Part shown: positions 1 to 64,000 of the stretch, piece after piece | How positions within the stretch are numbered: the stretch's first letter is position 1 | Layout: each line of letters opens with the position of its first letter | Source of the DNA: Candidatus Eremiobacterota bacterium | GTDB lineage: Bacteria > Vulcanimicrobiota > CADAWZ01 > Ess09-12 | Assembly: GCA_031082125.1 (NCBI GenBank) | Contig: JAVHLM010000022.1 | Location: 62,001 to 126,000 of the forward strand | Reading direction: 5' to 3' | DNA length: 64,000 bases | The notes under the pieces: generated by a model | Seen by the model: only the letters and a program-made list of their open reading frames with translations | Databases searched by the model: none | Told to the model about the DNA's origin: nothing | Program-made: the position numbers and the translations under genes

Positions 1-951
1 CCCCCGGTGAAACCGGAAAACCTCCCCGATTCCATTTTTCTCTGCGAGCACTGCATCCCGCCCGGCGAGCCTGCGAAAAGCGGCAGAAGCGAGGGAGACT
101 ATGAGCTCTACTCACTCCTCGGGAGAGGAGGCATGGGAGAAGTCTTCAAGGCCCGCAACAGCAGGACCGGCATGCTTGTGGCGTTCAAGAGGCTCACCTC
201 GTTTTCCAGCATCAATGATGAGACTCTGCGGCGCTTCACCAGGGAGATGCATGTCATGAGGGAGCTTGTCCATCCTAATATTGTGAGGTTTATCGGCCAT
301 GGCCAGGGAAAAGAGGGCCACTACCTGGTGATGGAGTATGCGAGCAGGGGGAATATCTCCGATCTCATCGAGAAAGAGCTTCTCGGCCCCCTCCCCTACC
401 CCCGGGCATGCAGGCTCATCTGCCAGGCCCTGGAAGGACTTCAGTTCGCCCACTGCAAAGGATTCATCCACAGGGACATAAAGCCCCAGAATCTCCTTCT
501 CCACGGGAGCGGCAGCGACACCGCAGCCAAGATAAGCGATTTCGGGCTTGCCAAGAATTTCCAGGAGGCCGGCGGCTCCATGATGACCAAAGAAGGGGAA
601 GTGGCAGGAACCATCCTCTTCATGGCACCGGAACAGCTCACTAATTACCGCTTTGTGAAGCCCCCCGCCGATGTGTACTCAATGGGGATGAGCCTCTACT
701 ATCTCCTCTCGGGCAAATATCCCTTCGCTTTCCCCTCACCGCTGGACCTCATCAGGAACACGCCTCCTGAGGGGCCCCGGACCGATCCCATCCTGCTGGT
801 GCTGAGTGAAGAGCCTGCACCCATAGAAAAACACTGCCCCGCCCTTCCCCCGGCCCTTGCAGCCGTCGTGAACAAGTCCATCTGCAAGGACGAGATGAAG
901 CGCTTCGCTTCGGCGGAAGAGCTTCGGACAGCTCTCCTGATGGTGTTTTAG
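1..951 (+). CDS. Ser/Thr protein kinase, 5' end outside window
   Basis: A Hanks-type protein kinase that should transfer phosphate from ATP to Ser/Thr of partner proteins in the cytoplasm. Counting from the GTG at position 7, the glycine loop GRGGMG is at about residues 39-44, the ATP-binding Lys in VAFKRL at 61, the catalytic loop HRDIKPQN at 155-162 and DFG at 178-180, followed by the APE-like segment MAPEQL. All catalytic residues are present. The frame stays open to the window edge, and a CEHC pair just before the kinase looks like half of a zinc ribbon, so the true start is probably upstream. No membrane segment is visible. It converges on the giant kinase gene (tail to tail, 6 bp apart). 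Confidence 0.9.
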   Translation, partial: PPVKPENLPDSIFLCEHCIPPGEPAKSGRSEGDYELYSLLGRGGMGEVFKARNSRTGMLVAFKRLTSFSSINDETLRRFTREMHVMRELVHPNIVRFIGHGQGKEGHYLVMEYASRGNISDLIEKELLGPLPYPRACRLICQALEGLQFAHCKGFIHRDIKPQNLLLHGSGSDTAAKISDFGLAKNFQEAGGSMMTKEGEVAGTILFMAPEQLTNYRFVKPPADVYSMGMSLYYLLSGKYPFAFPSPLDLIRNTPPEGPRTDPILLVLSEEPAPIEKHCPALPPALAAVVNKSICKDEMKRFASAEELRTALLMVF

Positions 952-957
952 GAGACC

Positions 958-3900
958 TCACTTCAGCTTATCCCGGGCGGCCTTTATCTCTCCCCTCACG
1001 AACTCTCCCGGCTTTCTGATCCTCCAGCCGCAGTAAGGCTTCATCTGCGGCAGGGGCTTGCTGTGGCAGGCAAGGCAGTCGATATTTCTCTGGGGGCCCT
1101 GAGGCTCGGCATCTGCCGGCTCAGCAGCCTCGGCCTTTGCAAGATCCGGGGCGGCATCCTTTATACCGATGCTGCCGAGAAGTGTCGCCGCCTTGCCCCG
1201 CACCGCGGTGTCCGGCGCGGCGAGAAGGCTCACGAGGGCTTTCTTTGACTTCTTCCTTGCATACTCCTTGAAGGTGGGCCTGTTGTCAAGCATCATCTCG
1301 AGGGTCCGAAGGCTCATCAGCTTCCGCGTCCCTTCACCGGCTGTCAGGGCATCATCGAGGAGGGCATCAACAGCAGCCTCGTTCATGGAGAAGAGGATGT
1401 CGGTCCCCTTTTCATAACTCTTTATGCCATAAGGATCCAGGTAATATGCATACATCCTGTCAATGCATTGCCGGGCTTTGCCGTGGCGGTACTCATTGTA
1501 GCAGGAGGGTATCCTGATAAGAGTGAAAAGCAGCAGCAGCAAGGCGCCGATTGCAGCTCCCTGAAGCCACTTCCCCGTGGCGCTCCTCTGCTCCCGCTCG
1601 TCCTGGAAGGCTTCCGTATCTGGAATATACTCCTCCCTTTTCTCGATGACCACTCCAGTGCCTGCCGACACGGGTGCGGAACCCTGCGGGGGCGCGGGAA
1701 CGGAAAAATCCCACTCCCAGTCTATCTCCCACAGGAAAAGGGTCCCCTGGGAATCACCGGTGAGAAGCAGCCTGCCGCCGGGAGAGAATGATATCCACGT
1801 CACAGGAGCTCCATGCTTTTCCAGGACCCTGAGGATCTCTCCATTCCTGCGGTCCCATAGCCTTATCGTATGATCGGCACTCCCCGATGCCAGAAAACGC
1901 CCGCAGGGGGAGAAGGAAAGTGACGTGACATCCTTGCGGTGCCCCTCAAGGGTGGCAAGACAGCTGAAACTGCCAAGGTCCCAGAGCCTGACCGTGCCGT
2001 CCATACTCCCCGAGGCGGCAGTCTTCCCGTCTTCCGTGAGGGCACAGGCCAGCACAGGGAGCCTGTGGCCGGTCATGGTACCGAGAAGCACTCCTGCCGC
2101 GGTATCCCAGGACTTCAATGACTTATCGGAGCTTGCCGAGATCAGCACCTTTCCGTCATGGGATACCGCCATAGCCTCAATGCCGCTGGAATGCCCCATG
2201 AGCGTCACAAGGCACTCTCCGCTTTCGGCACTTCTTATCTTCACCGTGCTGTCTGCGACGGTTGCCCCGCCCGTGGCGAAATAGCGCCCTCCGGGGAGAA
2301 TCACAAGGGACTTGAAATCCTGGAGCTTCTCAAAGGTTTTCAGCAGCACCTTGCTGTCCAGATCCCACTGCCTCAGGCGGCCATCAGCATAACCCGCCAG
2401 CAGCACTGTCCCTTCAGGCGGGAAGGCTAAAGCGACAGCCTGAAATCCACCTTCATCGATGGTCTTTTGCATCGGGGAGCCTAGACGGCTCACAATAAGC
2501 TGATCCTCTCTGCCGCAATAGACAGAGAGTGAATCGTTAAGCGCCACGGCCCTCCCCCCGGAGAAATCAGGATATGACCGGGCGATCCAGAGGTTTCTCA
2601 CGCCGGTCCTCACGGCCCCCGAGGTTGATGATGCAATAGCGTCCATGGCTTCCCTGTCCTTTTCATGGCCCTTCACCTCAAGGGCTTTTCTGAACAGGCC
2701 GTAAGCCTCTTCACCGCGCCCGCCGGCGAGAAGCTTTCTCCCCTCGCCGACAAGCGACTGAAAGAGGGTGGTGTCCCTGAGGCTCTCTTCGGCGGTCCTG
2801 GGCTTCTCGAGGATAAACTCCCTCTTCCACGTGGCGCTGAAAGGCCTGTCTCCCGAAAAGGGGAGCGGTACGAGGCAGATTGTCCTGTCCCTGCTTCCCG
2901 TCACCAGGAGGCGTCCAGCCTCATCGAAGGCCAGGGCTGCCACCGGGCCTTTATGGATCATCAGGGTTCGAAGCTGAGCCCCTGTCGAAGGCTCCCACAG
3001 GCGGACAGCCCCGTCACCGCAACCTGCTGCGAAATAGGAGCCGTAGGGAGAGAAGCACACCGACTCCACCGGGGCTCCACAGTCGAAGCTCCTTATGCAG
3101 GCTCCAGCCTTGAGATCCCAGAGCTTCGCCGTTCTGTCGTCACTTCCCGAGAGCAGGGTGCGCCCATCGGGACTGAGGGCAAGGGAGAGGACCGCCCCGC
3201 CATGGGCTTTGATCTGCCCGCCACGGGTCAATTGTCTCATAGTCCAGAGCTGGATCTCCCCCTCATGGGTCCCGCAGGCCAGGTGCTCCCCGCCTTGGAG
3301 GAACTGCAGCGAGAATACGCCTGACGATCCCGTTCTTAATACACCGCGCGCGGTAAAGGCCTGGCAGTCCCACAGGATAACGGCGCCGTCTGCGCCGCCG
3401 GAAGCAAGCTGGAGGCCGTCAGGGGAGAAAGTGAGGCAGCGCACCATGTTCTCATGGCCCGAGAGCCTTGCCAACGCCCGTGATGCATCGATGCTCCAGA
3501 GCCTCACAAAACGGTCACCATGGCCAGTGGCAACAATGCTCCTGCTTCGGGAATAGGCCACACTGAGGGTTTCACCTTTCAGGTAAGACTCTTCTTCACT
3601 GAGGGAGGACTGCGGCGCCTCTTCGTCGAGGCTCCAGACCTGCATCAGTGAGTCGCTGTTCACCGAGACATAGCGCTCACCGGGAAGCATTGCAATGCCG
3701 GTGATTTTTCCCCCTTCGCCGCTCCGTATCCTGATTCTACCCGGCTCCGGTACAATCAAGGAAGCCTCTCCAGCACTGAAGGAGGCGCTCTGGGGAGCAT
3801 CGGAAGGGACGCCGGGGGCTGCATCGGGGGAGAGCTTTTCCCTGCAGAGCTTCAGGCTGTCAAAAATCCTCGGGACACGGGGCGCGGCACTGAGAGCTCT

Positions 3901-5799
3901 TTCCAGGAGGCCGCGCCCGTCGCTGATATTGTCCGGCGGTGCCGCGTAAGCGAAGGTGGGGACGAAGCGGGAGACCCCTGCGAGAAGCTCGCCGAGAGTC
4001 ACAAGGGTCCTCACGTGCCGGGGATTTCTTTTATATTCCTCAATGAGAAGCACCGATGCTTCCTTGAACTTCCCCATTCCCGTGAAGGCTATGGCGAGAT
4101 CGATCCTGAGCTCCGGCTCTCCCGGCCAGGTGCGGACAAGATCGGCAAAAGCCCTGCAGCACTCCTCATAACGCCCCAGGCGGTAAAGCATGAGGGCATA
4201 GTTTCTCCGGTACTCCATTACGAGGGTGTCGGCTGAAAGGGCGTTCCCAAAAGCATCAAGGGCTTCACGATCCCTTCCATGGAAGGCGAGCATGGCTCCC
4301 CTGAGGTTATGGGAAGGCCCATGGGAAGGGGAAAGGGCAAGGGCCTCATCAAGAAGGGTGAGAGCCCTCGAGGGATCCCCCCCCTCTCCTTCGACCATGG
4401 CCTCATAATAGAAGGGGAGTGAGCTTCCAGGGTTTCCTTCCCTGAGTATCTTGAACTGCTTCAGGCTCTCCCCGTACGAGAGGCTCCCCGCCTCGATGCC
4501 GAGAAGCATAAGGTTCACCGAGACCGGGACCGAGAGAGGATCAAGCTTCAGCGCCTCTTCAAAAAGGCTCCGTGCTTCCCTGCCTCTCCCAAGGTCAAGA
4601 TAAGAGAGGGCCCTGTTGTTGAGATCATCGGCATGGAGCGCCGCCTCGCCGGGAAGGCTGCGCCCGTATGGCATTCCCGTCACGTCAAGGTAAAGGCTGA
4701 CAAGCAGGTCCCTGATCTCCCTGAAGCTCCCGAAGCGCTTTGCGGGGTCCTTCTCCAGGCACATGAGCATAAGGCTCCTCAAAGCTCCGGGGAGATCACC
4801 CCGGAACGCCGCAGGATCGGGAGGCGCCTGGAACCGGTGCTGCATCTGCCAGGCAAGAAGGCCCGGAAGAGAGCTTTCCTTGTCCTTTTCAAAAGGGCGG
4901 CGCCGGCAGACCATCTCATAGAGCATCACGCCGAAGGAGTAAATATCTGAGCGCTCATCGGCATGACCCGCATCGGTCCACTGCTCGGGCGGCATATAGG
5001 CCGGGGTTCCCATTGCAGCTCCCGAGGTCATGGTCTGCCAGGCTTCAGGGCTCACGGCAGGGGGCCGGGCGGCAGGGACGGCCTTCTCTTCCCCCAGGGT
5101 CTTCACAAGGCCGAAATCGGTGATCTTGACGATTCCCTCCCTGGTGAGGAGCACATTGTCAGGCTTTATATCTCTGTGAATGAGGCCTCTCCGGTGGGCA
5201 TAAAGAATTCCGTCGCAGAACTGGATTGAGCGGTCCATGACAAGGGAGAGGTCCGAACCTTGAGAGGTTTTCAGCCAGTCAGAGAGGGAGCCGCCATCGA
5301 TGTACTCGATGAATATCCTTGGAAAGGCGCGGCACTCCCTCACATAATACGCGGTGGCGATGTGGGGGTGCTTTCCCAGGCCCACCCAGGCCTCCGCTTC
5401 GCGTATAAATCGCTGGGACTGGGCGGAGTGACGATCTTCGTCAATGGGCGACTTGATGACGAGCCTTATGCCCCATTTGAGATGCTCAACGACATAAAGA
5501 ACGCCCATTCCGCCTCTCATTGAGCGCTCGACACGGTAGAGTCCATCGACGATCCCGCCGGGCTCCCAGGCCTTTTCAGAGGCAGCCTGTGCCGGGCGGG
5601 GGGAGGCAGAAGATGGGGAAGCGGCCTGCACCTTTTCTGCAGCCATGGTGGCAGCTTCGCTTGCCTCAGGAGAGCCCTCTCCGGAGAGAGAGCCATAGGC
5701 AGCCGCTCCAGGGGGCACCTTTTTTTGGGGGGCTCCCCCTTCAGAAAGAGTTGCCGCCTCGTCTTCGCCTTGAATTCTAGGATCTCTCTCCGGCTCCAT
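958..5799 (-). CDS. Giant Ser/Thr kinase with TPRs, two WD40 propellers, one TM helix and HEAT-like tail
   Basis: About 1613 residues. The N-terminal kinase has the loop RGGMG, VIK lysine, HRDIKPDN and DFG, all intact. Next come TPRs around residues 390-640, then fourteen WD40-type blades that split into two sets of seven, with a TPR-like spacer between them. A single hydrophobic segment lies near residues 1412-1432, and a HEAT-like helical region ends in CLACH (1575-1579) and a basic tail. Seen topology suggests kinase and propellers inside, HEAT/CLACH part outside. WD40 and TPR arrays are known protein-binding scaffolds, so it probably assembles a signalling complex; the substrate is unknown. 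The ATG at 5799 has a GGGGGTGG site upstream; a GTG at 5829 is the alternative. Confidence 0.88.
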   Translation of the reverse strand: MEPERDPRIQGEDEAATLSEGGAPQKKVPPGAAAYGSLSGEGSPEASEAATMAAEKVQAASPSSASPRPAQAASEKAWEPGGIVDGLYRVERSMRGGMGVLYVVEHLKWGIRLVIKSPIDEDRHSAQSQRFIREAEAWVGLGKHPHIATAYYVRECRAFPRIFIEYIDGGSLSDWLKTSQGSDLSLVMDRSIQFCDGILYAHRRGLIHRDIKPDNVLLTREGIVKITDFGLVKTLGEEKAVPAARPPAVSPEAWQTMTSGAAMGTPAYMPPEQWTDAGHADERSDIYSFGVMLYEMVCRRRPFEKDKESSLPGLLAWQMQHRFQAPPDPAAFRGDLPGALRSLMLMCLEKDPAKRFGSFREIRDLLVSLYLDVTGMPYGRSLPGEAALHADDLNNRALSYLDLGRGREARSLFEEALKLDPLSVPVSVNLMLLGIEAGSLSYGESLKQFKILREGNPGSSLPFYYEAMVEGEGGDPSRALTLLDEALALSPSHGPSHNLRGAMLAFHGRDREALDAFGNALSADTLVMEYRRNYALMLYRLGRYEECCRAFADLVRTWPGEPELRIDLAIAFTGMGKFKEASVLLIEEYKRNPRHVRTLVTLGELLAGVSRFVPTFAYAAPPDNISDGRGLLERALSAAPRVPRIFDSLKLCREKLSPDAAPGVPSDAPQSASFSAGEASLIVPEPGRIRIRSGEGGKITGIAMLPGERYVSVNSDSLMQVWSLDEEAPQSSLSEEESYLKGETLSVAYSRSRSIVATGHGDRFVRLWSIDASRALARLSGHENMVRCLTFSPDGLQLASGGADGAVILWDCQAFTARGVLRTGSSGVFSLQFLQGGEHLACGTHEGEIQLWTMRQLTRGGQIKAHGGAVLSLALSPDGRTLLSGSDDRTAKLWDLKAGACIRSFDCGAPVESVCFSPYGSYFAAGCGDGAVRLWEPSTGAQLRTLMIHKGPVAALAFDEAGRLLVTGSRDRTICLVPLPFSGDRPFSATWKREFILEKPRTAEESLRDTTLFQSLVGEGRKLLAGGRGEEAYGLFRKALEVKGHEKDREAMDAIASSTSGAVRTGVRNLWIARSYPDFSGGRAVALNDSLSVYCGREDQLIVSRLGSPMQKTIDEGGFQAVALAFPPEGTVLLAGYADGRLRQWDLDSKVLLKTFEKLQDFKSLVILPGGRYFATGGATVADSTVKIRSAESGECLVTLMGHSSGIEAMAVSHDGKVLISASSDKSLKSWDTAAGVLLGTMTGHRLPVLACALTEDGKTAASGSMDGTVRLWDLGSFSCLATLEGHRKDVTSLSFSPCGRFLASGSADHTIRLWDRRNGEILRVLEKHGAPVTWISFSPGGRLLLTGDSQGTLFLWEIDWEWDFSVPAPPQGSAPVSAGTGVVIEKREEYIPDTEAFQDEREQRSATGKWLQGAAIGALLLLLFTLIRIPSCYNEYRHGKARQCIDRMYAYYLDPYGIKSYEKGTDILFSMNEAAVDALLDDALTAGEGTRKLMSLRTLEMMLDNRPTFKEYARKKSKKALVSLLAAPDTAVRGKAATLLGSIGIKDAAPDLAKAEAAEPADAEPQGPQRNIDCLACHSKPLPQMKPYCGWRIRKPGEFVRGEIKAARDKLK

Positions 5800-5956
5800 C
5801 TCCACCACCCCCTGAAAATTCTCTCTCACTCTTCTTCCCCCCGGGGGAGTGGTCCTTCAAAAAGAAGCTCCGCGTTGAAAAGCCGAAAGAGAGGAAGGAG
5901 CGGAGCATGGGGAGAATCAAGTCAGGAAAGCTCTCCTTGAAAAGAAGGTGATTTCC

Positions 5957-6835
5957 ATGAAAAGAGTCTTCGCGGCTATTTTTCTTCTTCTATTCGCTGC
6001 AGCCCTGGGCGGGTGCATGGATATCGGGACAGTCGTGAAGGTGAAGCCTGACGGGAGCGGCACCATAGAGGAGAAAGCCATGTTCTCGAAAGATGCCGTA
6101 GACATGATTACCTCGATGGAAAAGAACATGAAAGAGAGCGTGGATAAGAGCTTGAAGGCCGCCAAGGACAAGGCGCCCCCCTCTGACGGGCCGGAGGGGA
6201 CTGCCGGGGAGATAAAGAAAGCCCTTTCCCTTTATGATGAAGGGAAGCTCAAAGCGAAAGCTGAAGACTTCGGCAAAGGGGTCACTTACCTCGGCAGCAG
6301 AAAGCTCCTCCTCGAAGGAGGAGAGGGTTTCGAGGTCCAGTACGGTTTCCCTGACGTGAACGCCCTCATCATTGCCCACCGCTCAGTCGATGACCTCGGA
6401 GGAGGAGGGAGCGGTGAGGCACTCAGGACTTACGCGATGACCTTCCAGAAAGGCGCACCGTCAAAGCTCATCATCAAGGTGCCTGAGCTCAGCATGGGCA
6501 GGAAGCTCTTTCCCCGCAGCGATGCTCCCGAAACCGTCAGCCTGGAAAAACAGCGGGAGGCCTTCGGAGTGTTCAAAACCCTCTTCAAGGGAATGAAGCT
6601 CTTTCTGGCCGTCCAGGCAGAGGGCACCATCGTGGAGACCAACGCCTCCTTCTCGGAGGGAAACCGCGTGGTCCTCATCGACATTGACGTGGATAAAATG
6701 GACTTTTCCGATGAGCAGCTCGAGAAGATGAACGAGAAAAAGGATGAGAGCTACAGCGGGCTGATGGCCGCACTCGGGAATACGGCAGGATTCAGGATTG
6801 AGGCAAAGAACGAGGTCTGGATCACCATCCGCTGA
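5957..6835 (+). CDS. Putative lipoprotein of unknown function
   Basis: About 292 residues. The N-terminus is a lipoprotein signal: MKR, a hydrophobic run and the lipobox LGGC near residue 20, so the mature protein should be anchored by a lipidated Cys. The ATG at 5957 is chosen over the in-frame GTG at 5948 because that GTG lies in the GAAGGTG ribosome site six bases upstream. The mature part is charged, with a central helical segment and no catalytic motif I recognise; the start (VVKVKPDGSGTIEE) resembles other secreted proteins with a beta-rich N-terminal domain. It is divergent from the giant kinase gene, 157 bp away. Confidence 0.75.
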   Translation: MKRVFAAIFLLLFAAALGGCMDIGTVVKVKPDGSGTIEEKAMFSKDAVDMITSMEKNMKESVDKSLKAAKDKAPPSDGPEGTAGEIKKALSLYDEGKLKAKAEDFGKGVTYLGSRKLLLEGGEGFEVQYGFPDVNALIIAHRSVDDLGGGGSGEALRTYAMTFQKGAPSKLIIKVPELSMGRKLFPRSDAPETVSLEKQREAFGVFKTLFKGMKLFLAVQAEGTIVETNASFSEGNRVVLIDIDVDKMDFSDEQLEKMNEKKDESYSGLMAALGNTAGFRIEAKNEVWITIR

Positions 6836-6899
6836 GGCTGGCCGGGGCTCACTCCACGAGGCCGCCCTGTCCACAGGAAGGCCCGGCGGAGATTCATTT

Positions 6900-7199
6900 T
6901 CAGGTCTTGCAGTCCTTTGTCTGCGTGGATTCCGAAGACGTGGCCGAGAGGACCGTAATATTCCCGTCCTGGTCTTTTTTCACGCTGATCCCGGCAATGC
7001 TGTAAATATCATAGAACTTCCCTCCGCTCCTGATCACACCGTCATTGGTGGCAACCTCAATAAAGTCGCCGCCTTTCAGCGTTTTCCGGGACGGGGAGAC
7101 AAGCCCATGCACATCATACCGCTCATAGAGAAGGCTGAAAGCCAGCACGCCGATACAGAGAAGCAGAAAGAGCGCTCTGAAAAATGCAGGTTTCTTCAT
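6900..7199 (-). CDS. Small membrane-anchored or secreted protein, unknown
   Basis: About 99 residues. It begins MKKPAFFRALFLLLCIGVLAF-like, a signal anchor or signal peptide, followed by a small soluble part of about 70 residues with alternating hydrophobic residues suggesting beta strands. The start at 7199 has AGGAGGG directly upstream, better than the upstream ATG at 7226. No family recognised. It is divergent from the membrane iron-sulfur gene at 7319, with about 120 bp between them that could hold both promoters. Confidence 0.6.
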   Translation of the reverse strand: MKKPAFFRALFLLLCIGVLAFSLLYERYDVHGLVSPSRKTLKGGDFIEVATNDGVIRSGGKFYDIYSIAGISVKKDQDGNITVLSATSSESTQTKDCKT

Positions 7200-7318
7200 G
7201 GGACCCTCCTTCATCGATTTTAGCATCTGGAGGCGCTCCTGTCAAAGGGGGACTCCCTGCAGGAAATCGGGCAGAGGGGGAGAATTCGCATGATCTTTGG
7301 GAGAGACAAGGAGTGAAG

Positions 7319-8422
7319 ATGGGCACCAGGAAAAAAGGCCTTTTCAAGATGCGGACTCTCACCGCACTCTTTTCCACGGCAGCCCTGTACCTGGGAGCTC
7401 TGGGCATAAAGTTCAGAAAGATCTGCTCACCGGGTTTTACCTGTCATGGGTGCCCCTGGGCTACTTTTGCCTGCCCGGTGGGCGTCACTTCATTCACCCT
7501 TGCCCTGGGAAGGTTCCCCTTTCTCGCCCTGGGCTCGGTCTTTCTCGTGGGAGCCTTTGTCGGGCGCCATGTCTGCGGCTTCATATGCCCCTTCGGCCTC
7601 CTCCAGGACCTTATCGCGAAAATCCCCGTGAAAAAGCTCAGGCTCCCGAAAGCGCTCCGCCTCGTCAAATATGGAGCTCTGGCTCTTCTTGTCTTTTTAT
7701 TCCCCCTCCTCCTTGGTTTCAAACCCTCAGGGTACCTGCAGATTGAAAAGGCGGCAATCCAGCAAAAAGATGACGGCACCCTCCAGGCAGCAGTAACGGT
7801 GAAAAACCTTGGCAAAGCGCCCGTGGAGAACCCGTCCCTCACCTTCACCTTCATGGAGAAGGGAAACACCAAGGTGCAGCAGATATTCTCCAGGTCCTTT
7901 GACGGAGTTTCGGTCGCCCCGGGTGAAACCCGGGACCTCCCTGCTCCAGTGCTTCCCGACAGGCTTGCCGAGGCGGATATCACCATAGAGTCTCCCCAGA
8001 GCATTGCAGGCCAGTCGCCACTTGTTCCTCTCCTCTATTACTGCAAAATCTGCCCGAACGGCACCCTCACGGCCACTCTTCCCTCCTATTCCGTAAAGGG
8101 AGGGATCCAGAATTCGATGTACCGCGGCCATGTCACGCGGTTCCTCATCCTTGGGCTGTTCCTGGTTCTGATGGTATTTATCTCCCGCCCTTTCTGCAGG
8201 ACTTTCTGCCCCCTGGGAGCCCTCTATGCCCTCACAAGCAGGCTGGCCTTGATCCGCCTGACATTCGACCAGGATGCCTGCGTCAACTGCGGGATCTGCG
8301 ACAAGGCCTGCCCCGTTGAGCTTGATGTGCGCAAGGAAATAGGAGGTGCGGAGTGCATTGCCTGCGGGGACTGCATCGCTGCCTGCCCGAAATCGGCCCT
8401 CAGGCGCAAGGCAGGCCTCTGA
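7319..8422 (+). CDS. Membrane 4Fe-4S protein, NapH/NosR/CcoG-like
   Basis: About 367 residues. Several hydrophobic helices carry conserved cysteine clusters (ICSPGFTCHGCPW, CGFICPFG, FCRTFCPLGAL) typical of polyferredoxin-like membrane proteins such as NapH, NosR and CcoG. A non-membrane domain of about 110 residues (QIEKAAIQQKDDG to about ESPQSIAG) sits between helix groups. The C-terminus has two ferredoxin motifs, CVNCGICDKACP and CIACGDCIAACP, each binding one 4Fe-4S cluster. Role by family: electron transfer between the quinone pool and a redox partner. No partner oxidoreductase gene lies next to it. The ATG at 7319 follows AAGGAG by 5 bases; the longer open frame to 7184 is not needed. 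Confidence 0.85.
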   Translation: MGTRKKGLFKMRTLTALFSTAALYLGALGIKFRKICSPGFTCHGCPWATFACPVGVTSFTLALGRFPFLALGSVFLVGAFVGRHVCGFICPFGLLQDLIAKIPVKKLRLPKALRLVKYGALALLVFLFPLLLGFKPSGYLQIEKAAIQQKDDGTLQAAVTVKNLGKAPVENPSLTFTFMEKGNTKVQQIFSRSFDGVSVAPGETRDLPAPVLPDRLAEADITIESPQSIAGQSPLVPLLYYCKICPNGTLTATLPSYSVKGGIQNSMYRGHVTRFLILGLFLVLMVFISRPFCRTFCPLGALYALTSRLALIRLTFDQDACVNCGICDKACPVELDVRKEIGGAECIACGDCIAACPKSALRRKAGL

Positions 8423-8556
8423 AAAGACGCCGCCACCAATCCTGACGAGAATTCCTTTGAAGAGAGGGCAAAAACCATGGTCATCGAATGAGGGCATGAC
8501 TTTAAGGGATACGCGAGGAGATTTTTTACCGGCATAGAATATACAGGGAGAACTCT

Positions 8557-9156
8557 ATGCCCATGCCAGCCGGGGGGGTGATGCCTGTGGATGCAAATAT
8601 TGTCGGGGAAATACCCCTTGTCGCGAAAGAGAGCGATTATTTCCAGTTTATCGTGGCAAAAACGCACTTTTTTCTAGTCCCCCTCGTCAGGGTCACCAAC
8701 TTCGTGCTTCTTGTCGTTCCCTTTGCCCTCCTGGGGGGATTCATCTTCTCCTATATAGGCGGCATGATCCTTGGAAACGCTGGCGCATCAATAATGGGCG
8801 GAGTCGGCGGTGTGCTCGGGGGGCTCGTGGCCTTCAAAGTGCTGGACGTGCTCCTTGTAAAAAAGAAGAGCGTCGATATCTCCCGGGCCGACCTCAAGGA
8901 TATCTACATTAAAAAGGACATTGAGAAGGTCCCTCTCAAGGAGCTCACTTATATCAACCTGAACGGGAAGCTCCTCACCTTTTCCCAGGGAAACAGGATG
9001 TTCACCCTCATCATCAATGAGCCCAAGTACCAGGTCACCTGTGATTCAATGCTGGTCACCCTTGCAAAGCAGCACCTCGTGATTTACAAGGCAGGGGGAC
9101 AGAGAGACCAGATCAAGCAAATGGAAAAACAGCTCCGCGAAAGAAAGAAAAAGTGA
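8557..9156 (+). CDS. Membrane protein with glycine-rich hydrophobic hairpin, unknown
   Basis: 199 residues. Two adjoining hydrophobic segments between about residues 45 and 100, the second rich in Gly (GNAGASIMGGVGGVLGG), are followed by a charged, probably cytosolic domain ending in a Lys/Arg-rich tail. The ATG at 8557 has GGGAG six bases upstream. The tail domain (about 105-180) has the rhythm of a small beta-rich domain similar to PH-like membrane-associated domains, but I cannot name a family. It ends exactly where the convergent pseudopilin gene ends, with no spacer. Confidence 0.65.
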   Translation: MPMPAGGVMPVDANIVGEIPLVAKESDYFQFIVAKTHFFLVPLVRVTNFVLLVVPFALLGGFIFSYIGGMILGNAGASIMGGVGGVLGGLVAFKVLDVLLVKKKSVDISRADLKDIYIKKDIEKVPLKELTYINLNGKLLTFSQGNRMFTLIINEPKYQVTCDSMLVTLAKQHLVIYKAGGQRDQIKQMEKQLRERKKK

Positions 9157-9576
9157 TCACTTGAGAGGAAAGAGTCCGCCGGCGCTGGTGTAATAAGGCT
9201 CGTCGGCCTTGTAACCGTACTCTATGTGGTAGGAACCCTTGCAGTTTACCGTGAATGCCTTGCAGTCCTCCCGGATCTCGTATCCTTCCGAATAAGTGTC
9301 CAGGCCTGCCGCGGGGCAGCGGGGCAGCAATTTCATGTAATGGGGAGTCACATAGTTGAGCGATGAGGGGTAAAATCCGTCACTGTCATTGTAATACATC
9401 TGGAGCGACATGGCTATGTTCCTGAGGTTGGACTTGCAGGCCACGGCCCTTGTTTTGATGATGGCGATCTTGAAGTTGGTCATCAGGACCGATGCAAGAA
9501 CCCCAAGGATAAAGCACATGATAAGAAGCTCTATCAAGGTAAAGCCTCTGGCTTTTCTTCTTCTGTCCCACCCCAT
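9157..9576 (-). CDS. Type II/IV pseudopilin-like protein
   Basis: 139 residues. A type III signal peptide is plain: basic leader MGWDRRRKARG, cleavage after Gly, then FTLIELL and a hydrophobic helix with Glu at mature position 5. By family, prepilin peptidase cleaves and N-methylates it, and it packs into a pilus or type II secretion pseudopilus. The globular part has four cysteines and a short GspG-like head (NIAMSLQMYYNDSDGFYPSS). No assembly genes (GspD/E/F) are in the window, so it is an orphan minor pilin here. Its head resembles the C-terminal part of the membrane protein at 49769-50419. Confidence 0.85.
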   Translation of the reverse strand: MGWDRRRKARGFTLIELLIMCFILGVLASVLMTNFKIAIIKTRAVACKSNLRNIAMSLQMYYNDSDGFYPSSLNYVTPHYMKLLPRCPAAGLDTYSEGYEIREDCKAFTVNCKGSYHIEYGYKADEPYYTSAGGLFPLK

Positions 9577-9680
9577 GGCAAGTGTCCCTCCCTGGTGAAA
9601 CTCATGGCACAGCCTGGAGAAAAAAGTCCCACTTATCTCTCAATTCCATACTGGAGCAAATCATCCTCCTCGTTTTTCCC

Positions 9681-9709
9681 TTGACTTCCCTCCCCCGGTG
9701 TGGCATAAT
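9681..9709 (+). promoter_or_regulatory. Sigma-70-type promoter for the radical SAM gene
   Basis: TTGACT at 9681-9686 and CATAAT at 9704-9709 are separated by 17 bases. Transcription would begin near 9716, giving a leader of about 20 bases that includes GGGAGG before the ATG at 9736. Confidence 0.6.
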
Positions 9710-9735
9710 TCTATCCCAGGGAGGAAACCCTGATA

Positions 9736-10647
9736 ATGGCCCGCTACCTGATAAGACCATCTCCGGTGCTTGAAAAGATGCGCTCTCGGATTGAGCGTGT
9801 TCTGCCTGGCATTTACCATGCCCTCCTTGAGAGGCAGGTGCGCAAGGAGGACAGGAAATACCGTAAGGCCATCAGGGACAAGATAGATTCCATCCTTGCC
9901 GTGGAGCCCTTTCCCCTCTTTGACAGCGTGGAACTGGAGACACTGAACCGCTGCAACAACACCTGCTCATTCTGCCCGGTGAACGCCCGCGATGACCGCA
10001 GGGAATACCGCCTGATGGACGAAGGCCTTTTCAGGGGGATTATCGGCCAGCTGCAAGGGCTGGATTACCGCGGAGCTCTCGCGCTCTATTCAAATAATGA
10101 GCCTCTCCTTGACAAGAGAATCCTGGAGTTCCACCGCGCCGCAAGGGCTGCCCTTCCCAAGGCCCGCATCAACCTCTGCACCAACGGCATTCTCCTCACC
10201 AGGGACAGCTTCCTGGAGCTTGCAGAGCTTCTGGACGAGCTGATAATCGACAATTACGATGACCGCCTTTCCCTCATCAGACCGCTTGTGGAAATACAGC
10301 AGCTCATCGAGGGAACTCCTGAGCTCCAGCAAAAAGTGAAGATATTCATCAGGAGAAAAAATGCCATAAGGAAGACCAGGGGCGGGGAAGCCAGGAACAG
10401 GCGCAGGCTCACCTCGGCTCTCAGGTCATCATGCGCCCTCCCTTTCACGCAGCTCGTGATAAGGCCCGACGGCAAGGTGAGCCTCTGCTGCCAGGATGCC
10501 CTGGGAAAGGTGACGCTTGGCGATGCCTCAAAGGACGCCCTTGAGGCCATCTGGAGAGGGGAAGCCTACCGCGTGGCCCGTACGGCGCTGCTGGAGGGGC
10601 GCTCCGCGCTGGAGCTCTGCAGCCAGTGCGATCACTTCGTCTGCTGA
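9736..10647 (+). CDS. Radical SAM protein with SPASM-like C-terminus
   Basis: 303 residues. The radical SAM motif CNNTCSFC (CxxxCxxC) lies near residues 73-80 and binds the 4Fe-4S cluster that cleaves S-adenosylmethionine. The C-terminus has further cysteines (a CC pair after PDGKVSL, and CSQCDHFVC) typical of SPASM auxiliary cluster domains, as in enzymes that modify peptides or proteins. A basic N-terminal helix (about 1-50) precedes the barrel. No precursor peptide gene is visible nearby. The next gene starts 11 bp downstream, so the two may be co-transcribed. The substrate is unknown. Confidence 0.85.
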   Translation: MARYLIRPSPVLEKMRSRIERVLPGIYHALLERQVRKEDRKYRKAIRDKIDSILAVEPFPLFDSVELETLNRCNNTCSFCPVNARDDRREYRLMDEGLFRGIIGQLQGLDYRGALALYSNNEPLLDKRILEFHRAARAALPKARINLCTNGILLTRDSFLELAELLDELIIDNYDDRLSLIRPLVEIQQLIEGTPELQQKVKIFIRRKNAIRKTRGGEARNRRRLTSALRSSCALPFTQLVIRPDGKVSLCCQDALGKVTLGDASKDALEAIWRGEAYRVARTALLEGRSALELCSQCDHFVC

Positions 10648-10658
10648 AAGGATGTGGC

Positions 10659-11216
10659 ATGGGAAGCGCGGGAAGCAATGTGAAGAGCCGGATCACTTTC
10701 ATTGCCTATTCCGCGGTATGGATTGCCTGCGGCGTTCTCCTTCCCCTTCTTTTCCACTGTTTCGGGCTTGGCAAAGCCTTTCTCCCCATGCATCTTCCCG
10801 TGATAGCGGGGGGGATGCTCATGGGGTGGCAGTACGGCCTCGTCATAGGAATGCTGACTCCCCTCATCTCCTCCTTTCTTACCGGTATGCCTCCCCTTGC
10901 CCCTCCCGTCGCTCCCGCAATGATGGTGGAGCTCTCGCTTGCAGGCGCTCTTGCCGGGGCCTGCTACCGCCCCCTGGGGAACCATGTCTATGCCGCACTG
11001 ATTATCACCCTCATTTCCGCCAGGCTCATCTGGGGCCTCATGGGGTACTTCATGCTGCCCCTGCTGGGATTGAAAGGCATCGGTATCCTCTATCCCCTCA
11101 CGGCCGGCCTGCTCTCGTCCCTTCCGGGCATAGCCCTGCAGATTATCCTGATACCTCCTCTCGTGTACGGGCTGGAGAGAACAGGTGTTAACAAATTCTC
11201 ACAAAATTCTGCTTGA
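10659..11216 (+). CDS. Putative ECF transporter S component
   Basis: About 185 residues with five or six hydrophobic segments. The pattern of a glycine-rich pair (IAGGMLMGWQYGLVIGMLTP) followed by ISSFLTGMPPLAPPVAPAMM resembles substrate-binding S components of energy-coupling-factor vitamin and metal transporters. By family it would capture a small ligand and deliver it to a shared T/A1/A2 module, which is not in this window. The ATG at 10659 follows AAAGGA; the longer frame to 10626 overlaps the upstream gene. Ligand unknown. Confidence 0.6.
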   Translation: MGSAGSNVKSRITFIAYSAVWIACGVLLPLLFHCFGLGKAFLPMHLPVIAGGMLMGWQYGLVIGMLTPLISSFLTGMPPLAPPVAPAMMVELSLAGALAGACYRPLGNHVYAALIITLISARLIWGLMGYFMLPLLGLKGIGILYPLTAGLLSSLPGIALQIILIPPLVYGLERTGVNKFSQNSA

Positions 11217-11311
11217 CTGTTTACATGGGATCATGAGAAAATGTTTCTGTAAAGAGAAATGCCGCAGGCAGAAGAATAAAGCTCTTTTTCAAGGGCATGG
11301 GAGTGAACATT

Positions 11312-11890
11312 ATGACAATAGGTAATTTCAGCTCTGTGGGTCAGGGACCGCAGGGGTATTACAGGACGGGCGCCTCGAAAGCCGATGAGCCGTCGCAGCC
11401 CCCCCAGGACCCTCAGCCGCCGCCGCCTCAGCCGCCGCCTCAGCCGCCGCCCGTAAAAACGGAATTCTCCCCGCTGGGCCTCGGGTACAGTATTCCTGCG
11501 TACAGCGCTGCAGCGGCCAATGCAATCGTCGGCGGCATAAGCTCACATCAGGCTGCCGCCCAGGTCGCCGCGCCTGCCACTCCCGGAGCGGCAGTACCGC
11601 CAGGAGCCGCAGGAGTCGCGCCTGAGAGCCTCATGGGCAAGATGGCTCCCTGGATGTCAGGTTTTGCCTCAGGCATGATATTCCTCAAGAGCGGTCATGA
11701 GCTTTACCAGGGGATCAAGGAAGGAAACTCGCTCAAGATAATAAGTGGCTCTCTTGATGCCGTGCTTGGCGTCTCCTGCCTCCTCACGGCTATACCGGCA
11801 CTCAGCGCCTATGGAGCCCTTACCACCGGGGTGGTGCTTGGAACCAAAATCCTCACCGATGCCATCAACAATCCCGGCCACGTGAAATAG
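11312..11890 (+). CDS. Pro/Gln-rich N-terminal protein with hydrophobic C-terminal helices, unknown
   Basis: About 192 residues. A low-complexity PPPPQPPPQPPP tract lies around residues 35-50 and is followed by an Ala-rich region, then two likely membrane or amphipathic helices (about 115-180). It has no signal peptide I trust. The ATG at 11312 has GGGAG about eight bases upstream; the ATG at 11297 is possible. It is a single-gene unit closed by a strong terminator. The Pro-rich tract could act as a linker or SH3-like ligand, but that is inference only. Confidence 0.6.
   Translation: MTIGNFSSVGQGPQGYYRTGASKADEPSQPPQDPQPPPPQPPPQPPPVKTEFSPLGLGYSIPAYSAAAANAIVGGISSHQAAAQVAAPATPGAAVPPGAAGVAPESLMGKMAPWMSGFASGMIFLKSGHELYQGIKEGNSLKIISGSLDAVLGVSCLLTAIPALSAYGALTTGVVLGTKILTDAINNPGHVK
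11412..11452 (+). repeat. CCG/CCT/CAG codon repeat coding a Pro-Gln tract
   Basis: Low-complexity coding repeat made of ccg, cct and cag codons within the gene above. It could change length by slippage. Confidence 0.6.
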
Positions 11891-11904
11891 GACATTGAGC
11901 CTTC

Positions 11905-11936
11905 AAAAGGAGCCCCTCCCGGAGGGGCTCCTTTTT
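11905..11936 (+). terminator. Rho-independent terminator
   Basis: GGAGCCCC and GGGGCTCC form a long G+C stem around a short loop, preceded by AAAA and followed by TTTTT. It sits 15 bp after the stop of the Pro/Gln-rich gene. Confidence 0.85.
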
Positions 11937-11986
11937 ATATGCGCTGAAAGGTTTTCTCCTCTTATGGAAGAAGTAATGAGAAAACC

Positions 11987-13402
11987 ATGAAAAAGAGAGG
12001 ACCTGTGAGAAAAGAGCCTTTCACCTTGAAATTTCCCTGCCTGCCAGGCCATTCCCGCAAGGGAAGGTGCCTTCCCATCGCCCTGGCCTTCCTGGTGATT
12101 GCCGCCCTCACGCTCTCTGCCGGATGCGACAAGGAGAGAATCACCGCCGGCCTCAATGAATACGAAAAGGGCGGCGGGAAGCTGCAGGATGCCAGGTCAC
12201 TGGCAGTGCTCGGCCTTGGAGGGCTGAGCGGCGAGACCGGTTCAGCCATTGCGGGATCCCTCACAAAATATCTCCGCTCTCTCGGCTATTTCACCGTAAA
12301 AGGCCCCGATGAGGCGCTCAGGGTCGCCGGAGGAACCCTTCCCGACGTGCAGAAGGAAATCGCTCCTGAAAAGGCTGTTGAGCTTGCAGGCGCTCTTGGC
12401 GTTGACTTCCTCATCTGCGGAAAAGCGGAAGGTTATTTCTTTTCCGATCTCCGCTTCAACAGGGACCTCGTGAACGCCGATACCACGGGGTACTCGGGCA
12501 TATTCATAATAAGGGGCTACTGCCCCCGTCGTTTCCTGCCTGTGTGGGCCATACCCAGGCCCTTTCTTCACCGCCAGGGCTCGCTTGCGGTGACGCTCCA
12601 GGTCATTGACGGGTACTCCGGCCGCGTGGCTGCCACCGTCCCGCTCTTCATGCCGTACGACTATGACTATATGCCCGAAAGCTTTTACTACAATGAGGGA
12701 AGGCGCGACGGCCTCTACTGGTTCGACCGCCTCAAAAAATACCCCATGCCCCGGGGCGACGAGATGCTGGCAATCATGGCAGACCGCCTTTTCGAGGAGA
12801 TGAGGGACCGTTTCATCCCCTGCTATATCTCAAAAGTCCGGGCCCTCCAGGAGGGGCCGGGCACCGATCTCGCAAGGCAGGGCGCCTGGGAAAAGGCTCT
12901 CAATGTCTGGAAGGAGACCCTTTCATCCCATGGCGGCGACTGGAAGCTGCTGACCAACATGGGCATCGCCGCCGAGCATGCCCTCAAGCCTTCGGAAGCT
13001 TCGACCTTCTACGAGAAAGCCATTGAGGACAGCAGCTGCTCCCCCGTGGTGAAGGATTATCTCACTGCGGCACGGAAGGCAGAAGAGGCTTCAAGGCCTC
13101 TTGAGCCCCTGGGCCTCACCCAGGGCAGCTTCCCCCATAAGATTGCCGAGGTGAAAGAGGACGGGCGCGTTTACCTCGATGCCGGCGAGGAGGCCGACAT
13201 CAGGCCCGGTGACCGCTACATGATAGCAAGATACCGGACGGACTTCGCCAGGGACCTGGTCACGCCGAAGGGAGGCTACTTTTACCTCATAGGCTACCTC
13301 ACCATAGAGAAGACCTACCGCGGGGTAAGCAAGGGCACCATGAGCTCCCTGGCGCCGGGAATCCTCCCCCGGAGAGGTGACTCAGCGGCGCTCTGCAGAT
13401 GA
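11987..13402 (+). CDS. Lipoprotein with CsgG/FlgT-like N-domain and TPR
   Basis: 471 residues. A long basic N-terminus leads to a hydrophobic stretch and the lipobox LSAGC near residue 47, so it is probably a lipoprotein. The next 130 residues (LAVLGLGGLSGETGS and following) have the layout of CsgG/GNA1162-type periplasmic lipoproteins. A TPR-like segment (about 300-365) includes the phrase LLTNMGIAAEHALKPSEAST, and the C-terminus is a small beta domain (IAEVKEDGRVYLDAGEEADI) like FlgT-C or SH3-like domains that follow such proteins. It may be part of an envelope export or assembly complex. It is 17 bp upstream of hrpB. Confidence 0.7.
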   Translation: MKKRGPVRKEPFTLKFPCLPGHSRKGRCLPIALAFLVIAALTLSAGCDKERITAGLNEYEKGGGKLQDARSLAVLGLGGLSGETGSAIAGSLTKYLRSLGYFTVKGPDEALRVAGGTLPDVQKEIAPEKAVELAGALGVDFLICGKAEGYFFSDLRFNRDLVNADTTGYSGIFIIRGYCPRRFLPVWAIPRPFLHRQGSLAVTLQVIDGYSGRVAATVPLFMPYDYDYMPESFYYNEGRRDGLYWFDRLKKYPMPRGDEMLAIMADRLFEEMRDRFIPCYISKVRALQEGPGTDLARQGAWEKALNVWKETLSSHGGDWKLLTNMGIAAEHALKPSEASTFYEKAIEDSSCSPVVKDYLTAARKAEEASRPLEPLGLTQGSFPHKIAEVKEDGRVYLDAGEEADIRPGDRYMIARYRTDFARDLVTPKGGYFYLIGYLTIEKTYRGVSKGTMSSLAPGILPRRGDSAALCR

Positions 13403-13419
13403 GCTGAAAGAGGACGCCT

Positions 13420-15972
13420 ATGCTCCCTCTCCCGATTGACAGCTTCCTTGGGCAGATCCTTGATTCAGTCAGAGAGAACAGTATCGTGATCGTGGAGGCG
13501 GCAGCGGGAAGCGGCAAAACCACAAGGATCCCCCCGGCGCTCATTGAAGCACTTCCCGGTAAGATCCTTATCCTGGAGCCAAGGCGCATAGCGGCCCGCT
13601 ATGCTGCCAGGCGTGTTGCCTGTGAGCTGGGCGAGGACCCGGGCGCCACGGCAGGATACCAGGTGCGTTTTGAGGGTGCCCATGGCGGGGCCACCAGGCT
13701 CCTCTATCTCACTGAGGGCCTCCTTCTCAGGCAGCTTCAGGGAAATCCCACCCTTCAGGGCGTAAGCTGCGTGATCCTGGACGAGTTCCATGAGCGCCAT
13801 CTCCATACCGATATGGCATTCATGGCGCTCAGGATCCTCCAGGGAAGGCTCAGGCCCGACCTGAAGCTTGTCCTCATGTCAGCCACCATCGACCGTGCAG
13901 CCCTCTCCGCGAACCTGCCCCAGGCTCCTGTCATCTCCTGCCCCGTAAAGCCTTTTCCCCTCTCCGTGGAGCACCTTCAGCACGCCGACGATTCCCCCCT
14001 TCATCACCAGGTGAGGCATGCCGTCAAAGAGCTTTTCCCGAAAGCCAGCCCGCCGGGAAATATCCTCGTGTTTCTTCCCGGCGCGGCCGAGATAAGGGCT
14101 TCAATGGAGGCTCTGAGTGATTATGCAGCGGCCCAGGGGGCCCTTCTCCTTGAGCTGCGCTCGGAGATTCCCCTTGCCGGGCAGGAGAAGGTCTTCACCC
14201 CCCAGGGGAAGCGGAAGATCATCCTCTCGACAAATGTGGCCGAGACAGGCGTCACTGTCGAGGGCGTCACGGCCGTCGTTGACTCAGGCCTTGCCCGCAT
14301 TGCCGGCTTTGCGCACTGGAGCGGTCTTCCCACCCTCACGGTGAGGCCTGTGAGCCAGGCCTCGGCGCTCCAGAGGGCCGGCCGTGCCGCCAGAACGGCG
14401 CCGGGAACAGTGAAAAGGCTTTTTACGCTCCATGACTTCACCAGGAGGCCACCTTTTGAGAAGCCCGAGATAGAGCGATGCGACCTCTCGCAGGGATTGC
14501 TTGACCTTGCCTCATTCGCTGAAAAGCTCGGCCTCCGGGAGCCCCTGCATGGAAAGCTTCCATGGCTTCAGGCACCTCCCGGTGATCTCATGGACGCGGC
14601 ACTGAAGCTGCTCTCCATGCTGGGCGCTCTTGACGGCAGGGGAAGCATTACCGAAACAGGACGCCTCATGGCAGAGCTCCCGCTCCATCCAAGGCTCGCA
14701 CGGGCCGTCGTCGAAGGCCGTAAACTGGGCGCAGCGCCCCAGGTGCTCGCTGCCGCCGCCCTCATTTCCGAGGGGATGCTTCTGCTGAGGGATGAGGATC
14801 CGGGCGTCATAGCCGCAGGAGACGTGAGCTTCCAGCGTGATGCCCTGGCGGCATTTGAAGAGAGAAAGCTTCCTCCCTCTATTGCGCGGCTCGTTGACAA
14901 CCGCAGGGCGACGAGGATAAGGCTCTCTCTCAGGGAGCTCTGCCGCCTTGAGGGATGCTCTTACAGAGAAGCCCTGGCGCCCCTTTCCGATGAGAAGCTT
15001 GCCGAGGCTCTCATGGCGGGCTTCCCCGACAGGGTGGCCCAGGCAAGGCGCACGGGGAAAAGGGGTGCTGGGCGCAGGGAGCTCAATTTCTGCCAGGGAG
15101 GAGGCGGCATCCTCTCAGGCGAGAGCGTGGTGAAACAGTCCCAGTGGCTTCTGGCCATAGAGGCAGACGAGAAGAGCCGCAATGCCGCTTCGGCCCTCAG
15201 GATCAGGACAGCCCAGGAGGTGCCGCCGGAGCTCCTTGTGCTCTCGGGCCCGCCCTTCCTGAGCGAGAAAGAGCATTGCCTCTGGGATGACGGAAACGAG
15301 CGGGTCCGCTGCAGCAGGATCCTTTCTTATGGGGAGCTGGTGCTTGAGGAACGGGCGCCTGTGCCGCCGGAAGGCCCTGCCTCCGAAGTGCTCCTGAAGG
15401 AGCTCAGGCGGGGCTGGCCCCGCCCCTTTGATAGCGAAAGCGCCCTTGCCTCCTATGACGCGCGAAGGGACCTGGCACAGGCATGGGGAATTTCTCTTGA
15501 CTTTCCTGACCTCAAGGGAGCCCTTTTTGAGGAGCTGCTGCGCTCCCTGGCCAGGGGGAAAAAGGGCTTTGCCGAGATAAGGTCCAGGCCGCTTGAGGAC
15601 TATATCGACGAGTTTCTCTCGCCTGAGATGAAAAAGGCCCTCTCATCCCATGCTCCCCTTCATATCTCAATAGGGACAAGAAAGAGCGTCAGGATCTCCT
15701 ACGAGAAGGGGAAGGCTCCCTCGGTGGCGGCACCCCTCCAGGATTTCTTCGGTATGAAGGCCACGCCTCTCATCGGCTGCGGCGCCACACCCCTCGTGGT
15801 GCACCTGCGTGCCCCCAACGGCCGTGACGTGCAGGTCACCTCCGACCTTGCCGGGTTCTGGGAGAAGACCTACCCTTCCGTCAGGAGAGAGCTTTCACGG
15901 CGCTATCCCCGCCACTACTGGCCGGAGAATCCCCTTGAAGCAGCGCCGCGGCGGCCTGCTAAGAGGCGCTGA
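13420..15972 (+). CDS. hrpB: ATP-dependent helicase HrpB
   Basis: 850 residues, the usual length of HrpB. Walker A GSGKTT is at about 30-35, the DEAH-type box DEFHERH at 121-127, SAT (motif III) follows, and motifs V/VI appear as STNVAETGVT and QRAGRAART. The C-terminal HrpB-specific region is present. It is a superfamily 2 DExH helicase with ratchet domain, expected to use ATP to remodel RNA or RNA-protein complexes in the cytoplasm; its exact bacterial substrate is not settled. It lies 17 bp after the lipoprotein gene and may be co-transcribed. No damage to the frame seen. Confidence 0.95.
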   Translation: MLPLPIDSFLGQILDSVRENSIVIVEAAAGSGKTTRIPPALIEALPGKILILEPRRIAARYAARRVACELGEDPGATAGYQVRFEGAHGGATRLLYLTEGLLLRQLQGNPTLQGVSCVILDEFHERHLHTDMAFMALRILQGRLRPDLKLVLMSATIDRAALSANLPQAPVISCPVKPFPLSVEHLQHADDSPLHHQVRHAVKELFPKASPPGNILVFLPGAAEIRASMEALSDYAAAQGALLLELRSEIPLAGQEKVFTPQGKRKIILSTNVAETGVTVEGVTAVVDSGLARIAGFAHWSGLPTLTVRPVSQASALQRAGRAARTAPGTVKRLFTLHDFTRRPPFEKPEIERCDLSQGLLDLASFAEKLGLREPLHGKLPWLQAPPGDLMDAALKLLSMLGALDGRGSITETGRLMAELPLHPRLARAVVEGRKLGAAPQVLAAAALISEGMLLLRDEDPGVIAAGDVSFQRDALAAFEERKLPPSIARLVDNRRATRIRLSLRELCRLEGCSYREALAPLSDEKLAEALMAGFPDRVAQARRTGKRGAGRRELNFCQGGGGILSGESVVKQSQWLLAIEADEKSRNAASALRIRTAQEVPPELLVLSGPPFLSEKEHCLWDDGNERVRCSRILSYGELVLEERAPVPPEGPASEVLLKELRRGWPRPFDSESALASYDARRDLAQAWGISLDFPDLKGALFEELLRSLARGKKGFAEIRSRPLEDYIDEFLSPEMKKALSSHAPLHISIGTRKSVRISYEKGKAPSVAAPLQDFFGMKATPLIGCGATPLVVHLRAPNGRDVQVTSDLAGFWEKTYPSVRRELSRRYPRHYWPENPLEAAPRRPAKRR

Positions 15973-15997
15973 GGCTCCGTCAACAGCACCTGCGGGC

Positions 15998-17146
15998 TCA
16001 GTTCATAGGATAGGGGAAATACATCAAAGATGCTTTGCCGCTGTTGGCATTATCCTTGAAGGCAAGATAAAGCACGCCGCTGTAAATATGGAGAGAGGTG
16101 CTTCCTGCCCCTCCAGGAGAAAAGCCTTGCTGGCCGAGATATTTCCATATTCCAAGATCATAGGCCATCACTGAGGCCTTTCCTGAGACCGACCGGTCAG
16201 AGAACGCCACGTAAGGGGTCCCACGGTAGACCTGGAGGGAGACCGCGTTTACCTCTGAAGCCGAGAAAGCGATGCCGGGGCCCATGCCCTCCCAGGCCCC
16301 TTCACGTAATCTCATCACCAAGGGGCTCCCGCCATTGGCGTTATCCTTGAAGGCTATGTAGGCGACGCCGTCAGGGATGGCAAGGCATATGCACTCGACT
16401 TCTCCCGCCGAACAGCCCGGAAGGCCCACGTATTCCCAGGTATTCCCGCTGTATTTCATGACGGTGGCCTTGTTGCCGTACCCCTGGTCAACGAAGGCCA
16501 CGTAAGGTGTTCCCTCGTAGACCTTCAGCATGAGGTTGCTGGCTGACCCGCCAACAGCGGCATTAATAGTGCCTATCTGCTGCCAGGCTCCCCCTGAATA
16601 ATACCACACTGAGGGCTTCCTGCCGTTGGCCACATCGACAAAGCCTACGTAGGGGACCCCGTTGTGAATGGCAATGGACGGCGACTCCACGGCGCCGGGG
16701 GAGAAACCTGCAGCGCCATAAAGAGCCCAGCCGTTGACATCATATTTCATTACCGTGGCCTTGCCGGCGTTGGCGCCGTCAATAAAAGCCACGTAAGGGA
16801 CGCTGCTCTGAATGGCAAGCGACGGAGAGGTGCAGGATCCTGCCGAGAAACCTGCCGCCCCCAGGGCTGTCCAGGCGCCTCCCTGGTACTTCATGACCGT
16901 CGCCTTGTTGTTATTATTATTATCGGTAAAGGCTACGCAGGGAGCGCTTCCCTGGAAGGCAAGGGAGGTGTGCTCAACAGCGCCCGGCGAGAAACCATAG
17001 GAGCCCAGAACTTTCCAGTACATGTCGGAACCGGCGAAATTTAAAGGTACCGAGGAATCTCCTCCTGTCGAGGTGCACCCTCCCGCGAGGAAAAGCGTGA
17101 AAACCATCAGAAACAGGGCAATAAAAGCTCTCTGTACAGGCAGCAT
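15998..17146 (-). CDS. Lipoprotein with seven-bladed beta-propeller repeats
   Basis: About 382 residues. A signal peptide ends in the lipobox LAGGC. The rest is seven repeats of about 48 residues, each with the consensus (P/A)YVAFxDxxNxGKAxVMxY and GxWxxxGxxGFSxG; I count seven YVAF-type cores, matching a seven-bladed propeller. No catalytic residues recognised. It is probably a surface-anchored binding or scaffold protein. The ATG at 17146 has AAAGGAGG upstream. A run of five Asn codons interrupts the first repeat. Confidence 0.8.
   Translation of the reverse strand: MLPVQRAFIALFLMVFTLFLAGGCTSTGGDSSVPLNFAGSDMYWKVLGSYGFSPGAVEHTSLAFQGSAPCVAFTDNNNNNKATVMKYQGGAWTALGAAGFSAGSCTSPSLAIQSSVPYVAFIDGANAGKATVMKYDVNGWALYGAAGFSPGAVESPSIAIHNGVPYVGFVDVANGRKPSVWYYSGGAWQQIGTINAAVGGSASNLMLKVYEGTPYVAFVDQGYGNKATVMKYSGNTWEYVGLPGCSAGEVECICLAIPDGVAYIAFKDNANGGSPLVMRLREGAWEGMGPGIAFSASEVNAVSLQVYRGTPYVAFSDRSVSGKASVMAYDLGIWKYLGQQGFSPGGAGSTSLHIYSGVLYLAFKDNANSGKASLMYFPYPMN
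16903..16926. repeat. TTG/TTA microsatellite coding poly-Asn
   Basis: A short run of ttg/tta triplets on the + strand encodes five consecutive Asn residues in the propeller lipoprotein. Triplet gain or loss keeps frame. Confidence 0.6.
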
Positions 17147-17210
17147 TGAAAACCTCCTTTGGTATGGTGAGGCCCCCACCCGGCGAAAATCAGGGGCATA
17201 CCTGCTCTTA

Positions 17211-17216
17211 ATTATA
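17211..17216 (-). promoter_or_regulatory. Possible -10 element of the propeller lipoprotein gene
   Basis: ATTATA on the + strand reads TATAAT on the coding strand, 65 bp upstream of the start. No convincing -35 box is present at the right spacing. Confidence 0.3.
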
Positions 17217-17266
17217 TGCCCTTCCGGGAAAATCCTCTCGGGCCTCCCGGGGGAAAATTGGCATGG

Positions 17267-18475
17267 TTATCCCCGGGTCTCCCCGTCGGGCCTCTCGCCG
17301 TAATACTGGTAGTAGTTCACTTTAATTTTGCCGTTAAAAAGCTTTCTCACCCTGTCGGGCCGGGCCCGCTTGAAGTAGTTGGGAAAAAGCTCGTCCGCGG
17401 TCAGGATGTAGACGGACCAGCCGTTCTTCTTCTTGAACATCTTGTGAATGGTGATATAAATCTCGTTAATCTCCTTGAAGTCGGCCATTCTCATCCCGTA
17501 AGGGGGATTCGATATCATGATGCCGTAATGCTTGTCAATCCAGAGGTCCTTGATATCCTTTCTCTCAAAGGTGATGTCTTTCTCGACGCCGGCGTTCCTG
17601 GCATTGATTCTGCATGCCTCTATGCACTTTTCATCGATATCGTACCCGAATATCCTGAGCTCCCCTCCGGTGATTATGGCTTCGCGTGCCGAGCGCCTCG
17701 CGTCGCTCCAGGCATTCACGCTGAACTGGGGCCACTCTTCCGAGGCGAACTCCCTTGTAAGTCCCGGCGCGATATTTCTGGCTATCAGAGCCGCCTCCGT
17801 CAGGATTGTCCCTGAGCCGCAGAGCGGATCCACAAGGAGCCTCTCCCTGTCATAGTAGCTCAGCTGCACCAGGGCCGCTGCCAGGGTCTCCTTGAGCGGC
17901 GCCTCTCCCCATTTCTTACGGTATCCTCTCTTGTGAAGGCCCGTCCCAGATGTGTCAATCGTGAGAAGGGCTATATCGCTGTGCATAGCCACCTGTATGG
18001 TGTACTCGGCGCCTGTCTCCTCGAACCATTCTACATGGTATTTGCTTTTCAGCTTCTCGACGACGGCCTTTTTGACGATTGCCTGGCAGGCCCTTATGCT
18101 TCCCAGCGTTGACTTTACGGCCTTCCCCTTCACGGTGAATTTCGCTCTTTCCGTGATGTACTGTTCCCAGGGGAGGGCCCGGGTCTCTTCGAAAAGCTCT
18201 TCAAAGGTGAGGGCCTTGAACTCCCCCATCTTCAGCAGGAGCCTGTCGCTGCTCCTGAGCCAGAGGTTCAGCTTCGGTATGTCATCAAAGGGTGCCTGAA
18301 ATTCAACTCTCCCCTCAGCCCCTTTGAGATCGTCATAGCCAAGGGCCTTGAGCTCGTTCTTCACCACTTTCTCCACGCCGAAGGTGGCCGTGGCGATCAG
18401 GGTCACTGTGGCCTCTCCTCCCTGGCTCTCTTCGGGAAGCGCGGCATCTGAGTTCTGTTCTGAAGGCGGGCTCAC
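17267..18475 (-). CDS. THUMP-domain class I RNA methyltransferase, RlmL/YpsC-like
   Basis: 402 residues. The N-terminal ferredoxin-like/THUMP region (about 20-190) binds RNA. The C-terminal Rossmann methyltransferase has the SAM-binding segment DPLCGSGTILTEAALIARN and the catalytic motif NPPYGMRM of N2-guanine methyltransferases. By family it methylates a guanosine in 23S rRNA (m2G2445 for RlmL) in the cytoplasm. It is shorter than E. coli RlmKL, lacking the second methyltransferase half, as is usual outside gammaproteobacteria. It follows the TPR gene by 28 bp on the same strand and is probably in one operon. Confidence 0.9.
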   Translation of the reverse strand: MSPPSEQNSDAALPEESQGGEATVTLIATATFGVEKVVKNELKALGYDDLKGAEGRVEFQAPFDDIPKLNLWLRSSDRLLLKMGEFKALTFEELFEETRALPWEQYITERAKFTVKGKAVKSTLGSIRACQAIVKKAVVEKLKSKYHVEWFEETGAEYTIQVAMHSDIALLTIDTSGTGLHKRGYRKKWGEAPLKETLAAALVQLSYYDRERLLVDPLCGSGTILTEAALIARNIAPGLTREFASEEWPQFSVNAWSDARRSAREAIITGGELRIFGYDIDEKCIEACRINARNAGVEKDITFERKDIKDLWIDKHYGIMISNPPYGMRMADFKEINEIYITIHKMFKKKNGWSVYILTADELFPNYFKRARPDRVRKLFNGKIKVNYYQYYGERPDGETRG

Positions 18476-18503
18476 TTGTTCCTCTTTCCTGCGGGGAGGG
18501 GCT

Positions 18504-19691
18504 TTACCTGGCGGTCTTTTTTTCCAGTGCCTCTACACGCTTTTTCGCATCCGCCAGCTCGTGGCACTCGGAATCAGGCGGCTTGAGCTGAATAAACTGC
18601 CTGAGGGTCTGAAGCGCATCCTGGAATCTGTCGATCCTCTGCTGCAGGACGCCCTTGCGGTAAAAGGCAAGCTCTGCCCCTGGATCGAGCTCGATAGCCT
18701 TATCGAAGGCTTTCAAGGCATCACTGAATTTTGTCATCTTGGCGAGGAGCGTCCCTTTGCGGGTCCAGGTATCGGAGCTCCCGGGATCAAGCTCTATGGC
18801 TTTTTCATAGTGGGTAAGGGCTTCATCATCACGCCCCACGCCTTCGAGGCCGTACCCTTTCGACACCCAGGCCCGGGGATCTTCAGGATTGCGCTGCAGG
18901 GTCATATCGAAAAAGGCGAGGAAGTCCTCAGGTCCGGCGTGAGCAAGGCGATCAAGCCATGTCTGGGGCTTTTCCTCCTTGTGCTCCGGGGCAGGTTTCC
19001 TCTCCGGTGCAGGCTTGCTCTCCGGTGCCGGCTTGCTCTCCGAGGCCGGCTTGCTCTCCGGTGCTGGTTTACTTTCCGGGGCCGGTGGTGCGGCCTCTTT
19101 TTTTCTCGTGGAGAGGCGCTCGCGGGCGTGCTCCTTCTGGGGCTCCAGCTCTTCGCCAGGATTCAGGGAGAGGAACTTCTCATAGGATTCCATGGCGTCA
19201 TGAGTGCGTCCCAGTTTCTCCTCGGACTGCCCCGTCGAGAACCAGGCGACGGCAAAGCCGGCATTGAGGTCCAGGCATCTCCTGAAGCAGCGGATCGCCT
19301 CTTCAATCTGGTTCCAGGACTTCGATCCCCTGCTGGAGGGCGGCGTCGCGTTGAGAGCGTCGAGGGCGTTCCCTTTCAGGAACCACAGCTCGGCGCTCTC
19401 TCCATGGTGCTCCAGCGCCCGGTCAATGAAGCCGAGACTTTCCTCCCACCGGTCGCTGCCCTGGAGGACCGAGGCCTTCAGAAGCCATGCATCCTGGGAG
19501 CGGGGATCTGTCTGCAGCACCTGGTCAAGCACGGCAAGAGCATCGTCGGTCTGGCCCTGGTCCAGCAGTGTCTGGCTCTGAAGGAGCAGCTCATTGGTTC
19601 CCTGAGGTGAGGACAGCGCCGCTCCGCAGGAGTGGCATTTCGCCTCTCCGTCTCCATTCACGGTCCCGCAGCCTTTGCAGATTATGGCCAT
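18504..19691 (-). CDS. Zinc-ribbon TPR protein with APESKP repeat
   Basis: 395 residues. The N-terminus is a zinc ribbon (CKGCG and CHSCG within the first 25 residues). TPRs occupy about 30-195 and 255-370, with a 40-residue tract of repeated APESKP units between them. TPRs bind partner proteins; the zinc ribbon is the same kind found at the N-termini of other signalling proteins in this window (the FHA protein at 59565). No catalytic domain. Start at 19691 follows a GGGGGCAGGG stretch. First gene of a likely two-gene operon with the RNA methyltransferase. Confidence 0.8.
   Translation of the reverse strand: MAIICKGCGTVNGDGEAKCHSCGAALSSPQGTNELLLQSQTLLDQGQTDDALAVLDQVLQTDPRSQDAWLLKASVLQGSDRWEESLGFIDRALEHHGESAELWFLKGNALDALNATPPSSRGSKSWNQIEEAIRCFRRCLDLNAGFAVAWFSTGQSEEKLGRTHDAMESYEKFLSLNPGEELEPQKEHARERLSTRKKEAAPPAPESKPAPESKPASESKPAPESKPAPERKPAPEHKEEKPQTWLDRLAHAGPEDFLAFFDMTLQRNPEDPRAWVSKGYGLEGVGRDDEALTHYEKAIELDPGSSDTWTRKGTLLAKMTKFSDALKAFDKAIELDPGAELAFYRKGVLQQRIDRFQDALQTLRQFIQLKPPDSECHELADAKKRVEALEKKTAR
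18985..19088. repeat. 18-bp tandem coding repeats (APESKP)
   Basis: Five to six imperfect copies of an 18-bp unit close to GGTGCCGGCTTGCTCTCC code for APESKP/ASESKP on the minus strand. They form the linker between the two TPR blocks. Confidence 0.75.
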
Positions 19692-19849
19692 CTGCCCTGC
19701 CCCCTTCCATAGGGATACTCTCTTCCTCTTTTACACCACCGGGGATTTTTTCCTGCCTCGGCCTGTACCCTCTTAGTGACATATAAAGGGGAATCGGGCA
19801 TTCCGCAGAAATGCTTCAATGAAAATCATCGTGTTCAGGAGGAGGGGCC

Positions 19850-20821
19850 ATGAAGATCATCGCTCTGGAAGAGGGCTTTGTCACGGAGAAGGTCACAGGA
19901 TCACTTACCGATACGGATGTGGTGAAAATGACCATTGATGCGTCTGCGGAGCTCATAGGCACCGATGTGATCAAGGCTTACCTTGACCTGGGAGAGGGGC
20001 GCATTGCCGCGATGGACGAGGCGGGTATCACCATGCAGGTCCTCTCATATTCGGGTCCGCATATTTCCGATGCGGAAGAGGCTCTTCGGAGAGCCACTGA
20101 GGCAAACAACCTGGCTGCTGAAGCGGTAAAAAGACACCCTGAGCGCTTCGCGGCATTTGCCACCCTGCCCCTTGGGGATCCGAAAGCGGCTGTCGCGGAG
20201 TTTGAAAGGACTGTCACCAGGCTTGGCTTTGTGGGCGCCCTCATATCCGGCACGGTGAGCGGCGAGTTTCTGGATGACAGGAAATACTGGCCTGTCTTTG
20301 AATGCGCCCAGGCGCTCAATGTGCCGATCTACCTCCATCCGGGCTTCCCCCTCCCCTCGCTGATGGAGACGTATTTTAAGGGGCACGAGGAGCTCGCGGC
20401 CCCGGTCTGGGGCTTCATGGTGGATGCAAGCTGCCATTTTCTGAGGATACTTGCCGCCGGGGTATTTGATCATTTCCCGGGGCTCAGGATAATCCTGGGC
20501 CACCTGGGAGAGTCAATCCCCTACAATCTCGAGAGAATCGACAACCGCCTCTCTCTGTTCGCGAGGCAGAGGAAGCTGAAGAAATCACCTGCCGAGTATA
20601 TCAGGGAACACATGCTCGTCACGACGAGCGGGAACTTCTCGCCTCAGTCGGTCCTGTGCGCAATAGGAACCATCGGCGTGGACAACGTGCTCTTCTCGGT
20701 GGACTGGCCGAATGAATCGAACAGGGCTGGCGTGGACTTCCTGACGCACCTGCCGGTGAGCAGGCCGGACCTGGAGAAAATAGCGTGGAAAAACGCCCGG
20801 AGGGTCCTGGGCCTGAAGTAG
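19850..20821 (+). CDS. Amidohydrolase-2 family protein, gamma-resorcylate decarboxylase-like
   Basis: 323 residues, a TIM-barrel metal-dependent hydrolase of the amidohydrolase-2 group, which includes aromatic decarboxylases. The usual metal-site segments are visible: ALEE at the N-terminus, PIYLHPGFP, ILGHLGESIP and LFSVDWP. In the best-known members the first segment is ALEEHF with the His as a metal ligand; here it reads ALEEGF, so that His is Gly. It may therefore bind metal differently or be inactive. A strong GGAGGAGG site precedes the ATG. No aromatic degradation genes are nearby; the substrate is unknown. Confidence 0.85.
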   Translation: MKIIALEEGFVTEKVTGSLTDTDVVKMTIDASAELIGTDVIKAYLDLGEGRIAAMDEAGITMQVLSYSGPHISDAEEALRRATEANNLAAEAVKRHPERFAAFATLPLGDPKAAVAEFERTVTRLGFVGALISGTVSGEFLDDRKYWPVFECAQALNVPIYLHPGFPLPSLMETYFKGHEELAAPVWGFMVDASCHFLRILAAGVFDHFPGLRIILGHLGESIPYNLERIDNRLSLFARQRKLKKSPAEYIREHMLVTTSGNFSPQSVLCAIGTIGVDNVLFSVDWPNESNRAGVDFLTHLPVSRPDLEKIAWKNARRVLGLK

Positions 20822-20847
20822 CGTTCATTGCATTCAGAACTTTGGAT

Positions 20848-21066
20848 TCAGCCCTGCTTGCTTGCATAATTCATTAAGTGCCCTCCCTGGGGTAACTCCT
20901 TACCCATATCCTTGTATGCAAGAACCATCTCTTTCAATGCGTCCTTGAGCATACTCCGGCATTCCTCAATGTCTTTTCCCTCGGTAACAACTTCAGCCCA
21001 TTCCACAAGCTGCCCCATATATCCTGAACTGATCTTGGTATATTTCGCTGTATAGTTATTCACCAT
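20848..21066 (-). CDS. Orphan HicB-like antitoxin
   Basis: 72 residues from the ATG at 21066 (GAGAGG upstream). The order Y-x-x-G-x-x-E-W-A-x-V...G-x-D-x-E-E-C-x-x-M-L-x-x-A matches the partial RNase H fold of HicB antitoxins (EVVTEGKDIEECRSMLKDAL). HicB normally neutralises the mRNA-cleaving toxin HicA from an adjacent gene. No HicA-like gene of 60-80 residues with a conserved His is visible; the upstream small gene (B1) is unlike HicA. It is the last gene downstream of the A1-B1 module and may be co-transcribed with it. Confidence 0.7.
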   Translation of the reverse strand: MVNNYTAKYTKISSGYMGQLVEWAEVVTEGKDIEECRSMLKDALKEMVLAYKDMGKELPQGGHLMNYASKQG

Positions 21067-21132
21067 ATTGTCCAGTCCTCTCTGGTATTGTAGCAAAATG
21101 CTCAGTGAATTTCAAAAGGCGGAGCGGGTGCG

Positions 21133-21372
21133 TCACGCGCTCTTTCGCTGCTTTGCTTCAAGCAGAGCCTTGAGTTCGCGGTAGTAGGCCCAGGCGTCAT
21201 CTTCTGAGATATCTCTCAGAGGGTCGCACTCTAATCCCAACGCACGGCACATTCCTAACATTTCTGATACTGAAGGACGGGTTTTTCTTTTTTCATTTTC
21301 CATTTCGAGTAAATTTTCTTCACCAGCATCGCCATATCCAACATTTTTATCAAAAAATTCCTTTTCTGCCAT
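21133..21372 (-). CDS. B1: small partner protein of the A-B module, unknown
   Basis: 79 residues, no recognised family. The C-terminal 45 residues (GMCRALGLECDPL to the EAKQRKSA end) match the 67-residue B2 protein at 22136-22339 closely, including EDDAWAYY, ELKA and the identical last eight residues. The N-terminal parts differ. Its start lies inside the 3' end of A1 (23-bp overlap), suggesting translational coupling. Charged, probably cytosolic. The layout, a small conserved gene after a longer variable gene, is like toxin-antitoxin or effector-immunity pairs, but this is inference. Confidence 0.6.
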   Translation of the reverse strand: MAEKEFFDKNVGYGDAGEENLLEMENEKRKTRPSVSEMLGMCRALGLECDPLRDISEDDAWAYYRELKALLEAKQRKSA

Positions 21373-21886
21373 TGTGATCTACTCCTCCATTGCTGTATGT
21401 ATGAGTTTTTATGGTGGAGTATTCCAGTTTTCTCAGCAGCGGTATGGATTTCCGATAATACAGATATGAAAAGCCCTTAGGGAAAGGTCTTGTTTTGTAA
21501 TCGTCAGGGAGCATCTCTGTAAAGTGCACTTCCCTATTCTTGCGATTAAGGGATCTCTTGATCGTGCCTCCCCCGGTCACCGTTTTACCATTCTTGTCAT
21601 AGGCCTTGCAAGCCATTCTGGCAAAAATTTGAAGTATGCCCTTAGAATCTATTTCAAACTTGACATAGTTCACTTTTAAGGCTTCTCTTCTATGATTCTT
21701 TCCTTCTCCCAGAAGATATTCATTTATAATTTGAGGTTTCACTGTTTTTCGGAAATACCTCTGAATTCTCTGGTAAGCCCTATCCCTGGCATAATCATCG
21801 TCCAGCCAGTCGTCAGGCACTTCAATCCAAGGAGAAGGCATTGAGGGTGATGCTCCTGCAGTGAAAGATGGCTCTCCATCGATCAT
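21350..21886 (-). CDS. A1: shortened paralogue of A2, unknown
   Basis: 178 residues, no recognised family. The first ~31 residues (MIDGEPSFTAGASP through PDDWLDDDY) are almost identical to A2. Later blocks INEYLLG, YYRxxIPLLRKL and TIKT also align, with much divergence between. The protein stops soon after TIKT, where A2 continues for another 125 residues with AYVWSFYGYSND, so A1 probably lost its C-terminal domain. An internal Met at residue 15 with AGGAG upstream is an alternative start for both copies, because the annotated ATG has no clear ribosome site. B1 overlaps its end. Confidence 0.55.
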   Translation of the reverse strand: MIDGEPSFTAGASPSMPSPWIEVPDDWLDDDYARDRAYQRIQRYFRKTVKPQIINEYLLGEGKNHRREALKVNYVKFEIDSKGILQIFARMACKAYDKNGKTVTGGGTIKRSLNRKNREVHFTEMLPDDYKTRPFPKGFSYLYYRKSIPLLRKLEYSTIKTHTYSNGGVDHNGRKGIF

Positions 21887-21960
21887 ACAGGAACAATATT
21901 GCCCGGGTATTACCCCGATATTTCATCTCTTCGGAATTGTGTAAACTTTTCGTATTCAAC
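21795..21960. repeat. Module leader direct repeat, copy 1
   Basis: 166 bp covering the upstream region and first ~31 codons of A1. Nearly identical to 23133-23298 in the same orientation, with only scattered mismatches. The offset is 1338 bp. Confidence 0.9.
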
Positions 21961-22093
21961 CCTCCTTCGTCTTCAGCCTCTCGAACCACTTGGGTGAAGC
22001 CATGGAGTGCACCGACGGAGATATCTATGAGAAGTGCCAGATCGGGGACGAAGATGACGATGACGAGCTTTATCAAGAAATTCATTCGGAACT

Positions 22094-22117
22094 AAAAAAG
22101 CCCCGGGCCGGGCTTCG
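22094..22117 (-). terminator. Rho-independent terminator after B2
   Basis: On the minus strand AAGCCC and GGGCTT pair around a short G+C loop and are followed by TTTTTT. It lies about 20 bp after the stop of B2 and separates the A2-B2 unit from A1-B1. Confidence 0.8.
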
Positions 22118-22135
22118 TCAAGTCATTACCTTTTC

Positions 22136-22339
22136 TTACGCGCTCTTTCGCTGCTTTGCTTCTATCATGGCCTTCAGTTCATGGTAATATGCCCAGGCGT
22201 CATCTTCTTTGATGGTCCTGAGGTTATCTTCTTTAATGCCTAAATCATAGCACATACCAGTTATTTCCATGCTGTCGGGATAACTCGCATATTTTCTTTC
22301 TATCAGTTCAATTTCACTGTGATCTGCATAGTCAGCCAT
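22136..22339 (-). CDS. B2: small partner protein of the A-B module, unknown
   Basis: 67 residues, acidic N-terminus, C-terminal 45 residues homologous to B1 (GMCYDLGI, EDDAWAYYHELKA, EAKQRKSA). It follows A2 by 42 bp on the same strand and is closed by a terminator. No family recognised. Because both copies keep the C-terminal block while the N-terminal part varies, that block is probably the functional core of the family. Confidence 0.6.
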   Translation of the reverse strand: MADYADHSEIELIERKYASYPDSMEITGMCYDLGIKEDNLRTIKEDDAWAYYHELKAMIEAKQRKSA

Positions 22340-22381
22340 AGAATCACCTCAATTTTATTATAGCGTATCATTGACAATAAG

Positions 22382-23224
22382 TCAATTCTGCTTGATTCTA
22401 TCAAGAAGATGGTCTATCAATTCTGACATCTCATCAGTGCTTTCGTCGTTGATATCCTGGTGTGTCCCGCTCCACCATACAGGGCGTATAGGTTTATCAT
22501 GGGCATCCATGCCCATAAGGAACTTCTTCCCTGTCTTTTCGCCATTGGGGAGCTTGTTTTTTGCCAACTTGCACATTCTTGTAATGCTCATGATTTTATT
22601 TTCCCGATCTGGAGTAAGCTTAATTCCTCTTACTTTCTTGAGGTAATCAGCATACTGATTCAGTGTCTCTTTCATATCATCGTTGGAATAACCATAGAAG
22701 CTCCATACATATGCCCCGATTAAATTGTATTCTTCCTTTGAGCGCTCTGCTGTCGTCGTGGGGTCAGTTTTTATTGTCTCTATTCCTAGTTTTCTCAATA
22801 ACGGGATTACTCTGCGATAATACTCTACGCCGAAACCTTCGATTCGCACTCTGCTTGCGTCCATTAAATCAAACTTGCATATCTTGTTATCAATCGTTCT
22901 GTGAATCCTTATTTTGTCAGTTCCTGTACCGCCAAGCTTCAAGGGCCCTGTGACTTTCATTGTGCTTTTGATCTTCAATCTGCCGGATATTTCCTTCGCG
23001 CTGAATCTTTCTACCTCAATCTGCGCTGAATTGCAAATACCTGAGCCAAGAAGATATTCGTTGATAACTCCAGGCCTGGCTCTTAATCCGAAATACTCTT
23101 GAAAAACTCTGTATCCCGAATGATTCGAGTATTCATCGTCCAGCCAGTCATCTGGCACTTCAATCCAAGGGGAAGGCATTGAGGGTGATGCTCCTGCAGT
23201 GAATGATGGCTCTCCATCGATCAT
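22382..23224 (-). CDS. A2: full-length module protein, unknown
   Basis: 280 residues with no family I can name. After the shared leader (about 1-31) there is a beta-rich segment, then the block YYRRVIPLLRKLGIETIKT and the sequence IGAYVWSFYGYSNDDM (about 170-185), followed by a mostly helical C-terminus. A GxYxWxxxGY/F string resembles one I remember from phage head-associated and toxin-like proteins, but I could not check this. No signal peptide. Lower G+C than flanking chromosomal genes, consistent with acquisition. Forms an operon with B2. Confidence 0.6.
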   Translation of the reverse strand: MIDGEPSFTAGASPSMPSPWIEVPDDWLDDEYSNHSGYRVFQEYFGLRARPGVINEYLLGSGICNSAQIEVERFSAKEISGRLKIKSTMKVTGPLKLGGTGTDKIRIHRTIDNKICKFDLMDASRVRIEGFGVEYYRRVIPLLRKLGIETIKTDPTTTAERSKEEYNLIGAYVWSFYGYSNDDMKETLNQYADYLKKVRGIKLTPDRENKIMSITRMCKLAKNKLPNGEKTGKKFLMGMDAHDKPIRPVWWSGTHQDINDESTDEMSELIDHLLDRIKQN

Positions 23225-23298
23225 ACAGGAACAATATTGCCCGGGTATTACCCCGATATTTCATCTCTTCGGAATTGTGTAAACTTTTCGTATTCAAT
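23133..23298. repeat. Module leader direct repeat, copy 2
   Basis: Partner of 21795-21960, covering the 5' end and upstream region of A2. The match fades just beyond the leader at about 23307. The repeat points to a tandem duplication or later gene conversion of the promoter and start. Confidence 0.9.
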
Positions 23299-23389
23299 CC
23301 TTCTTCGCAGCACTCCTGGAGGAGACTCTCTGCCTGCAAAGAATTCCTACTGGCAGAGGACTCTATTTCCCTTTTGGGAGAAGAATGAC

Positions 23390-23482
23390 GTGGACTTCAA
23401 TCTTGTGATGCGACTTCTCAGCGCGCTTGACGGGCACAGAGTGGAATATGTTCTCGTGGGCGCTGCGCTCCATCTGGAATGA
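23390..23482 (+). pseudogene. Nucleotidyltransferase N-terminal fragment
   Basis: A GTG start at 23390 with GGGAG upstream opens a 30-codon frame reading VDFNLVMRLLSALDGHRVEY then VLVGA. This matches the beginning of DUF6036-type nucleotidyltransferases, which continue with a GG...DxD catalytic motif; compare the intact VDYLIVGGYAL of the gene at 35632. The frame ends a few codons later, before any catalytic Asp, so this is a remnant. Confidence 0.5.
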
Positions 23483-23731
23483 TCCCGAGATCGAAAATTC
23501 CGTGACCTCACCTCGGCTAGGCGCGCTTTGTGGCTGAACTCCGAGGATCCCACTCTCGCTCGGCGTATCTCATCTCTCTGGGAATACAGCTGGAAGGTGT
23601 CGGGCTATACCCCGCTGCGAGGAGTTCAGAAGTTCCGCTCCATAGAGGAAGCGAACCAGGAACGAAGGGAGCGGACACGGCAAAGAATGGTGGAGCGCGC
23701 AATAGAGCTCGGCATCATCGAAAAATCCTGA
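23483..23731 (+). pseudogene. Decayed small gene, probable partner of the nucleotidyltransferase
   Basis: An open frame without a good start runs from 23483 to the TGA at 23731 and reads RKFRDLTSARRALWLNSEDP, then a segment with RRISSLWEYSWKVSG and GVQKFRSIEEANQERR. The KFRSIEEAN string is one I associate with small proteins encoded beside nucleotidyltransferases. It overlaps the end of the preceding fragment region, so the pair looks rearranged and broken. A shorter TTG start at 23528 would leave 67 residues; whether it is still translated is unknown. Confidence 0.45.
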
Positions 23732-23748
23732 AATGCGCTCTGTGGTGT

Positions 23749-23859
23749 AGAGTGAGGCCAGGGGCATTCTCCCGGCAAACAGGATTTGCCTGTGCTACGA
23801 ATGCCAGTATAGCGACAAATCCAATTGTTTGCTGAAGAGGAGAATGGCCCCTGTCCTCT
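23749..23859. repeat. Hairpin repeat, left copy (inverted relative to right copy)
   Basis: 111 bp whose reverse complement matches 27369-27480 with about five differences. It is itself palindromic: GGGGCATTCTCC near one end pairs with GGAGAATGGCCCC near the other, and GCAAACA..GGATTTG pairs with CAAATCC..TGTTTGC inside, so single strands could form a long hairpin. Resembles a MITE or large REP-like element. Confidence 0.85.
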
Positions 23860-24073
23860 ATAAATCAACTTTTCCACTCTTTGCCTTGGTGGACACTGAC
23901 ACCCATGTGACACTGTAGAGAAGTATTATAAGCTCAATGGAGAGTATAAAGTGAAGGAATGAGATAGCATGGGAAGAATTTCAGAGAAGGTGCTTTAATA
24001 CAGCATTCCATTTTCATCGTTCCCGAAATCGTCCCAGCTGCAAAGTTGAAGTCGGATTCCTGCAGACAAAAGC
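23860..24073. other. Gap before helicase with no recognised gene
   Basis: A+T-richer sequence with no convincing open frame on either strand. It should hold the helicase promoter, but I found no -35/-10 pair at normal spacing. No obvious ribosome site precedes the ATG at 24074. Confidence 0.4.
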
Positions 24074-27000
24074 ATGGAGACAAATAAGATAATCCCGATA
24101 TTCAGATCAAAGCCCCTTGCCCGGGGAGGAAGCGATCCTTTCCTGGAACATCTGCGTCCGCTCTTTGCCAAAGCTCGGGCAGTTGACCTCGTCGTCTCCT
24201 TTGTAAGAAGCTCTGGACTCACAGCCATAAAAGGTCCTCTCCTTGATGCCCGTGACAGGGGAGTTCCCATACGAGTGCTCACAGGTGATTATCTGGATAT
24301 AACAGAAGTAGAAGCCCTGAACCTCCTTATGGACTGGGCTTTGGACGGCCGTATCAGGACTTATATCTATGAATCCGGATGCGACAGCTTTCATCCCAAG
24401 GCATATATTTTTCACTACAATCAAGGAGGATCTGCATTCGTAGGCTCAAGCAACCTAAGCCATTCAGCCCTGGGAAGCGGCATTGAGTGGAATTACAGAA
24501 TTGACGCAGAGAAAGATCCTGAAGGATTCCTTTTTATCAACAAGGCTTTTGAAGAACTTCTTTCAAACCAATGCGTGAAACCCCTCGATTTCCAGTGGCT
24601 TAAGGAATACAGAGAACGCTGCACCAGAACTTCAGAAAAGAAGATATTCAGACCACCTGAACTCATAGAGCCAGAATCACCAGCAGATTTACCTCAACCT
24701 CATTTTATTCAGGAACAGGCTCTCTCTGCTTTAAGAGAAACACGTAAAGAAGGTTATCAAGCGGGACTTGTAGTGCTCGCCACAGGCCTGGGAAAGACAT
24801 ACCTCGCGGCTTTTGATTCAATGGAGTTCAAGAGAGTTCTCTTTGTGGCACACCGTGAAGAAATTCTCCATCAATCACAGTCAGTCTTCCGTAAAATGCG
24901 TCCTGGCAGCTTCCTCGGTATTTTCATGGGCAAAGAGAAAAACAGCGCAGCAGATGTGCTTTTTGCTTCAATACAGACTCTCTCAAAAAAGCAAAACCTT
25001 TCTCTATTTGAGCCTGGTTATTTCGATTATATAATAATCGACGAGTTTCACCATGCTTGCGCTAACACTTACAGGAAGCTCATAGCCCACTTCAGCCCTT
25101 CCTTTCTTCTAGGGATTACGGCAACTCCTGAAAGAACTGATCAGAGCGATCTTTTGGTTCTGTGTGAAAACAATCTTGTATATGAAAAAAGTCTTGTCGC
25201 TGGAATCACCGCAGGCCTTCTTGTTCCTTTTTCCTATTATGGCATTAAAGATCCGGTTGACTATCAGAACATTCCCTGGAGAAACGGAAAATTTGATCCA
25301 GAGATGCTTGAAAATGCAGTAGAAACACAGGTAAGAGCTGAGAAGGCTCTCAGTAGCTGGAAAAAACTCAAAGGGACGCGAACAATTGCATTCTGTTGCT
25401 CGAGGCATCATTCGGATTTCATGGCGCGATATTTCAAAGAAAAGGGAGGATATAAAACAGCATCGGTGCATTCTGGTGCGGGCTCGGATCCAAGAGCAGA
25501 ATCACTTCTTAAACTTGAAACAGGTGAGCTCGATGTAATATTTGCCGTGGACATATTCAATGAGGGCCTTGATGTACCTGATGTAGATACAGTCCTTATG
25601 CTCCGGCCTACAGAATCTTCGATATTATTTCTGCAGCAAATGGGAAGAGGCCTCAGAACTGCAAAAGATAAAGAGAGGCTCACCATAATTGATTTTATTG
25701 GAAACCATCGTTCTTTCCTTCTGAAGCCAAGGACATTACTATCGCTTGGCGGTGGCACTATGACCTTGGCAAGATCTCTTGAATCTGTGAAGAAAAATAC
25801 CATTGAGCTTCCACCTGGCTGTTCCGTCACTTATGAGATGGGCCTTATTGATATGATGAAGGAGTTCCTAAAGATATCAGGCTTAGAAGCTATAGAGACA
25901 ATCTATGATGAATACAGGCTCATTCACGGTAGGCGAATTCTGGCCGCTGAGCTCATACAGGCAGGACTTTCTTTCAATGCTATCAGGACAAGATATGGGG
26001 GATGGTTCTCTTTTGTGGGAAGCCGTGGTGATCTCATGGAGAAAGAAAGATATTGCCTGGAAAAGGAGCCCTCATGGTTTAGAGAGCTTGAAATGATGGT
26101 AATGAAAAATTGTTTCTTTTTCATTACCATCAAGGCGCTTATTGAAGAAGACGCTTTTTTCGTCAAAATACCTTTGGACAGTCTTGCCCTCAGGGCTCAT
26201 AATATATTGGCAAGAAATCCTTTACTCCAGAAAGATATCGATCCCGAACTCTTCCCCAATCCTCTCATTCCAGAGCCTCAGAAGTGGCTTACTTACTGGG
26301 AAGGAAATCTTGTCCACATATCCTCAGGAATGCAAGAAAATAAATTGGGCCGTTTATTCAATTACAGGGATAATCTTTTCTCTCTGAACCTTAATGTACC
26401 TGAAGAATTTCGAGATGAATTCACTGCAATGACACAGGAACTTATTGATTACAGGCTTTCCACATATGAGAAAAAAAGAGTAATTTCAATGCCTACTGAT
26501 GTTGAAATTACTAAAGAAATCATTGCCAAAGTGATCACATCGGGAGGCAAAACTATCAAACCTATCATAATGCTTGGTAATCTCAAGAAACGTGATATCC
26601 TTCCTTTTGGAGATACTGATCTGCTTGCAGATGGAGTTGTGTATCGGGCAAGATTTGTGAAAAAAGCAATCAACGTAATGGGTGTTACAGGTAAGGAGGG
26701 TAATGTTCTCCCGGAAGTTTTGAGGAAATGGTTTGGTCCTTATGCGGGCTCACCCGGCACATCTTTCCATGTCCGTTTCAGAAATGAGGCCGGCCAGTGG
26801 GTTATGGAGCCTGTCAAGATGGATCCCGAGTCGAATGTAATATATTTCCCTGGAAGATTCAGAGTGCCCTTTTTCAGAGACTTTCGAGTGGCATGCGGTG
26901 CCTTTGTCAACGGCTATTATAATGAAGCGTGCAAGAATGCAGATATCTTGGAAATTGAGTCAAAAAGAAAATCTATCGATACTGCCAAATATTTTGTCAT

Positions 27001-27295
27001 CATCGCAGAGGGCACTTCGATGGACGGCGGAGCAAATCCTATTTCTGATGGTGACAGAGTGCTCATGGAATGGATAACGGCAATCAGCTCATCAGATGTG
27101 GAAGGCAGAATCTGCTTGGTGGAAAAAACTTCAAATGACGAAACATCCTCCTTTGCTTTAAAACGAATTGTGAGAAAAGGAAATCACTGGTTCCTCCGTT
27201 CAGAGGAAGAGGGGAACAGAAGAGATGAACCTGTCGTATTTAAAAATATCGCACCAATCGCTAGATTTGTGGAGCTAATCGATAATAAGGAATAG
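24074..27295 (+). CDS. PLD-nuclease/DEAD-like helicase with S24 (LexA)-like C-terminus
   Basis: 1073 residues. A phospholipase D-type domain at about 1-190 has HPKAYIF (His107) and GSSN (124-127), giving one HKD half-site. A superfamily 2 helicase follows: GLGKT with Lys241, DEFH at 323-326, TATPER, and QMGRGLR. A middle region is unassigned. Near residue 982 the phrase EGTSMDGG, then DGDRVLMEW and LKRIV with Lys1030, matches the Ser/Lys layout of S24 (LexA/UmuD) peptidase folds. PLD-helicase fusions occur in bacterial defence islands; a defence role is inference. Visibly A+T-rich (25141-25200 is 22/60 G+C), so probably horizontally acquired. Bracketed by inverted hairpin repeats. Confidence 0.85.
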   Translation: METNKIIPIFRSKPLARGGSDPFLEHLRPLFAKARAVDLVVSFVRSSGLTAIKGPLLDARDRGVPIRVLTGDYLDITEVEALNLLMDWALDGRIRTYIYESGCDSFHPKAYIFHYNQGGSAFVGSSNLSHSALGSGIEWNYRIDAEKDPEGFLFINKAFEELLSNQCVKPLDFQWLKEYRERCTRTSEKKIFRPPELIEPESPADLPQPHFIQEQALSALRETRKEGYQAGLVVLATGLGKTYLAAFDSMEFKRVLFVAHREEILHQSQSVFRKMRPGSFLGIFMGKEKNSAADVLFASIQTLSKKQNLSLFEPGYFDYIIIDEFHHACANTYRKLIAHFSPSFLLGITATPERTDQSDLLVLCENNLVYEKSLVAGITAGLLVPFSYYGIKDPVDYQNIPWRNGKFDPEMLENAVETQVRAEKALSSWKKLKGTRTIAFCCSRHHSDFMARYFKEKGGYKTASVHSGAGSDPRAESLLKLETGELDVIFAVDIFNEGLDVPDVDTVLMLRPTESSILFLQQMGRGLRTAKDKERLTIIDFIGNHRSFLLKPRTLLSLGGGTMTLARSLESVKKNTIELPPGCSVTYEMGLIDMMKEFLKISGLEAIETIYDEYRLIHGRRILAAELIQAGLSFNAIRTRYGGWFSFVGSRGDLMEKERYCLEKEPSWFRELEMMVMKNCFFFITIKALIEEDAFFVKIPLDSLALRAHNILARNPLLQKDIDPELFPNPLIPEPQKWLTYWEGNLVHISSGMQENKLGRLFNYRDNLFSLNLNVPEEFRDEFTAMTQELIDYRLSTYEKKRVISMPTDVEITKEIIAKVITSGGKTIKPIIMLGNLKKRDILPFGDTDLLADGVVYRARFVKKAINVMGVTGKEGNVLPEVLRKWFGPYAGSPGTSFHVRFRNEAGQWVMEPVKMDPESNVIYFPGRFRVPFFRDFRVACGAFVNGYYNEACKNADILEIESKRKSIDTAKYFVIIAEGTSMDGGANPISDGDRVLMEWITAISSSDVEGRICLVEKTSNDETSSFALKRIVRKGNHWFLRSEEEGNRRDEPVVFKNIAPIARFVELIDNKE

Positions 27296-27368
27296 GCTTT
27301 GCTCCGGCTGCAAGACTTCATGAAATAGTTCAGCGATTGTTTGGGTGTCGAAATCCTCTGAATCACTT

Positions 27369-27480
27369 AGAGGACAGGGGGCATTCTCCTTTTCAGCAAA
27401 CAATTGGATTTGTCGCTATACTGGCGTTCGTATCACAGGCAAATCCTGTTTGCCGGGAGAATGGCCCCTGGCCTCACTCT
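27369..27480. repeat. Hairpin repeat, right copy
   Basis: 112 bp, inverted partner of 23749-23859. Its right end lies 7 bp from the stop codon of the Rpn-type fragment at 27488. The same junction, a degenerate GAATGGCC..CTGGC..TCAC followed by CTTACAG, recurs at about 28992-29027. Confidence 0.85.
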
Positions 27481-27487
27481 GCAAGGC

Positions 27488-27715
27488 TTACAGCTTCTCT
27501 ATTTCCTCTTCGCCGAGGCCCGTGTATTCGGTAATGGTTTTCGCGTCGAGGCCTTTTTCCTTCATCTTCAGGCCTATTTCCCTAAGGCTGTCTGCCCGGC
27601 CCTTCTCCATGCCCTTCTCCAGGGCCCTTTTCTCTGCCTGGAATAACTGCGACGCAAGGTCACGGCGGCCCTTCTCGCTTTTCTTCCTATCAGGCTTCCC
27701 CTTCAAGAAAAGTAT
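27488..27715 (-). pseudogene. C-terminal fragment of an Rpn-type PD-(D/E)XK nuclease/transposase
   Basis: About 75 codons reading FLKGKPDRKKSEKGRRDL through ALEKGMEKGRADSLREIG and ending AKTITEYTGLGEEEIEKL. This helical tail with EKG repeats and a final helix-turn-helix-like segment is typical of Rpn (YhgA-like, recombination-promoting) nucleases. The nuclease domain itself is absent: upstream in frame the sequence is the promoter region of the next gene. A longer frame to 27979 is open but not homologous. Confidence 0.7.
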
Positions 27716-27803
27716 AAAGGAGTCGCATTGACAGGATATGACGAAAATGTTATCAGAACCGGCAGAATTGTAAAAAGAGTGTGAACTCACCGTGACCCTT
27801 CCA

Positions 27804-27832
27804 TTGACCGCAGTGACTATCTCTGCTACAAT
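27804..27832 (+). promoter_or_regulatory. Sigma-70-type promoter for the secreted protein gene
   Basis: TTGACC at 27804-27809 and TACAAT at 27827-27832 are 17 bases apart. The predicted start of transcription is near 27839, about 50 bp before the ATG at 27891. Confidence 0.6.
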
Positions 27833-27890
27833 TGACCCTGAAGAAAGCACTGGATTTTCTTGAGTTCCCGAAGGAAAGGCGGTCCATTCT

Positions 27891-28955
27891 ATGCTCCTGG
27901 AAAAGCGGATCCTGGTAATTCTTGCCCTGGGGGCCCTCCTGGCAGTTTCAGCGCCTGCTCCTGCAAAACAGGTTATCATCGAGGGGAAAGGCTCTCAGCA
28001 GAGAGGCACACCCACAAGCGGGGCAAAGCTCTCCGCTTCGCCCTTCACTCTCCCCTCGACGGGGACGCTCATCAATTTCTCCGGAACGGCTGAAAGCTTC
28101 TGGATAACCAATGCCGGGGGGAAGACCGTTTTCACCTCAGCGCCCGGGAAAAATCCCGTGGGCTTCACTCTGGCGGCCGGCGCCTATTATGTCTATCCCA
28201 ACCTTGGGGCGGGTATGAATTATGCCGACGTCATCGTGCAGTTCCAATGTGAAACAGGAGGGCCCGTTCCCTCGCCTTCACCGACTTCCCCGCTAGGGAA
28301 GACGACCGTTCTTTTCGATGACTTCGAGCGAGGAACCCTGGACAGCTCCCTGTGGGAATTGAGAAGCGCCACGGGGAAAGGCAGCTCTTTCGGGAGCGGG
28401 AGCGGGGTGTCAGTTCACATCCACAGGAGCGGCCAGGACGGGAGCGTTTTATCCCAGCTCGACGGCCAGCGGGAGAGCATCCTTGTGATTACACAGGAAG
28501 CGGCTGACAGGGGTGGGGCAGTGGTGACAAAGCCGATAACGCCTGTTCCGGGAAAGCTCCTGAAGATCACAAAACGCACCATGGTCCACTATGGAGGGAA
28601 TCATTTCACAGGGATCACCGCCATACTGTCGGAGGACCTCTCGAGGGTTTTCGGGCAGGTGACCTATGCACACTACGAGGCGATGAACTGCTTCTATGCA
28701 GGGTTCCTGAAATCACCGGCCACGCTTCCCTCCATCTGGAATACATGGTTCAGCGAGTATCTCATCTTTGACCCGACGACAGGGGATATTACCTTGCAGG
28801 TGAACGGCGCATCGGCCACTCTCAAGGGAGGCGGCAAGCAGGGCGGGGTTCCTGTAAAAGGACCATTCAGGGTAGGCATGCATGCCTATGGCTGGGGAAC
28901 AGGGCACAGCCACTCAATCGACAGCATCCGGATTGAATGGATCAATAAAATATGA
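27891..28955 (+). CDS. Secreted protein with jelly-roll-like C-terminal domain, unknown
   Basis: 354 residues. A signal peptide with a hydrophobic core is followed by an A-rich cleavage region (APAPAKQ). A first beta-rich domain (about 25-125) is joined by a PVPSPSPTSP linker to a second domain beginning VLFDDFERGTLDSSLWELRS, the typical opening of concanavalin-like or DUF1349-type jelly rolls that bind or cut polysaccharides. No catalytic residues identified. Its G+C-rich codon use is like the chromosome, unlike the helicase, although Rpn fragments lie on both sides. Confidence 0.7.
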   Translation: MLLEKRILVILALGALLAVSAPAPAKQVIIEGKGSQQRGTPTSGAKLSASPFTLPSTGTLINFSGTAESFWITNAGGKTVFTSAPGKNPVGFTLAAGAYYVYPNLGAGMNYADVIVQFQCETGGPVPSPSPTSPLGKTTVLFDDFERGTLDSSLWELRSATGKGSSFGSGSGVSVHIHRSGQDGSVLSQLDGQRESILVITQEAADRGGAVVTKPITPVPGKLLKITKRTMVHYGGNHFTGITAILSEDLSRVFGQVTYAHYEAMNCFYAGFLKSPATLPSIWNTWFSEYLIFDPTTGDITLQVNGASATLKGGGKQGGVPVKGPFRVGMHAYGWGTGHSHSIDSIRIEWINKI

Positions 28956-28994
28956 TCTCATGAACCGTGTGATGACCACGGGTATTGACGATGA
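28953..28994 (+). pseudogene. Duplicated fragment of the 5' end of the UbiE-like gene
   Basis: The stretch codes YDLMNRVMTTGIDDEW, matching YDLMNRVMTLGLDEGW in the methyltransferase at 29317, with high DNA identity. It sits right after the stop of the secreted protein gene and runs straight into the degenerate hairpin/Rpn junction. A relic of rearrangement. Confidence 0.65.
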
Positions 28995-29021
28995 ATGGCC
29001 ACTGGCTTCACGGTTCAATTC

Positions 29022-29090
29022 TTACAGTTTCTCTATTTCCTCTTCGCCAATGCCCGTGTATTCGGCAATGGTTTTCGCGTCATGGCTTTT
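29022..29090 (-). pseudogene. Second Rpn C-terminal fragment
   Basis: About 22 codons ending AKTIAEYTGIGEEEIEKL, nearly identical at protein and DNA level to the end of the fragment at 27488. A stop precedes it in frame. Only the extreme C-terminus survives. Confidence 0.7.
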
Positions 29091-29094
29091 TTAC

Positions 29095-29256
29095 GGACTA
29101 GAGGGAGAGCAGTATGCGGAGGCGATCTTCAACTGCGTTGAGGGTTCCCTCCGGCACCAGCACGACAGACTCTGCCGGCCCATGATTGAACTGATCAACG
29201 GATATGATAAGGCCCGGTCTCACTCCCGCCTGCTCCCGGCCATTTGCAGGGACTGA
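29095..29256 (+). pseudogene. Possible C-terminal gene fragment, unknown
   Basis: An open frame with chromosome-like codon use reads LEGEQYAEAIFNCVEGSLRH and continues to a stop at 29256. It has no start or ribosome site of its own and is preceded by the Rpn relic. No family recognised; it may be the tail of a displaced gene. Confidence 0.3.
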
Positions 29257-29316
29257 AGCCTTCATATCGAAGGAAACGGCAACGGCACTCACCGAAAGGT
29301 TATTCCTGGAGAAATA

Positions 29317-30021
29317 ATGCTGAAGACGCTCTTCGAAGCCATAAGACCTGCAGACTATGATCTCATGAACCGCGTGATGACCCTGGGCCTTGATGAGGGC
29401 TGGCGATGCAAAGCGGCGAGGAGCCTCCTCGCTCGCGAACCCCGGCAGGTGCTCGATCTCTGCTGCGGCACCGGTGATCTGGCCTGCGCCCTGGCAAGGG
29501 AATCCCTCAGAAATAAATCTGCATGCACCATCACCGGGCTTGATTTCTGCGGCCCCTTCCTGGACCATGGCAGAAAGAAATCAAGGTGTGAGGGGCTTGC
29601 CGTTTCCTGGGTGAAGGGTGACTCGGCCTTTCTCCCCTTCCAGGACAGCTCTTTCGACGGCATAGGCATCACCTTTGCCTTCAGGAACCTTACGCATCAT
29701 AATCCACAGAGTGCCGCGTTCCTTGCCGAGATGCTGAGAGTGCTCAGGAAAGAGGGGAGCCTCGTCTTCTTTGAGACTGCCCAGCCTCCTCACCCTGCAG
29801 TAAAATGGCTTTTCCGCACATATCTCAGGCGGGTTATTCCACTCCTCGGAGGCATCATCACGCGAAACAGGAAGGCATATTCCTACCTTGCAGGCTCCAC
29901 ATCTGAGTTCATGGACTCACGCCAGGTCACTGAGCTGCTCAGGGATGCAGGGTTCAATGAAATAAAGGCAGAGCCATTCTTCTTCGGCGCGGTCTGCCTC
30001 TATTCATGCCGAAAGCCCTGA
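29317..30021 (+). CDS. ubiE: UbiE/MenG-like quinone C-methyltransferase
   Basis: 234 residues. Features of the UbiE/COQ5 family are present: YDLMNRVMTLGLDEGWR near the start, SAM motif I VLDLCCGTGDLA, FDGIGITFAFRNLTHH, and the C-terminal SYLAGSTSEF and FFGAVCLYSC. By family it methylates the ring of demethylmenaquinone or an ubiquinone precursor using S-adenosylmethionine. Motif I has CC where GG or AG is common, a mild oddity. Ribosome site TGGAG precedes the ATG. No other quinone genes adjoin it. A fragment of its 5' end is duplicated at 28953. Confidence 0.85.
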   Translation: MLKTLFEAIRPADYDLMNRVMTLGLDEGWRCKAARSLLAREPRQVLDLCCGTGDLACALARESLRNKSACTITGLDFCGPFLDHGRKKSRCEGLAVSWVKGDSAFLPFQDSSFDGIGITFAFRNLTHHNPQSAAFLAEMLRVLRKEGSLVFFETAQPPHPAVKWLFRTYLRRVIPLLGGIITRNRKAYSYLAGSTSEFMDSRQVTELLRDAGFNEIKAEPFFFGAVCLYSCRKP

Positions 30022-30036
30022 AACCTTAAATCCTTT

Positions 30037-30061
30037 ATCCCGGAGAAGCTCTCCCCGGGAT
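30037..30061. terminator. Possible hairpin between convergent genes
   Basis: ATCCCGG and CCGGGAT pair around an 11-base loop between the UbiE-like and TldE-like genes. No T-run follows on either strand, so terminator function is uncertain. Confidence 0.3.
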
Positions 30062-30062
30062 C

Positions 30063-31826
30063 CTAGTGAGAAGGCCCCGCTGCCGGGTGGGGCACCAGAG
30101 GAGGCCTGGCATATTTCCCGGAAGGCCTGTTAAGATCGACCTCTGAAAAAAGCAGTGACGGGGTGATGACGGTTGCAAAAGTACCGCCGGCGGGATCGGT
30201 CCTGTCGGGAAAGATGTAGTCAACGGGTGCCTTGTACCTGCTGATAGGGTAATTGTAAACCACAGGATCATTGCCAAGGGCAAGGATGTCCTTGAAAAGC
30301 CTCACGCTCATCCTTCCAAACTCCGCCCCCCTGATGAGCTCTTCCTTTCCGTCTGGATACACCCTGTACACCAGGACAGGAGAGGCAAGCTCAAACTCCG
30401 AGGGAAGGGCTCCTGACTGGCTCCCCTTGTCACCGGTTGAAAGATTGGGAGGCAGGATGGATTTGACCAGGTAGCCATATTTCAGGTTATCCTCCTTGAG
30501 CTGTGCCATCAGCCTTTTTTTCAGGTCACCGGCCGGGACTGCCTTGTCAGACGAGACGCTCACCACCGCAGGCGCCGCCGAGATCCCCCTGAAATGGCCG
30601 TTGGAGCCGCTAAAGCCCTCGACGGGTGAGCGGGACATCAGGAGATTCTTCATTATACCCTTCTCCACAAGCACCATGTTCTTCGCCTTTATACCCTCTT
30701 CATCCACGAGATAGGAGCCGAGGAGGGGGATGCCCTTCCAGGCATTTTTTGTCACTTCATCGACAATGGTAGCCGATCCGCCTATCACGCGGGCGCCCAC
30801 TTTGGACTGCAGGGGATTCTCCCTGCCTGCCGCTTCGCCTTCATCGGAGTCGGCGGATTCGGAGACTCTCTTGGCCGCGAGGGCTTTGATGAAACCCCTC
30901 GCCATCATCTCCGCCGCTGCCTGCCCCTCGAAGAGTACGGGGCCGCTGAAATTTTCCGCCAGCGGAGCCGTTCTCAGGGCCATCAGGTCCCTGAGCATAG
31001 CCGCCACGTCTTCCTTTATCCTTTCCCTGCCGGGGAGACCGGAAAGATCAGCCGCCTTGTACTGCACGAAGTTCTTCAGCGGCATCCCGTCATCGGCCCG
31101 GGTCTCGGCACATATGGTGAGCCAGCAGGATTTCCTGGGCTCCACGCTCTCGGCTCCGTCACTGTTGACATAATAGACGTTTTCGCGCCGCTCCCCGAAA
31201 TACACCGATGATTTCCTGAGCTTTCCGTTTCCCGTGAGCTGCTGCGCAACGGTCCTGACCAGTTCCCGGCCCTGTTCCCTGTCGGTGATGGCAAGGTCCA
31301 TGGGTGCCTTCACCTCTGTGAAAGCTTCTCCTTTCGTGAAGTCCGGAACCGTTTTCGCATGGATCATGTTCCTGAGCCAGGCCCTTTTCTTTGTGAGCTG
31401 CTCAAGGGCTGCCTTGTACAGCCTGTCGGTCTCCATCCAGAGCTGCCTTCTGAGCACACCGTAATTGTCGTCGATGACGACCTCGCTCTGTGGATTCGTG
31501 CGCCCGTATGACATCCCGGCATCAAAATGGGTGTTATCGACCTGGCAGTCCCCCACCCTCAGATCGGTCTTCAGCATTCGCCATCGCATCCCGTCATCTT
31601 CAGTGATCGCCCCTGAGTCGGCCGCGACGGAGAGAAGGCTCCAATCCTTCACCAGGTAGGAGAGGAAATAGGGGCTGGCCTCCTTGTCGAGCTGCAGTTG
31701 TTCCATGGACCTTCTGAGCTCGTCACGCATGGCTTTCAGCAGTACCTGCTCCTCCCCGTGGCAGGGCCGGGAGAAGAGGGAGAGGCAGAGGAGAAGAAGA
31801 GCGCTCCATATCGCTATCCTTTTCAT
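30063..31826 (-). CDS. Exported TldE/PmbA-like protein (no HExxxH)
   Basis: 587 residues. A signal peptide (MKRIAIWSALLLLCLSLFSR) leads to a TldD/PmbA-fold protein. TldD and TldE normally form a cytosolic heterodimeric metalloprotease that trims peptides such as microcin B17; TldE lacks the zinc site. Here the expected HExxxH position reads FEGQAAAEMM, so this copy is the metal-free partner, in agreement with the adjacent gene that has the motif. The two overlap by four bases (ATGA), indicating coupled translation. Signal peptides on both suggest an extracytoplasmic version. Homologous blocks: RSPVEGFSGSNGH and the final VDLNRPSGK region. Confidence 0.85.
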   Translation of the reverse strand: MKRIAIWSALLLLCLSLFSRPCHGEEQVLLKAMRDELRRSMEQLQLDKEASPYFLSYLVKDWSLLSVAADSGAITEDDGMRWRMLKTDLRVGDCQVDNTHFDAGMSYGRTNPQSEVVIDDNYGVLRRQLWMETDRLYKAALEQLTKKRAWLRNMIHAKTVPDFTKGEAFTEVKAPMDLAITDREQGRELVRTVAQQLTGNGKLRKSSVYFGERRENVYYVNSDGAESVEPRKSCWLTICAETRADDGMPLKNFVQYKAADLSGLPGRERIKEDVAAMLRDLMALRTAPLAENFSGPVLFEGQAAAEMMARGFIKALAAKRVSESADSDEGEAAGRENPLQSKVGARVIGGSATIVDEVTKNAWKGIPLLGSYLVDEEGIKAKNMVLVEKGIMKNLLMSRSPVEGFSGSNGHFRGISAAPAVVSVSSDKAVPAGDLKKRLMAQLKEDNLKYGYLVKSILPPNLSTGDKGSQSGALPSEFELASPVLVYRVYPDGKEELIRGAEFGRMSVRLFKDILALGNDPVVYNYPISRYKAPVDYIFPDRTDPAGGTFATVITPSLLFSEVDLNRPSGKYARPPLVPHPAAGPSH

Positions 31827-33541
31827 CTTGAGGACCCCCTTTCCTCAATCTGTGAAGGTGGCGGCGGAAGGATGGGGAGCTTGTCCTGGGACTTCCCTTT
31901 CTTCTGCACCTCGATCTGCCTGACAAGCAGGGAAGGCGAGACAGCCGAGACCGGCACGTCGCCGCTCTCGGCGCCGCACATGCCGTTGAAGACCTCGGGC
32001 GTGTCGCCGGTGGCGATAATCTTGTCAAAGGTGGTGAGAGGAGTCCCGATGAAGTTGACGCCCCGCACCAGCTCGTCGGGCCGCCCGTCCACGAAGATTT
32101 TGTACACCACGAGGGGATTCACGGTGAAGGCGTTGGGGAGCGACCTTGTCGTCAGCGTGAAGCCGCCCTGGATCTCCTTGAAATAGAGGCCGAAGGGCTT
32201 GCCCTGCTTTTTGAGCTCGCTGATGAGCATTTCTTTCAGCTCTTTCTCAGGGTAGTGCTTACGGGAAGTCACGATGAGATTTGACTGGCGCGACACGGGA
32301 ACCTGCCCCGGCTGGCAGCGGGCGTGGCCGTTCGACCGCGGGAAGCCCTCTATGGGGGAGCGGGTCATCAGGAAATCCCGGAGCACCCCGTCCTTGACGG
32401 CCACCACCTTCTCCGCTTTCGTGCCCTGGTCATCATACTCATAGAAGCCCGAGAGCTTCAGTGCTCCAAGCTCCTTTACGGTGGGATCGAAAATGACCGA
32501 GATAAACTCGGGGAGAATTTTTTCGTGGACCTTCTTCTTGAAGGTCTGGCTCTCAGACTCGCTTTTCTGGCGGTGCCCCTCGAGGCGGTGGCCCAGGATC
32601 TCGTGGAAAAAGACGCCGCTCGATTTTCCCGAGAGGATTGCCGGGCCTTCATAGGCTTCCACAAGCGGCGCCATCCTGAGAAGACCCAGGGTCTTCACCA
32701 TCGCGGTGATGTGGGCCTCGATCTGCTTTTCACCGGGAAAATCGGACTCCCGGAAGCCGAAATAGCTCAGCATCAGGGGCAGCTCCATGCCGTCGTCGGC
32801 TTTCGCCGTGGCGGATATGAAGAGGCGCATGTAATTGACGGTGGTCTCCACCCTGGAGCCTTCCGTGTTGACGAAATACTTGGTGCGGACCTCGCTCGAG
32901 AAGGAGGCGTCGCCCTTGAGGACATAGGGCAGCTTCCTGAAGGGCTCCGAATAGGCGCGGACCTTCTGCGCCCAGGCATCAAGGTCCACTTTTACCCCAG
33001 CAGGCTCCGCGACGGAGACAGAGGGACTCTGGAGGGTAAAATCGCTGGATTCATCTTCCTCCTTGACTTTGAGTGCCTTGTCGGTCTTCACCTTCGCCAG
33101 GTTCTCAACGGCTTCCCTGTAGGCATCATCGGTTTCCTGCCAGAGCAGCTCCTTCAGGCCCTGGGGATTCTCGTCGAGGGGGGCCTTGTTCGGCTCATGG
33201 AGGCCTATCATCCTTCTTCCCCCCCGAATCTCATGGGTATTGTCCACTTTCGGCGAGCCCACCCTCACGTCAATGGTCAGGTAGGCCCGCGATGTCTCGA
33301 GTTTCTTCGCAAGGGCGCCGAAGGAGGCATAGGCGGACTGCCTCTTTATCGAGTCAATGGTATAGCTCATATAGTAGGGAGGCGTTTCCTGGCGGCCCAG
33401 GGCCTGGAAATTCCTCTTAAGTTCGCCTTCCATCACAGCAAGCTTTGCTGAGCCAGCCTCGGTGCCCGATATCGCCTGTGATCGCATGAACAGTACCAAG
33501 AGGATAACTATTGGGAGAAAGCGTGAACAGGTCTTCAGCAT
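31823..33541 (-). CDS. Exported TldD-like metallopeptidase
   Basis: 572 residues from the ATG at 33541, which has GGAGG five bases upstream; an earlier ATG at 33553 is less likely. A signal peptide precedes the TldD fold. The zinc motif HEILGH (HExxxH) is intact and is followed by the EGHRQKSE segment, matching active TldD proteins. TRSPIEGFPRSNGHAR is the shared TldD/TldE loop. With the downstream TldE-like gene it should form an envelope or periplasmic heterodimeric protease; the substrate is unknown. The YARHG secreted protein gene lies upstream on the same strand and could be functionally linked. Confidence 0.88.
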   Translation of the reverse strand: MLKTCSRFLPIVILLVLFMRSQAISGTEAGSAKLAVMEGELKRNFQALGRQETPPYYMSYTIDSIKRQSAYASFGALAKKLETSRAYLTIDVRVGSPKVDNTHEIRGGRRMIGLHEPNKAPLDENPQGLKELLWQETDDAYREAVENLAKVKTDKALKVKEEDESSDFTLQSPSVSVAEPAGVKVDLDAWAQKVRAYSEPFRKLPYVLKGDASFSSEVRTKYFVNTEGSRVETTVNYMRLFISATAKADDGMELPLMLSYFGFRESDFPGEKQIEAHITAMVKTLGLLRMAPLVEAYEGPAILSGKSSGVFFHEILGHRLEGHRQKSESESQTFKKKVHEKILPEFISVIFDPTVKELGALKLSGFYEYDDQGTKAEKVVAVKDGVLRDFLMTRSPIEGFPRSNGHARCQPGQVPVSRQSNLIVTSRKHYPEKELKEMLISELKKQGKPFGLYFKEIQGGFTLTTRSLPNAFTVNPLVVYKIFVDGRPDELVRGVNFIGTPLTTFDKIIATGDTPEVFNGMCGAESGDVPVSAVSPSLLVRQIEVQKKGKSQDKLPILPPPPSQIEERGSSR

Positions 33542-33656
33542 CGGCACCTCCATGGAAAGGTTATGGGTCTTCGGGACTTCGGGAGCTCTCCCTTACCCTA
33601 TACTAACATAACGGTGAATGGTGTGCAAACTCACCGCGAGAAGGATAAATCTGATA

Positions 33657-34748
33657 TTACCACGTAAGGCCCTTCTTTTTCTGGTACTCCAGGATGTAGG
33701 CGGCATTCTTCTTTTCCACGTCAGTGAGAAGGGCTTCACGGTAATTTTCGTCAGGCACGTACCAGTCCATGGAGTCGAAATACTTTTTGAGCTCCTGGTC
33801 CTTGAAAGGGCGGCCGTGGCGGGCATAGATCTCGTTCCTGATGAGGGTGAGCTCCCTGGCTGTCTTCCCCTTCAGGTCAAACTCCGTGAGGAGCCTTCTT
33901 GACGAGTCGGGGATCATCCCCGCAATCGGCGCCCTCGGCATGAAAGAGGGATTGAGCCATGCAGACGGTGCCGCGAGGGGCATGGGTGCATAACCGCTGT
34001 ATACCGCGATGAAGAGCTCCTTCGAGGGTGCAAAATTCTTCAGGTCAAGGCGGAGCTTTCCCTCTTCATCCTTAAAGCCTACCATATTAATGCCGTATAT
34101 GTCGGAATTCCTCAGGGGAGCGACAGGGATCACCGTGAGGGTAAACTCACCGATGGTGCCGCCCTTCCAGTTCCTTGCCGTCGTGAGGATATATTCCAGG
34201 AAGCTCACCGCCCTGAAAGTGCTGGTGCTTGAAAGGCTGCTTCCCATGTAAGCCCGGTAGCGGTGCCACACGGTGCGCTCCTGGCCTTCTCCGAATGAAA
34301 GCTTCCAGGTTTTCCAGGACGTGCTTTTAAAAGACGAGTCTTTCCCTTGCAGAATATTGGGTCCTTTTTTCCGGGTGACTGCCACGGCCCTGCCGTCGGC
34401 TTTGCATTGAAAGTCCTTGACATCGAGGGCATAGTCGCCTGAATCCCTGTTTACGAGATCTTCCTCTGAAAAGTAAGGGAAGCCCATGGTCACATCGCTT
34501 TGAGTGCCCTCGTTCTTCATGGTGTAAGTCACTTCCACCGTGGCATCCCCTTCGCTGAGCTCCACGACGAGAACCTCTTTCAGGAGCCTCACCGCGCGGT
34601 TCTCAAGCGGATAGGCGCTGCCTCCCGTGAACCCGATGGTGGTGTCGTTAGAAAATGACGGCCCTGTGCCGTGGAATAGTGCCATCTGCAGAAAGCAGAA
34701 GACCATCACGGTCAGTGCGAAGAGGGAGCTTTTTGCTTCTCTTTTCAT
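33657..34748 (-). CDS. Secreted protein with YARHG domain
   Basis: 363 residues. A signal peptide ends near GTGPSFSNDT; the mature N-terminus (TTIGFTGGSAYPLENRAV) resembles DUF4424-type extracellular proteins. The C-terminal 75 residues are a clear YARHG domain: LTLIRNEIYARHGRPF, a Trp-Tyr pair (DWYVP) and LTDVEKKNAAYI. YARHG domains are extracellular and thought to bind or modify peptidoglycan or other wall components. The ATG at 34748 has AGGAGG upstream and there is a good promoter at 34777-34804. It may be a substrate or partner of the exported TldD/TldE-like pair downstream. Confidence 0.82.
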   Translation of the reverse strand: MKREAKSSLFALTVMVFCFLQMALFHGTGPSFSNDTTIGFTGGSAYPLENRAVRLLKEVLVVELSEGDATVEVTYTMKNEGTQSDVTMGFPYFSEEDLVNRDSGDYALDVKDFQCKADGRAVAVTRKKGPNILQGKDSSFKSTSWKTWKLSFGEGQERTVWHRYRAYMGSSLSSTSTFRAVSFLEYILTTARNWKGGTIGEFTLTVIPVAPLRNSDIYGINMVGFKDEEGKLRLDLKNFAPSKELFIAVYSGYAPMPLAAPSAWLNPSFMPRAPIAGMIPDSSRRLLTEFDLKGKTARELTLIRNEIYARHGRPFKDQELKKYFDSMDWYVPDENYREALLTDVEKKNAAYILEYQKKKGLTW

Positions 34749-34776
34749 GGCATTCCTCCTGGAATTATTCACGTCG

Positions 34777-34804
34777 ATTATACCATAAACAGGAAAGCAG
34801 TAAA
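34777..34804 (-). promoter_or_regulatory. Sigma-70-type promoter for the YARHG gene
   Basis: On the minus strand TTTACT (34799-34804) and TATAAT (34777-34782) are 16 bases apart. Transcription would begin about 20-25 bp before the ribosome site. Confidence 0.6.
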
Positions 34805-34826
34805 GGCTTCCACTGCAGGGGGCTCC

Positions 34827-35588
34827 TCAGCTGACCGTGAGGAACAGGTCAGTAAGGTATTTTTGAAGAAGCTCTTCCTGAGCCTCGTTGAGATCATCGA
34901 GGGAGACGCCGGCAAACCATTTCTTGAGGGAGCGGGCATGGCGGGTGTGGATGATCGTTGCCCTGCACGTGAGGGGAGGGATCTTTTTATAAGGGCCTAT
35001 TAAAAGCCTTATGTTCTGCCTGGCCTCGATGTTCCTGTCCGCTTCAATCAGCACACCCTCAAGACTGATATCAACGACTTTGCCCTGGTAGTCCTTCTCG
35101 CCGCCCAGAAGCCTCCAGGTGACTGGAATATCTGCAGTCATCCTGATGGTTTTCCTCCTGTAGCGCCCTCCCTCCTTGCGCAGGTCATACTTCTGAAGCA
35201 GCAGGCCCAGCCAGGATTTGGCGATTTTCTGCTCCAGGTCATTATACTGAAGCCCCGCGATGCAGCTCTCATCGGACTTCCTGCACCATGATACTGTCAT
35301 GTAGATGTCATTGACCTCATAACGGGATTTCTCAAAATGCGGGGAGTCTCCTCTTGCGGAGACAAGCAGGTTGCTTCCAGGCGTGAGCTTGCCCCCTGAA
35401 TGGACCAGCATTCCATAGAGGCTTATGTCCTTGATCACAAGAGGAATGGTGCTCTGCTGCTGATAGGTGAATATCCCGGGTATATCACATGGCTTTCGCG
35501 GGTAATTCCGCCTCTCCCGCAGCAGGTGCTCCAGGCGCTTCCCCCAGATCCTGTTGAAAAGGCTTCTCATCTCATCGATGATCTTCAT
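34827..35588 (-). CDS. Tandem PilZ-domain protein
   Basis: 253 residues with two PilZ domains. Each has the c-di-GMP-binding pair: RNYPR with DISLYG (about residues 27-80) and RKTIR with DISLEG (about 145-200). By family, PilZ proteins bind cyclic di-GMP and alter motility, polysaccharide export or pilus function. It has no output domain, so it probably acts by binding another protein. The first domain is close to the N-terminus and is preceded by a basic helix. It is the first gene of a minus-strand run but is separated from the YARHG gene by that gene's own promoter. Confidence 0.82.
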   Translation of the reverse strand: MKIIDEMRSLFNRIWGKRLEHLLRERRNYPRKPCDIPGIFTYQQQSTIPLVIKDISLYGMLVHSGGKLTPGSNLLVSARGDSPHFEKSRYEVNDIYMTVSWCRKSDESCIAGLQYNDLEQKIAKSWLGLLLQKYDLRKEGGRYRRKTIRMTADIPVTWRLLGGEKDYQGKVVDISLEGVLIEADRNIEARQNIRLLIGPYKKIPPLTCRATIIHTRHARSLKKWFAGVSLDDLNEAQEELLQKYLTDLFLTVS

Positions 35589-35631
35589 TATCCCGGCCTC
35601 GATTCAGCGGGCAGTCATGGACCCTTTGATT

Positions 35632-36105
35632 TCACCGGCCGCCAGGAGTGATTTCGTCCGGTTTCAGGCCCAGGGCCTCGATATCCGCCAGATCCCTATG
35701 GCGCGAAAGGGCCTTTTTATTGATCACAAGCTGGGTTTTTCCGATGAAAAATACCGGCACACCGCCATAGGCTCCATTGGCCCGGTGAAGCCAGGCATCG
35801 TTCCAGGAAACTCCGGTGAGGGAAGTGAGAATATCTATGCGAACTGGAGGGAGACCAAGCTGCACCACCCGCTCCGGCTCAATGAAATCATCGGCGGTGA
35901 GCCCAAGCGAGCCGAATCCGAAACACTCGAGGGCGCGGAGGATTCTTCCCGCATTTTCCCTGTCCGGCCTCACATAAAGGTCAAGGTCTCCCGTGAAGCG
36001 CGGAGCGCCATGAAAAGCCAGGGCATATCCACCCACTATGAGATAGTCAACTTTTTCGCTGTTGAATAACTCGAGCAACTCTCTGAAGTCCTGCGGTATC
36101 TCCAC
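35632..36105 (-). CDS. Nucleotidyltransferase (DUF6036-like), probable toxin-antitoxin member
   Basis: 157 residues. The catalytic signature of small nucleotidyltransferases is intact: VDYLIVGGYALAFHGAPRFT followed by DLDLYV, giving the GG and DxD metal-binding residues. Such proteins transfer nucleotides to tRNA or protein and occur in MNT/AbiEii-type toxin-antitoxin pairs. The upstream small gene overlaps it by 59 bp, so they are translated together. A decayed relative lies at 23390. Which partner would be the toxin is not known. Confidence 0.8.
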   Translation of the reverse strand: MEIPQDFRELLELFNSEKVDYLIVGGYALAFHGAPRFTGDLDLYVRPDRENAGRILRALECFGFGSLGLTADDFIEPERVVQLGLPPVRIDILTSLTGVSWNDAWLHRANGAYGGVPVFFIGKTQLVINKKALSRHRDLADIEALGLKPDEITPGGR

Positions 36106-36232
36106 TGTACTGCCTTCTCAAAAGCTCCACAGCCTCGAGCCTCTCCTCGGAAGTGCGGCTTTCCCAGTAAGCAAGGCTGCTGTCGCTGTCCGGCTCTGTG
36201 AGCTTTTTCCTTTTCACGGTTTTCTCAATCAT
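36047..36232 (-). CDS. Small partner protein of the nucleotidyltransferase
   Basis: 61 residues from the ATG at 36232 (AGGACC upstream; 70 residues from 36259 is possible). Charged and helical, with SSLAYWESRTSEERLEAVEL and RRQYSG, a string I recall from short proteins encoded directly before DUF6036 nucleotidyltransferases. It overlaps the nucleotidyltransferase gene by 59 bp in another frame. Likely antitoxin or specificity partner, by context only. Confidence 0.65.
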   Translation of the reverse strand: MIEKTVKRKKLTEPDSDSSLAYWESRTSEERLEAVELLRRQYSGDTAGLQRVARVIQQRKS

Positions 36233-36285
36233 ACCAGGTCCTGTCATGATATTCCACAATTCTGGGAAATTGATATTTCATTGAA

Positions 36286-36314
36286 AGTATAGCACATCAG
36301 GGGGGTATACTCAA
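36286..36314 (-). promoter_or_regulatory. Promoter of the nucleotidyltransferase pair
   Basis: On the minus strand TTGAGT (36309-36314) and TATACT (36286-36291) are 17 bases apart. The start of transcription would be near 36279, 20-47 bp upstream of the two candidate ATGs. Confidence 0.65.
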
Positions 36315-36337
36315 GAGCATGCATGGCACGGAGGCAG

Positions 36338-36838
36338 TTAAAATATCACAGGGACCTGGCTGCGGATTTCCTCAATTACTTCACTGGCTGTCCGGATAAG
36401 ATCAGCTCCCTGCTCTCCCCATGCCTCGGCCAGGCTGCAATGGGAGATATCGCCCGTGCACAGGGCTTCCTCAAGCTCACTGTAAGCGGCAAGATAGTGC
36501 TCATAGCCGGACCGGACATCCTCAATCAAGGCAAGATGAATCCTTTTGACGCTCTCGGGAATCCCGCCACAGTCACAGGCCCGGGTTGCAGCTTCTTCCA
36601 CAAGGCTGCGGTAGTGAAGGGCCTCATGACCAACCGCGCAGCAAATCTCCTCTGGCAGAAGGCTGAATCCATCGCCTCCTTTTGCTCCGGGAGACCCCTC
36701 TGCATCAGCGCAGGTAAAAAGTGAAATTATCCGGGATGAAAGGGAGCGAAGCCTCTCAAGAGGCTCCTGGGCAGGGATGCTCTCCCTGCTGGCCATATCC
36801 TGCATTAATTTTTCAAAGGTTCTGAGCTTGTAGAGCAT
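36338..36838 (-). CDS. Hypothetical helical protein
   Basis: 166 residues, mainly helical, with Cys/His residues (CCAVGHEALHYRS, ACDCGG, SHCS). It might bind a metal, but no family pattern is clear. The start at 36838 follows a GGGGGAGG site. A frame on the opposite strand covers most of the same DNA and is judged a shadow. It lies about 60 bp after the gene at 36895, with a stable hairpin between them. Confidence 0.55.
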   Translation of the reverse strand: MLYKLRTFEKLMQDMASRESIPAQEPLERLRSLSSRIISLFTCADAEGSPGAKGGDGFSLLPEEICCAVGHEALHYRSLVEEAATRACDCGGIPESVKRIHLALIEDVRSGYEHYLAAYSELEEALCTGDISHCSLAEAWGEQGADLIRTASEVIEEIRSQVPVIF

Positions 36839-36858
36839 CTTTCCGCCTCCCCCGTATT

Positions 36859-36883
36859 GAGGCCCCCTTCCGCAGGGGGCCTC
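36859..36883. terminator. Intergenic hairpin, possible attenuator
   Basis: GAGGCCCCC and GGGGGCCTC pair perfectly around a 7-base loop between two minus-strand genes. There is no T-run, so it may act as a partial terminator or processing site. Confidence 0.5.
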
Positions 36884-36894
36884 ATTGTCACTGC

Positions 36895-37194
36895 CTAGTT
36901 GTGCTTGTCGGCATATATAAGGCCGCTTACCTTGTCAAGCTGGTGATTGAGGAGCATGCGCTCCTTTGGTCCCACCTTGCCGTCATTGGCTTTAAAATCC
37001 TGAAGCATTGCCTCGTACCTGTTCTCGCCGGCCCTTACCTTCTGGAGCTCCTCTTCGCTGAGGGAGCCTTCGCTGATTCCATCCTGGACGCGGGCGTTCT
37101 GGTTCTCCATTCTCTGCTCGAGGCCGGGCGCGTTCACCCTGCCATAGCCCCCCGAGGGGATCAGACCGTTGTCTACTCTGCCTACGTGATACAT
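36895..37194 (-). CDS. Small hydrophilic protein with calcium-loop-like segment, unknown
   Basis: 99 residues, charged, no signal peptide or membrane helix. The segment FKANDGKVGPKE recalls an EF-hand-like or dockerin-like loop (D-G-x-V/I-x-x-x-E), which would bind calcium, but only one is present. The start at 37194 has AGGAGG upstream. No family recognised. Confidence 0.6.
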   Translation of the reverse strand: MYHVGRVDNGLIPSGGYGRVNAPGLEQRMENQNARVQDGISEGSLSEEELQKVRAGENRYEAMLQDFKANDGKVGPKERMLLNHQLDKVSGLIYADKHN

Positions 37195-37378
37195 TGCTCG
37201 TTCCTCCTTTTCCTTTTCCTTTTTCTACAGGGTTAGACCCTCTCAGATCGCTGCTGTTTCCTCATTTTCGTTAATATTATGTAACAGTATTGTTATCATA
37301 TTGTTAACGGGTATATTGAGAAGGTCTTTCACCGGCTTTCTTGAATACCTGACATAATTTTGCCGCAGGCGGTGGACC

Positions 37379-37975
37379 ATGAGCTTTTTTTCCCTTCTAC
37401 TGGGGTTTCTGCCCTGGATTGTTTTTTTGATTATCGCCGGCCACCACAGCCTGGCGCAGCTGAAAATTGCCATCCTGGTCTCCTTTGTGCTCAATATCAT
37501 CGGGGGTATCACAAAATATCAGCGTGGAGTCATAATGTGGGCGGGCCTCGCTTTTTTTGCCTTTGACACCGTGGCAGTGGTGATATTTGAGAACATGTGG
37601 GTTGTCAGCCACATGGCCGTCCTTGCGAGCGGCACCCTTTTTGTCGCTGCTTTTGTCACCATGCTGGCCGGACACCCCTTTGTGTTTGCCTATGCGCGGG
37701 ATGGCGTCGATAAAAAATACTGGAACTCGCCCCGCTTCCTGCGGACCTGTTATCTCATCACCTCGGTATGGTGCGCCGTTTTCCTCCTCAACACCCTGAC
37801 TAACTTTTTCAGAATCTACCACAGGGAGATTCCATCCTGGATTTACGAGGCGGCAGAAAACACTTTTCTTGTATCAGGCGCGCTTTTTACCACTCTTTAT
37901 GTGAAGCATGTGAAGAAGAAGAGCGCTGCCATGCATAAGGAGGATGAGACTCCCCCGGAAGCCTCTCATTCCTGA
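37379..37975 (+). CDS. Multi-pass membrane protein, unknown
   Basis: 198 residues with five to six hydrophobic helices from the N-terminus onward, and a charged tail ending MHKEDETPPEASHS. No transport or enzyme motif recognised. Many aromatic residues and His occur within helices (AGHHSLAQ, VVSHMAV). The 184 bp upstream are A+T-rich and probably hold promoters for this gene and the divergent one at 36895, but no clean -35/-10 pair was found. Confidence 0.65.
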   Translation: MSFFSLLLGFLPWIVFLIIAGHHSLAQLKIAILVSFVLNIIGGITKYQRGVIMWAGLAFFAFDTVAVVIFENMWVVSHMAVLASGTLFVAAFVTMLAGHPFVFAYARDGVDKKYWNSPRFLRTCYLITSVWCAVFLLNTLTNFFRIYHREIPSWIYEAAENTFLVSGALFTTLYVKHVKKKSAAMHKEDETPPEASHS

Positions 37976-38122
37976 AGTGCATGCGCCATTGATAAATCGT
38001 AATACAATGAGGCGCTCATCCATTTCGCAGACAGGAGAGCCACAGGGTATTCCGTTTCATTCTGAGAGGAATCTCCCCCCCAATCAAGAAGAATTTCATG
38101 AAATAATTTTATGGAGGTGGGC

Positions 38123-39724
38123 ATGAAATTTTCTCAACGGTGCTTTCTTTTTCTTGTGTTCTCCGCATTCCTTTCACTTGTCGTTCTTTCAGGATGCGGC
38201 GGCAGCGGAGGAGACAGCGGGGGGGGAGGATGGTATGGAGGGGGCACCTCGGCTGCGACAGCTCCGCAAGTGACCTCGGTGACCTTCCCCAACAATATCG
38301 TCACCTCAGGCTCACCATGCACTATTTCAGGCACCGGCTTCGGATCGAGCAGGGATGGAGGGAGCAGCTATGTGAGCTTCTACGACACACAATCCAGCAC
38401 AGCTCCGCTCTATGGATCAAGTTACCCTGCCTGGAGCGATACGTCGATCATCTGCTATGCTCCCGGTTTTACGACCGGCCGTACCTACACGGTCGTAGTC
38501 AATGTGGTCTCTAACGGCGTCACTGTGAGCTCATCAACAAGCCCGGAGAGCTCAAACCAGGTGACAACCTCCACTGTCACCCCGCCTTCAATCACTTCAA
38601 TATCCCCATCCACGGTGAATACAGGCAGCAACATAACCATCACGGGATCTAATTTCGGAGAATGGCAGACCAGCAATTACGTGGTAGCAGGCACTGTCCC
38701 CGTGACGGTGATCAGCTGGGTTTCAAATTCAATCGTATGCACCATCCCTTCCACCACTTCATCAGGCACCGTGCAGGTTTACGTGCACACTGACGCCGGC
38801 GGCAACAGCAGCACGTTCCCTGTCACCGTCTCAGGCTCCTCATCGGCCCTTCCAGGAAAGTATCTCCTTACCTTTCATGTGCGCGATATATCCGGCGGGG
38901 TAAACACCTCTGACAATACAAAGTGCATGGTGCAATTTGCTTACTCCGATGACAGTATCACATGGACACCGGTGCCCAATTTCACTCCTTTCAAGGGAAG
39001 TGCCCCTGATCTTCTCAAACGGGGCAATACCGTTTATTTCTATACTCCCGACCCTGATATTGTGACACGGTACAATGCCTCGACAGGCACAATGACCAGC
39101 GGCGTTCCAGTGGTGATAAAACAGTCTGACGGCACGAATGATGACTACGGCGACATATCCCCCTACCTCGATCCCTCGACCAACAAGATTGTGATCTTCT
39201 ACAAGTCCACCAAGGGATATTCAGGCGACCCGCAGTACGGCACCCTTCCGGTATGCTCTGCCACAGAAGTGGAGGGAAGCGACGGCACCCAGTTCACAAA
39301 AGACGACGGGAACAGGATAGCCCCCCTCAAGCATGCGGACGCAAGCATTTTCTTCGACGGCACCCAGTATATCCTGTACGTGGGATATAATCCCCAGAGC
39401 GTGGGAGAAAAGCCCAAAACATACGTCTATACCTGCTCAACCCTGAGAGGAACCTATAATCCCATTTCCACCCTTCCCGGCGGGCTCCTCACCGAGTCAG
39501 GAAGCGTTCCCTGCGGCTACTATGATCCGGTTACGGCGAAATACTGGACCTATATCACCCTGCTCAGCCCCACCTCGGCGGCGGTAATCAAGAGAGCTTC
39601 CCACAGCGACTTCTCAAGGCAGCTCACAGACTCCGATTTCACCACGGTGGTCTCCAACACCCTGTATCCTGGCCTTAAGACCACCGATTCCACCGAGAGC
39701 CCGGGATTCAAGCCGAACAACTGA
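38123..39724 (+). CDS. Lipoprotein with two IPT/TIG domains and a propeller-like C-terminus
   Basis: 533 residues. The lipobox VLSGC is followed by a Gly/Ser-rich spacer. Two IPT/TIG immunoglobulin-like domains begin PQVTSVTFPNNIVTSGSP and PSITSISPSTVNTGS. The C-terminal 290 residues (ALPGKYLLTFHVRDISGG onward) have the DS-x-S-W and YxDPSTNK patterns of sialidase or GH43-type five-bladed propellers, but I cannot assign catalytic residues. Probably a surface protein that binds carbohydrate. The ATG at 38123 follows GGAGGTG by three bases; an ATG at 38111 is inside the ribosome site. Confidence 0.75.
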   Translation: MKFSQRCFLFLVFSAFLSLVVLSGCGGSGGDSGGGGWYGGGTSAATAPQVTSVTFPNNIVTSGSPCTISGTGFGSSRDGGSSYVSFYDTQSSTAPLYGSSYPAWSDTSIICYAPGFTTGRTYTVVVNVVSNGVTVSSSTSPESSNQVTTSTVTPPSITSISPSTVNTGSNITITGSNFGEWQTSNYVVAGTVPVTVISWVSNSIVCTIPSTTSSGTVQVYVHTDAGGNSSTFPVTVSGSSSALPGKYLLTFHVRDISGGVNTSDNTKCMVQFAYSDDSITWTPVPNFTPFKGSAPDLLKRGNTVYFYTPDPDIVTRYNASTGTMTSGVPVVIKQSDGTNDDYGDISPYLDPSTNKIVIFYKSTKGYSGDPQYGTLPVCSATEVEGSDGTQFTKDDGNRIAPLKHADASIFFDGTQYILYVGYNPQSVGEKPKTYVYTCSTLRGTYNPISTLPGGLLTESGSVPCGYYDPVTAKYWTYITLLSPTSAAVIKRASHSDFSRQLTDSDFTTVVSNTLYPGLKTTDSTESPGFKPNN

Positions 39725-39753
39725 TCAGGCTCATCACCATGGAAAGGTGAAGA

Positions 39754-39786
39754 AAGAGGGCCCTCACGGACCCTCTTATTCTTTTT
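39754..39786 (+). terminator. Rho-independent terminator
   Basis: AAGAGGG and CCCTCTT form the stem, followed by ATTCTTTTT, 30 bp after the IPT/TIG lipoprotein gene. Confidence 0.8.
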
Positions 39787-40009
39787 GACGCAGATGTCCG
39801 TAATTTCCCTGTAAAGCGAAGTTCACCGGATGAGCACCGCCTTAACCCCGCCATGGTAACATTCCCTGCGAAATTATGGCTTTTCAGCTTTTTATGGTAT
39901 AATACAAAAAGGTATAGCTTGGATTTGTATTCCTTTGTCCCAAAAGACTTCCCCCGGATAATACACTTCCAAGGGCTCCTGATGCCTGAAAAATGTTCGG
40001 AGGTGAAAC

Positions 40010-40417
40010 GTGGGAAGCTTATTCAACCGGGTACCCTTTGAGGCAGTGCACGAAGCGGTCAGGAAAAACCAGCTCGCAAAGGTGAGGGAATTTTGCCTCA
40101 AAAACAAAGACCTTGTCAATGTGAGAGATAAATTCAACAATGCGCCGATTCATCTGGCAGTACAGGGAGGCCAGATGGAAATGCTGAAATTTCTGCTGTC
40201 AAAAGGCGCTGACATCAATGCACAAAACAGCAACGGATATACTGCCCTCCACATTGCAGTGGAGAAAGTCTATCAGGACATTGTGAGATTTCTCCTGTCA
40301 CAGTCTGCCGATACCAGCATAAAGAACAGTGAGAACTGCACACCGCTCGAGCTGGCAGTAAAGCTTAACTACAGCACCATGGCTGATTATCTCCGCTCTC
40401 AGAATTCTCAGCACTGA
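40010..40417 (+). CDS. Ankyrin-repeat protein
   Basis: 135 residues with three to four ankyrin repeats (NAPIHLAVQGGQMEMLKFLL, GYTALHIAVEKVYQDIVRFL, CTPLELAV). No signal peptide. Ankyrin repeats bind proteins. The GTG at 40010 has GGAGGTG upstream. A TATAAT at 39898-39903 could be its -10 element. The related thermonuclease-ankyrin protein at 48642 has similar repeats. Confidence 0.8.
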   Translation: MGSLFNRVPFEAVHEAVRKNQLAKVREFCLKNKDLVNVRDKFNNAPIHLAVQGGQMEMLKFLLSKGADINAQNSNGYTALHIAVEKVYQDIVRFLLSQSADTSIKNSENCTPLELAVKLNYSTMADYLRSQNSQH

Positions 40418-40485
40418 GTGCACTGTTACAGGCGGAAATAAGCCCTGGAAGCTGAGAGCGCGGCCAGGCCTGGGCCATAAGATAT

Positions 40486-40668
40486 TCAGGCTTTCAGCGG
40501 CTCCTTCTTGTCAACGGCCCTGCACTTCATGCAGCTTCCCGCCCTGAAGCCCTGCTTTGTGCAGGTTCCGGGCACTATGTGGTCACAGCCCACGTTTCCG
40601 CATCTCTTGCAGTGGTAAAGAGCGCCTGTGCAGCTCTGTGAGTTTTTCTTGGCAGGGAATTGAGTCAT
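40486..40668 (-). CDS. Small zinc-ribbon-like protein
   Basis: 60 residues with seven Cys: CTGALYHCKRCGNVGCDH and GTCTKQGFRAGSCMKC, enough for one or two structural zinc sites. The ATG at 40668 has GGAAGGTG upstream; a longer frame to 40725 lacks a good start. Probably binds zinc; possible roles include protein or nucleic acid binding. A TATAAT on its strand at 40702-40707 may be the -10 element. Confidence 0.65.
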   Translation of the reverse strand: MTQFPAKKNSQSCTGALYHCKRCGNVGCDHIVPGTCTKQGFRAGSCMKCRAVDKKEPLKA

Positions 40669-40805
40669 TTTCGCACCTTCCTTACAAGCTTTCCTTATTA
40701 CCATTATAAGGGGACATAGTTGCAAAATCTGCGAATATCACGTAGTATAATAAAAATGCCCCGAGGCAGATAAAGGCGCAGGATTCACAGGGAGAGGACC
40801 ATTCC

Positions 40806-41774
40806 ATGAAGGAGAACGAGCACACCAAGGCCCAGATTTTCCTGAAGATGTTCATGCTGATCGCGTCAAATCCCCTTCTTTCCCCGCAGGAGGTGCAGAA
40901 AAGCCTGGCAATCGGCAAGGACCGCTACCACCGCTATTTCAATGAATTGAGCTCCATTGTGCCTGTCACATACTCGAGGGACGAGAAGCGTTACCGCTTC
41001 GAGTCTGAGAAGGAGAGCACCCAGCTGGTGGTCAATGAGAAGGAGTTCTATACCTTCCTGTCCATGCTCCACGGGGTGAGCAAAAGCCGCGGCAGCGACT
41101 GCGCCGAGGCCCTCGACACCCTCAAGAAGCTCCGGTGGACCGATCCCAGCGTGGAGCACATGAAAAACTACTGCGTCTTTCTTGATGAGAGCGACATGTG
41201 CGAGGACCTGCCCCTCAACCTTTTCCAGCTCAACAAGGCTATTCTCGCGAGAAGGAGAATTGCCTTCGCCTACCAGGCCGAAAAAAAGTTCGTGCCGCGC
41301 ATCAGGGCCGAGCCTCTCCGGCTCCTGCATGACAGCTGGTGGTATCTGCTGGGCAACCCCGTGGACAACGGCTACGAAAGAGGATTCCGCTTCTATAAGA
41401 TCTCACGGATGAGAGAGATAGAGATCCTGGAAGAGCAGTTTGTCATGCCCGACCCCTCGAGGATCAAGGTAAAGCGCATGAGTATCCCCTGGGATTTCAC
41501 TCCCTCGGGAGAGAGCGAGCCTGAAGAGGTGGTGGTAGAGTTCAGCGGCTCTGCCACAAGGTACATCAGGGAGATCCATTACCACCACACGCAGAAGGTA
41601 AGCGATCTTCCAGGCGGGAGGCTCCGCTTCAGCGTTGAGGTCATGGCGCCGCAGCTGATGGTCAACTGGATCCTCTCCTTCGGCGGGCTTGCAGTGGTGA
41701 TAGAGCCCGGGAGCCTCCGGGAGGCCGTGGCCGGGGAAGCCCGCAGGATTTACGGGCTCTATGGAAAAGAATGA
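40806..41774 (+). CDS. WYL-domain transcription regulator
   Basis: 322 residues. An N-terminal winged helix (about 10-75) is followed by a WYL domain with the key aromatic segment SWWYLLGNPVDNGYERGFRF and RAEPLRLL, then a C-terminal WCX-like domain. WYL regulators sense nucleic acid or small ligands and often control DNA-damage or defence genes. It lies 30 bp upstream of sbcD on the same strand and probably forms an operon with sbcD-sbcC, so it may regulate them. Confidence 0.85.
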   Translation: MKENEHTKAQIFLKMFMLIASNPLLSPQEVQKSLAIGKDRYHRYFNELSSIVPVTYSRDEKRYRFESEKESTQLVVNEKEFYTFLSMLHGVSKSRGSDCAEALDTLKKLRWTDPSVEHMKNYCVFLDESDMCEDLPLNLFQLNKAILARRRIAFAYQAEKKFVPRIRAEPLRLLHDSWWYLLGNPVDNGYERGFRFYKISRMREIEILEEQFVMPDPSRIKVKRMSIPWDFTPSGESEPEEVVVEFSGSATRYIREIHYHHTQKVSDLPGGRLRFSVEVMAPQLMVNWILSFGGLAVVIEPGSLREAVAGEARRIYGLYGKE

Positions 41775-41804
41775 CAGGAAAGCAAAGTCCTGGAGGCACA
41801 CCTG

Positions 41805-42959
41805 ATGAAACTCATCCATACGGCTGACTGGCACCTGGGGCGCATATTTCATGGAGTCCATCTCACGAAAGATCAGGAATACCTGCTCGAGGGCCTCATT
41901 GCCCTGGTGAGGGAAGAAAAGCCCGACGCGGTAATCATATCAGGGGACGTGTACGACAGGGCAGTACCCCCGCCTGATGCGGTGAACCTCCTCGATCACG
42001 TGCTCTCGGAGCTTGTTCTCTCCCTGGGGAGCACCGTCCTCGTCATCCCCGGCAACCATGACAGCCCCGAAAGGCTCGCCTTCGCCTCGCGCCTCCTGGC
42101 CGGAAGAAACCTTCATGTCTGCAGGCTGCCAGGCCCCTCCTTGGAGCCTGTGATTCTCGAGGATTCCCATGGGCCAGTGGATTTTCATCTTCTCCCCTAC
42201 TCTGAGCCTCCAGCGGTAAAGGAGCAGCTCCAGGACGAAACCATCCACGATCATGACAGTGCCATGGCAGCCGCAACGTCGAGAATTAAGAAGGCGATGA
42301 GGCCCGGGGGGCGCTCGGTCCTCGTGGCCCATGCCTTTGTCAGCGGCGGTCTCACAAGTGAATCGGAGCGGCCCCTCTTCATAGGGGCTGCCGGTGCCGT
42401 GAGCTCATCACATTTTGAGGGCTTCAGCTACGTGGCTCTCGGCCACCTTCATCGCTGCCAGCACACCGGTCCCGGGCCTGTCCATTACCCGGGCTCTCTT
42501 TACAAGTATTCGTTTTCAGAAGCCTCCCACGCAAAATCGGTGAACGTCGTCGAGCTTGACGGGAAAGGCGCTGTCACCGTGAGGCCTGCTCCTCTCAGGC
42601 CCCGGCATGATGTCAGGGTGGTGAGGGGGTACCTGAAAGATCTTCTGAAAGGCCCTGCTTCGGGGGAAGACCGCGAAGATTATCTCATGGTGCTTCTGGA
42701 GGATAGAGAGCCGATCCTTGATGTCAAGCGGAAACTCCAGGAGGTTTACCCTCACGTGCTCCCTGTCGAGCGGGTCTCCCTGGACATTGAAGGAGAAAGA
42801 ACAGGGAGCTCGAGAGAAAACCTCTCACTTACCGCGGAGCAGCTCTTCGGCTCCTTCTTCCTTGAAGTGACCGGTGAAGACCTCACCGGTGACCATGTCC
42901 GCTTATTCTGCGAGGCGGTAAAGAACGTGGACCGCCTTGAAAGGGAGGGAGCCCGGTGA
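41805..42959 (+). CDS. sbcD: Exonuclease subunit SbcD
   Basis: 384 residues. The Mre11-type phosphoesterase motifs are in order: HTADWHLGR (Asp8, His10), SGDVYDR, PGNHDSPERLA, and ALGHLHRCQ near 230. With SbcC it forms a complex that cuts DNA hairpins and degrades double-strand ends using manganese. GGAGG precedes the ATG. It overlaps sbcC by four bases. SbcCD cleaves long palindromes, which is notable beside the hairpin repeats elsewhere in the window. Confidence 0.95.
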   Translation: MKLIHTADWHLGRIFHGVHLTKDQEYLLEGLIALVREEKPDAVIISGDVYDRAVPPPDAVNLLDHVLSELVLSLGSTVLVIPGNHDSPERLAFASRLLAGRNLHVCRLPGPSLEPVILEDSHGPVDFHLLPYSEPPAVKEQLQDETIHDHDSAMAAATSRIKKAMRPGGRSVLVAHAFVSGGLTSESERPLFIGAAGAVSSSHFEGFSYVALGHLHRCQHTGPGPVHYPGSLYKYSFSEASHAKSVNVVELDGKGAVTVRPAPLRPRHDVRVVRGYLKDLLKGPASGEDREDYLMVLLEDREPILDVKRKLQEVYPHVLPVERVSLDIEGERTGSSRENLSLTAEQLFGSFFLEVTGEDLTGDHVRLFCEAVKNVDRLEREGAR

Positions 42960-45900
42960 GACCGTTAAAGCTGATCATAAGGGCTTTCGGGCCTTACGCA
43001 AAAGAGCAGGGCCTGGATTTCAGGGAGCTCAGGAACAACGGGCTCTTCCTGATCCACGGCCCCACGGGGGCAGGAAAGACCTCGATAATTGACGCCATGT
43101 GCTTTGCCCTTTATGGCGAGGCCTCAGGCAAAGAGAGGGACTGCCGTCATTTGAGGAGCCACCACGCAGATGCCCACACCCCCTCGGAAGTGGTCTTTGA
43201 TTTCTCCCTGGGCAGCAGGTCTTACAGGGTGGCAAGAACGCTGGAGTTCGAGCGCCCGAAGAAACGTGCCGGCGGCACCACCAGAGAGATTGCGAAGGCA
43301 TGCCTCTGGGACCGCACAGAATCATGCGGCGATGCGGAAGATGGCCATGTCCTTGCAAGCCAGCCCACCAGGGTGACCGAAAAGGTGGAAGAACTCCTGG
43401 GATTCAAAAGCGACCAGTTCCGCTCTGTGGTAGTCCTCCCCCAGGGGCAGTTCCGGCGCCTCCTGCTTGCAGCCTCCAAGGAGAGAGAACAGATTCTTGA
43501 GACGCTTTTCAGCACGGGGTATTACCGCCTCATCGAGGAGGAGCTGAAAGAGCGCTCCAAAACAATCGAGAGCGAGCTCAAGGAGCTTATGAAGGAGCGG
43601 GATTATGCCCTTAAACATGCTGCAGTGGATAGAGAGGAAGGGGCTGAAAAGAAACTCGAGGAGCTTGCCCTTGAGACAAACCGGCTCCGGGCGGCTCTTG
43701 ACATTTTAAAGGCCGCCGAGGAAGCCTCACAAAAAAGGCTCCAGGAAGGGCGCGAGAACAACAGGAAAATCGATGAGCTCGCCGCGGCGGGAGAAGCTCA
43801 CGGGAAGCTCCTGGCACAAAAGGTAGCCATGGCCGTGAAAAGCGTGGAGCTTGACCGTGCGACGAGAGCCCTGTCTCTTGAAGGCCTTGAGAAGAACCTG
43901 AAAGACAGGGAGAGAGAGCACGAAGATTCGCTGCAGCAGAAACAGAGAGCCGGACAGGCGCTTGAAGCGGCGCACAGAGCCCTGGTGGCGGCACAGGAGG
44001 CGCTCAGGAAAGAGGAGCTCACCAGGGGCCGGCGCGATGCGCTGCAGGTCGCCATGGCAGAGCTCGAAAAGAAGAGAGCCCAGGTGGAGGAGATAGATGA
44101 GGAGAGAGGGCGCCTTGAGGGGATAATAAAACTGATCGGCGCCATGGAATCCGATCACCGCCTGGCCGCCCTGGTGCTGCAGAATACGAGGAAAGAGCTT
44201 GACTCCCTTCATGGCGAGCTTCTGATGGCACAGAAAGAGGCCACCTCAGTTCCCCTCCTCAAAGAGAGCCGGGACGGTGCACGGAAAGAATACGCTCTCG
44301 CCCTGGAGCTGAAAGACCTCCTTCCCCAGATTGAAAAGGCAGCGAAGGACCATAAAGCCCTCGAGGCGGGGCTCGCAGGCATTGAACAGGAGCTGGAAGC
44401 GTCGAAAAAAGAGCGGGATCGCCTGGAGAGAGACTGGCTCAAGGGGCAGGCTGCACACCTTGCGGAAAAACTCGCCAGCGGGGAGCCCTGCCCGGTCTGC
44501 GGCTCGAGGGAGCACCCCTCTCCCGCGAGGACGGCTGAAAAGATACCTGGGGAAGATAAGCTCCGGCAGGCCAGAGGGAAGGTTGAGGCCCTGGAATCAA
44601 AGTGCAGAGATGCTGTGCTGAAGCTGAGCTCTTCAGCACAGCGCCTTGGTATCATGAACGCCCAGAAGGAGGAAAAGGAAAAAAGCCTTGGAGGCTCCCA
44701 TGACGGCATCGTGAGAGCCAGCAAAGAAAAGCTCGATGCCTCGGAAAACAATCTCCAGAGAGGAGAGAAGGCGGCCTCGCTGGTCAGCGCCCTCCAGGGG
44801 AGACAGAAGAGCCTCGTTGATACCCTCAGAAGCAGTGAAGAGCGCTCCGCAGGCCTCAGTGGCGAGCTTCAGGAGCTCACCCGCAGCAGGGGCGCAAGCG
44901 AGGGAATCCTCAAGGGACTTGAAAAGGATGTGCCGGAGTGCCTCAGGAGCATAGAAGCGCTGGAGTCTGCCCTCAGGGAGAAAAATGCCGAGCTTCTCCG
45001 CCTTGAGCAGGCTTTTGAGACGGCAAGAAAGGCTCATGAAGTCGCCTCTGCCGACAGGGCACGGCGCGAGGAATCACTGAGGAAATCTGCGGAGAAGGCC
45101 GCCGAGGCTGCAGGCATACTGGTGAAGGCCGGCGGCGAATTCGAAGGGAATCTGAAAAAGGCCGGCTTCTCTGATGCCGGCGAGTACCGGCAGTCCAGGA
45201 AAACCAGGGAAGCCATGGAGCTCCTGGACAGGGAGATCAAGAAATATGACAGAGAGCTTCATGCCGCAGAGGAAAGCCACCAGAAGGCGAAAGAGGCGGC
45301 GGAAGGCCTCAGGAAATGCGATCTTTCCGCGCTCGGTGATGACCTTGCGGGGACCAAGAAGGAGCTGGGAGAGGCGAACCAGAGATGGGGGGAGCTGGGC
45401 GGCAAAAAGGAGCAGCTTCAGATCTGCCTTGAAAAGCTCGCGCGAAACAAAAGGCAAAGGGAGGCAAAGGAGGAGGAGTACAAAGTGGCGGGGCGGCTCG
45501 CCGAGGTGGCAGGCGGGGAAAATCCCAAAAAAATGACTTTTCAGCGCTATGTTCTCGCATTTCTCCTTGACGACATCCTGGTGGCCGCCACCAGGCGCCT
45601 CAGCCTCATGAGCCTCGGGAGATACAGCCTCCGGCGCGAGACAGAAAAAGGCGATCTGCGCAGGTCAGGGGGGCTCGACCTGATGGCATACGATGATTAC
45701 ACGGGAACGGAGAGGGCAGTGGCCACATTGTCGGGAGGCGAGAGCTTCCTTGCCTCACTTGCCCTCGCCCTGGGCCTTGCTGATGTGGTGCAGGCTTATT
45801 CCGGGGGGATAAGGCTCGACACGATCATGGTCGATGAAGGCTTCGGGAGCCTTGATCCCGAAGCCCTGGAACTCTCATTCAAAGCCCTCGAAGGCCTCCA

Positions 45901-46018
45901 GCAGGGGGGGCGCCTCGTGGGCATCATCTCCCACGTGCCGGAGCTCCGGGAGTGGATCACCGCAAGGCTGGAAGTCACTGCGGGAAAGAAAGGCAGCACC
46001 GCCAGGTTCGTCGTGTAG
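42956..46018 (+). CDS. sbcC: Exonuclease subunit SbcC (Rad50-like ATPase)
   Basis: 1020 residues, GTG start overlapping the end of sbcD (GTGA). Walker A GPTGAGKTS at 35-43 and the C-terminal signature LSGGESFLASLALALGLAD with Walker B TIMVDEGFGSLD make the ABC head. Between them are two long coiled coils with the zinc hook CPVC at 512-515. By family it dimerises through the hook and gates DNA for SbcD cleavage in repair and palindrome control. Length is normal and the frame is intact. Confidence 0.95.
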   Translation: MRPLKLIIRAFGPYAKEQGLDFRELRNNGLFLIHGPTGAGKTSIIDAMCFALYGEASGKERDCRHLRSHHADAHTPSEVVFDFSLGSRSYRVARTLEFERPKKRAGGTTREIAKACLWDRTESCGDAEDGHVLASQPTRVTEKVEELLGFKSDQFRSVVVLPQGQFRRLLLAASKEREQILETLFSTGYYRLIEEELKERSKTIESELKELMKERDYALKHAAVDREEGAEKKLEELALETNRLRAALDILKAAEEASQKRLQEGRENNRKIDELAAAGEAHGKLLAQKVAMAVKSVELDRATRALSLEGLEKNLKDREREHEDSLQQKQRAGQALEAAHRALVAAQEALRKEELTRGRRDALQVAMAELEKKRAQVEEIDEERGRLEGIIKLIGAMESDHRLAALVLQNTRKELDSLHGELLMAQKEATSVPLLKESRDGARKEYALALELKDLLPQIEKAAKDHKALEAGLAGIEQELEASKKERDRLERDWLKGQAAHLAEKLASGEPCPVCGSREHPSPARTAEKIPGEDKLRQARGKVEALESKCRDAVLKLSSSAQRLGIMNAQKEEKEKSLGGSHDGIVRASKEKLDASENNLQRGEKAASLVSALQGRQKSLVDTLRSSEERSAGLSGELQELTRSRGASEGILKGLEKDVPECLRSIEALESALREKNAELLRLEQAFETARKAHEVASADRARREESLRKSAEKAAEAAGILVKAGGEFEGNLKKAGFSDAGEYRQSRKTREAMELLDREIKKYDRELHAAEESHQKAKEAAEGLRKCDLSALGDDLAGTKKELGEANQRWGELGGKKEQLQICLEKLARNKRQREAKEEEYKVAGRLAEVAGGENPKKMTFQRYVLAFLLDDILVAATRRLSLMSLGRYSLRRETEKGDLRRSGGLDLMAYDDYTGTERAVATLSGGESFLASLALALGLADVVQAYSGGIRLDTIMVDEGFGSLDPEALELSFKALEGLQQGGRLVGIISHVPELREWITARLEVTAGKKGSTARFVV

Positions 46019-46071
46019 GGGGAGTTCTGCTGAAAACCTCGAGAGAAGTTACCGCATGTGGCCTCTGCCGC

Positions 46072-48513
46072 CTATTTCACCTGTATCGCAAGTGAAGCCG
46101 CCCCGACACGTGATGTGGCGATGCGAACGGTAAGAGCTGCACCTTCCGTATCATAGAAATACCCTTCCTTTGCCGCCTTGAGGCCCTGGGGAGAATCGGC
46201 CGGCGAAAGGACGGCAGCGCCGCAGGATACTGAACGGGGCTTTTTCATGCCGCAAAGGGTAAAGGCATAGAAGGCAACAGGGCTCTTGTAAGCTGAGACA
46301 GGCCGCGAGATAGTGAGGGTTCCCTTTCCGTTTATTTTGATGGCCGTAGTGCTGAAGATGCCATCCTTATAGCGGCGGGTCACCCCGTCATCCTCATAGA
46401 GCTCCCATGATGACTCCCCGCCGGGGAACACTTTGAACTCAAGCTCCCTGGAGACCTTCTCGCCGGTAAACTGCATCGGCTCTCCCAGCGGCACCACGGC
46501 GCCCTCGCGCAGATACAGGGGAACCCTGTGCAGGGGCGCATCGGAGGTAATCCACTGCTTTCCCTCGCATATGGTTCCTTTCCACCAATCAAGCCATTTC
46601 CCCGCCGGGAGATAGAGCTTTTTGGCCGTCTCATGCTCTGAGAGCACAGGCGCCACGAGGAATGAATCTCCTACCATGAACTGCTCCTGGGCCTCGGGCT
46701 TGTAGCATTCATCGTCATGCTGGAAATTCAGGAACATGGGCCTCATGAGAGGGATACCGGTCTTTGAGGCCCTGGAGAACTCGCTGTAAAGGAAAGGAAG
46801 AAGCCTGTAGCGCAGTGTGATGATGTCGCGGGTGAGATCCCGCGCCGTCTCGCCAAGGGCCCATGGCTCCTTGTCCGGCATCCCGGTGCAGGAATGGCCC
46901 CTGAAGAAGGGGGTGAAGGCGCCAAGCTGCATCCACCTGATATAGAGGCTGGGCGAGGGGCACCCGTCAAAGCCGCCCACGTCACTCCCCACAAAGGGCA
47001 GTCCCGAGATGCCCATCGAGAGCGGCATGAAGCAGGCAAGCTTCAGGTGATCCTCGCTGGCCACGTTGTCGCCTGTCCACATGGCGGCGTAGCGCTGCGT
47101 ACCGGAAAATCCTGCCCTGGTGAGAATGAAGGGGCGCTTGTCAGAGTACTTGTTGAGCGCATCGAATGTGGCGTGGGCCATCTCAAGGCCATAGACATTG
47201 TGAGCTTTCCTGTGGTCGGCGCCATGGCCATTGTCGTCAAACCTCACGATGTCGATGAAGTTGCCTCCCCAGAGGGCCGGCTCGTTCATATCATTCCAGA
47301 ATCCTGCGATGCCCTGGGCCATCAGGGCCGAAAGCTTCTCACCCCACCAGGCCCTTGTCTCCTTCTTGGTGAAATCAGGGAAATATGCCCACGAGGGCCA
47401 GACCTGGCCCTGAAAGGGCACGCCGTCGGGGTACTTTGCAAAGAGATCACGGGCGAGACCCTCCTGCGCGGCGAAATAATTGCTGTCGGCCTTCACGCCG
47501 GGATCTATGATGGTGACGATCTTGAAGCCGTCGCGGCCCAGGTCGGCAATCATTCCTGCCGGGTCGGGGAAGCGCGTCTTATCCCAGGTGAAGACGCGGT
47601 AACCATCCATGTAGTCTATGTCCAGGTAGATCACGTCGCAGGGGATCTTATGCTTCCTGAAGCTCCTGGCCACTTCGCGGACCTTCTCCTCGGGGAAGTA
47701 GCTCCAGCGGCTCTGCTGGTAACCCAGGGCCCAGAGGGGGGGAAGCTCCATCCTGCCGGTGAGCTCCGTGTATGACGAGATGACTTTCTTCATCGAAGGC
47801 CCCCAGATGAAGTAATAGTCCAGGTCGCCCTTCTCGGCGCCGAACCAGTAAAGACGGTTGTTGCTCGCTCCCATGTTGAAATAGGACTTATAGGTGTTGT
47901 CCATGAAGATGCCGTACGCCTGGTGATCTCTTTCAGCGATGAAGAAAGGGATCGAGGAATAGAGAGGGTCCTGCTTCTTCGTGTACGAGGGGAAATCAGA
48001 GTTCCACATGGTGTACTGGGAGCCCCGGCGGTCCAGGGTTCCTGTCTTTTCGCCAAGGCCGAAAAAGCGCTCGTCGGGGAAAAGACGCTTGAAGCAGCGC
48101 ACCTCGCCTCCATCGAAGGCCATGCCGAAGCTTTTCTCATCTTCGCAGAGCAGCGTTCCCCCGGCAGTATGGATGGCGACCCTGCATGGTTTTTTTGTGA
48201 TCCTCACCGTAAGGGTGCCGGTTGCAAGCTCATAATACTCCGGTTTCTCGGAGAGCGAGAACTGCACGGGAGCGGCCTTGTTTTCCCGCACGGCATAAGA
48301 GGGCGCCTCCGAGAATTTCCCGCCTGCATTGAAGCGGAACCTTATTATGTCAGGCTTTATGACATGGACCTGGAAAGCGGCGTTGGAAAGCTTGAAGTCC
48401 GCGTATGTATCGTGCTTTGTGCAAGAGGCTGCATCGCCGGCGAAAGTAAAGTCGGCCCATGACGGGACGGTGAGCGTAATGAGCAGCGCCGCAAGGGCAA
48501 AGATGGTTCTCAT
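46072..48513 (-). CDS. Glycoside hydrolase family 31, exported
   Basis: 813 residues. A signal peptide (MRTIFALAALLITLTVPSWA) precedes an N-terminal beta domain, the GH31 barrel and C-terminal beta domains. The catalytic nucleophile is Asp408 in GFWNDMNEP and the acid/base is Asp482 in WTGDN; both are present. GH31 enzymes cut alpha-glucosides or alpha-xylosides. The ATG at 48513 has GGAGG eight bases upstream; the open frame continues upstream into the next gene in another frame, but that extension is not homologous and is rejected. The substrate is not clear from sequence. Confidence 0.92.
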   Translation of the reverse strand: MRTIFALAALLITLTVPSWADFTFAGDAASCTKHDTYADFKLSNAAFQVHVIKPDIIRFRFNAGGKFSEAPSYAVRENKAAPVQFSLSEKPEYYELATGTLTVRITKKPCRVAIHTAGGTLLCEDEKSFGMAFDGGEVRCFKRLFPDERFFGLGEKTGTLDRRGSQYTMWNSDFPSYTKKQDPLYSSIPFFIAERDHQAYGIFMDNTYKSYFNMGASNNRLYWFGAEKGDLDYYFIWGPSMKKVISSYTELTGRMELPPLWALGYQQSRWSYFPEEKVREVARSFRKHKIPCDVIYLDIDYMDGYRVFTWDKTRFPDPAGMIADLGRDGFKIVTIIDPGVKADSNYFAAQEGLARDLFAKYPDGVPFQGQVWPSWAYFPDFTKKETRAWWGEKLSALMAQGIAGFWNDMNEPALWGGNFIDIVRFDDNGHGADHRKAHNVYGLEMAHATFDALNKYSDKRPFILTRAGFSGTQRYAAMWTGDNVASEDHLKLACFMPLSMGISGLPFVGSDVGGFDGCPSPSLYIRWMQLGAFTPFFRGHSCTGMPDKEPWALGETARDLTRDIITLRYRLLPFLYSEFSRASKTGIPLMRPMFLNFQHDDECYKPEAQEQFMVGDSFLVAPVLSEHETAKKLYLPAGKWLDWWKGTICEGKQWITSDAPLHRVPLYLREGAVVPLGEPMQFTGEKVSRELEFKVFPGGESSWELYEDDGVTRRYKDGIFSTTAIKINGKGTLTISRPVSAYKSPVAFYAFTLCGMKKPRSVSCGAAVLSPADSPQGLKAAKEGYFYDTEGAALTVRIATSRVGAASLAIQVK

Positions 48514-48641
48514 GGAAATGTCCTCCCTGTGAAGTGAAATCAGACACTCCATGACTGATTGTTTTTCCCTGCCCCCTTTTCCTTCCGGGCGGTGGGATTG
48601 CATCGGCCGCGCTGTTCCGGAGGCGGATATCGGCAGAGAGC

Positions 48642-49670
48642 TTACTCCCTGGCGCCGTATTTCCTGAGGATCTCCGCCGCATCCTTTTTCCTGCTCCGCA
48701 GCGCGCAGCCCAGCGGTGTCCTGCCCTCCCTGTCCCTTATGGCACTGTCGGCTCCCTTCGAGAGAAGGACCTCCACCACCTCGGCAGCTCCCCTGCTGGC
48801 TGCCCAGTGAAGGGGGGTTTTGCCAGACTTGGTATCCTTTTGATTCACCTTCGCACCTTTGGAGATGAGGAGCAGCACGAGGCCCTTCTGCCCGTATGAC
48901 GCGGCGTAGTGAAGGGCTGTCCATCCCCGGGAATCGGCAGCCTTCACATCGGCGCCTTTCGCGATGAGAAGCTCCGCCGCTTTCTGGTTCCCCTGCACCG
49001 AGGCGCTCTGCAGGAGGGTCTTCCCGTTCCGGTCCTTCTCGTTCACCATCTCAGGGTTGAAGGTGAGGAGCTCCTTGAGCTTCGAGAGATTATTTTCTCT
49101 CACGGCAGAGACGAAGTCATCAATCTCCTCATAGCCTCTTATGGTCACCTTCTGGTGGCGGTAATCCCAGGGCGCCTCGGCATCGGCCATGGCCCAGAGC
49201 CCCAGCTTTTTTGCCCTGGCATCCTCCTCTGCCCTGGCAAGCTCCGGATCCTTGGAATAGTGCCTGTAATGCCAGGCGAGTCCTGCCTTGACCAGCTCGA
49301 GCGAGAGATCCTTCCCCTTCACAATAACTCGCGCGACAGTCCTTTTATATCTGTCATGGGTGACTATGTTTACCGTGACATTCTGGCTGAGCACCATGCC
49401 GGCGGTGAACTTCTTTGCCCTGGTGCCGAAGGGCTGCCCTTTCTCGGGGCAGTCCACTCCTTCCAGGCGCACTTCCACGTCACCGCTCTGGCCCTGGCAA
49501 AAGACCAGTATGGTGTCGCCGTCGATCACTTCATCACAGCGGCCGGTAAAAGATTCCGAAAAAGCCGGCTCGCAGGTGAACCACAGAAGCATCAGGGAGA
49601 GAATCAGTAGAATTCGGGTGAAGACCTTTCCGCCCGGCCCCACTTGGAATGCCATTCCTTGCCGCTCCAT
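48642..49670 (-). CDS. Exported thermonuclease (SNase-like) with ankyrin repeats
   Basis: 342 residues from the ATG at 49670 (GAGAGG upstream). A signal peptide or anchor precedes a staphylococcal-nuclease fold: DGDTI, VRLEGVDCPEKGQ (catalytic Arg and Glu) and DRYKRTVARV (catalytic Arg), then GLAWHYRHYS. The C-terminal 140 residues are ankyrin repeats (GWTALHYAASYGQKGLVLLL, KTPLHWAASRGAAEVVEVLL). SNase-like enzymes cut DNA and RNA with calcium. The ankyrin part may hold an inhibitor or partner. GH31 lies 128 bp downstream on the same strand. Confidence 0.85.
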   Translation of the reverse strand: MERQGMAFQVGPGGKVFTRILLILSLMLLWFTCEPAFSESFTGRCDEVIDGDTILVFCQGQSGDVEVRLEGVDCPEKGQPFGTRAKKFTAGMVLSQNVTVNIVTHDRYKRTVARVIVKGKDLSLELVKAGLAWHYRHYSKDPELARAEEDARAKKLGLWAMADAEAPWDYRHQKVTIRGYEEIDDFVSAVRENNLSKLKELLTFNPEMVNEKDRNGKTLLQSASVQGNQKAAELLIAKGADVKAADSRGWTALHYAASYGQKGLVLLLISKGAKVNQKDTKSGKTPLHWAASRGAAEVVEVLLSKGADSAIRDREGRTPLGCALRSRKKDAAEILRKYGARE

Positions 49671-49768
49671 ACCGCTGACCTCTCTTTCACCCTCTATAAA
49701 AGCACACAAGGCAAAAAGTGACAGCGGCCCTTTCAGGCATGCCAGGCTCGGGCGGGGTCCCCCCCACG

Positions 49769-50419
49769 CTATTCGTAGATACCTTCCTTCGGAGTGTACA
49801 TCATAGGCCCCCGGTTGCCTCTCACTCTTGAAGGAAGGTTGCAGTAAAGAGTGTATGTGGAGAGATCGCGGCTTGTCTCATAGGCGAATTCAAGCTTAAA
49901 GCCATACCTGCTCTCGTAGAATCTCTTTTCATTCTCGCTGAGCGGGCTTCCGGCGGGTGAAGGATACTCTTTCATATAGCGGGGCAAGAGCTCTCCCAGG
50001 CGGGATGGAAATTTCCCCTCATGGTCAAGGGAATAGCGCTCGAGGGCCATTCCGACGTCCTTCATCCTGGACTTCAAGGCGGTTACATGGTAAGAGAGAA
50101 AAGGCCTTATGGAGAGCACGGTGCTCCATGAGAGAAGCAGCAGCACCAGGATGGCGGCAAGAACGGCCTTTCTCGCAGAGGGGAGAGGAGCGCCCTGGAA
50201 AAGCCTCCTGAAATCCTCTCTGAAGATGACTCTCAGGGTGGCGAAAAGAAGCACCGTAATGAACAGGTAGAGCATTCTCACGGTGATGTTATAAGGGACA
50301 TTTATCATGAACAGCATCACGAGGAGCAGGTCCAGAAAATAGTAAGTCTTGTTTGAGAGCAGATAATAGTTTGCCGCGTAAAGAGCCACGATTGCGCTGT
50401 AAATCCACACGGGATTCAA
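49769..50419 (-). CDS. Multi-pass membrane protein with pseudopilin-like C-terminal domain
   Basis: 216 residues. Four hydrophobic helices fill the first 115 residues, the last ending near YHVTALKSRMKDV. The rest (MALERYSLDHEGKFPSRLGE, YMKEYP) resembles the head of type II secretion major pseudopilins and the orphan pilin at 9157, but there is no prepilin cleavage site. The gene starts with TTG at 50419 and has a weak ribosome site. It follows the 27-residue exported peptide and the kinase on the same strand, likely in one operon. Confidence 0.65.
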   Translation of the reverse strand: MNPVWIYSAIVALYAANYYLLSNKTYYFLDLLLVMLFMINVPYNITVRMLYLFITVLLFATLRVIFREDFRRLFQGAPLPSARKAVLAAILVLLLLSWSTVLSIRPFLSYHVTALKSRMKDVGMALERYSLDHEGKFPSRLGELLPRYMKEYPSPAGSPLSENEKRFYESRYGFKLEFAYETSRDLSTYTLYCNLPSRVRGNRGPMMYTPKEGIYE

Positions 50420-50437
50420 TGATGAATAGACGCTGAG

Positions 50438-50521
50438 TCAGGCCTCGCAGGCAAAGCATGGGGCAGAGAGCAGCACTGTGCCCGTCATGAACGCGGCAAA
50501 AGCCAATGTCACCTTCTTCAT
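50438..50521 (-). CDS. 27-residue exported peptide
   Basis: The ATG at 50521 has GGAGGTG five bases upstream. The reading frame is MKKVTLAFAAFMTGTVLLSA then PCFACEA, a complete signal peptide with almost no mature part. Two Cys (and possibly a lipobox-like end) remain. It is too good a start and signal to be chance, so it is either a translated peptide or the 5' relic of a lost secreted gene. It lies 17 bp after the kinase stop. Confidence 0.5.
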   Translation of the reverse strand: MKKVTLAFAAFMTGTVLLSAPCFACEA

Positions 50522-50538
50522 TTTTTCACCTCCTTGGA

Positions 50539-52029
50539 TCACGGTCCTGTTCCCTGCTGCCTTCTCCTGATCATGAAGTAAAGCGCGGCGCCGCAGAGAG
50601 CGGCGATGGAAAGCGAAGCCACTGCCTTGACCAGCATGGTGTTTCCCAGGGTGAGATAGGAGAGGGGAAACACCAGGACGGCAACGGCGATGAGAATTAA
50701 CGGCGACACGTCTCTCCCCTCCTGGAGCTCATCGGCGGCAAGGAGCTCCTGGACTTTTGCGAGCTCCTGCCCGAGAGGCAGAAGACTCTGGTACCTCTCA
50801 TCAGGATTTCTCCTGAGGCATTTCATGACGACCCCCTCGAGCTCCGGGGAGACTTTCCGGTTGAATTTTCTTAAGGCGGGAAAACTGAAATGAAAGCTCT
50901 GGAGGTCCTGGAGAGAGAGAAGATAATAGAGGGTGGCGCCGAGCGCATAGATATCGGACCGCCCGTCTGTCTGCCCCGCTCCGTACTGCTCGGGAGGCGA
51001 AAAGCCGGGAGTCCCGTAAATATGGGTGTCCCTCTCCTTTTCAGGATCGTAGAGCCGCGCTATCCCGAAATCGATGAGGCGGGGCTTCCCCCTCTCGGTG
51101 AGTATGATATTGGAAGGCTTCAGGTCCCTGAAAATCAGGGGACGGGGCTCTCTGCCATGAAGATATTCCAGGATCTGCACGATCTCCATGGCAAGGTCCA
51201 CCGCCCGCCTGGCATCATATGGGGCCCCTGCCCCGGCGACCAGGCTCTCCAGGTTTTCGCCCCGCACGGCTTCCATGACAAGAAAGAGCGATTCCCGCTC
51301 CGTGAAATACTCTATCACCTTGGGGATGGCAGGATGATTGAGGGCCGAGAGGATGGCGCATTCCCTCTCAAAGAGCTTGACTGTCTCTTCGCGCTCTTCG
51401 ATGCCGGCAGCAGCGGTGCTGACCTCCTTCATCACCCATTCCACGCCGCCGGCAGGGTGCTGAAGGTCATGCACGAGATAGACGGACCCCGTCGCGCCGC
51501 AGCCTATACCCCTCACGATCCTGTAACGCTCTTTCACCGTGTCGCCGGGCTTCCTTTCAAAGAGGGGAGTGCCGCTCTCCTTCGCGGTGTCCTGCCCGCC
51601 GCGCTGCTGCGGCGCCTTTCCTTCCTCATCGGCAGGCCGATGGGTGGCGAAGAGGCTGACAAGGGCAGCCAGCGACAGCAGCAGCGAAAACAGCGGCAGG
51701 GGAGTATGCCAGATCGAGTCCATGAACAGCGCGAACAGAATCAGCACCGAGATGAAATGAAGGGCTGCGCACCCTTTCGCCCACGGGAGGCTCCTGTAGC
51801 TTCTCCAGGCAGTGAGAAGTCCTGTGATCCCGGGGAGAATCGTGAAGGCAAATTTATAGGAATCATTCCATCCCATGCGGATTTGATCAGCGAGCATGGG
51901 AAAGAGCAGCACGAAAACAAGGGTGTACACCACGCCGTTGGTTCCCGCCGTGAGCGTGGGAAGCATCACCGGGAAAAAGGGAAGAGCTTTTCGCGCCCTG
52001 CGCTTTGCTCCTTCTGTGCGGTGCTCCAT
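50539..52029 (-). CDS. Membrane Ser/Thr protein kinase
   Basis: 496 residues from the ATG at 52029 (GGGGGGT upstream). Four or so N-terminal hydrophobic helices (to about 130) precede a kinase with GIGCGATGSVYL, MKEV lysine, FRDLKPSN and DFG. The catalytic loop starts FRD rather than HRD, a change tolerated in many active kinases (YRD). Two more helices end the protein, so the kinase domain sits in a cytosolic loop between membrane segments. Substrates unknown. The start of transcription is predicted at about 52061 from the promoter at 52068-52097. Confidence 0.9.
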   Translation of the reverse strand: MEHRTEGAKRRARKALPFFPVMLPTLTAGTNGVVYTLVFVLLFPMLADQIRMGWNDSYKFAFTILPGITGLLTAWRSYRSLPWAKGCAALHFISVLILFALFMDSIWHTPLPLFSLLLSLAALVSLFATHRPADEEGKAPQQRGGQDTAKESGTPLFERKPGDTVKERYRIVRGIGCGATGSVYLVHDLQHPAGGVEWVMKEVSTAAAGIEEREETVKLFERECAILSALNHPAIPKVIEYFTERESLFLVMEAVRGENLESLVAGAGAPYDARRAVDLAMEIVQILEYLHGREPRPLIFRDLKPSNIILTERGKPRLIDFGIARLYDPEKERDTHIYGTPGFSPPEQYGAGQTDGRSDIYALGATLYYLLSLQDLQSFHFSFPALRKFNRKVSPELEGVVMKCLRRNPDERYQSLLPLGQELAKVQELLAADELQEGRDVSPLILIAVAVLVFPLSYLTLGNTMLVKAVASLSIAALCGAALYFMIRRRQQGTGP

Positions 52030-52067
52030 GGTACCCCCCGGGAGAAAGGCCATTCTCCCCCCTGGAA

Positions 52068-52097
52068 ATTGTAACCAATAAGGGGATGCAAAGTCAA
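52068..52097 (-). promoter_or_regulatory. Sigma-70-type promoter for the membrane kinase
   Basis: On the minus strand TTGACT (52092-52097) and TACAAT (52068-52073) are 18 bases apart, about 40 bp upstream of the ATG. Confidence 0.6.
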
Positions 52098-52209
52098 GCG
52101 CTCTTCTTTATTTGTCATTTTTTTAGGATTCCGGGAGGGCATCTCTGTTTTTTCTGGAAGATCCATAGTGAGTCGGCTGTCAGAAGGCAAAGGACGGAGG
52201 TGAGCTGTC

Positions 52210-52656
52210 ATGAGCAGTTTTATGGAGGATGTCGAGAAAGGCATCTATCACTTCAACAGGTACATAGATTTTTCCGCAGAGAGCCTTGAGTTCATCGCCT
52301 ACAATGTCCTGGGGCCCGTCATAATCGGGACATCGAGAGCAAGCCAGAGCAACAGGGGCAAGTTTCTCACCACCCTCGCCGTGAGGGACTTTCTTTCCGA
52401 AGGCTTCAGCGACGACGGAGTCAATCTGAGAAACCTCCACAGGATCTTTCATTACTGCCCTGACAATGCGCCTCCCGAAGGATGCGTGATGGCCGAGGCT
52501 GACGATTACAAGACAGCCCTCAAGAACCACAGGAAAACCATCAGCGACTATATCAGCGAGCTCGAGGACGAGGAGTATATCGGGCTCTTCGAAGAATACG
52601 AGCACTACGGCGAGTTTGAAGGGGAAGATGACGAAGAGACCCCTGAATGCCCATAA
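52210..52656 (+). CDS. Acidic-tailed hypothetical protein
   Basis: 148 residues, no signal peptide. The C-terminal 40 residues are strongly acidic. The central part has conserved-looking hydrophobic helices with DFSAESLEFIAYNVLGPVII. GGAGGTG precedes the ATG. No family recognised. It overlaps the frame of the TPR gene only if that gene's earliest start is used; the likely TPR start is 20 bp downstream, so both are probably co-transcribed. Confidence 0.6.
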   Translation: MSSFMEDVEKGIYHFNRYIDFSAESLEFIAYNVLGPVIIGTSRASQSNRGKFLTTLAVRDFLSEGFSDDGVNLRNLHRIFHYCPDNAPPEGCVMAEADDYKTALKNHRKTISDYISELEDEEYIGLFEEYEHYGEFEGEDDEETPECP

Positions 52657-52676
52657 GCCGCCTCCAGGGAAAGAAT

Positions 52677-53453
52677 ATGAAAAAACATCTGAAGACTGCC
52701 TGCCTGGTAATCGGCATTGTCATGTTTGTCGGAGCGGCGCTCTTCGCCGGGATGATCTGGTATTTCTACTCTCAAATCTCCACCCCTGAGCTCACGAAGC
52801 TCACCGAGGCTTATCGGCTTATGGGCGAGAATCAGCACGAGAAGGCACTTGCTGTCTGCGAGGAGCTGCTGAAGAGCAAGCCGGACTATTACCCGGCGCA
52901 GCAGTGCAAGGGAGACATTCTTGTGCAGATGAAGCGCTATGATGATGCTCTCCTGTATTTTGACGGGATCGCGAAAAAGGATCCCCAGAACGCCTATGCC
53001 CTTGTGAGGAAAGCCGACGTGCAGGCAATGACGAAGCACTCCAGCGAGGCCCTCGCCACCTATGAGAGCGCCCTTGCGATCTCTCCGGGCTCATGCGATG
53101 CCTGGCAGGGGAAAGGTGATCTGCTCACCTCCATGGGAAGACTGGAAGAAGCGTTGAAAGCCTATGACACGGGCCTCTCCAAGACAGAGGGGATGACCTG
53201 AGGAAAAACCCGCGCGGCAAGTGGGCTCCTTGCCGGCAAAGGTGAAGCACTCTGCAGGATGGGCAGAAAAGAAGAGGCCGCCCGGTGCCTTGACGAGGCG
53301 CTGAAACTCGACGGTAAGAATAACCGGGCAATCAATTGGAAAGCCATCGTGGAGAAAAACCTGGAGCCTCCGCCGGGAGAAGCGGAAGCCCCTGAGCCTT
53401 CACGGGAGCAGGTAAAAAAGACCCCTGGAAAGGCAAAGACGCAGAACCCCTGA
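52677..53453 (+). pseudogene. Membrane-anchored TPR protein interrupted by an in-frame TGA
   Basis: From the ATG at 52677 the frame has an N-terminal membrane helix (LVIGIVMFVGAALFAGMIWY) and TPRs, and stops at TGA 53199-53201 after 174 residues. The same frame then continues open for 83 codons and includes another full TPR (AGKGEALCRMGRKEEAARCL) with chromosome-like codon use, ending at 53453. The spacing of TPR phases before and after is compatible with one ancestral gene of about 257 residues. The plain reading is a nonsense mutation; the first half may still be made. Recoding of TGA is a less likely alternative. Confidence 0.7.
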
Positions 53454-53569
53454 GTAAACCGGCCTGCCGGGAGCGCCCGCACAGCGACCGAAGCTCCCGC
53501 GCAGGGAAAGCTTCTCAGCCACCGAAAAGTGTCAGGTGCGGCAGTGATCCCACGAAACTTTATTAGCAG

Positions 53570-54070
53570 TTACTTCTTTTTCCCCAAGAAAAATGTATAT
53601 CCAATGAACAGCAGAAGAATGATGAATACAAAGGAATACCCTATCACAAGGTAGCTTTCTGACGGGACGCTGGTATCGAGAACCGCCTGCGCGGGATTGT
53701 TCGGGTTCACATAACAGGTGGTTTCAGAGTCTCTGGGAAAGCGCCTCATCAAATTCACCCCTCTGCCGCTCAGGCTATAGGTGCTTGATTGATGTTCTCT
53801 ACCCATGTAACGATAACGGTAAGTAATCCCGTCAACCGTCGATGCATCAACGGTGCACGTTGCCCTTATCCAGTTTTTTGCTGAAATCTCTGTGAGAGCC
53901 CCGGGGAGAAGGAGCAGGCAGCACAGCAGAGAAGTGATGCCCGTCAATGCCATGAGTATCCTGCCTATAAGGCAGCCCGCGGTTTTCCTGTTTTCGCAGT
54001 ATTCCTCATAGGACTTGTTTGCCTCTTCTATTGAGCTTCCTATATTATCTATCATGTCATCTGCGCCCAT
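53570..54070 (-). CDS. DUF3592-like membrane protein
   Basis: 166 residues. Two membrane helices, at about 35-58 and 140-162, bracket an extracytoplasmic beta domain with WIRATCTVDASTVDGITYRY and CYVNPNNPAQAVL. The W-x-x-A-x-C and YVNPxNPxxAVL phrases are typical of DUF3592. The function of the family is unknown. GGAGG precedes the ATG at 54070. Confidence 0.8.
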   Translation of the reverse strand: MGADDMIDNIGSSIEEANKSYEEYCENRKTAGCLIGRILMALTGITSLLCCLLLLPGALTEISAKNWIRATCTVDASTVDGITYRYRYMGREHQSSTYSLSGRGVNLMRRFPRDSETTCYVNPNNPAQAVLDTSVPSESYLVIGYSFVFIILLLFIGYTFFLGKKK

Positions 54071-54329
54071 AGCTCCAACCTCCGGAGAATTATTTTTTCA
54101 AGACATGGTTCATTATGGGACACGACGAATCCTTTTGTAGAGGTGATCAGCCTGTTTTCATTCTTTTCAGGAGAGCACCCTATGACAGGCAGTCTTTTAT
54201 GATAAGAGCACAACATTCCCGGGGATAAGGAAAAGGAATTGATGAGGGAAATACCGTAATAATTTCTTGCTGATTCGCGGGTATGGCAGAAAGTAAATTA
54301 ATTTGCGTACAGAGGGAGGGGAAACCGCT

Positions 54330-54512
54330 ATGATGAGAGGTGACTGGAAGCTCATCATGATTGTTGCGACACTTATCACCCTTGGGTTAACGGCACTTTT
54401 CTATGGAAATGCGGGCGATCAGAGAGGGTGTCTCTTTTTTCTCCCCACTATTGTGGTGGTATGGTTACTCTACATCGTTGTATTCAAAAACCGCTTTGGC
54501 AACCTCAAGTAA
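54330..54512 (+). CDS. Small membrane protein
   Basis: 60 residues with two hydrophobic helices (LIMIVATLITLGLTALFYG and LFFLPTIVVVWLLYIVVF) joined by a short polar loop. The ATG at 54330 has GGGAGGGG upstream, better than the TTG at 54303. No family recognised; the 259 bp upstream hold no other gene. Confidence 0.55.
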   Translation: MMRGDWKLIMIVATLITLGLTALFYGNAGDQRGCLFFLPTIVVVWLLYIVVFKNRFGNLK

Positions 54513-54579
54513 CGCGGAAAATTTTCCGGGAAAGAAAAAACCTGCGCCATAAAGGACAGGACCGCATGCGGCGCCCTCT

Positions 54580-56181
54580 TTACTTATAATCCCCCAGCTT
54601 TCCCCTGGGCACCTGGCAGCCGGGAAGGGCGAAATCCACAAGCTCATAGAGAGGCTTGGCGCCGAAGGATTCGAGATATTCTCCGCGCATGAGCTCTGCG
54701 AACCTCTCATAACAGCCCTCATGCCTCAGCATTTCGGCAGTCTCCCTTTCCAGGCCCCCTGCGAGTGCAAGGGCGATGGTGAAGGACCCGTCTATGGTCT
54801 TCACGTCCGCGACAGAGGTGCCGTCGTTGGTCCCCCCCTCGCCGGCGCCGAGGGGGCCCTGCATCCTGTCGGCCTGCAGCATGTTCAGAAGCCACGCAAG
54901 GCCGTAATCTCCTTTTATCTCACTGCGCGTCGCCACGCACTCAAGCACGAGGGGGAAGGCGCCGTAAAGGGCAAAGGTGTGGTTGTTCCTGAGAGGCAGG
55001 CTTGTGATGTCCTCGATGCCTGCCTTGTCGATATAGGCATCGCGGCTCAGAAGGCACGAGGTGGCAAAGCCCGGGTATCCCCTCTCGCGGGCATTCTGTG
55101 TGCGTATCTGCTCCCTGATGCGGAAAAGGCTCCTGTACTCGTGGAGATCACGGAGGGGAAGCACAAGGTATGCCCACTCTTCATGGGATGATCCATACCA
55201 CCCCTCCCACGTGGTGCCGTACTTATTCTCAATGCGCTTCATCCTTATGTCGCTCCAGATCCGCTCCGCGGCGCCGGCAGGGAGTCCCTTCCCGAAGAGG
55301 CATACATACATGATCAGCATCATTCCCTCGTGCACGCCATGCTCTCCGGTGAGGTAGAGCAGTTTTCCGGGAGCATGCCCATAAGCGTACCCGCCTCCCG
55401 GAAGAGCGGTGAACCTGATGTCTGCTCTTACCTTTCCTGCCTTTGCGTCATAGAAAATCGGCACCACATTCTCCCTTATCCTGGCATTGTAAGCGTGGTA
55501 TCTTTTGGCAAGAGCGCTGTAGCTATTGCGGGCCAGGACCCGCTCGGCCACGAGGAGTGTCCAGAGCCACTCCCCGTTGTCCAGGCCCGGGAACTCGTTC
55601 CGCCAGTCCCTGGTGGGTTTCACCTCGTCCTCGCAGATGTACCACGGGAGATAACCGGCATAGCCCGGGTTCTTCTTCAGGAACTGCTCGTAGCCGTCCA
55701 TCTTTCTCTCCAGTATCTTTAACGCTTCCTGCGGTGCCCCTGAAGGATCTTTCGGCGATACCACCAGTGCGGCCCTGGAATCTCCCGTGAGGGCCTTCAC
55801 GCAGAGCGCCACGTCGAGGCATTCCTTGGAAGGGGCAGAGAAGAGGCGCTGGCTCCCGGGCTTCCCCGTGATTTTGTCAAGGTTGAAGCCGTCATAGGAA
55901 AACCCTGTCCCGGGATGCCGGACAATGGAGAAGAATTCGCCCTCGTGGACAAGGTAGTTCTTTATGAAGTCCTCGGCCTTTTTCTGGTCGCTGAATACCT
56001 CATCAACAGTATAGTCCCTGGCAAAGCGCCAGGAGTGGCGGCTTCCCGCGTTCTCGGCACTGCAGGCGGCCTGGAGCGGGAAAATCAGGAATCCGAAGAA
56101 AAGGCATAAAAACGCGAAAAACACAGGGTTGCGGGCCCTCCGTGCTTCAGGTAATTCTCTTCTATGGTGACGATAGTGCAT
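54580..56181 (-). CDS. Exported protein, possible alpha/alpha-toroid glycan-active enzyme
   Basis: 533 residues. A signal peptide (NPVFFAFLCLFFGFLIFPLQ) precedes a helical protein with acidic and aromatic clusters: GLDNGEWLWTLLVAERVL, GTTWEGWYGSSHEEWAYLVL and GGTNDGTSVADVKTIDGS. Such patterns suit the (alpha/alpha)6 barrels of glucoamylase-like or GH144-type enzymes. The assignment is tentative and catalytic residues cannot be fixed. GAGAGGAG precedes the ATG at 56181. It is divergent from the amidase-S41 gene. Confidence 0.6.
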   Translation of the reverse strand: MHYRHHRRELPEARRARNPVFFAFLCLFFGFLIFPLQAACSAENAGSRHSWRFARDYTVDEVFSDQKKAEDFIKNYLVHEGEFFSIVRHPGTGFSYDGFNLDKITGKPGSQRLFSAPSKECLDVALCVKALTGDSRAALVVSPKDPSGAPQEALKILERKMDGYEQFLKKNPGYAGYLPWYICEDEVKPTRDWRNEFPGLDNGEWLWTLLVAERVLARNSYSALAKRYHAYNARIRENVVPIFYDAKAGKVRADIRFTALPGGGYAYGHAPGKLLYLTGEHGVHEGMMLIMYVCLFGKGLPAGAAERIWSDIRMKRIENKYGTTWEGWYGSSHEEWAYLVLPLRDLHEYRSLFRIREQIRTQNARERGYPGFATSCLLSRDAYIDKAGIEDITSLPLRNNHTFALYGAFPLVLECVATRSEIKGDYGLAWLLNMLQADRMQGPLGAGEGGTNDGTSVADVKTIDGSFTIALALAGGLERETAEMLRHEGCYERFAELMRGEYLESFGAKPLYELVDFALPGCQVPRGKLGDYK

Positions 56182-56393
56182 TGCTGCCGCTCCTCTCTGT
56201 GATGGTTTTTAGAAAGCGGGGCCCATGAAGGCTGCCCGCCTGAAAACGCCGCCGTCTGAATAATTATATACTCTGAGCTAAGGCTCCTGTAAAATGGGGA
56301 CAGACTCTGATATTTACGATTTGTTCACACAAGGAGAACCCTGAAGGGCAAGCATGAAGGTTCAGGGCCTTTCTACTCTCGAATTATCATGCC

Positions 56394-56525
56394 ATGCACA
56401 TACTTGCTCTCTGCGGAAGCCCTCGAAAGAACGGGGTCACCTCCCGGCTCGCACAGGAGCCTCTGGCGTCCTGCTCGGAAAAAGGCCATCAGTGCGACAC
56501 GCTGCACCTGGCGAAGAGATTATAG
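56394..56525 (+). pseudogene. N-terminal fragment of an NADPH-dependent FMN reductase-like flavoprotein
   Basis: The frame reads MHILALCGSPRKNGVTSRLA and continues for 43 codons to a TAG. The GSPRKNG-TS string is the FMN phosphate-binding loop of flavodoxin-like NAD(P)H oxidoreductases. The remaining ~150 residues of such proteins are missing, so it is a relic. The overlapping longer open frame of the next gene shows why its annotated start should be downstream. Confidence 0.65.
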
Positions 56526-56545
56526 GGAAAGATGAGGAAAACGAC

Positions 56546-58369
56546 ATGCGCTTCATGAAGAACTGGTGGATAATCGCTGCATTGATGGCATGCGGCTCTC
56601 TTTTGACCTGCGATGTCTTTGCAGAACAGGCCAGCCCTCAGAAAGCCATATATAAGGTGAAATTCTACCGCGGCGACTACAAGGAGCGCCAGCAGAAAGC
56701 CATTGCCGATGGTGCAGTCTGCTATGTTGAGCAGCATTTCAACGCCACAGAAGACCCCGTGACGAACTACACCATGGTCCTCATCACCGACACCGCCTCG
56801 GCTTTCACCCGCTCCTGGGCCCAGTACTATGCCGATACCCTGTCAGAGAAGCTTTCCCTGAAGAAAGGGTATGACAACGGCATCAAGCTGCTCAAAGACG
56901 GGGACAGGGGGTATGGCAACCTCCGGCACTCGGCCATGCCGGCAATTCTGCTGGAGCCTTTTTTCCTGTCAAATCCCACGGGGCTTTCATGGGCTTCTTC
57001 AAAGCGGGATCTCCTCGCAGAGACCCTTGTGGAGAGCATTCATAGATTTTTCCCCCAGGGAGGGCTTGTGGCCTTTTCCGTGGGGCATCGCTATAAAACA
57101 TCGAGGCCTGATGACAGGGGAGCGGGGCCTTACGGGGGAGTCAGTGAGACAGAGCTCATCGAGCCCGTCATGGAGCAGGCCGCGCGGATTCTGGATCCCT
57201 CGGCGTCACTCCCTTCCGAGGAAAACAAAGCCCGCTATTCTCCTGTATTTGATGAACTGTGCAGGACGGTGGCAGAACACTTCTACAATCCTGACTTTGT
57301 GACGAATGAATTCCCCCCCCTCAGGGAGCGCTGCAGGCAGAAAGCCACGAACTCTTCCTGCGACAGGGAGTTTTCCTCCACGGTAAACGCCATGCTCAGC
57401 GAATTCCATACTTCCCACACGGCCTATTACACAAAAGATGATGCCTCCTATTACCAGCTCGCCTCTATTTTCAAGGGCTCGGACGAGGTGAGGAAAATCT
57501 TCGGGGAGCATGAGATCCTCTATCCCGCCACAGGCCTCCTCACCAGGGAGCTGGAGGGGAAGACCTTTGTGGTGTCAGTGCTTGCAGGGAGCGCCGCAGA
57601 GCAGGCGGGGATTCTGCGGGGTGATGAGATCGTGGCTTCTGGCGAGAAAAACTTTCTCACGATGGAGGATTTCAAAGGGAAAGACGGCCTTCCCCTGAAA
57701 ATCAGGAGAACCCGGAAAGAAGAACCCTTCGCGGTAAAGCTCGCTCCTCCCATGGTGGACCCCTCGAAAGAATTCCTGGAAGCCCAGCAGAAGAGCGTGA
57801 AGATTTTTGACGAGGGGCGGAAGAAGGTCGGCTATGTCCATATCTGGTCCTTCGCGGGGGACGAATATTACAAGGCTCTCTGCGACGCCCTCGTTGACGG
57901 GGCGCTGAAAGATACCGACGGCCTTATCCTGGACCTGCGGGAAGGCTGGGGCGGAGCTTCTCCCTCATATCTCGGCGTCTTCAACAGGGACATCCCCCTC
58001 CTCGTCATGATTGACCGGAAGGGAGCAAGGCACACTTTCGACTCGGTATACAGAAAGCCCGTGGTCGTGCTGATCAACGGCAGATCAAGGAGCGGCAAGG
58101 AGCTTCTCGCATACGGCTTCAAGAAATACGGGCTCGGCACCCTGATAGGCGAGAAGACCGCAGGGGCCACCATGGCGGGGAGAGTCTTCGCCCTCTCCGA
58201 CGGCTCCCTGCTCTTCCTGGCGGTATGCGCCACGAGGATAGACGGGGAAGAGCTCGAGGGGAAAGGCGTGGCGCCCGATATCGAAGTGCCGCAGGAAGTC
58301 CGGTATTCAGGGGGAGAGGACCGGCAGCTCAGGAGAGCGCTGGAGTGGATGAGAGAAACGCTGAAATGA
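56546..58369 (+). CDS. Exported amidase_3-like / PDZ / S41 peptidase fusion
   Basis: 607 residues from the ATG at 56546 (GAGG upstream). A signal peptide precedes an N-terminal part that looks like N-acetylmuramoyl-L-alanine amidase type 3: VEQHFNA and NLRHSAMPAILLEPFFLSNP. The usual first zinc His (GHGG) is not seen, so activity is doubtful. Then comes a C-terminal-processing-protease region with a PDZ domain (VVSVLAGSAAEQAGILRGDE) and the S41 core with LILDLREGWGG, RSRSGKELLAYG (likely Ser) and GEKTAGA (Lys). By family, S41 proteases trim cell-envelope proteins. Fusion with an amidase-like domain points to cell wall remodelling. Confidence 0.82.
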   Translation: MRFMKNWWIIAALMACGSLLTCDVFAEQASPQKAIYKVKFYRGDYKERQQKAIADGAVCYVEQHFNATEDPVTNYTMVLITDTASAFTRSWAQYYADTLSEKLSLKKGYDNGIKLLKDGDRGYGNLRHSAMPAILLEPFFLSNPTGLSWASSKRDLLAETLVESIHRFFPQGGLVAFSVGHRYKTSRPDDRGAGPYGGVSETELIEPVMEQAARILDPSASLPSEENKARYSPVFDELCRTVAEHFYNPDFVTNEFPPLRERCRQKATNSSCDREFSSTVNAMLSEFHTSHTAYYTKDDASYYQLASIFKGSDEVRKIFGEHEILYPATGLLTRELEGKTFVVSVLAGSAAEQAGILRGDEIVASGEKNFLTMEDFKGKDGLPLKIRRTRKEEPFAVKLAPPMVDPSKEFLEAQQKSVKIFDEGRKKVGYVHIWSFAGDEYYKALCDALVDGALKDTDGLILDLREGWGGASPSYLGVFNRDIPLLVMIDRKGARHTFDSVYRKPVVVLINGRSRSGKELLAYGFKKYGLGTLIGEKTAGATMAGRVFALSDGSLLFLAVCATRIDGEELEGKGVAPDIEVPQEVRYSGGEDRQLRRALEWMRETLK

Positions 58370-58392
58370 GCCGCGGCAGGCTGCTCAGCATT

Positions 58393-59382
58393 TCAGCCGG
58401 CTGCATGGCGGCGCTCCCACATCCTGTCAGTTATGATAACGGTCACTGCCCATATAAGGATGAGAAGATCGAAGAACATGGGCCCACGGCCGCTCTGGGC
58501 CGGCAGGATCTGCGGAAAAGCATCTATGGATGCATGAAACACGACTGCTATGAGGAGATTTCCTCCTGATCGATTGTAAAGCCACGTAAATACAATGACT
58601 CCCGGCAGGAATTCCACAAACCGCAGGGCGATCTGCACGGTATCAAAGGGGTAGAATCCTATGAAATAGAGCGGTATATGCCATAACTGCCAGAAAAATC
58701 CGAGGATAATACTGGCCACTATAGGGTTATAACGAGCCTGGAGCCGGGGAAGACCAAAACCGCGCCATCCCGGCTCTTCCTGCAGAGGTCCGCCCAGCAG
58801 GAATATCGTGATATACAGGATTACCGCAGAGAGAGGCTTGATTGAGGCCAGTTCGGCAAAATAAGGGGTCAAGAGCCGGGCACCGAAGATTTTGTCGAGC
58901 AGACTGCTTCCAATGAGCAGTAAAGGCCAGGAGAATAGAGCTATAAGATACCATACAGGGCATATCCTCCATGCTCCTAAAGAGGCCATCATATCCTGTA
59001 CACCGGCATTCCGGGCCAATACACCGGAGATAACAAAAGCCGAGAGCACCGAAAGGATGGCACATAAGAGAAGAAACAGAGGATCCTTCGGATCGCCTTT
59101 CAGGAGCGGCCACCACGCTGCAAAGGGAAATATGACGCACACCAGCAGGGCAAAGAATCCCCAGCGTTTCACAAGGGGAATTCCGCTTGACCCATTATTC
59201 AGTATTGACGATATGACGATGGCGGCGATGGCGGGCCCAAAGGCCCCGATGACAGAGATGAGCAGCAGGTGAGAGGTATTTTTTACCGGAAAGAAGAGAA
59301 GGCAGAGCCAGACTATCCAGGAACAGGCAAAGGCGGTGAGGAAGAATGCGGGGAGGGGATACCGCCGGGCTATTTCTTTCAT
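58393..59382 (-). CDS. CPBP-family intramembrane protease
   Basis: 329 residues, about nine hydrophobic helices. The CPBP (Rce1-like, Abi) motifs are complete: GPLQEEPGWRGFGLPRLQ (EExxxR), FFWQLWHIPLYF (FxxxH) and VVFHASIDAF. Such proteins are membrane proteases linked in bacteria to bacteriocin immunity and prenyl-protein-like processing; the substrate here is unknown. GGGGAG precedes the ATG. It stands alone and converges with the amidase-S41 gene. Confidence 0.88.
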   Translation of the reverse strand: MKEIARRYPLPAFFLTAFACSWIVWLCLLFFPVKNTSHLLLISVIGAFGPAIAAIVISSILNNGSSGIPLVKRWGFFALLVCVIFPFAAWWPLLKGDPKDPLFLLLCAILSVLSAFVISGVLARNAGVQDMMASLGAWRICPVWYLIALFSWPLLLIGSSLLDKIFGARLLTPYFAELASIKPLSAVILYITIFLLGGPLQEEPGWRGFGLPRLQARYNPIVASIILGFFWQLWHIPLYFIGFYPFDTVQIALRFVEFLPGVIVFTWLYNRSGGNLLIAVVFHASIDAFPQILPAQSGRGPMFFDLLILIWAVTVIITDRMWERRHAAG

Positions 59383-59564
59383 AGGAATAGTCTCCCCTTT
59401 CGTAAAGATCTTAATGTGGCAGGAATTGGCTCTTTATGGAAAAAATCCAGGTTCTTCATGGGCTTATTTTACCATGAAACACAATGAAAGGCCACTCGCA
59501 TGCCTGGCTATCACAGGGAGAATCCCGATAGAGGCAGGCATCTGCAAAAGGAGCAGGAGAGCGC

Positions 59565-60197
59565 CTATATCCTGAACACCAGCTCTGTCTTTCCCAGGAT
59601 GAGCCGGTCATTGTCTTTCAGCGCCTGCGGCAGGCCCTTCTGCGCTTTCGTCCTGTTGATGAAGCTCCCGTTCGCGCTGCCCATGTCTTCAAAGAGGTAC
59701 TGGCCGCCTGCCTGCGTGATCATCCCGTGGCGCCTGCTCAGATAGGATTCGGGGTCGTCGCCGGTGAGGTCCAGGTCAGGATAGATGCCGTCACAGGGGC
59801 TTGCCCTCCCGATCACCATCCTTTCCTTAATGAGAGGGAACTCTTTCCCTGAGGCCGCAAGGATGAGCCTGGGTCCATGGATCGACGGGGAAGCCGGGGG
59901 CGCTATTCCCGCCCGCGTGGCGCCAGGGGGAGTGGGCACTGCCGCAAGCGATGAGCCGCAGTCCTCACAAAAAGCCGCATGTTCGGGGTGGTCACTTTTG
60001 CAGACGGGGCACTGCACAATCCTGGCGCCGCCCTGAGGCGCTTCTGTCGCCTGCCCTTCCCCACCCTGATATGCTGCCGCCGTTAGCCCTTCCCCATAAG
60101 TCGTAGGAGCAGGTGCCGCTGAACGCAGATCGTAGCCGCAGTCATCACAATACACGGCACCTTCAAGATTGACTGCGGAGCAATTAGGACATCTCAT
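59565..60197 (-). CDS. Zinc-ribbon FHA-domain protein
   Basis: 210 residues. Two zinc ribbons (CPNC/CDDCG at 3-21 and CPVC/CEDCG at about 63-81) are joined by Ala/Gly/Pro-rich linkers to a C-terminal FHA domain with MVIGRASPCDGIYPDLDL, SRRHGMI and NGSFINR. FHA domains bind phosphothreonine made by Ser/Thr kinases, so it is a likely partner for the kinases of this genome. GGGAGGG precedes the ATG. It lies 36 bp after the DUF134 gene and may share its promoter. Confidence 0.85.
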   Translation of the reverse strand: MRCPNCSAVNLEGAVYCDDCGYDLRSAAPAPTTYGEGLTAAAYQGGEGQATEAPQGGARIVQCPVCKSDHPEHAAFCEDCGSSLAAVPTPPGATRAGIAPPASPSIHGPRLILAASGKEFPLIKERMVIGRASPCDGIYPDLDLTGDDPESYLSRRHGMITQAGGQYLFEDMGSANGSFINRTKAQKGLPQALKDNDRLILGKTELVFRI

Positions 60198-60233
60198 GGG
60201 TATCCCTCCCTGTTTCCTTGTGTTATGCAGGAC

Positions 60234-60785
60234 TCAGTGCCACGGCGGCTCATGGGCGTCTTTTGTGCTGTAGGGAACGATGACGGCAAAGGGCAGGCAC
60301 CACCACTGCCACCACGCTATCACCAGCCTGAGCCTCCAGGTAGATGAGAGTATCACCGCGTTCTGAAGTGACCTGGGGAGCGGGATTATCTTGAGGGAAT
60401 TTGCTCCGCAGTCTTCACAATAGATCATCTTGTGAGAGTCGTAGTAATCCATGAATATGGCGCCGCACTGCACGCAGAGCAGAATGCCGGTGCCGCTTAT
60501 CTCAATGGCGCCGCCCCCTACTTTCAGAGTATGACCGCTCACAAGGGCATCGGCGACTTTGCGCCTGGCTGTTTCTATGATCCTTCCGAAGGTCTGCCGC
60601 GAGACCCCCATCAGCTCTGCAGCCCTGGCCTGGTGGAGTCCCTCGAGATCTCCCAGGCGCAGGGCCTCGAGCTCATCAACAGCGAGGGTTACTTCCCTGC
60701 CGGAAGCGCGGGATGGATCCAGGGGCGCAAAAGAGGTGGAATCGGGGTATTCATGGATTTTCCGGCGGCTGCGTGGTCTTACCAT
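60234..60785 (-). CDS. DUF134-family DNA-binding regulator with zinc ribbon
   Basis: 183 residues. The N-terminal DUF134 helix-turn-helix is clear (LAVDELEALRLGDLEGLHQA, AAELMGVSRQTFGRII). It is followed by a linker and a zinc ribbon CVQCG/CEDCG, then a Trp-rich C-terminus (WWQWWCLPF) that may be a membrane or hydrophobic patch. Most DUF134 proteins are about 100 residues and sit near iron-molybdenum cofactor genes; here no such partner is visible. GAGGAAATA precedes the ATG. The perfect palindrome just after its promoter suggests autoregulation. Confidence 0.85.
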   Translation of the reverse strand: MVRPRSRRKIHEYPDSTSFAPLDPSRASGREVTLAVDELEALRLGDLEGLHQARAAELMGVSRQTFGRIIETARRKVADALVSGHTLKVGGGAIEISGTGILLCVQCGAIFMDYYDSHKMIYCEDCGANSLKIIPLPRSLQNAVILSSTWRLRLVIAWWQWWCLPFAVIVPYSTKDAHEPPWH

Positions 60786-60814
60786 TATTTCCTCTTTCAG
60801 GTACTAGTGGGGGA

Positions 60815-60840
60815 TAATTATGAGCATATGCTCATAATTA
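60815..60840. promoter_or_regulatory. 26-bp perfect palindrome, probable operator
   Basis: The central 16 bases are ATGAGCATATGCTCAT, extended by five A/T bases each side with perfect symmetry. It begins one base downstream of the -10 box of the DUF134 promoter, covering the start of transcription. Repressor binding there would block initiation. Confidence 0.75.
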
Positions 60841-60841
60841 A

Positions 60842-60870
60842 AGTATAAAACAGAAATATTCTTTTGTCAA
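60842..60870 (-). promoter_or_regulatory. Near-consensus promoter of the DUF134 gene
   Basis: On the minus strand TTGACA (60865-60870) and TATACT (60842-60847) are 17 bases apart. The predicted start of transcription lies within the palindrome at 60815-60840. Confidence 0.75.
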
Positions 60871-60934
60871 TATCTGTCTGCCATATGACATTGGCAGGGA
60901 TCGGTCTGACAGGCCTCAGGCTTCCGGGACTTTT

Positions 60935-62341
60935 TCACAAGAGAGCCAGAAAATAGGCTGCAGGGGCCAGAAGCACATTTTCATGCGATGCAAAGGTATT
61001 TCTTGTGAGCATAATGCCTCCTCCATGCTTTTTCAGCATTTTGGCGTTCTCCGGATTCACTCTTGCCTGGTATTTCACCTCCAGAAGCGCGGCATTCTTC
61101 TGGCCCTCGAAAATGGCGAAGTCAATCTCTTTTTCCTCCCTGAAAAAGAAGATATTCTCCCCGCATTTTCTTCTGAGATGGGAAGCGACAAGGCTTTCCA
61201 CCATATACCCGTAATATGAAGAGTCCTTAAAGAATTCTTCACAGGCAGCGCAGGGATCGGGGTATCCCAGAGCCCATGCCCTCAGACTATGGAAAATGAA
61301 GGGATCCCTGAAATAGACCTTTTTAGGGGAGCGGGGGGTCCGGAAAGGCTTTCCACCTCCGCCGATCCGGTAAAAGATATCTATTATGAAGCAAGACTCA
61401 GCATCTTCCAGGTACTCTCTCACCGTCGGATGAGTTCCCGCATAGGTTTCCCTCGCTATATCTGTCCATTCAAAGGGATTCTCTCTTCTCACAAGGAGCC
61501 ATTGCATAATCTCGCGGAAAATGCTTTCTTTTCTCCCTATTCTCTGCATATCGCCAAGAAAAGCATCGCGGTAGATTTTGTAAATATCAGGACGCAGGTG
61601 AGTGAAGGCATGAAATTGATTGATTGATCGGGGGAATCCCCCTGTCTTGAGATAAGAGTCAAGCAGTGGAGCAATAAGCTCACTGCTCAGAGAGACTTCC
61701 TCAAGAGAGGCTTTCAGTATCTTTTTATTCCAGCCCTGAAACGGCGGCAGGGCAGACTTGAGATCTTCCCTCACTGCAAGCAGATATTCTCTGAACGTCA
61801 GGGGGAATAGAGGGATATCCAGGCCTGAGCCTCTTCTCCCTGGCAGCCTTTCTGCGCCTCTTCTCATTCCCATCATGTGGGAGCCTGTGGCAAAGAGGGT
61901 AACTCCCCTGAGCTTTCCCTCTTCTGCAAGAATCTTTATCCCTTTCTCCCAATCCCTTATGGAGGTTGCCTCATCAAGAAAAATATGCACTCTCTCATCG
62001 CTGTCCGCTCTGATCCAGGAGATATACGCTCTTATGATGTCCGCAAGCCTCTGAGAAGTGGAGGGAGCAGCCTCTTCGCAGTTGAAATAGAGGACCCTTC
62101 GGGGAGCAATGCCCCTGCTTTCAATGAGCGCTCTCATCATCAGTCTGAAGGATGTGGTCTTCCCGACCTGCCTCGGCCCGAAGACCACATGGACGGCATC
62201 CTCTTCGGTATTTACAGAGCCGATATAAGCCGGATACCATTTCAAAGAGGCTTCTTCAAATTCCCTGATATAGAAGTCGCCAAGGAGCGCTTCTTTTTTC
62301 ACCCACCAGGGATTTTGCCTTCCGAGAATCTCCAGTTCCAT
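60935..62341 (-). CDS. AAA ATPase with DUF4143-like C-terminus
   Basis: 468 residues. Walker A is FGPRQVGKTTSF at about 54-65, Walker B HIFLDEATSIRDW, and sensor-like LFATGSHMMG follow. The C-terminal half is DUF4143-like with YFRDPFIFHSLRAWALG, and a PD-(D/E)XK-like segment (EKEIDFAIFEGQKNAALLEVKY) that could be a nuclease fold with DF and E-x-K. Such ATPases are common, patchily distributed and often mobile; their role is unsettled. No ribosome site precedes the ATG, which lies one base after a palindrome. Confidence 0.85.
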   Translation of the reverse strand: MELEILGRQNPWWVKKEALLGDFYIREFEEASLKWYPAYIGSVNTEEDAVHVVFGPRQVGKTTSFRLMMRALIESRGIAPRRVLYFNCEEAAPSTSQRLADIIRAYISWIRADSDERVHIFLDEATSIRDWEKGIKILAEEGKLRGVTLFATGSHMMGMRRGAERLPGRRGSGLDIPLFPLTFREYLLAVREDLKSALPPFQGWNKKILKASLEEVSLSSELIAPLLDSYLKTGGFPRSINQFHAFTHLRPDIYKIYRDAFLGDMQRIGRKESIFREIMQWLLVRRENPFEWTDIARETYAGTHPTVREYLEDAESCFIIDIFYRIGGGGKPFRTPRSPKKVYFRDPFIFHSLRAWALGYPDPCAACEEFFKDSSYYGYMVESLVASHLRRKCGENIFFFREEKEIDFAIFEGQKNAALLEVKYQARVNPENAKMLKKHGGGIMLTRNTFASHENVLLAPAAYFLALL

Positions 62342-62342
62342 A

Positions 62343-62363
62343 TTGTGAAAATCTCATTTTCAT
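62343..62363. promoter_or_regulatory. Operator-like palindrome, proximal copy
   Basis: Contains the palindrome GAAAATCTCATTTTC in a 21-base direct repeat. It ends one base upstream of the ATPase ATG, so it also occupies the place of a ribosome site in the mRNA. Confidence 0.7.
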
Positions 62364-62374
62364 AAAATAGTATT

Positions 62375-62395
62375 TTGTGAAAATCTCATTTTCAT
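62375..62395. promoter_or_regulatory. Operator-like palindrome, distal copy
   Basis: Exact 21-base copy of 62343-62363, 32 bp (about three helical turns) away. It touches the -10 box of the ATPase promoter. Confidence 0.75.
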
Positions 62396-62422
62396 TGTAA
62401 CATATCAAGGCGCTGCCGTCAA
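62394..62422 (-). promoter_or_regulatory. Promoter of the AAA/DUF4143 ATPase
   Basis: On the minus strand TTGACG (62417-62422) and TACAAT (62394-62399) are 17 bases apart. Transcription would start near 62387, inside the distal palindrome. Confidence 0.7.
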
Positions 62423-62495
62423 CGAAAAATGCTTCCGGAGCTTTAGTCCTGACCTCCGCAGAAGGGATGCTCCCGTCACCGGAGAACACTCCTTC

Positions 62496-63569
62496 ATGAC
62501 CGATCACTCCCACGATCAGCTCTTCCAGGAGGCCCACGCCCTCAAGAAGGAGCGGCGCTACAGGGAGGCCCTGCCCCTCTATGAGGAGCTTCTCAGGGGC
62601 GGCTTCAGGAGCGCCTTCTTTCTCTCGTCGGCGGCCCACCTTTATTTTCTTCTGAAGGAATATGAGAAGGCCCTGGAGCTCGTCGAGAGCTCGCTCCATC
62701 TGAGGCCCGGCGAGCCCTTCACCCTGAGCCTCAAGGGGAAGCTCCTGCTGGCTCTCGGTTACAGGGACGAGGCCCTCACCCTTTACAGGGACCTCTCGAC
62801 AGCCCCCCTGCCTGCGGCGACGGCAAGAGACGTGGTGATGTTTCTCTCCCGCAACGGGGCTCCCGGCGAGGCTTCAGCCTGCCTGGAGAGGCTCATTGCC
62901 CGCGATCCATCCCGGAAGGAGCTCCAGCTCCTGAAAGCCGACATGGATAAGATTCAGCATGGCACAGGCGCACAGAGCGGACCGCCCGTGGCCAATGCTT
63001 CCGACGGCGATCTCTACGCCCGCCAGATCGAGGCCAGGATAAGGGAGCTTCCCCGGGAAGAGGCCCTCGGGGAGCTTGCCACCCTCATGACCATCCCTTC
63101 ACGTCGTGAAAATCTTCGCCTCATGAAGCTTCATGCCAGGATGCTCTATGAGGCGAAGCGCTACAGGGAAGCCTATGAAGCGTACGAGGAGCTCTGGAAA
63201 AAGGAGCCCGGCGACAGGTTCGCCCTGAGCCAGATGGCCTTCGCCCTCGTGCACACAGGCGAGTATGAGCGCTCACGCCCCCTCCTCGAGGAGATCTTCA
63301 CCATGGAGCCTGAAAATGTCTACGTGAAGAATTCCCTCATCAAGGCTTACCGGGTCACCGCCACGGAGGAGCATGGCATCCTTTTTCTCCAGGGCATCAT
63401 CGCACGCCATCCCGCCCTGCGCCATCTCTGGGGAGATATCAGGAAGCTCTCGAAGCCGCGGGAGCCTGAAGGCACGGCGAAGCCGCGCGGTTCCGGAGGC
63501 GCGCGGAAGACGCGGAAATCCGCAGACGGGATCCCTGCGCGAAGAAGAAAGGAAACCGGTAACCTATGA
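62496..63569 (+). CDS. TPR protein upstream of DUF6079-like ATPase
   Basis: 357 residues of TPRs (about 5-150 and 205-330) with no signal peptide, ending in a basic tail rich in Lys/Arg/Gly (GTAKPRGSGGARKTRKSADG). TPRs bind proteins; the basic tail could bind nucleic acid. GGAG precedes the ATG. Its stop codon overlaps the start of the ATPase gene by four bases (ATGA), so the two are translated together and probably act in one complex. Confidence 0.8.
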   Translation: MTDHSHDQLFQEAHALKKERRYREALPLYEELLRGGFRSAFFLSSAAHLYFLLKEYEKALELVESSLHLRPGEPFTLSLKGKLLLALGYRDEALTLYRDLSTAPLPAATARDVVMFLSRNGAPGEASACLERLIARDPSRKELQLLKADMDKIQHGTGAQSGPPVANASDGDLYARQIEARIRELPREEALGELATLMTIPSRRENLRLMKLHARMLYEAKRYREAYEAYEELWKKEPGDRFALSQMAFALVHTGEYERSRPLLEEIFTMEPENVYVKNSLIKAYRVTATEEHGILFLQGIIARHPALRHLWGDIRKLSKPREPEGTAKPRGSGGARKTRKSADGIPARRRKETGNL

Positions 63570-64000
63570 GCACGGCGGAACAGAAAGAAAAAACAGGCGC
63601 CACGGTAGGCGATCTCATAGAGGTCCCGCAGATCAGGACGGTGATCCAGCTCCTTGACGCCCGGAGTGAAAACCGCGACACCGCCCGGGAGATCGCCGAA
63701 ACCTTTGTGATCACCGAAGAGATCGAGGGATATCTCAGGGAGTTCCTGGAGGCCATGGCACGCCCCTCCGGCGCGGGCGCCTTCCTGAAAGGCCACTATG
63801 GCTCAGGAAAGAGCCATTTCCTCTCATACCTCTCCATGGTGATTGAGGGAGACACCGGGGGGATCACCCTCACGGAGCCCCTCCGTGAAGCCTTGGAAAA
63901 ACTGGGAGGGAAGCGCTGCTTCACCGTGCTCATTCCCCTCTTCCTCTTCAATGCGGGGGAGAGCCTCGAAGAGATCGTGCTGATCACCTGCCAGAAAGCG
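63566..64000 (+). CDS. DUF6079/BrxC-like P-loop ATPase, 3' end outside window
   Basis: 145 residues visible. VGDLIEVPQIRTVIQLLDAR and FVITEEIEGYLREFLEAM lead to the Walker A FLKGHYGSGKSHFLSYLS. This opening matches my recollection of DUF6079-family and BrxC/PglY-type ATPases, large proteins (about 1200 residues) of BREX and related phage-defence systems. The start overlaps the TPR gene by four bases. Identity of the system cannot be decided without the sequence to the right. Confidence 0.75.
   Translation, partial: MSTAEQKEKTGATVGDLIEVPQIRTVIQLLDARSENRDTAREIAETFVITEEIEGYLREFLEAMARPSGAGAFLKGHYGSGKSHFLSYLSMVIEGDTGGITLTEPLREALEKLGGKRCFTVLIPLFLFNAGESLEEIVLITCQKA

Follow-up and report, generated by a model that had tools for sequence, protein, structure and literature searches.

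A PLD nuclease-helicase with a C-terminal S24 domain: a candidate LexA/UmuD-type fuse in a Type IV-like restriction enzyme

Introduction

The window, a 64,000-nucleotide stretch of bacterial DNA, encodes a protein in which a PLD-family nuclease and an SF2 helicase are followed by a genuine S24 domain (residues 926-1070). Computational comparison shows that this domain holds a Ser982-Lys1030 dyad and a Cys941-Gly942 scissile bond, and that these features are jointly conserved in one clade of relatives. The protein is proposed to be a restriction enzyme that carries its own fuse of the LexA/UmuD type, in which RecA would promote a cut at 941/942 and restriction would most likely be turned off; a probability of about 0.6 is given to this reading. 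How restriction enzymes are kept from destroying a cell's DNA that is damaged or freshly repaired is understood for few systems. If the reading is true, an SOS trigger module inside a restriction enzyme would tie RecA directly to restriction at the molecular level. Moreover, two natural active-site states, Ser-Lys and Ser-Arg, occur on the same scaffold, so that one substitution would suffice to test what cleavage does. No published report of a PLD nuclease-helicase/S24 fusion was found in the open-licence PMC literature, where no paper on S24 peptidases, helicases and anti-phage defence describes it and none brings DUF3427 and S24 together.

Gene and domain organization

The open reading frame marked out by an earlier sequence-only reading is exact, and all the motifs quoted there are present, the HPK motif of Table 1 being the start of HPKAYIF (aa 107). 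The tail motifs likewise lie in frame, namely TSMDGG at 981 with Ser982, DGDRVLMEW at 992 and LKRIV at 1029 with Lys1030. Pfam matches to PLDc_2 (56-146), ResIII (212-354) and Helicase_C (430-529) bear out the proposed combination of PLD nuclease and helicase. PADLOC places the protein in the class mREase_IV (Type IV methyl-directed restriction) with an E value of 6.8e-97, and the closest solved structure is 7clg (aa 32-554, E 1.7e-83). This entry, labelled 'Putative helicase', is taken here to be SauUSI from its length of 953 aa and its architecture.

Table 1. Positions in the window of the gene, its domains, the predicted catalytic residues and the flanking repeat
Feature	Position	Strand	Basis
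Whole gene, PLD nuclease - SF2 helicase - coupler - C-domain - S24 tail, 1073 aa	24074..27295	+	ORF
PLD-family nuclease domain, aa ~15-190; HPK aa 107-109, GSSN aa 124-127	24116..24643	+	PLDc_2 E 9e-9; 7clg alignment
SF2 helicase/translocase, aa 205-558; GLGKT 238, DEFH 323, QMGRGLR 522	24686..25747	+	ResIII E 1.6e-34, Helicase_C E 4e-16
Probable helical coupler, aa ~590-800	25841..26473	+	Conserved with homologues; BLAST alignments to aa ~800-815 in most relatives
Uncharacterised C-domain, aa 815-918	26516..26827	+	Alignment with 14 invariant columns
S24/UmuD-like domain, aa 926-1070	26849..27283	+	Profile, Pfam, fold model, own-genome LexA alignment
Predicted scissile bond Cys941-Gly942	26894..26899	+	Alignment with UmuD C24-G25 and own-genome LexA Ala-Gly
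Ser982, predicted nucleophile	27017..27019	+	Invariant in 82 scan tails and all intact query-type relatives
Lys1030, predicted general base	27161..27163	+	Lys in 14/14 and 11/11 query-type relatives
100-nt inverted repeat flanking the gene, 95% complementary	23761..23860 (+) left arm / 27368..27467 (-) right arm		

The C-domain that precedes the S24 tail has no Pfam match, gave just insignificant staphylococcal-nuclease matches in the PDB, and yielded a poor, low-confidence model for which the structure search returned no fold match; its position suggests a role in target recognition. The window protein carries no HIT, methyltransferase or DUF3427 domain, PF11907 (DUF3427) giving no match in it up to E 1. 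A DUF3427 remnant is also absent from the window, including the region downstream of the gene, and neither HIT nor methyltransferase is encoded beside it upstream.

As the sequence-only reading had remarked, the gene is A+T-rich, with a G+C content of 41-46% across its length, whereas most of the window around it has 52-63%. It lies within a stretch at about 21-28 kb that has 41-49% G+C, and this low-G+C stretch together with the flanking inverted repeats suggests recent transfer or rearrangement. Two minus-strand ORFs in the same region (21350-21886 and 22382-23224) begin with near-identical N-terminal segments of about 30 residues and then diverge; they have in common a direct repeat of 178 nt with 96% identity (21792-21969 / 23130-23307), and the longer ORF (22382-23224) has no Pfam match. 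Elsewhere in the same genome, a second PLD-helicase (L002, G000:C19:148321-149805) lacks an S24 tail and begins with a PRA-PH/MazG-like domain.

Identity of the C-terminal tail

Taken as a single sequence, the window tail matches Peptidase_S24 over aa 965-1046 with an E value of 0.0036 and 17.4 bits, below the cut-off of 23.3. A phmmer search of the PDB with the tail alone gave no meaningful match, so that a profile of tails was required. All of 26 aligned homologous tails match PF00717 (best E 1e-12), and relatives such as L141 (36 bits), L144 (35.3) and L059 (35.4) lie above the Pfam S24 cut-off. The profile built from these 26 tails matches UmuD 8gmt (E 2.7e-4) in an alignment that runs from P-x-F...C-G-F, which includes the Cys24-Gly25 cleavage site, through G-x-S-M and DGD. 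Furthermore, the window tail as modelled by AlphaFold2 (pLDDT 86.6, pTM 0.82) has as its best structural matches the lambda repressor on the RecA filament (8gmu, E 5e-5, prob 1.0), a hyper-cleavable fragment of lambda repressor that includes the cleavage site (2hnf), and LexA (1jhe, 8s7g). A profile of the query-type relatives described below also aligns with the LexA encoded in the window's own genome; the two coincide at Ala-Gly and Ser by hmmsearch, and at Ser and Lys by hhalign. When the tail was shuffled, the pattern [AC]G...SM...[LIVFC]K at S24-like spacing arose in 0.05% of trials.

The S24-like tail proposed from the motifs is thus upheld, with S24 matches obtained by profile. A chance resemblance, or a degenerate leftover without function in the window gene, might be read from the single-sequence score below the Pfam cut-off, from the A+T-rich island with repeats in which the gene lies, and from its lack of the HIT and DUF3427 domains that occur in relatives. 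Such an explanation is very improbable, as the evidence from profile, fold and conservation concurs, the frame is intact, and every catalytic residue is present. A phage repressor fragment was also considered as the identity of the tail and set aside, no relatives of the tail or of the C-domain having been found in phages or IMG/VR viral contigs.

Sampling of relatives

The S24-tail module is widespread: when 84,980 genomes were scanned once with a tail alignment of three rows, 304 loci encoding relatives were matched, and 80 of these were retrieved. With L032 and L033 from plasmid records, these 80 form a set of 82 tails, and in 76 of the 82 the tail continues the reading frame of the nuclease-helicase or of a related helicase. 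As a check on bias of the pattern scan, the 29 loci found by the ACG pattern alone were all seen to have Ser-Met, and the five found by the SM pattern alone all have Cys-Gly; profile-based searches agree with the scan on this co-occurrence. Four loci of side interest, L062 and L065 (also L058 and L081), carry this S24 tail on another protein, a ResIII/DEAD helicase that PLDc does not match and whose different N-terminal region is putatively nuclease-like by appearance.

Relatives of the query type were obtained by a profile search of the phylum of the genome that carries L037, in which they occur in 14 of 284 genomes (L121, L128-L140). Their alignment with the window protein spans the helicase, the coupler, the 815-918 domain and the S24 domain. 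A second search, using a query-type profile, added 11 further complete members, which were not used in the model.

Conservation of the catalytic set

In the window protein, Cys941-Gly942 aligns with Cys24-Gly25 of UmuD, while Ser982 and Lys1030 align with the nucleophile and base of LexA and UmuD. The distance from the scissile bond to Ser982 is 41 residues and that from Ser982 to Lys1030 is 48; the first of these distances is 34-40 in query-type relatives, 35 in LexA and 36 in UmuD (from residue numbers in PMC11442139). The Ser nucleophile sits in G-x-S-M, as it does in self-cleaving S24 domains, and is invariant in relatives. All 14 query-type relatives possess the Ser, the Lys and a scissile bond, which is Ala-Gly in 11 and Cys-Gly in three, and the full set recurs in 11 of the 11 further members. 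Ala/Cys-Gly, Ser and Lys are therefore present together in the window protein and in all 25 complete relatives of the query type, and one truncated member retains Ala-Gly and Ser. The P1 residue among query-type members is just Ala or Cys, in keeping with the two bonds, Ala-Gly and Cys-Gly, at which proteins of the LexA/UmuD superfamily are cut (PMC10020695). In one degenerate tail (L190, G851:C6), the scissile site, Ser and Lys have all gone together. The genome of L190 also carries an intact copy, L184.

The retention of Lys in intact members, the restriction of P1 to Ala or Cys and the joint loss in L190 form, at the level of sequence comparison, the pattern of a working autoprotease. The Ser982/Lys1030 dyad named by the sequence-only reading is accordingly well founded within the query type, where both residues are conserved. 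The conserved Cys941-Gly942, the predicted scissile bond, had been overlooked there.

Ser-Lys and Ser-Arg clades

Outside L037, the position of Lys1030 is occupied by Arg in 80 of 80 readable sequences of the proteobacterial set, and six independently sampled genomes also show Arg at this base position. The dyad is thus specific to a clade and is not a property of the whole family, Lys being replaced in the far more numerous proteobacterial relatives; to this extent the earlier claim has to be qualified. ACG-x-F and Ser-Met are kept in the proteobacterial set without exception. In a tree of the nuclease-helicase core, from which the tail was left out, the 26 sampled Arg members fall on one side of a branch with an SH-aLRT of 97. 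The three states, Ser-Lys, Ser-Arg and no S24, are explained on this tree, which is unrooted as to gain or loss of the tail, by just three changes, and this fits a single change from Lys to Arg. The nearest relatives in the same phylum as the window protein (L003-L009) end near aa 914 without an S24 tail, from which it follows that the tail is dispensable. A HIT domain fronts the PLD-helicase in these tail-less L003-L009, e.g. in L005.

The proteobacterial Arg clade is probably non-cleaving. Phage 186 CI, an S24-fold protein of solved structure, lacks a canonical active site and has Arg152 where the base would be (PMC12984324), and this shared Arg in a non-catalytic protein suggests that the clade cleaves poorly. 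Since the clade keeps the scissile bond and the Ser without the Lys, its domain must have a role independent of efficient proteolysis. A Lys at +4 from the Arg, equivalent to aa 1034, is present in 79 of 80 Arg-clade tails, where query-type members mostly have Arg. This Lys was considered as a substitute base and rejected, its reach to the Ser being doubted from a place four residues along the same strand.

These observations raise the alternative that the S24 domain of the window protein is itself a structural, non-cleaving module, whose own Cys-Gly loop would sit in the cleft of the active site and serve as a lock or as a dimer contact, with non-cleavable S24 repressors as the model. Loop and cleft are indeed kept in the Arg clade for some use other than efficient cleavage, and phage 186 CI offers a precedent. 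For the window protein this alternative is unlikely, though it deserves weight: Lys is found in every intact query-type member despite just 25-35% identity of their tails to the window protein, P1 is limited to Ala or Cys, and the degenerate L190 drops all three features at once. A broader proposition, in which a RecA-triggered self-cleaving fuse in the Type IV-like lineage is paired with a non-cleaving lock reached in the sister clade through one Lys-to-Arg change, is put forward tentatively, at somewhat short of even odds.

Accessory domains and the direction of the switch

Relatives differ in the domains attached to the common core. A HIT (histidine triad) domain lies N-terminal to the PLD-helicase in the query-type relatives L141, L143 and L144. 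DUF3427 is present in L141, L089 and L034, and in L141 it comes after S24. By phmmer, DUF3427 follows S24 in 40 of the 82 tails, 36 of these having the nuclease-helicase in frame and four lying in cut frames. Additionally, a methyltransferase is fused N-terminally in 21 members of the Arg set and is encoded directly upstream in 43 of 82. With its class I methyltransferase, the Arg clade (L037-L116) looks like a two-component system with its own methyltransferase, to judge from gene content.

According to the proposal, the protein would be a single-chain, ATP-dependent restriction nuclease working like SauUSI, in which the PLD nuclease cuts and the SF2 motor translocates, with a self-cleaving S24 domain of the LexA/UmuD type built onto its C-terminus as the fuse. 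Upon DNA damage, RecA-ssDNA filaments would attach to the S24 domain and stimulate a cut at Cys941-Gly942, after which the nuclease-motor (aa 1-941) and the S24 domain would be separate pieces. The involvement of RecA is inferred because the well-studied relatives with this catalytic set are RecA-responsive (PMC10020695) and because the genome itself encodes LexA and two RecA-family proteins (G000:C16:93361-94149 and C39:29562-30353); the presence of both makes RecA-stimulated self-cleavage possible. In many relatives, the released piece would also carry the DUF3427 domain, so that the cut would detach a candidate reader of modified DNA from the nuclease-motor. Cleavage would most likely turn restriction off and spare host DNA under repair from shredding, as an autoproteolytic counterpart of ClpXP-driven restriction alleviation. 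This direction, which is argued from the loss of the candidate reader in DUF3427-bearing relatives and from analogy with EcoKI, is the least certain step of the proposal. Proteolysis is known to alleviate EcoKI restriction (PMC11109961), although according to the same paper this alleviation is not one of the SOS functions.

The opposite direction is also conceivable. Phage DNA damage or replication would activate RecA, the tail would be cut, and the freed nuclease-helicase would attack DNA, possibly as a suicide defence; the sequence-only reading had likewise thought of a release triggered by phage DNA damage. A cut of this kind activates UmuD (PMC11442139), and in the window protein, which is without DUF3427, the S24 domain is terminal and could be an inhibitory cap. 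An ON switch is nevertheless rather improbable, less so than chance resemblance but more so than a lock, since in 36 of the 82 scan tails, and also in L141, a cut before DUF3427 would remove targeting and not a cap, and since an unguided nuclease set off by ordinary DNA damage would be costly.

Comparison with known systems

The nearest system to the window protein in overall design is SauUSI, a Type IV, m5C-dependent enzyme whose structure comprises a PLD nuclease, an SF2 ATPase, a helical coupler and an SRA-type target-recognition domain, with dimerization through the nuclease (PMC7913695). Like SauUSI, the window protein is a single chain with an N-terminal PLD nuclease bearing an HxK motif followed by an SF2 ATPase, and a C-terminal region stands in place of the coupler and target-recognition domain. 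A conserved region of matching length (aa 590-800) is a candidate for the coupler. The window protein differs in lacking the DUF3427/SRA-type reader, instead of which it has its own C-domain (aa 815-918), and in its S24 domain, which is not described for SauUSI. As DUF3427, one of the SauUSI features that were looked for, is absent, the protein is called SauUSI-like and not a SauUSI-type enzyme.

Among S24 proteins, UmuD (Cys24-Gly25, Ser60, Lys97) is the best profile match, sharing the S24 fold with a preceding arm and the motifs P.F...CG.F, G.SM and hK. UmuD is a 139-aa subunit of DNA polymerase V, whereas the S24 domain of the window protein forms the tail of a restriction-like enzyme and has longer spacings (41 and 48 residues). 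LexA and lambda CI match in fold, including their RecA-bound forms, and in the Ser-Lys dyad, and the Ala-Gly variant of the scissile bond is that of most query-type relatives; in contrast to them, the window protein has no HTH DNA-binding domain and is fused to a nuclease-helicase. Phage 186 CI resembles the proteobacterial clade in the Arg at the base position, where the window protein has Lys, but has no Ser nucleophile region, which the proteobacterial clade retains. Finally, the alleviation of EcoKI restriction by ClpXP (PMC11109961) parallels the proposed proteolytic shut-off of restriction during host DNA repair. In the EcoKI case the restriction complex is the target of a separate protease, whereas the window protein would carry its protease as one of its own domains.

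Follow-up and report, generated by a model that had tools for sequence, protein, structure and literature searches.

Twin palindromes at a DUF4143 ATPase gene and helix-phased, largely gene-specific putative operators across its family

Introduction

Two identical palindromes stand between a promoter-like sequence and the start codon of an ATPase gene in Candidatus Eremiobacterota bacterium (GenBank assembly GCA_031082125.1), which raises the question of what reads them and whether they control the gene. The gene lies in a 64,000-nucleotide stretch of contig JAVHLM010000022.1, hereafter the window, and its product has AAA_14 and DUF4143 domains. An earlier note, made from the DNA letters, had suggested that the palindromes were either paired repressor operators on one DNA face or RNA hairpins that block translation. 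The protein matches models of PDC-S01, a single-gene candidate system in which ATPase domains are fused to PD-(D/E)-X-K members. The study describing it ranks PDC-S01 fourth in frequency among prokaryotic defences, with 29,494 systems detected in bacteria and 9,986 in archaea, and its available text calls the antiviral role unvalidated (PMC12988326).

Results

Two exact copies between promoter-like sequence and start codon

The twin palindromes were confirmed as exact 21-bp copies (62343–62363 and 62375–62395) with a start-to-start distance of 32 bp, placed between the promoter-like sequence and the start codon of the ATPase gene. The repeat extends to 24 nt at 96% identity (62340–62363 versus 62372–62395), and each copy holds a 17-bp palindrome, TGAAAAT-CTC-ATTTTCA, with 7-bp arms and a 3-bp centre. 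The locus has the following features:

60935..62341, minus strand: AAA_14/DUF4143 ATPase gene, 468 aa, from the open reading frame and Pfam; PDC-S01 candidate by PADLOC
62346..62362, no strand: proximal dyad TGAAAATCTCATTTTCA, putative operator, 4 bp 5' of the ATPase ATG
62378..62394, no strand: distal dyad, putative operator, the same 17 bp, 32 bp from the proximal dyad
62394..62399, minus strand: -10-like box TACAAT with TG before it, consensus match only, its last base within the distal dyad
62417..62422, minus strand: -35-like box TTGACG, consensus match only
62367..62372, minus strand: alternative -10-like box TACTAT between the dyads, weak by consensus, with ATGAAA 17 bp upstream (62390–62395)

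The promoter-like sequence TTGACG-N17-TACAAT (minus strand, 62422 to 62394) had a consensus score of 10/12. With this better-scoring promoter, the distal dyad shares one base with the -10-like box and spans the expected transcription start, and the proximal copy lies at the ATG. If the alternative TACTAT served as the -10 box, the window would match the layout of site, -10 box and site found in several relatives (see below). A gene for a TPR protein (62496–63569, plus strand) diverges from the ATPase gene, and because the two have their upstream region in common, the dyads could act on the TPR gene too. After the TPR gene comes the first part of a DUF6079 gene (63566–64000, plus strand, Walker A GHYGSGKSH), truncated by the window end.

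The direct repeat stood 11.9 SD above 60 dinucleotide shuffles of its own upstream stretch. When the window was searched with the core GAAAATCTCATTTTC, exact matches were found at 62347–62361 and 62379–62393; with up to three mismatches there were six matches against 2.8 expected, and the exact pair alone stands out. Apart from two sites with three mismatches on other contigs, the 20-bp palindrome pattern occurred nowhere else in the 7,431,043-base genome. Mobile-element ends were considered and rejected, as no further copy of the palindrome was found 3' of the ATPase gene.

The ATPase has a predicted winged helix and a nuclease-like tail

Pfam assigned AAA_14 (PF13173, E 1e-22, 80.9 bits versus a cut-off of 27) and DUF4143 (PF13635, E 3e-14, 53.5 bits versus a cut-off of 28.1) to the window protein. 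Seven PDC-S01 models of PADLOC matched it, the best over residues 46–428 at E 2.1e-34, an assignment made by profile E-values rather than by PADLOC's own thresholds. The protein had no family in NCBIfam or PHROGs, and a sequence search of the PDB gave no match at E 0.1. An AlphaFold2 model (pLDDT 90.7, pTM 0.90) showed an architecture that we read as an AAA core, a helical lid, a winged helix and a mixed sheet with PD-(D/E)XK-like residues, the domain names being our own:

61781..62206, minus strand: AAA ATPase core, residues 46–187, Walker A GPRQVGKTT and Walker B FLDE
61310..61528, minus strand: winged helix-turn-helix, residues 272–344, in the AlphaFold2 model, domain call read from secondary structure
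61073..61153, minus strand: PD-(D/E)XK-like core, residues 397–423, from an alignment of 21 sequences and the model strands

The winged helix is modelled as helices 272–285, 292–298 and 304–316 and strands 320–325 and 340–344. Across the 21 aligned sequences E405 and D407 were invariant and E421 and K423 nearly so; the domain, a putative nuclease, shows in these residues the conserved D...ExK core of the PD-(D/E)XK superfamily.

The three best Foldseek matches of the model were a DNA-bound Orc1/Cdc6 (the top match, on origin DNA), PABY2304 and SSO1545. Orc1/Cdc6 matched at E 7.6e-8, with TM-scores of 0.27 and 0.33 and an rmsd of 13.3. VIA-align, applied to Foldseek's list, gave Z scores of 15.0–15.6 for PABY2304 (Z 15.4, 271 residues aligned, rmsd 4.0), SSO1545 (Z 15.0, 278 residues aligned, rmsd 4.5) and some plant NLRs. 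The AAA core and winged helix of Orc1/Cdc6, SSO1545 and PABY2304 are also present in the window model, but these matches stop near residue 355 and leave its C-terminal domain outside. SSO1545 and PABY2304 are archaeal AAA+ ATPases of the ATPase_2 family.

Dyads and repeats are enriched upstream of DUF4143 genes

Two sets of DUF4143 genes were compared with controls. The discovery set held 101 intergenic genes (17 from the own genome, 64 from the phylum and 20 from genome_contigs), drawn from 26 genome_contigs loci and from 100 stretches that belong to this genome or its phylum, a part of the places listed. The second set, run through the same pipeline, held 99 genes; 13 genomes contributed to it, two of which supplied 48 of the genes, and it came from 80 stretches and 30 loci, again a part of the places listed. 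Its genomes had also given discovery loci (different genes), and the two sets overlap in protein clusters, with 61 and 64 cluster units in the two sets versus 112 overall (clusters at 45% identity). Genes that lacked Walker A or a usable start, lay near a contig edge or were not intergenic were dropped, which reduced 119 to 101 and 103 to 99. The null was 60 dinucleotide shuffles per gene, with start codons set by rule. Other ORFs of the same stretches, with starts at the first ATG, served as controls; some 3-bp periodicity among them indicates that a few control starts are wrong.

Taking bacteria and archaea together, 100 of the 200 intergenic DUF4143 genes had a strong dyad or direct repeat upstream, far above controls. 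Dyads with z > 3 were present in 26/101 discovery genes versus 8/250 controls (MWU p 1.2e-9) and direct repeats with z > 3 in 28/101 versus 10/264 (p 8e-11). The second set gave 33/99 versus 6/81 for dyads (p 5e-6) and 38/99 versus 3/81 for repeats (p 4.5e-6). Either element passed z > 3 in 46/101 discovery genes and 54/99 second-set genes, compared to 9/81 second-set controls; neither did in 55/101 and 45/99 genes, with the dyad search covering half-sites up to 12 bp apart.

The spacing of the repeats follows the DNA helix

Among discovery repeats with z > 2.5, the spacing was 22–27 bp in 14 genes, 31–34 bp in 15 and other in two, whereas spacings among the 14 control repeats ranged widely, between 14 and 63 bp, with five at 22–27 bp and one at 32 bp. 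In the second set 34 of the 40 repeats with z > 2.5 lay at 31–33 bp, compared to none of five control repeats. None of those 40 fell at 22–27 bp, which together with the five of 14 control repeats in that range makes this class weak. With each protein cluster counted once, 31 of the 42 clear repeats were spaced at 31–34 bp, six at 22–27 bp and five elsewhere. Since 31–34 bp corresponds to three helical turns, the spacing is quantised across DUF4143 clusters.

Pooled autocorrelation over the 112 clusters showed self-similarity peaks at lags of 11, 22 and 32–33 bp, and the helical contrast was 0.027 (95% CI 0.019–0.035) versus 0.006 (0.003–0.009) in 344 controls, the signature expected for sites on one DNA face. 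A helix-phased dyad pair at the promoter was thus found at the window locus (32 bp) and family-wide. The paired operators on one DNA face that the earlier note had suggested are well supported, by the family as a whole more than by this locus, with binding and repression there as predictions.

Paralogues in the same genome have sites of their own

The genome contains 23 PF13635 matches, 17 of them in frames at least 377 aa long. The other six (L011, L022, L023, L025, L026, L027) lie in open frames of 96–289 aa, and such short matches beside long ones suggest gene gain and decay. Many DUF4143 upstream regions in this genome have a dyad or repeat near the promoter and start codon that differs in sequence each time, for example ACTAAAATTGCAATCAATGCAATTTTAGT at L009, AATATAAAATCAATTTTATATT at L012, tandem ACTCAG dyads at L015 and 16-bp arms around a central TTGACT at L020. 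The earlier note had counted a lack of the repeats in other members of this genome against its reading; this palindrome is absent from them, but many have a dyad of their own in the corresponding position.

Between the 17 intergenic upstream regions of this genome, the six best pairwise blocks were four of TTGAC, one TATAAAAT and one ACAATGAAAAT, the last common to the window gene and L117. The L117 paralogue matches the window protein over residues 115–424 (32%), and its upstream region has the half-site ATGAAAAT/ATTTTCAT of the window gene in another arrangement, with arms ATGAAAATA and TATTTTCAT separated by a longer gap, as well as a 33-bp direct repeat. Because of this common half-site, operator privacy is not strict, and cross-talk between the window ATPase and L117 is possible. 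A single operator sequence for all DUF4143 genes was rejected, since the paralogues differ apart from this one half-site.

Relatives keep the geometry and sometimes the half-site

The closest relative found, L060 from WOR-3 (44% identity to the window ATPase), has twin dyads of another sequence, ATGCCAATAGCATTGGCAT and ACGCCGATTGTGTTGGCGT, placed 32 bp apart and upstream of the -35 box. The archaeal L058/L059 have TTGATTTTGTAAAATCAA and TTGATTTTATAAAATCA 34 bp apart, flanking a TATA-like box, and the spacing is 34 bp in L052, L053 and L056 and 32 bp in L055. At the bacterial genes L250, L259, L260 and L263 one copy overlaps the -35 box and the next one spans the transcription start, with the -10 box between them and promoters called by consensus only. 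Given that the position relative to the promoter varies, L060 being upstream of -35, repression is not the sole option. Three tandem units of 33–34 bp occur upstream of the DUF4143 genes of L056 (a Thaumarchaeota contig) and of L260 and L263 (genome G162).

Some relatives resemble each other in sequence as well. L110 of G000 and L195 of G009 (60% identity) have a block in common that comprises the -35 box, the -10 box, the first dyad arm and the centre, the second arm being partly lost in L195, and L115, L184 and L169 have ACTCAG/CTGAGTAA half-sites in common. The pairs L114/L138 and L133/L167, of similar identity, had nothing clear in common upstream. By eye, TGCAAAT-like half-sites were seen on plasmids of Sphingobium, Dinoroseobacter, Thioflavicoccus and Granulicella. 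Eighteen plasmid genes, counted without NGR234 (a record without annotation) and with no control set, gave dyads with z > 3 in seven and repeats with z > 3 in three (spacings 32, 23 and 22 bp). As judged from these upstream regions, related proteins from different genomes can share half-sites, and the operator sequence would then travel with the protein.

On plasmid pTT27 of Thermus thermophilus HB27, TT_RS11170 (L316:14854-16074) is a DUF4143-like ATPase gene with the dyad TGAATGA-CTA-TCATTCA just before its ATG, which has the 7-3-7 plan of the window palindromes; a different dyad, farther upstream, scores best in that region. A Thermus gene with the same domains, TT_P0211, was 6.6-fold up with plasmid DNA in an Argonaute-bearing strain (PMC4406477). 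The two are probably the same gene, an equation made with the locus tags unmatched and serving as a lead.

Repeats in the sister family ATPase_2

Eighteen of 30 ATPase_2 (PF01637) loci from the own phylum were taken (L335–L352), and 17 were examined after L348 was dropped for want of a usable start. Repeats with z > 2.5 were found in seven of the 17, all at 15–16 bp and with no control set, and none of the 17 had one at 31–34 bp. Half-sites at these genes' own promoters include TAGTCTA and ACATTATGTA. The 15–16 bp repeats raise the possibility that operator arrays at the own promoter are a wider habit of such ATPases, with an array geometry that may be set by the ATPase family.

Discussion

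We infer that the twin palindromes probably form a double-stranded DNA operator pair for the gene's own ATPase, with oligomer binding, cooperativity and self-repression as parts of the same reading. The ATPase, which resembles Orc1/Cdc6, SSO1545 and NLR-type ATPases and combines a winged helix with a nuclease-like tail, would bind the pair as an oligomer, one two-fold unit per 17-bp dyad. A distance of 32 bp puts both dyads on the same helix face, three turns apart, so cooperative binding is possible. Bound across the transcription start and the start codon, the ATPase would shut its own promoter and the protein would stay scarce. Across the family the geometry holds, and the putative operator sequence is mostly private to each gene and moves with the protein. 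That DUF4143 genes often have their own, mostly gene-specific, helix-spaced sites suggests autoregulation, each ATPase acting on the gene that encodes it.

Any promoter palindrome may serve a factor acting in trans, and an unlinked repressor or global regulator might bind the dyads instead of the ATPase. A scan for covariation between segment identity and operator similarity, given overall identity, is in keeping with this, as it showed no peak at the winged helix of the ATPase (r -0.18 to 0.08 at residues 291–310). We nevertheless judge such a regulator improbable. The palindrome occurs at this gene only in the genome, the 17 own-genome upstream regions share at best promoter-like blocks and the one half-site of the window gene and L117, and among related proteins the half-sites turn up again in other phyla as well as on plasmids. 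With so many different operator sequences, one regulator reading them all is unlikely. The scan did peak near residues 179–225, with r up to 0.35 among sequence pairs that are non-independent. These residues are the start of the lid after PLTFREY and are a possible DNA-reading element or noise.

The repeats could also be a DNA target or 'self' mark for the nuclease-like domain, or a docking site of a replication or partition kind, with gene control as a by-product. The Orc1/Cdc6-like fold, the conserved PD-(D/E)XK-like motif and the three-copy iterated repeats of L056, L260, L263 and L330 speak for such a role. The own genome argues against it: the three operator patterns that recovered their own gene (the window and two more) found no other close site there, and a pattern derived from L115 was uninformative, being too strict to find its source operator and matching at control level. 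We consider this role less probable still than an unlinked regulator.

Leader RNA hairpins that block ribosome access, the other suggestion of the earlier note, are the least probable: the proximal palindrome does end 4 nt before the ATG and the 81-nt leader folds at z -2.1 with the copies pairing with each other, but a single hairpin reaches just -2.4 kcal/mol, the distal copy directly adjoins the -10 box and would at most be partly transcribed from that promoter, and relatives keep a spacing that follows the DNA helix, some with their copies upstream of -35 or around a -10 or TATA box.

An operator pair read by its own ATPase would have partial counterparts among known systems. Autoregulated toxin–antitoxin operons have palindromic operators at their own promoter, private to each module and often several bound together. 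The window gene likewise has private palindromes, putative operators, at its own promoter, but it is one gene with no partner protein adjacent, and binding would fall to an AAA ATPase. A type II toxin–antitoxin operon was rejected, as the next same-strand gene (DUF134) begins 149 bp downstream of the ATPase gene and the upstream gene is divergent.

IniR has an SSO1545-like ATPase domain in a promoter-binding transcription regulator; it differs in its SdiA-like C-terminal DNA-binding domain and in its target, the iniBAC operon, and the available main text of that paper contains neither 'inverted repeat' nor 'palindrom' (PMC5760070). For PDC-S01, operators at the own promoter are not mentioned in the available text (PMC12988326), and our literature search gave no paper on such operators among the matches listed. 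Palindrome-based autoregulation as such is familiar; a helix-phased, largely gene-private operator code in an ATPase family that spans domains of life is new as far as our searches show.

The earlier note had added that such control suggests a gene that must be tightly held off, which would fit the candidate-defence label of PDC-S01. One could go further, though we think it doubtful, and picture the bound ATPase as an NLR-like sentinel on its own promoter, with the operator pair as both off-switch and sensor platform. The oligomer would be inactive and self-repressed while bound. Disturbance of host DNA, of transcription or of the complex by an invader would then lead to release, derepression and arming of the nuclease-like domain, and the orthogonal operators of the paralogues would allow many independent sentinels per cell.

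DUF4143 ATPases are a very common, uncharacterised family suspected of acting against viruses, and the operator code is a first handle on their possible control. Lying at each gene's own promoter, it predicts, gene by gene, the DNA bound by each protein, and it could become a source of many repressor/operator pairs that are natural and largely orthogonal.
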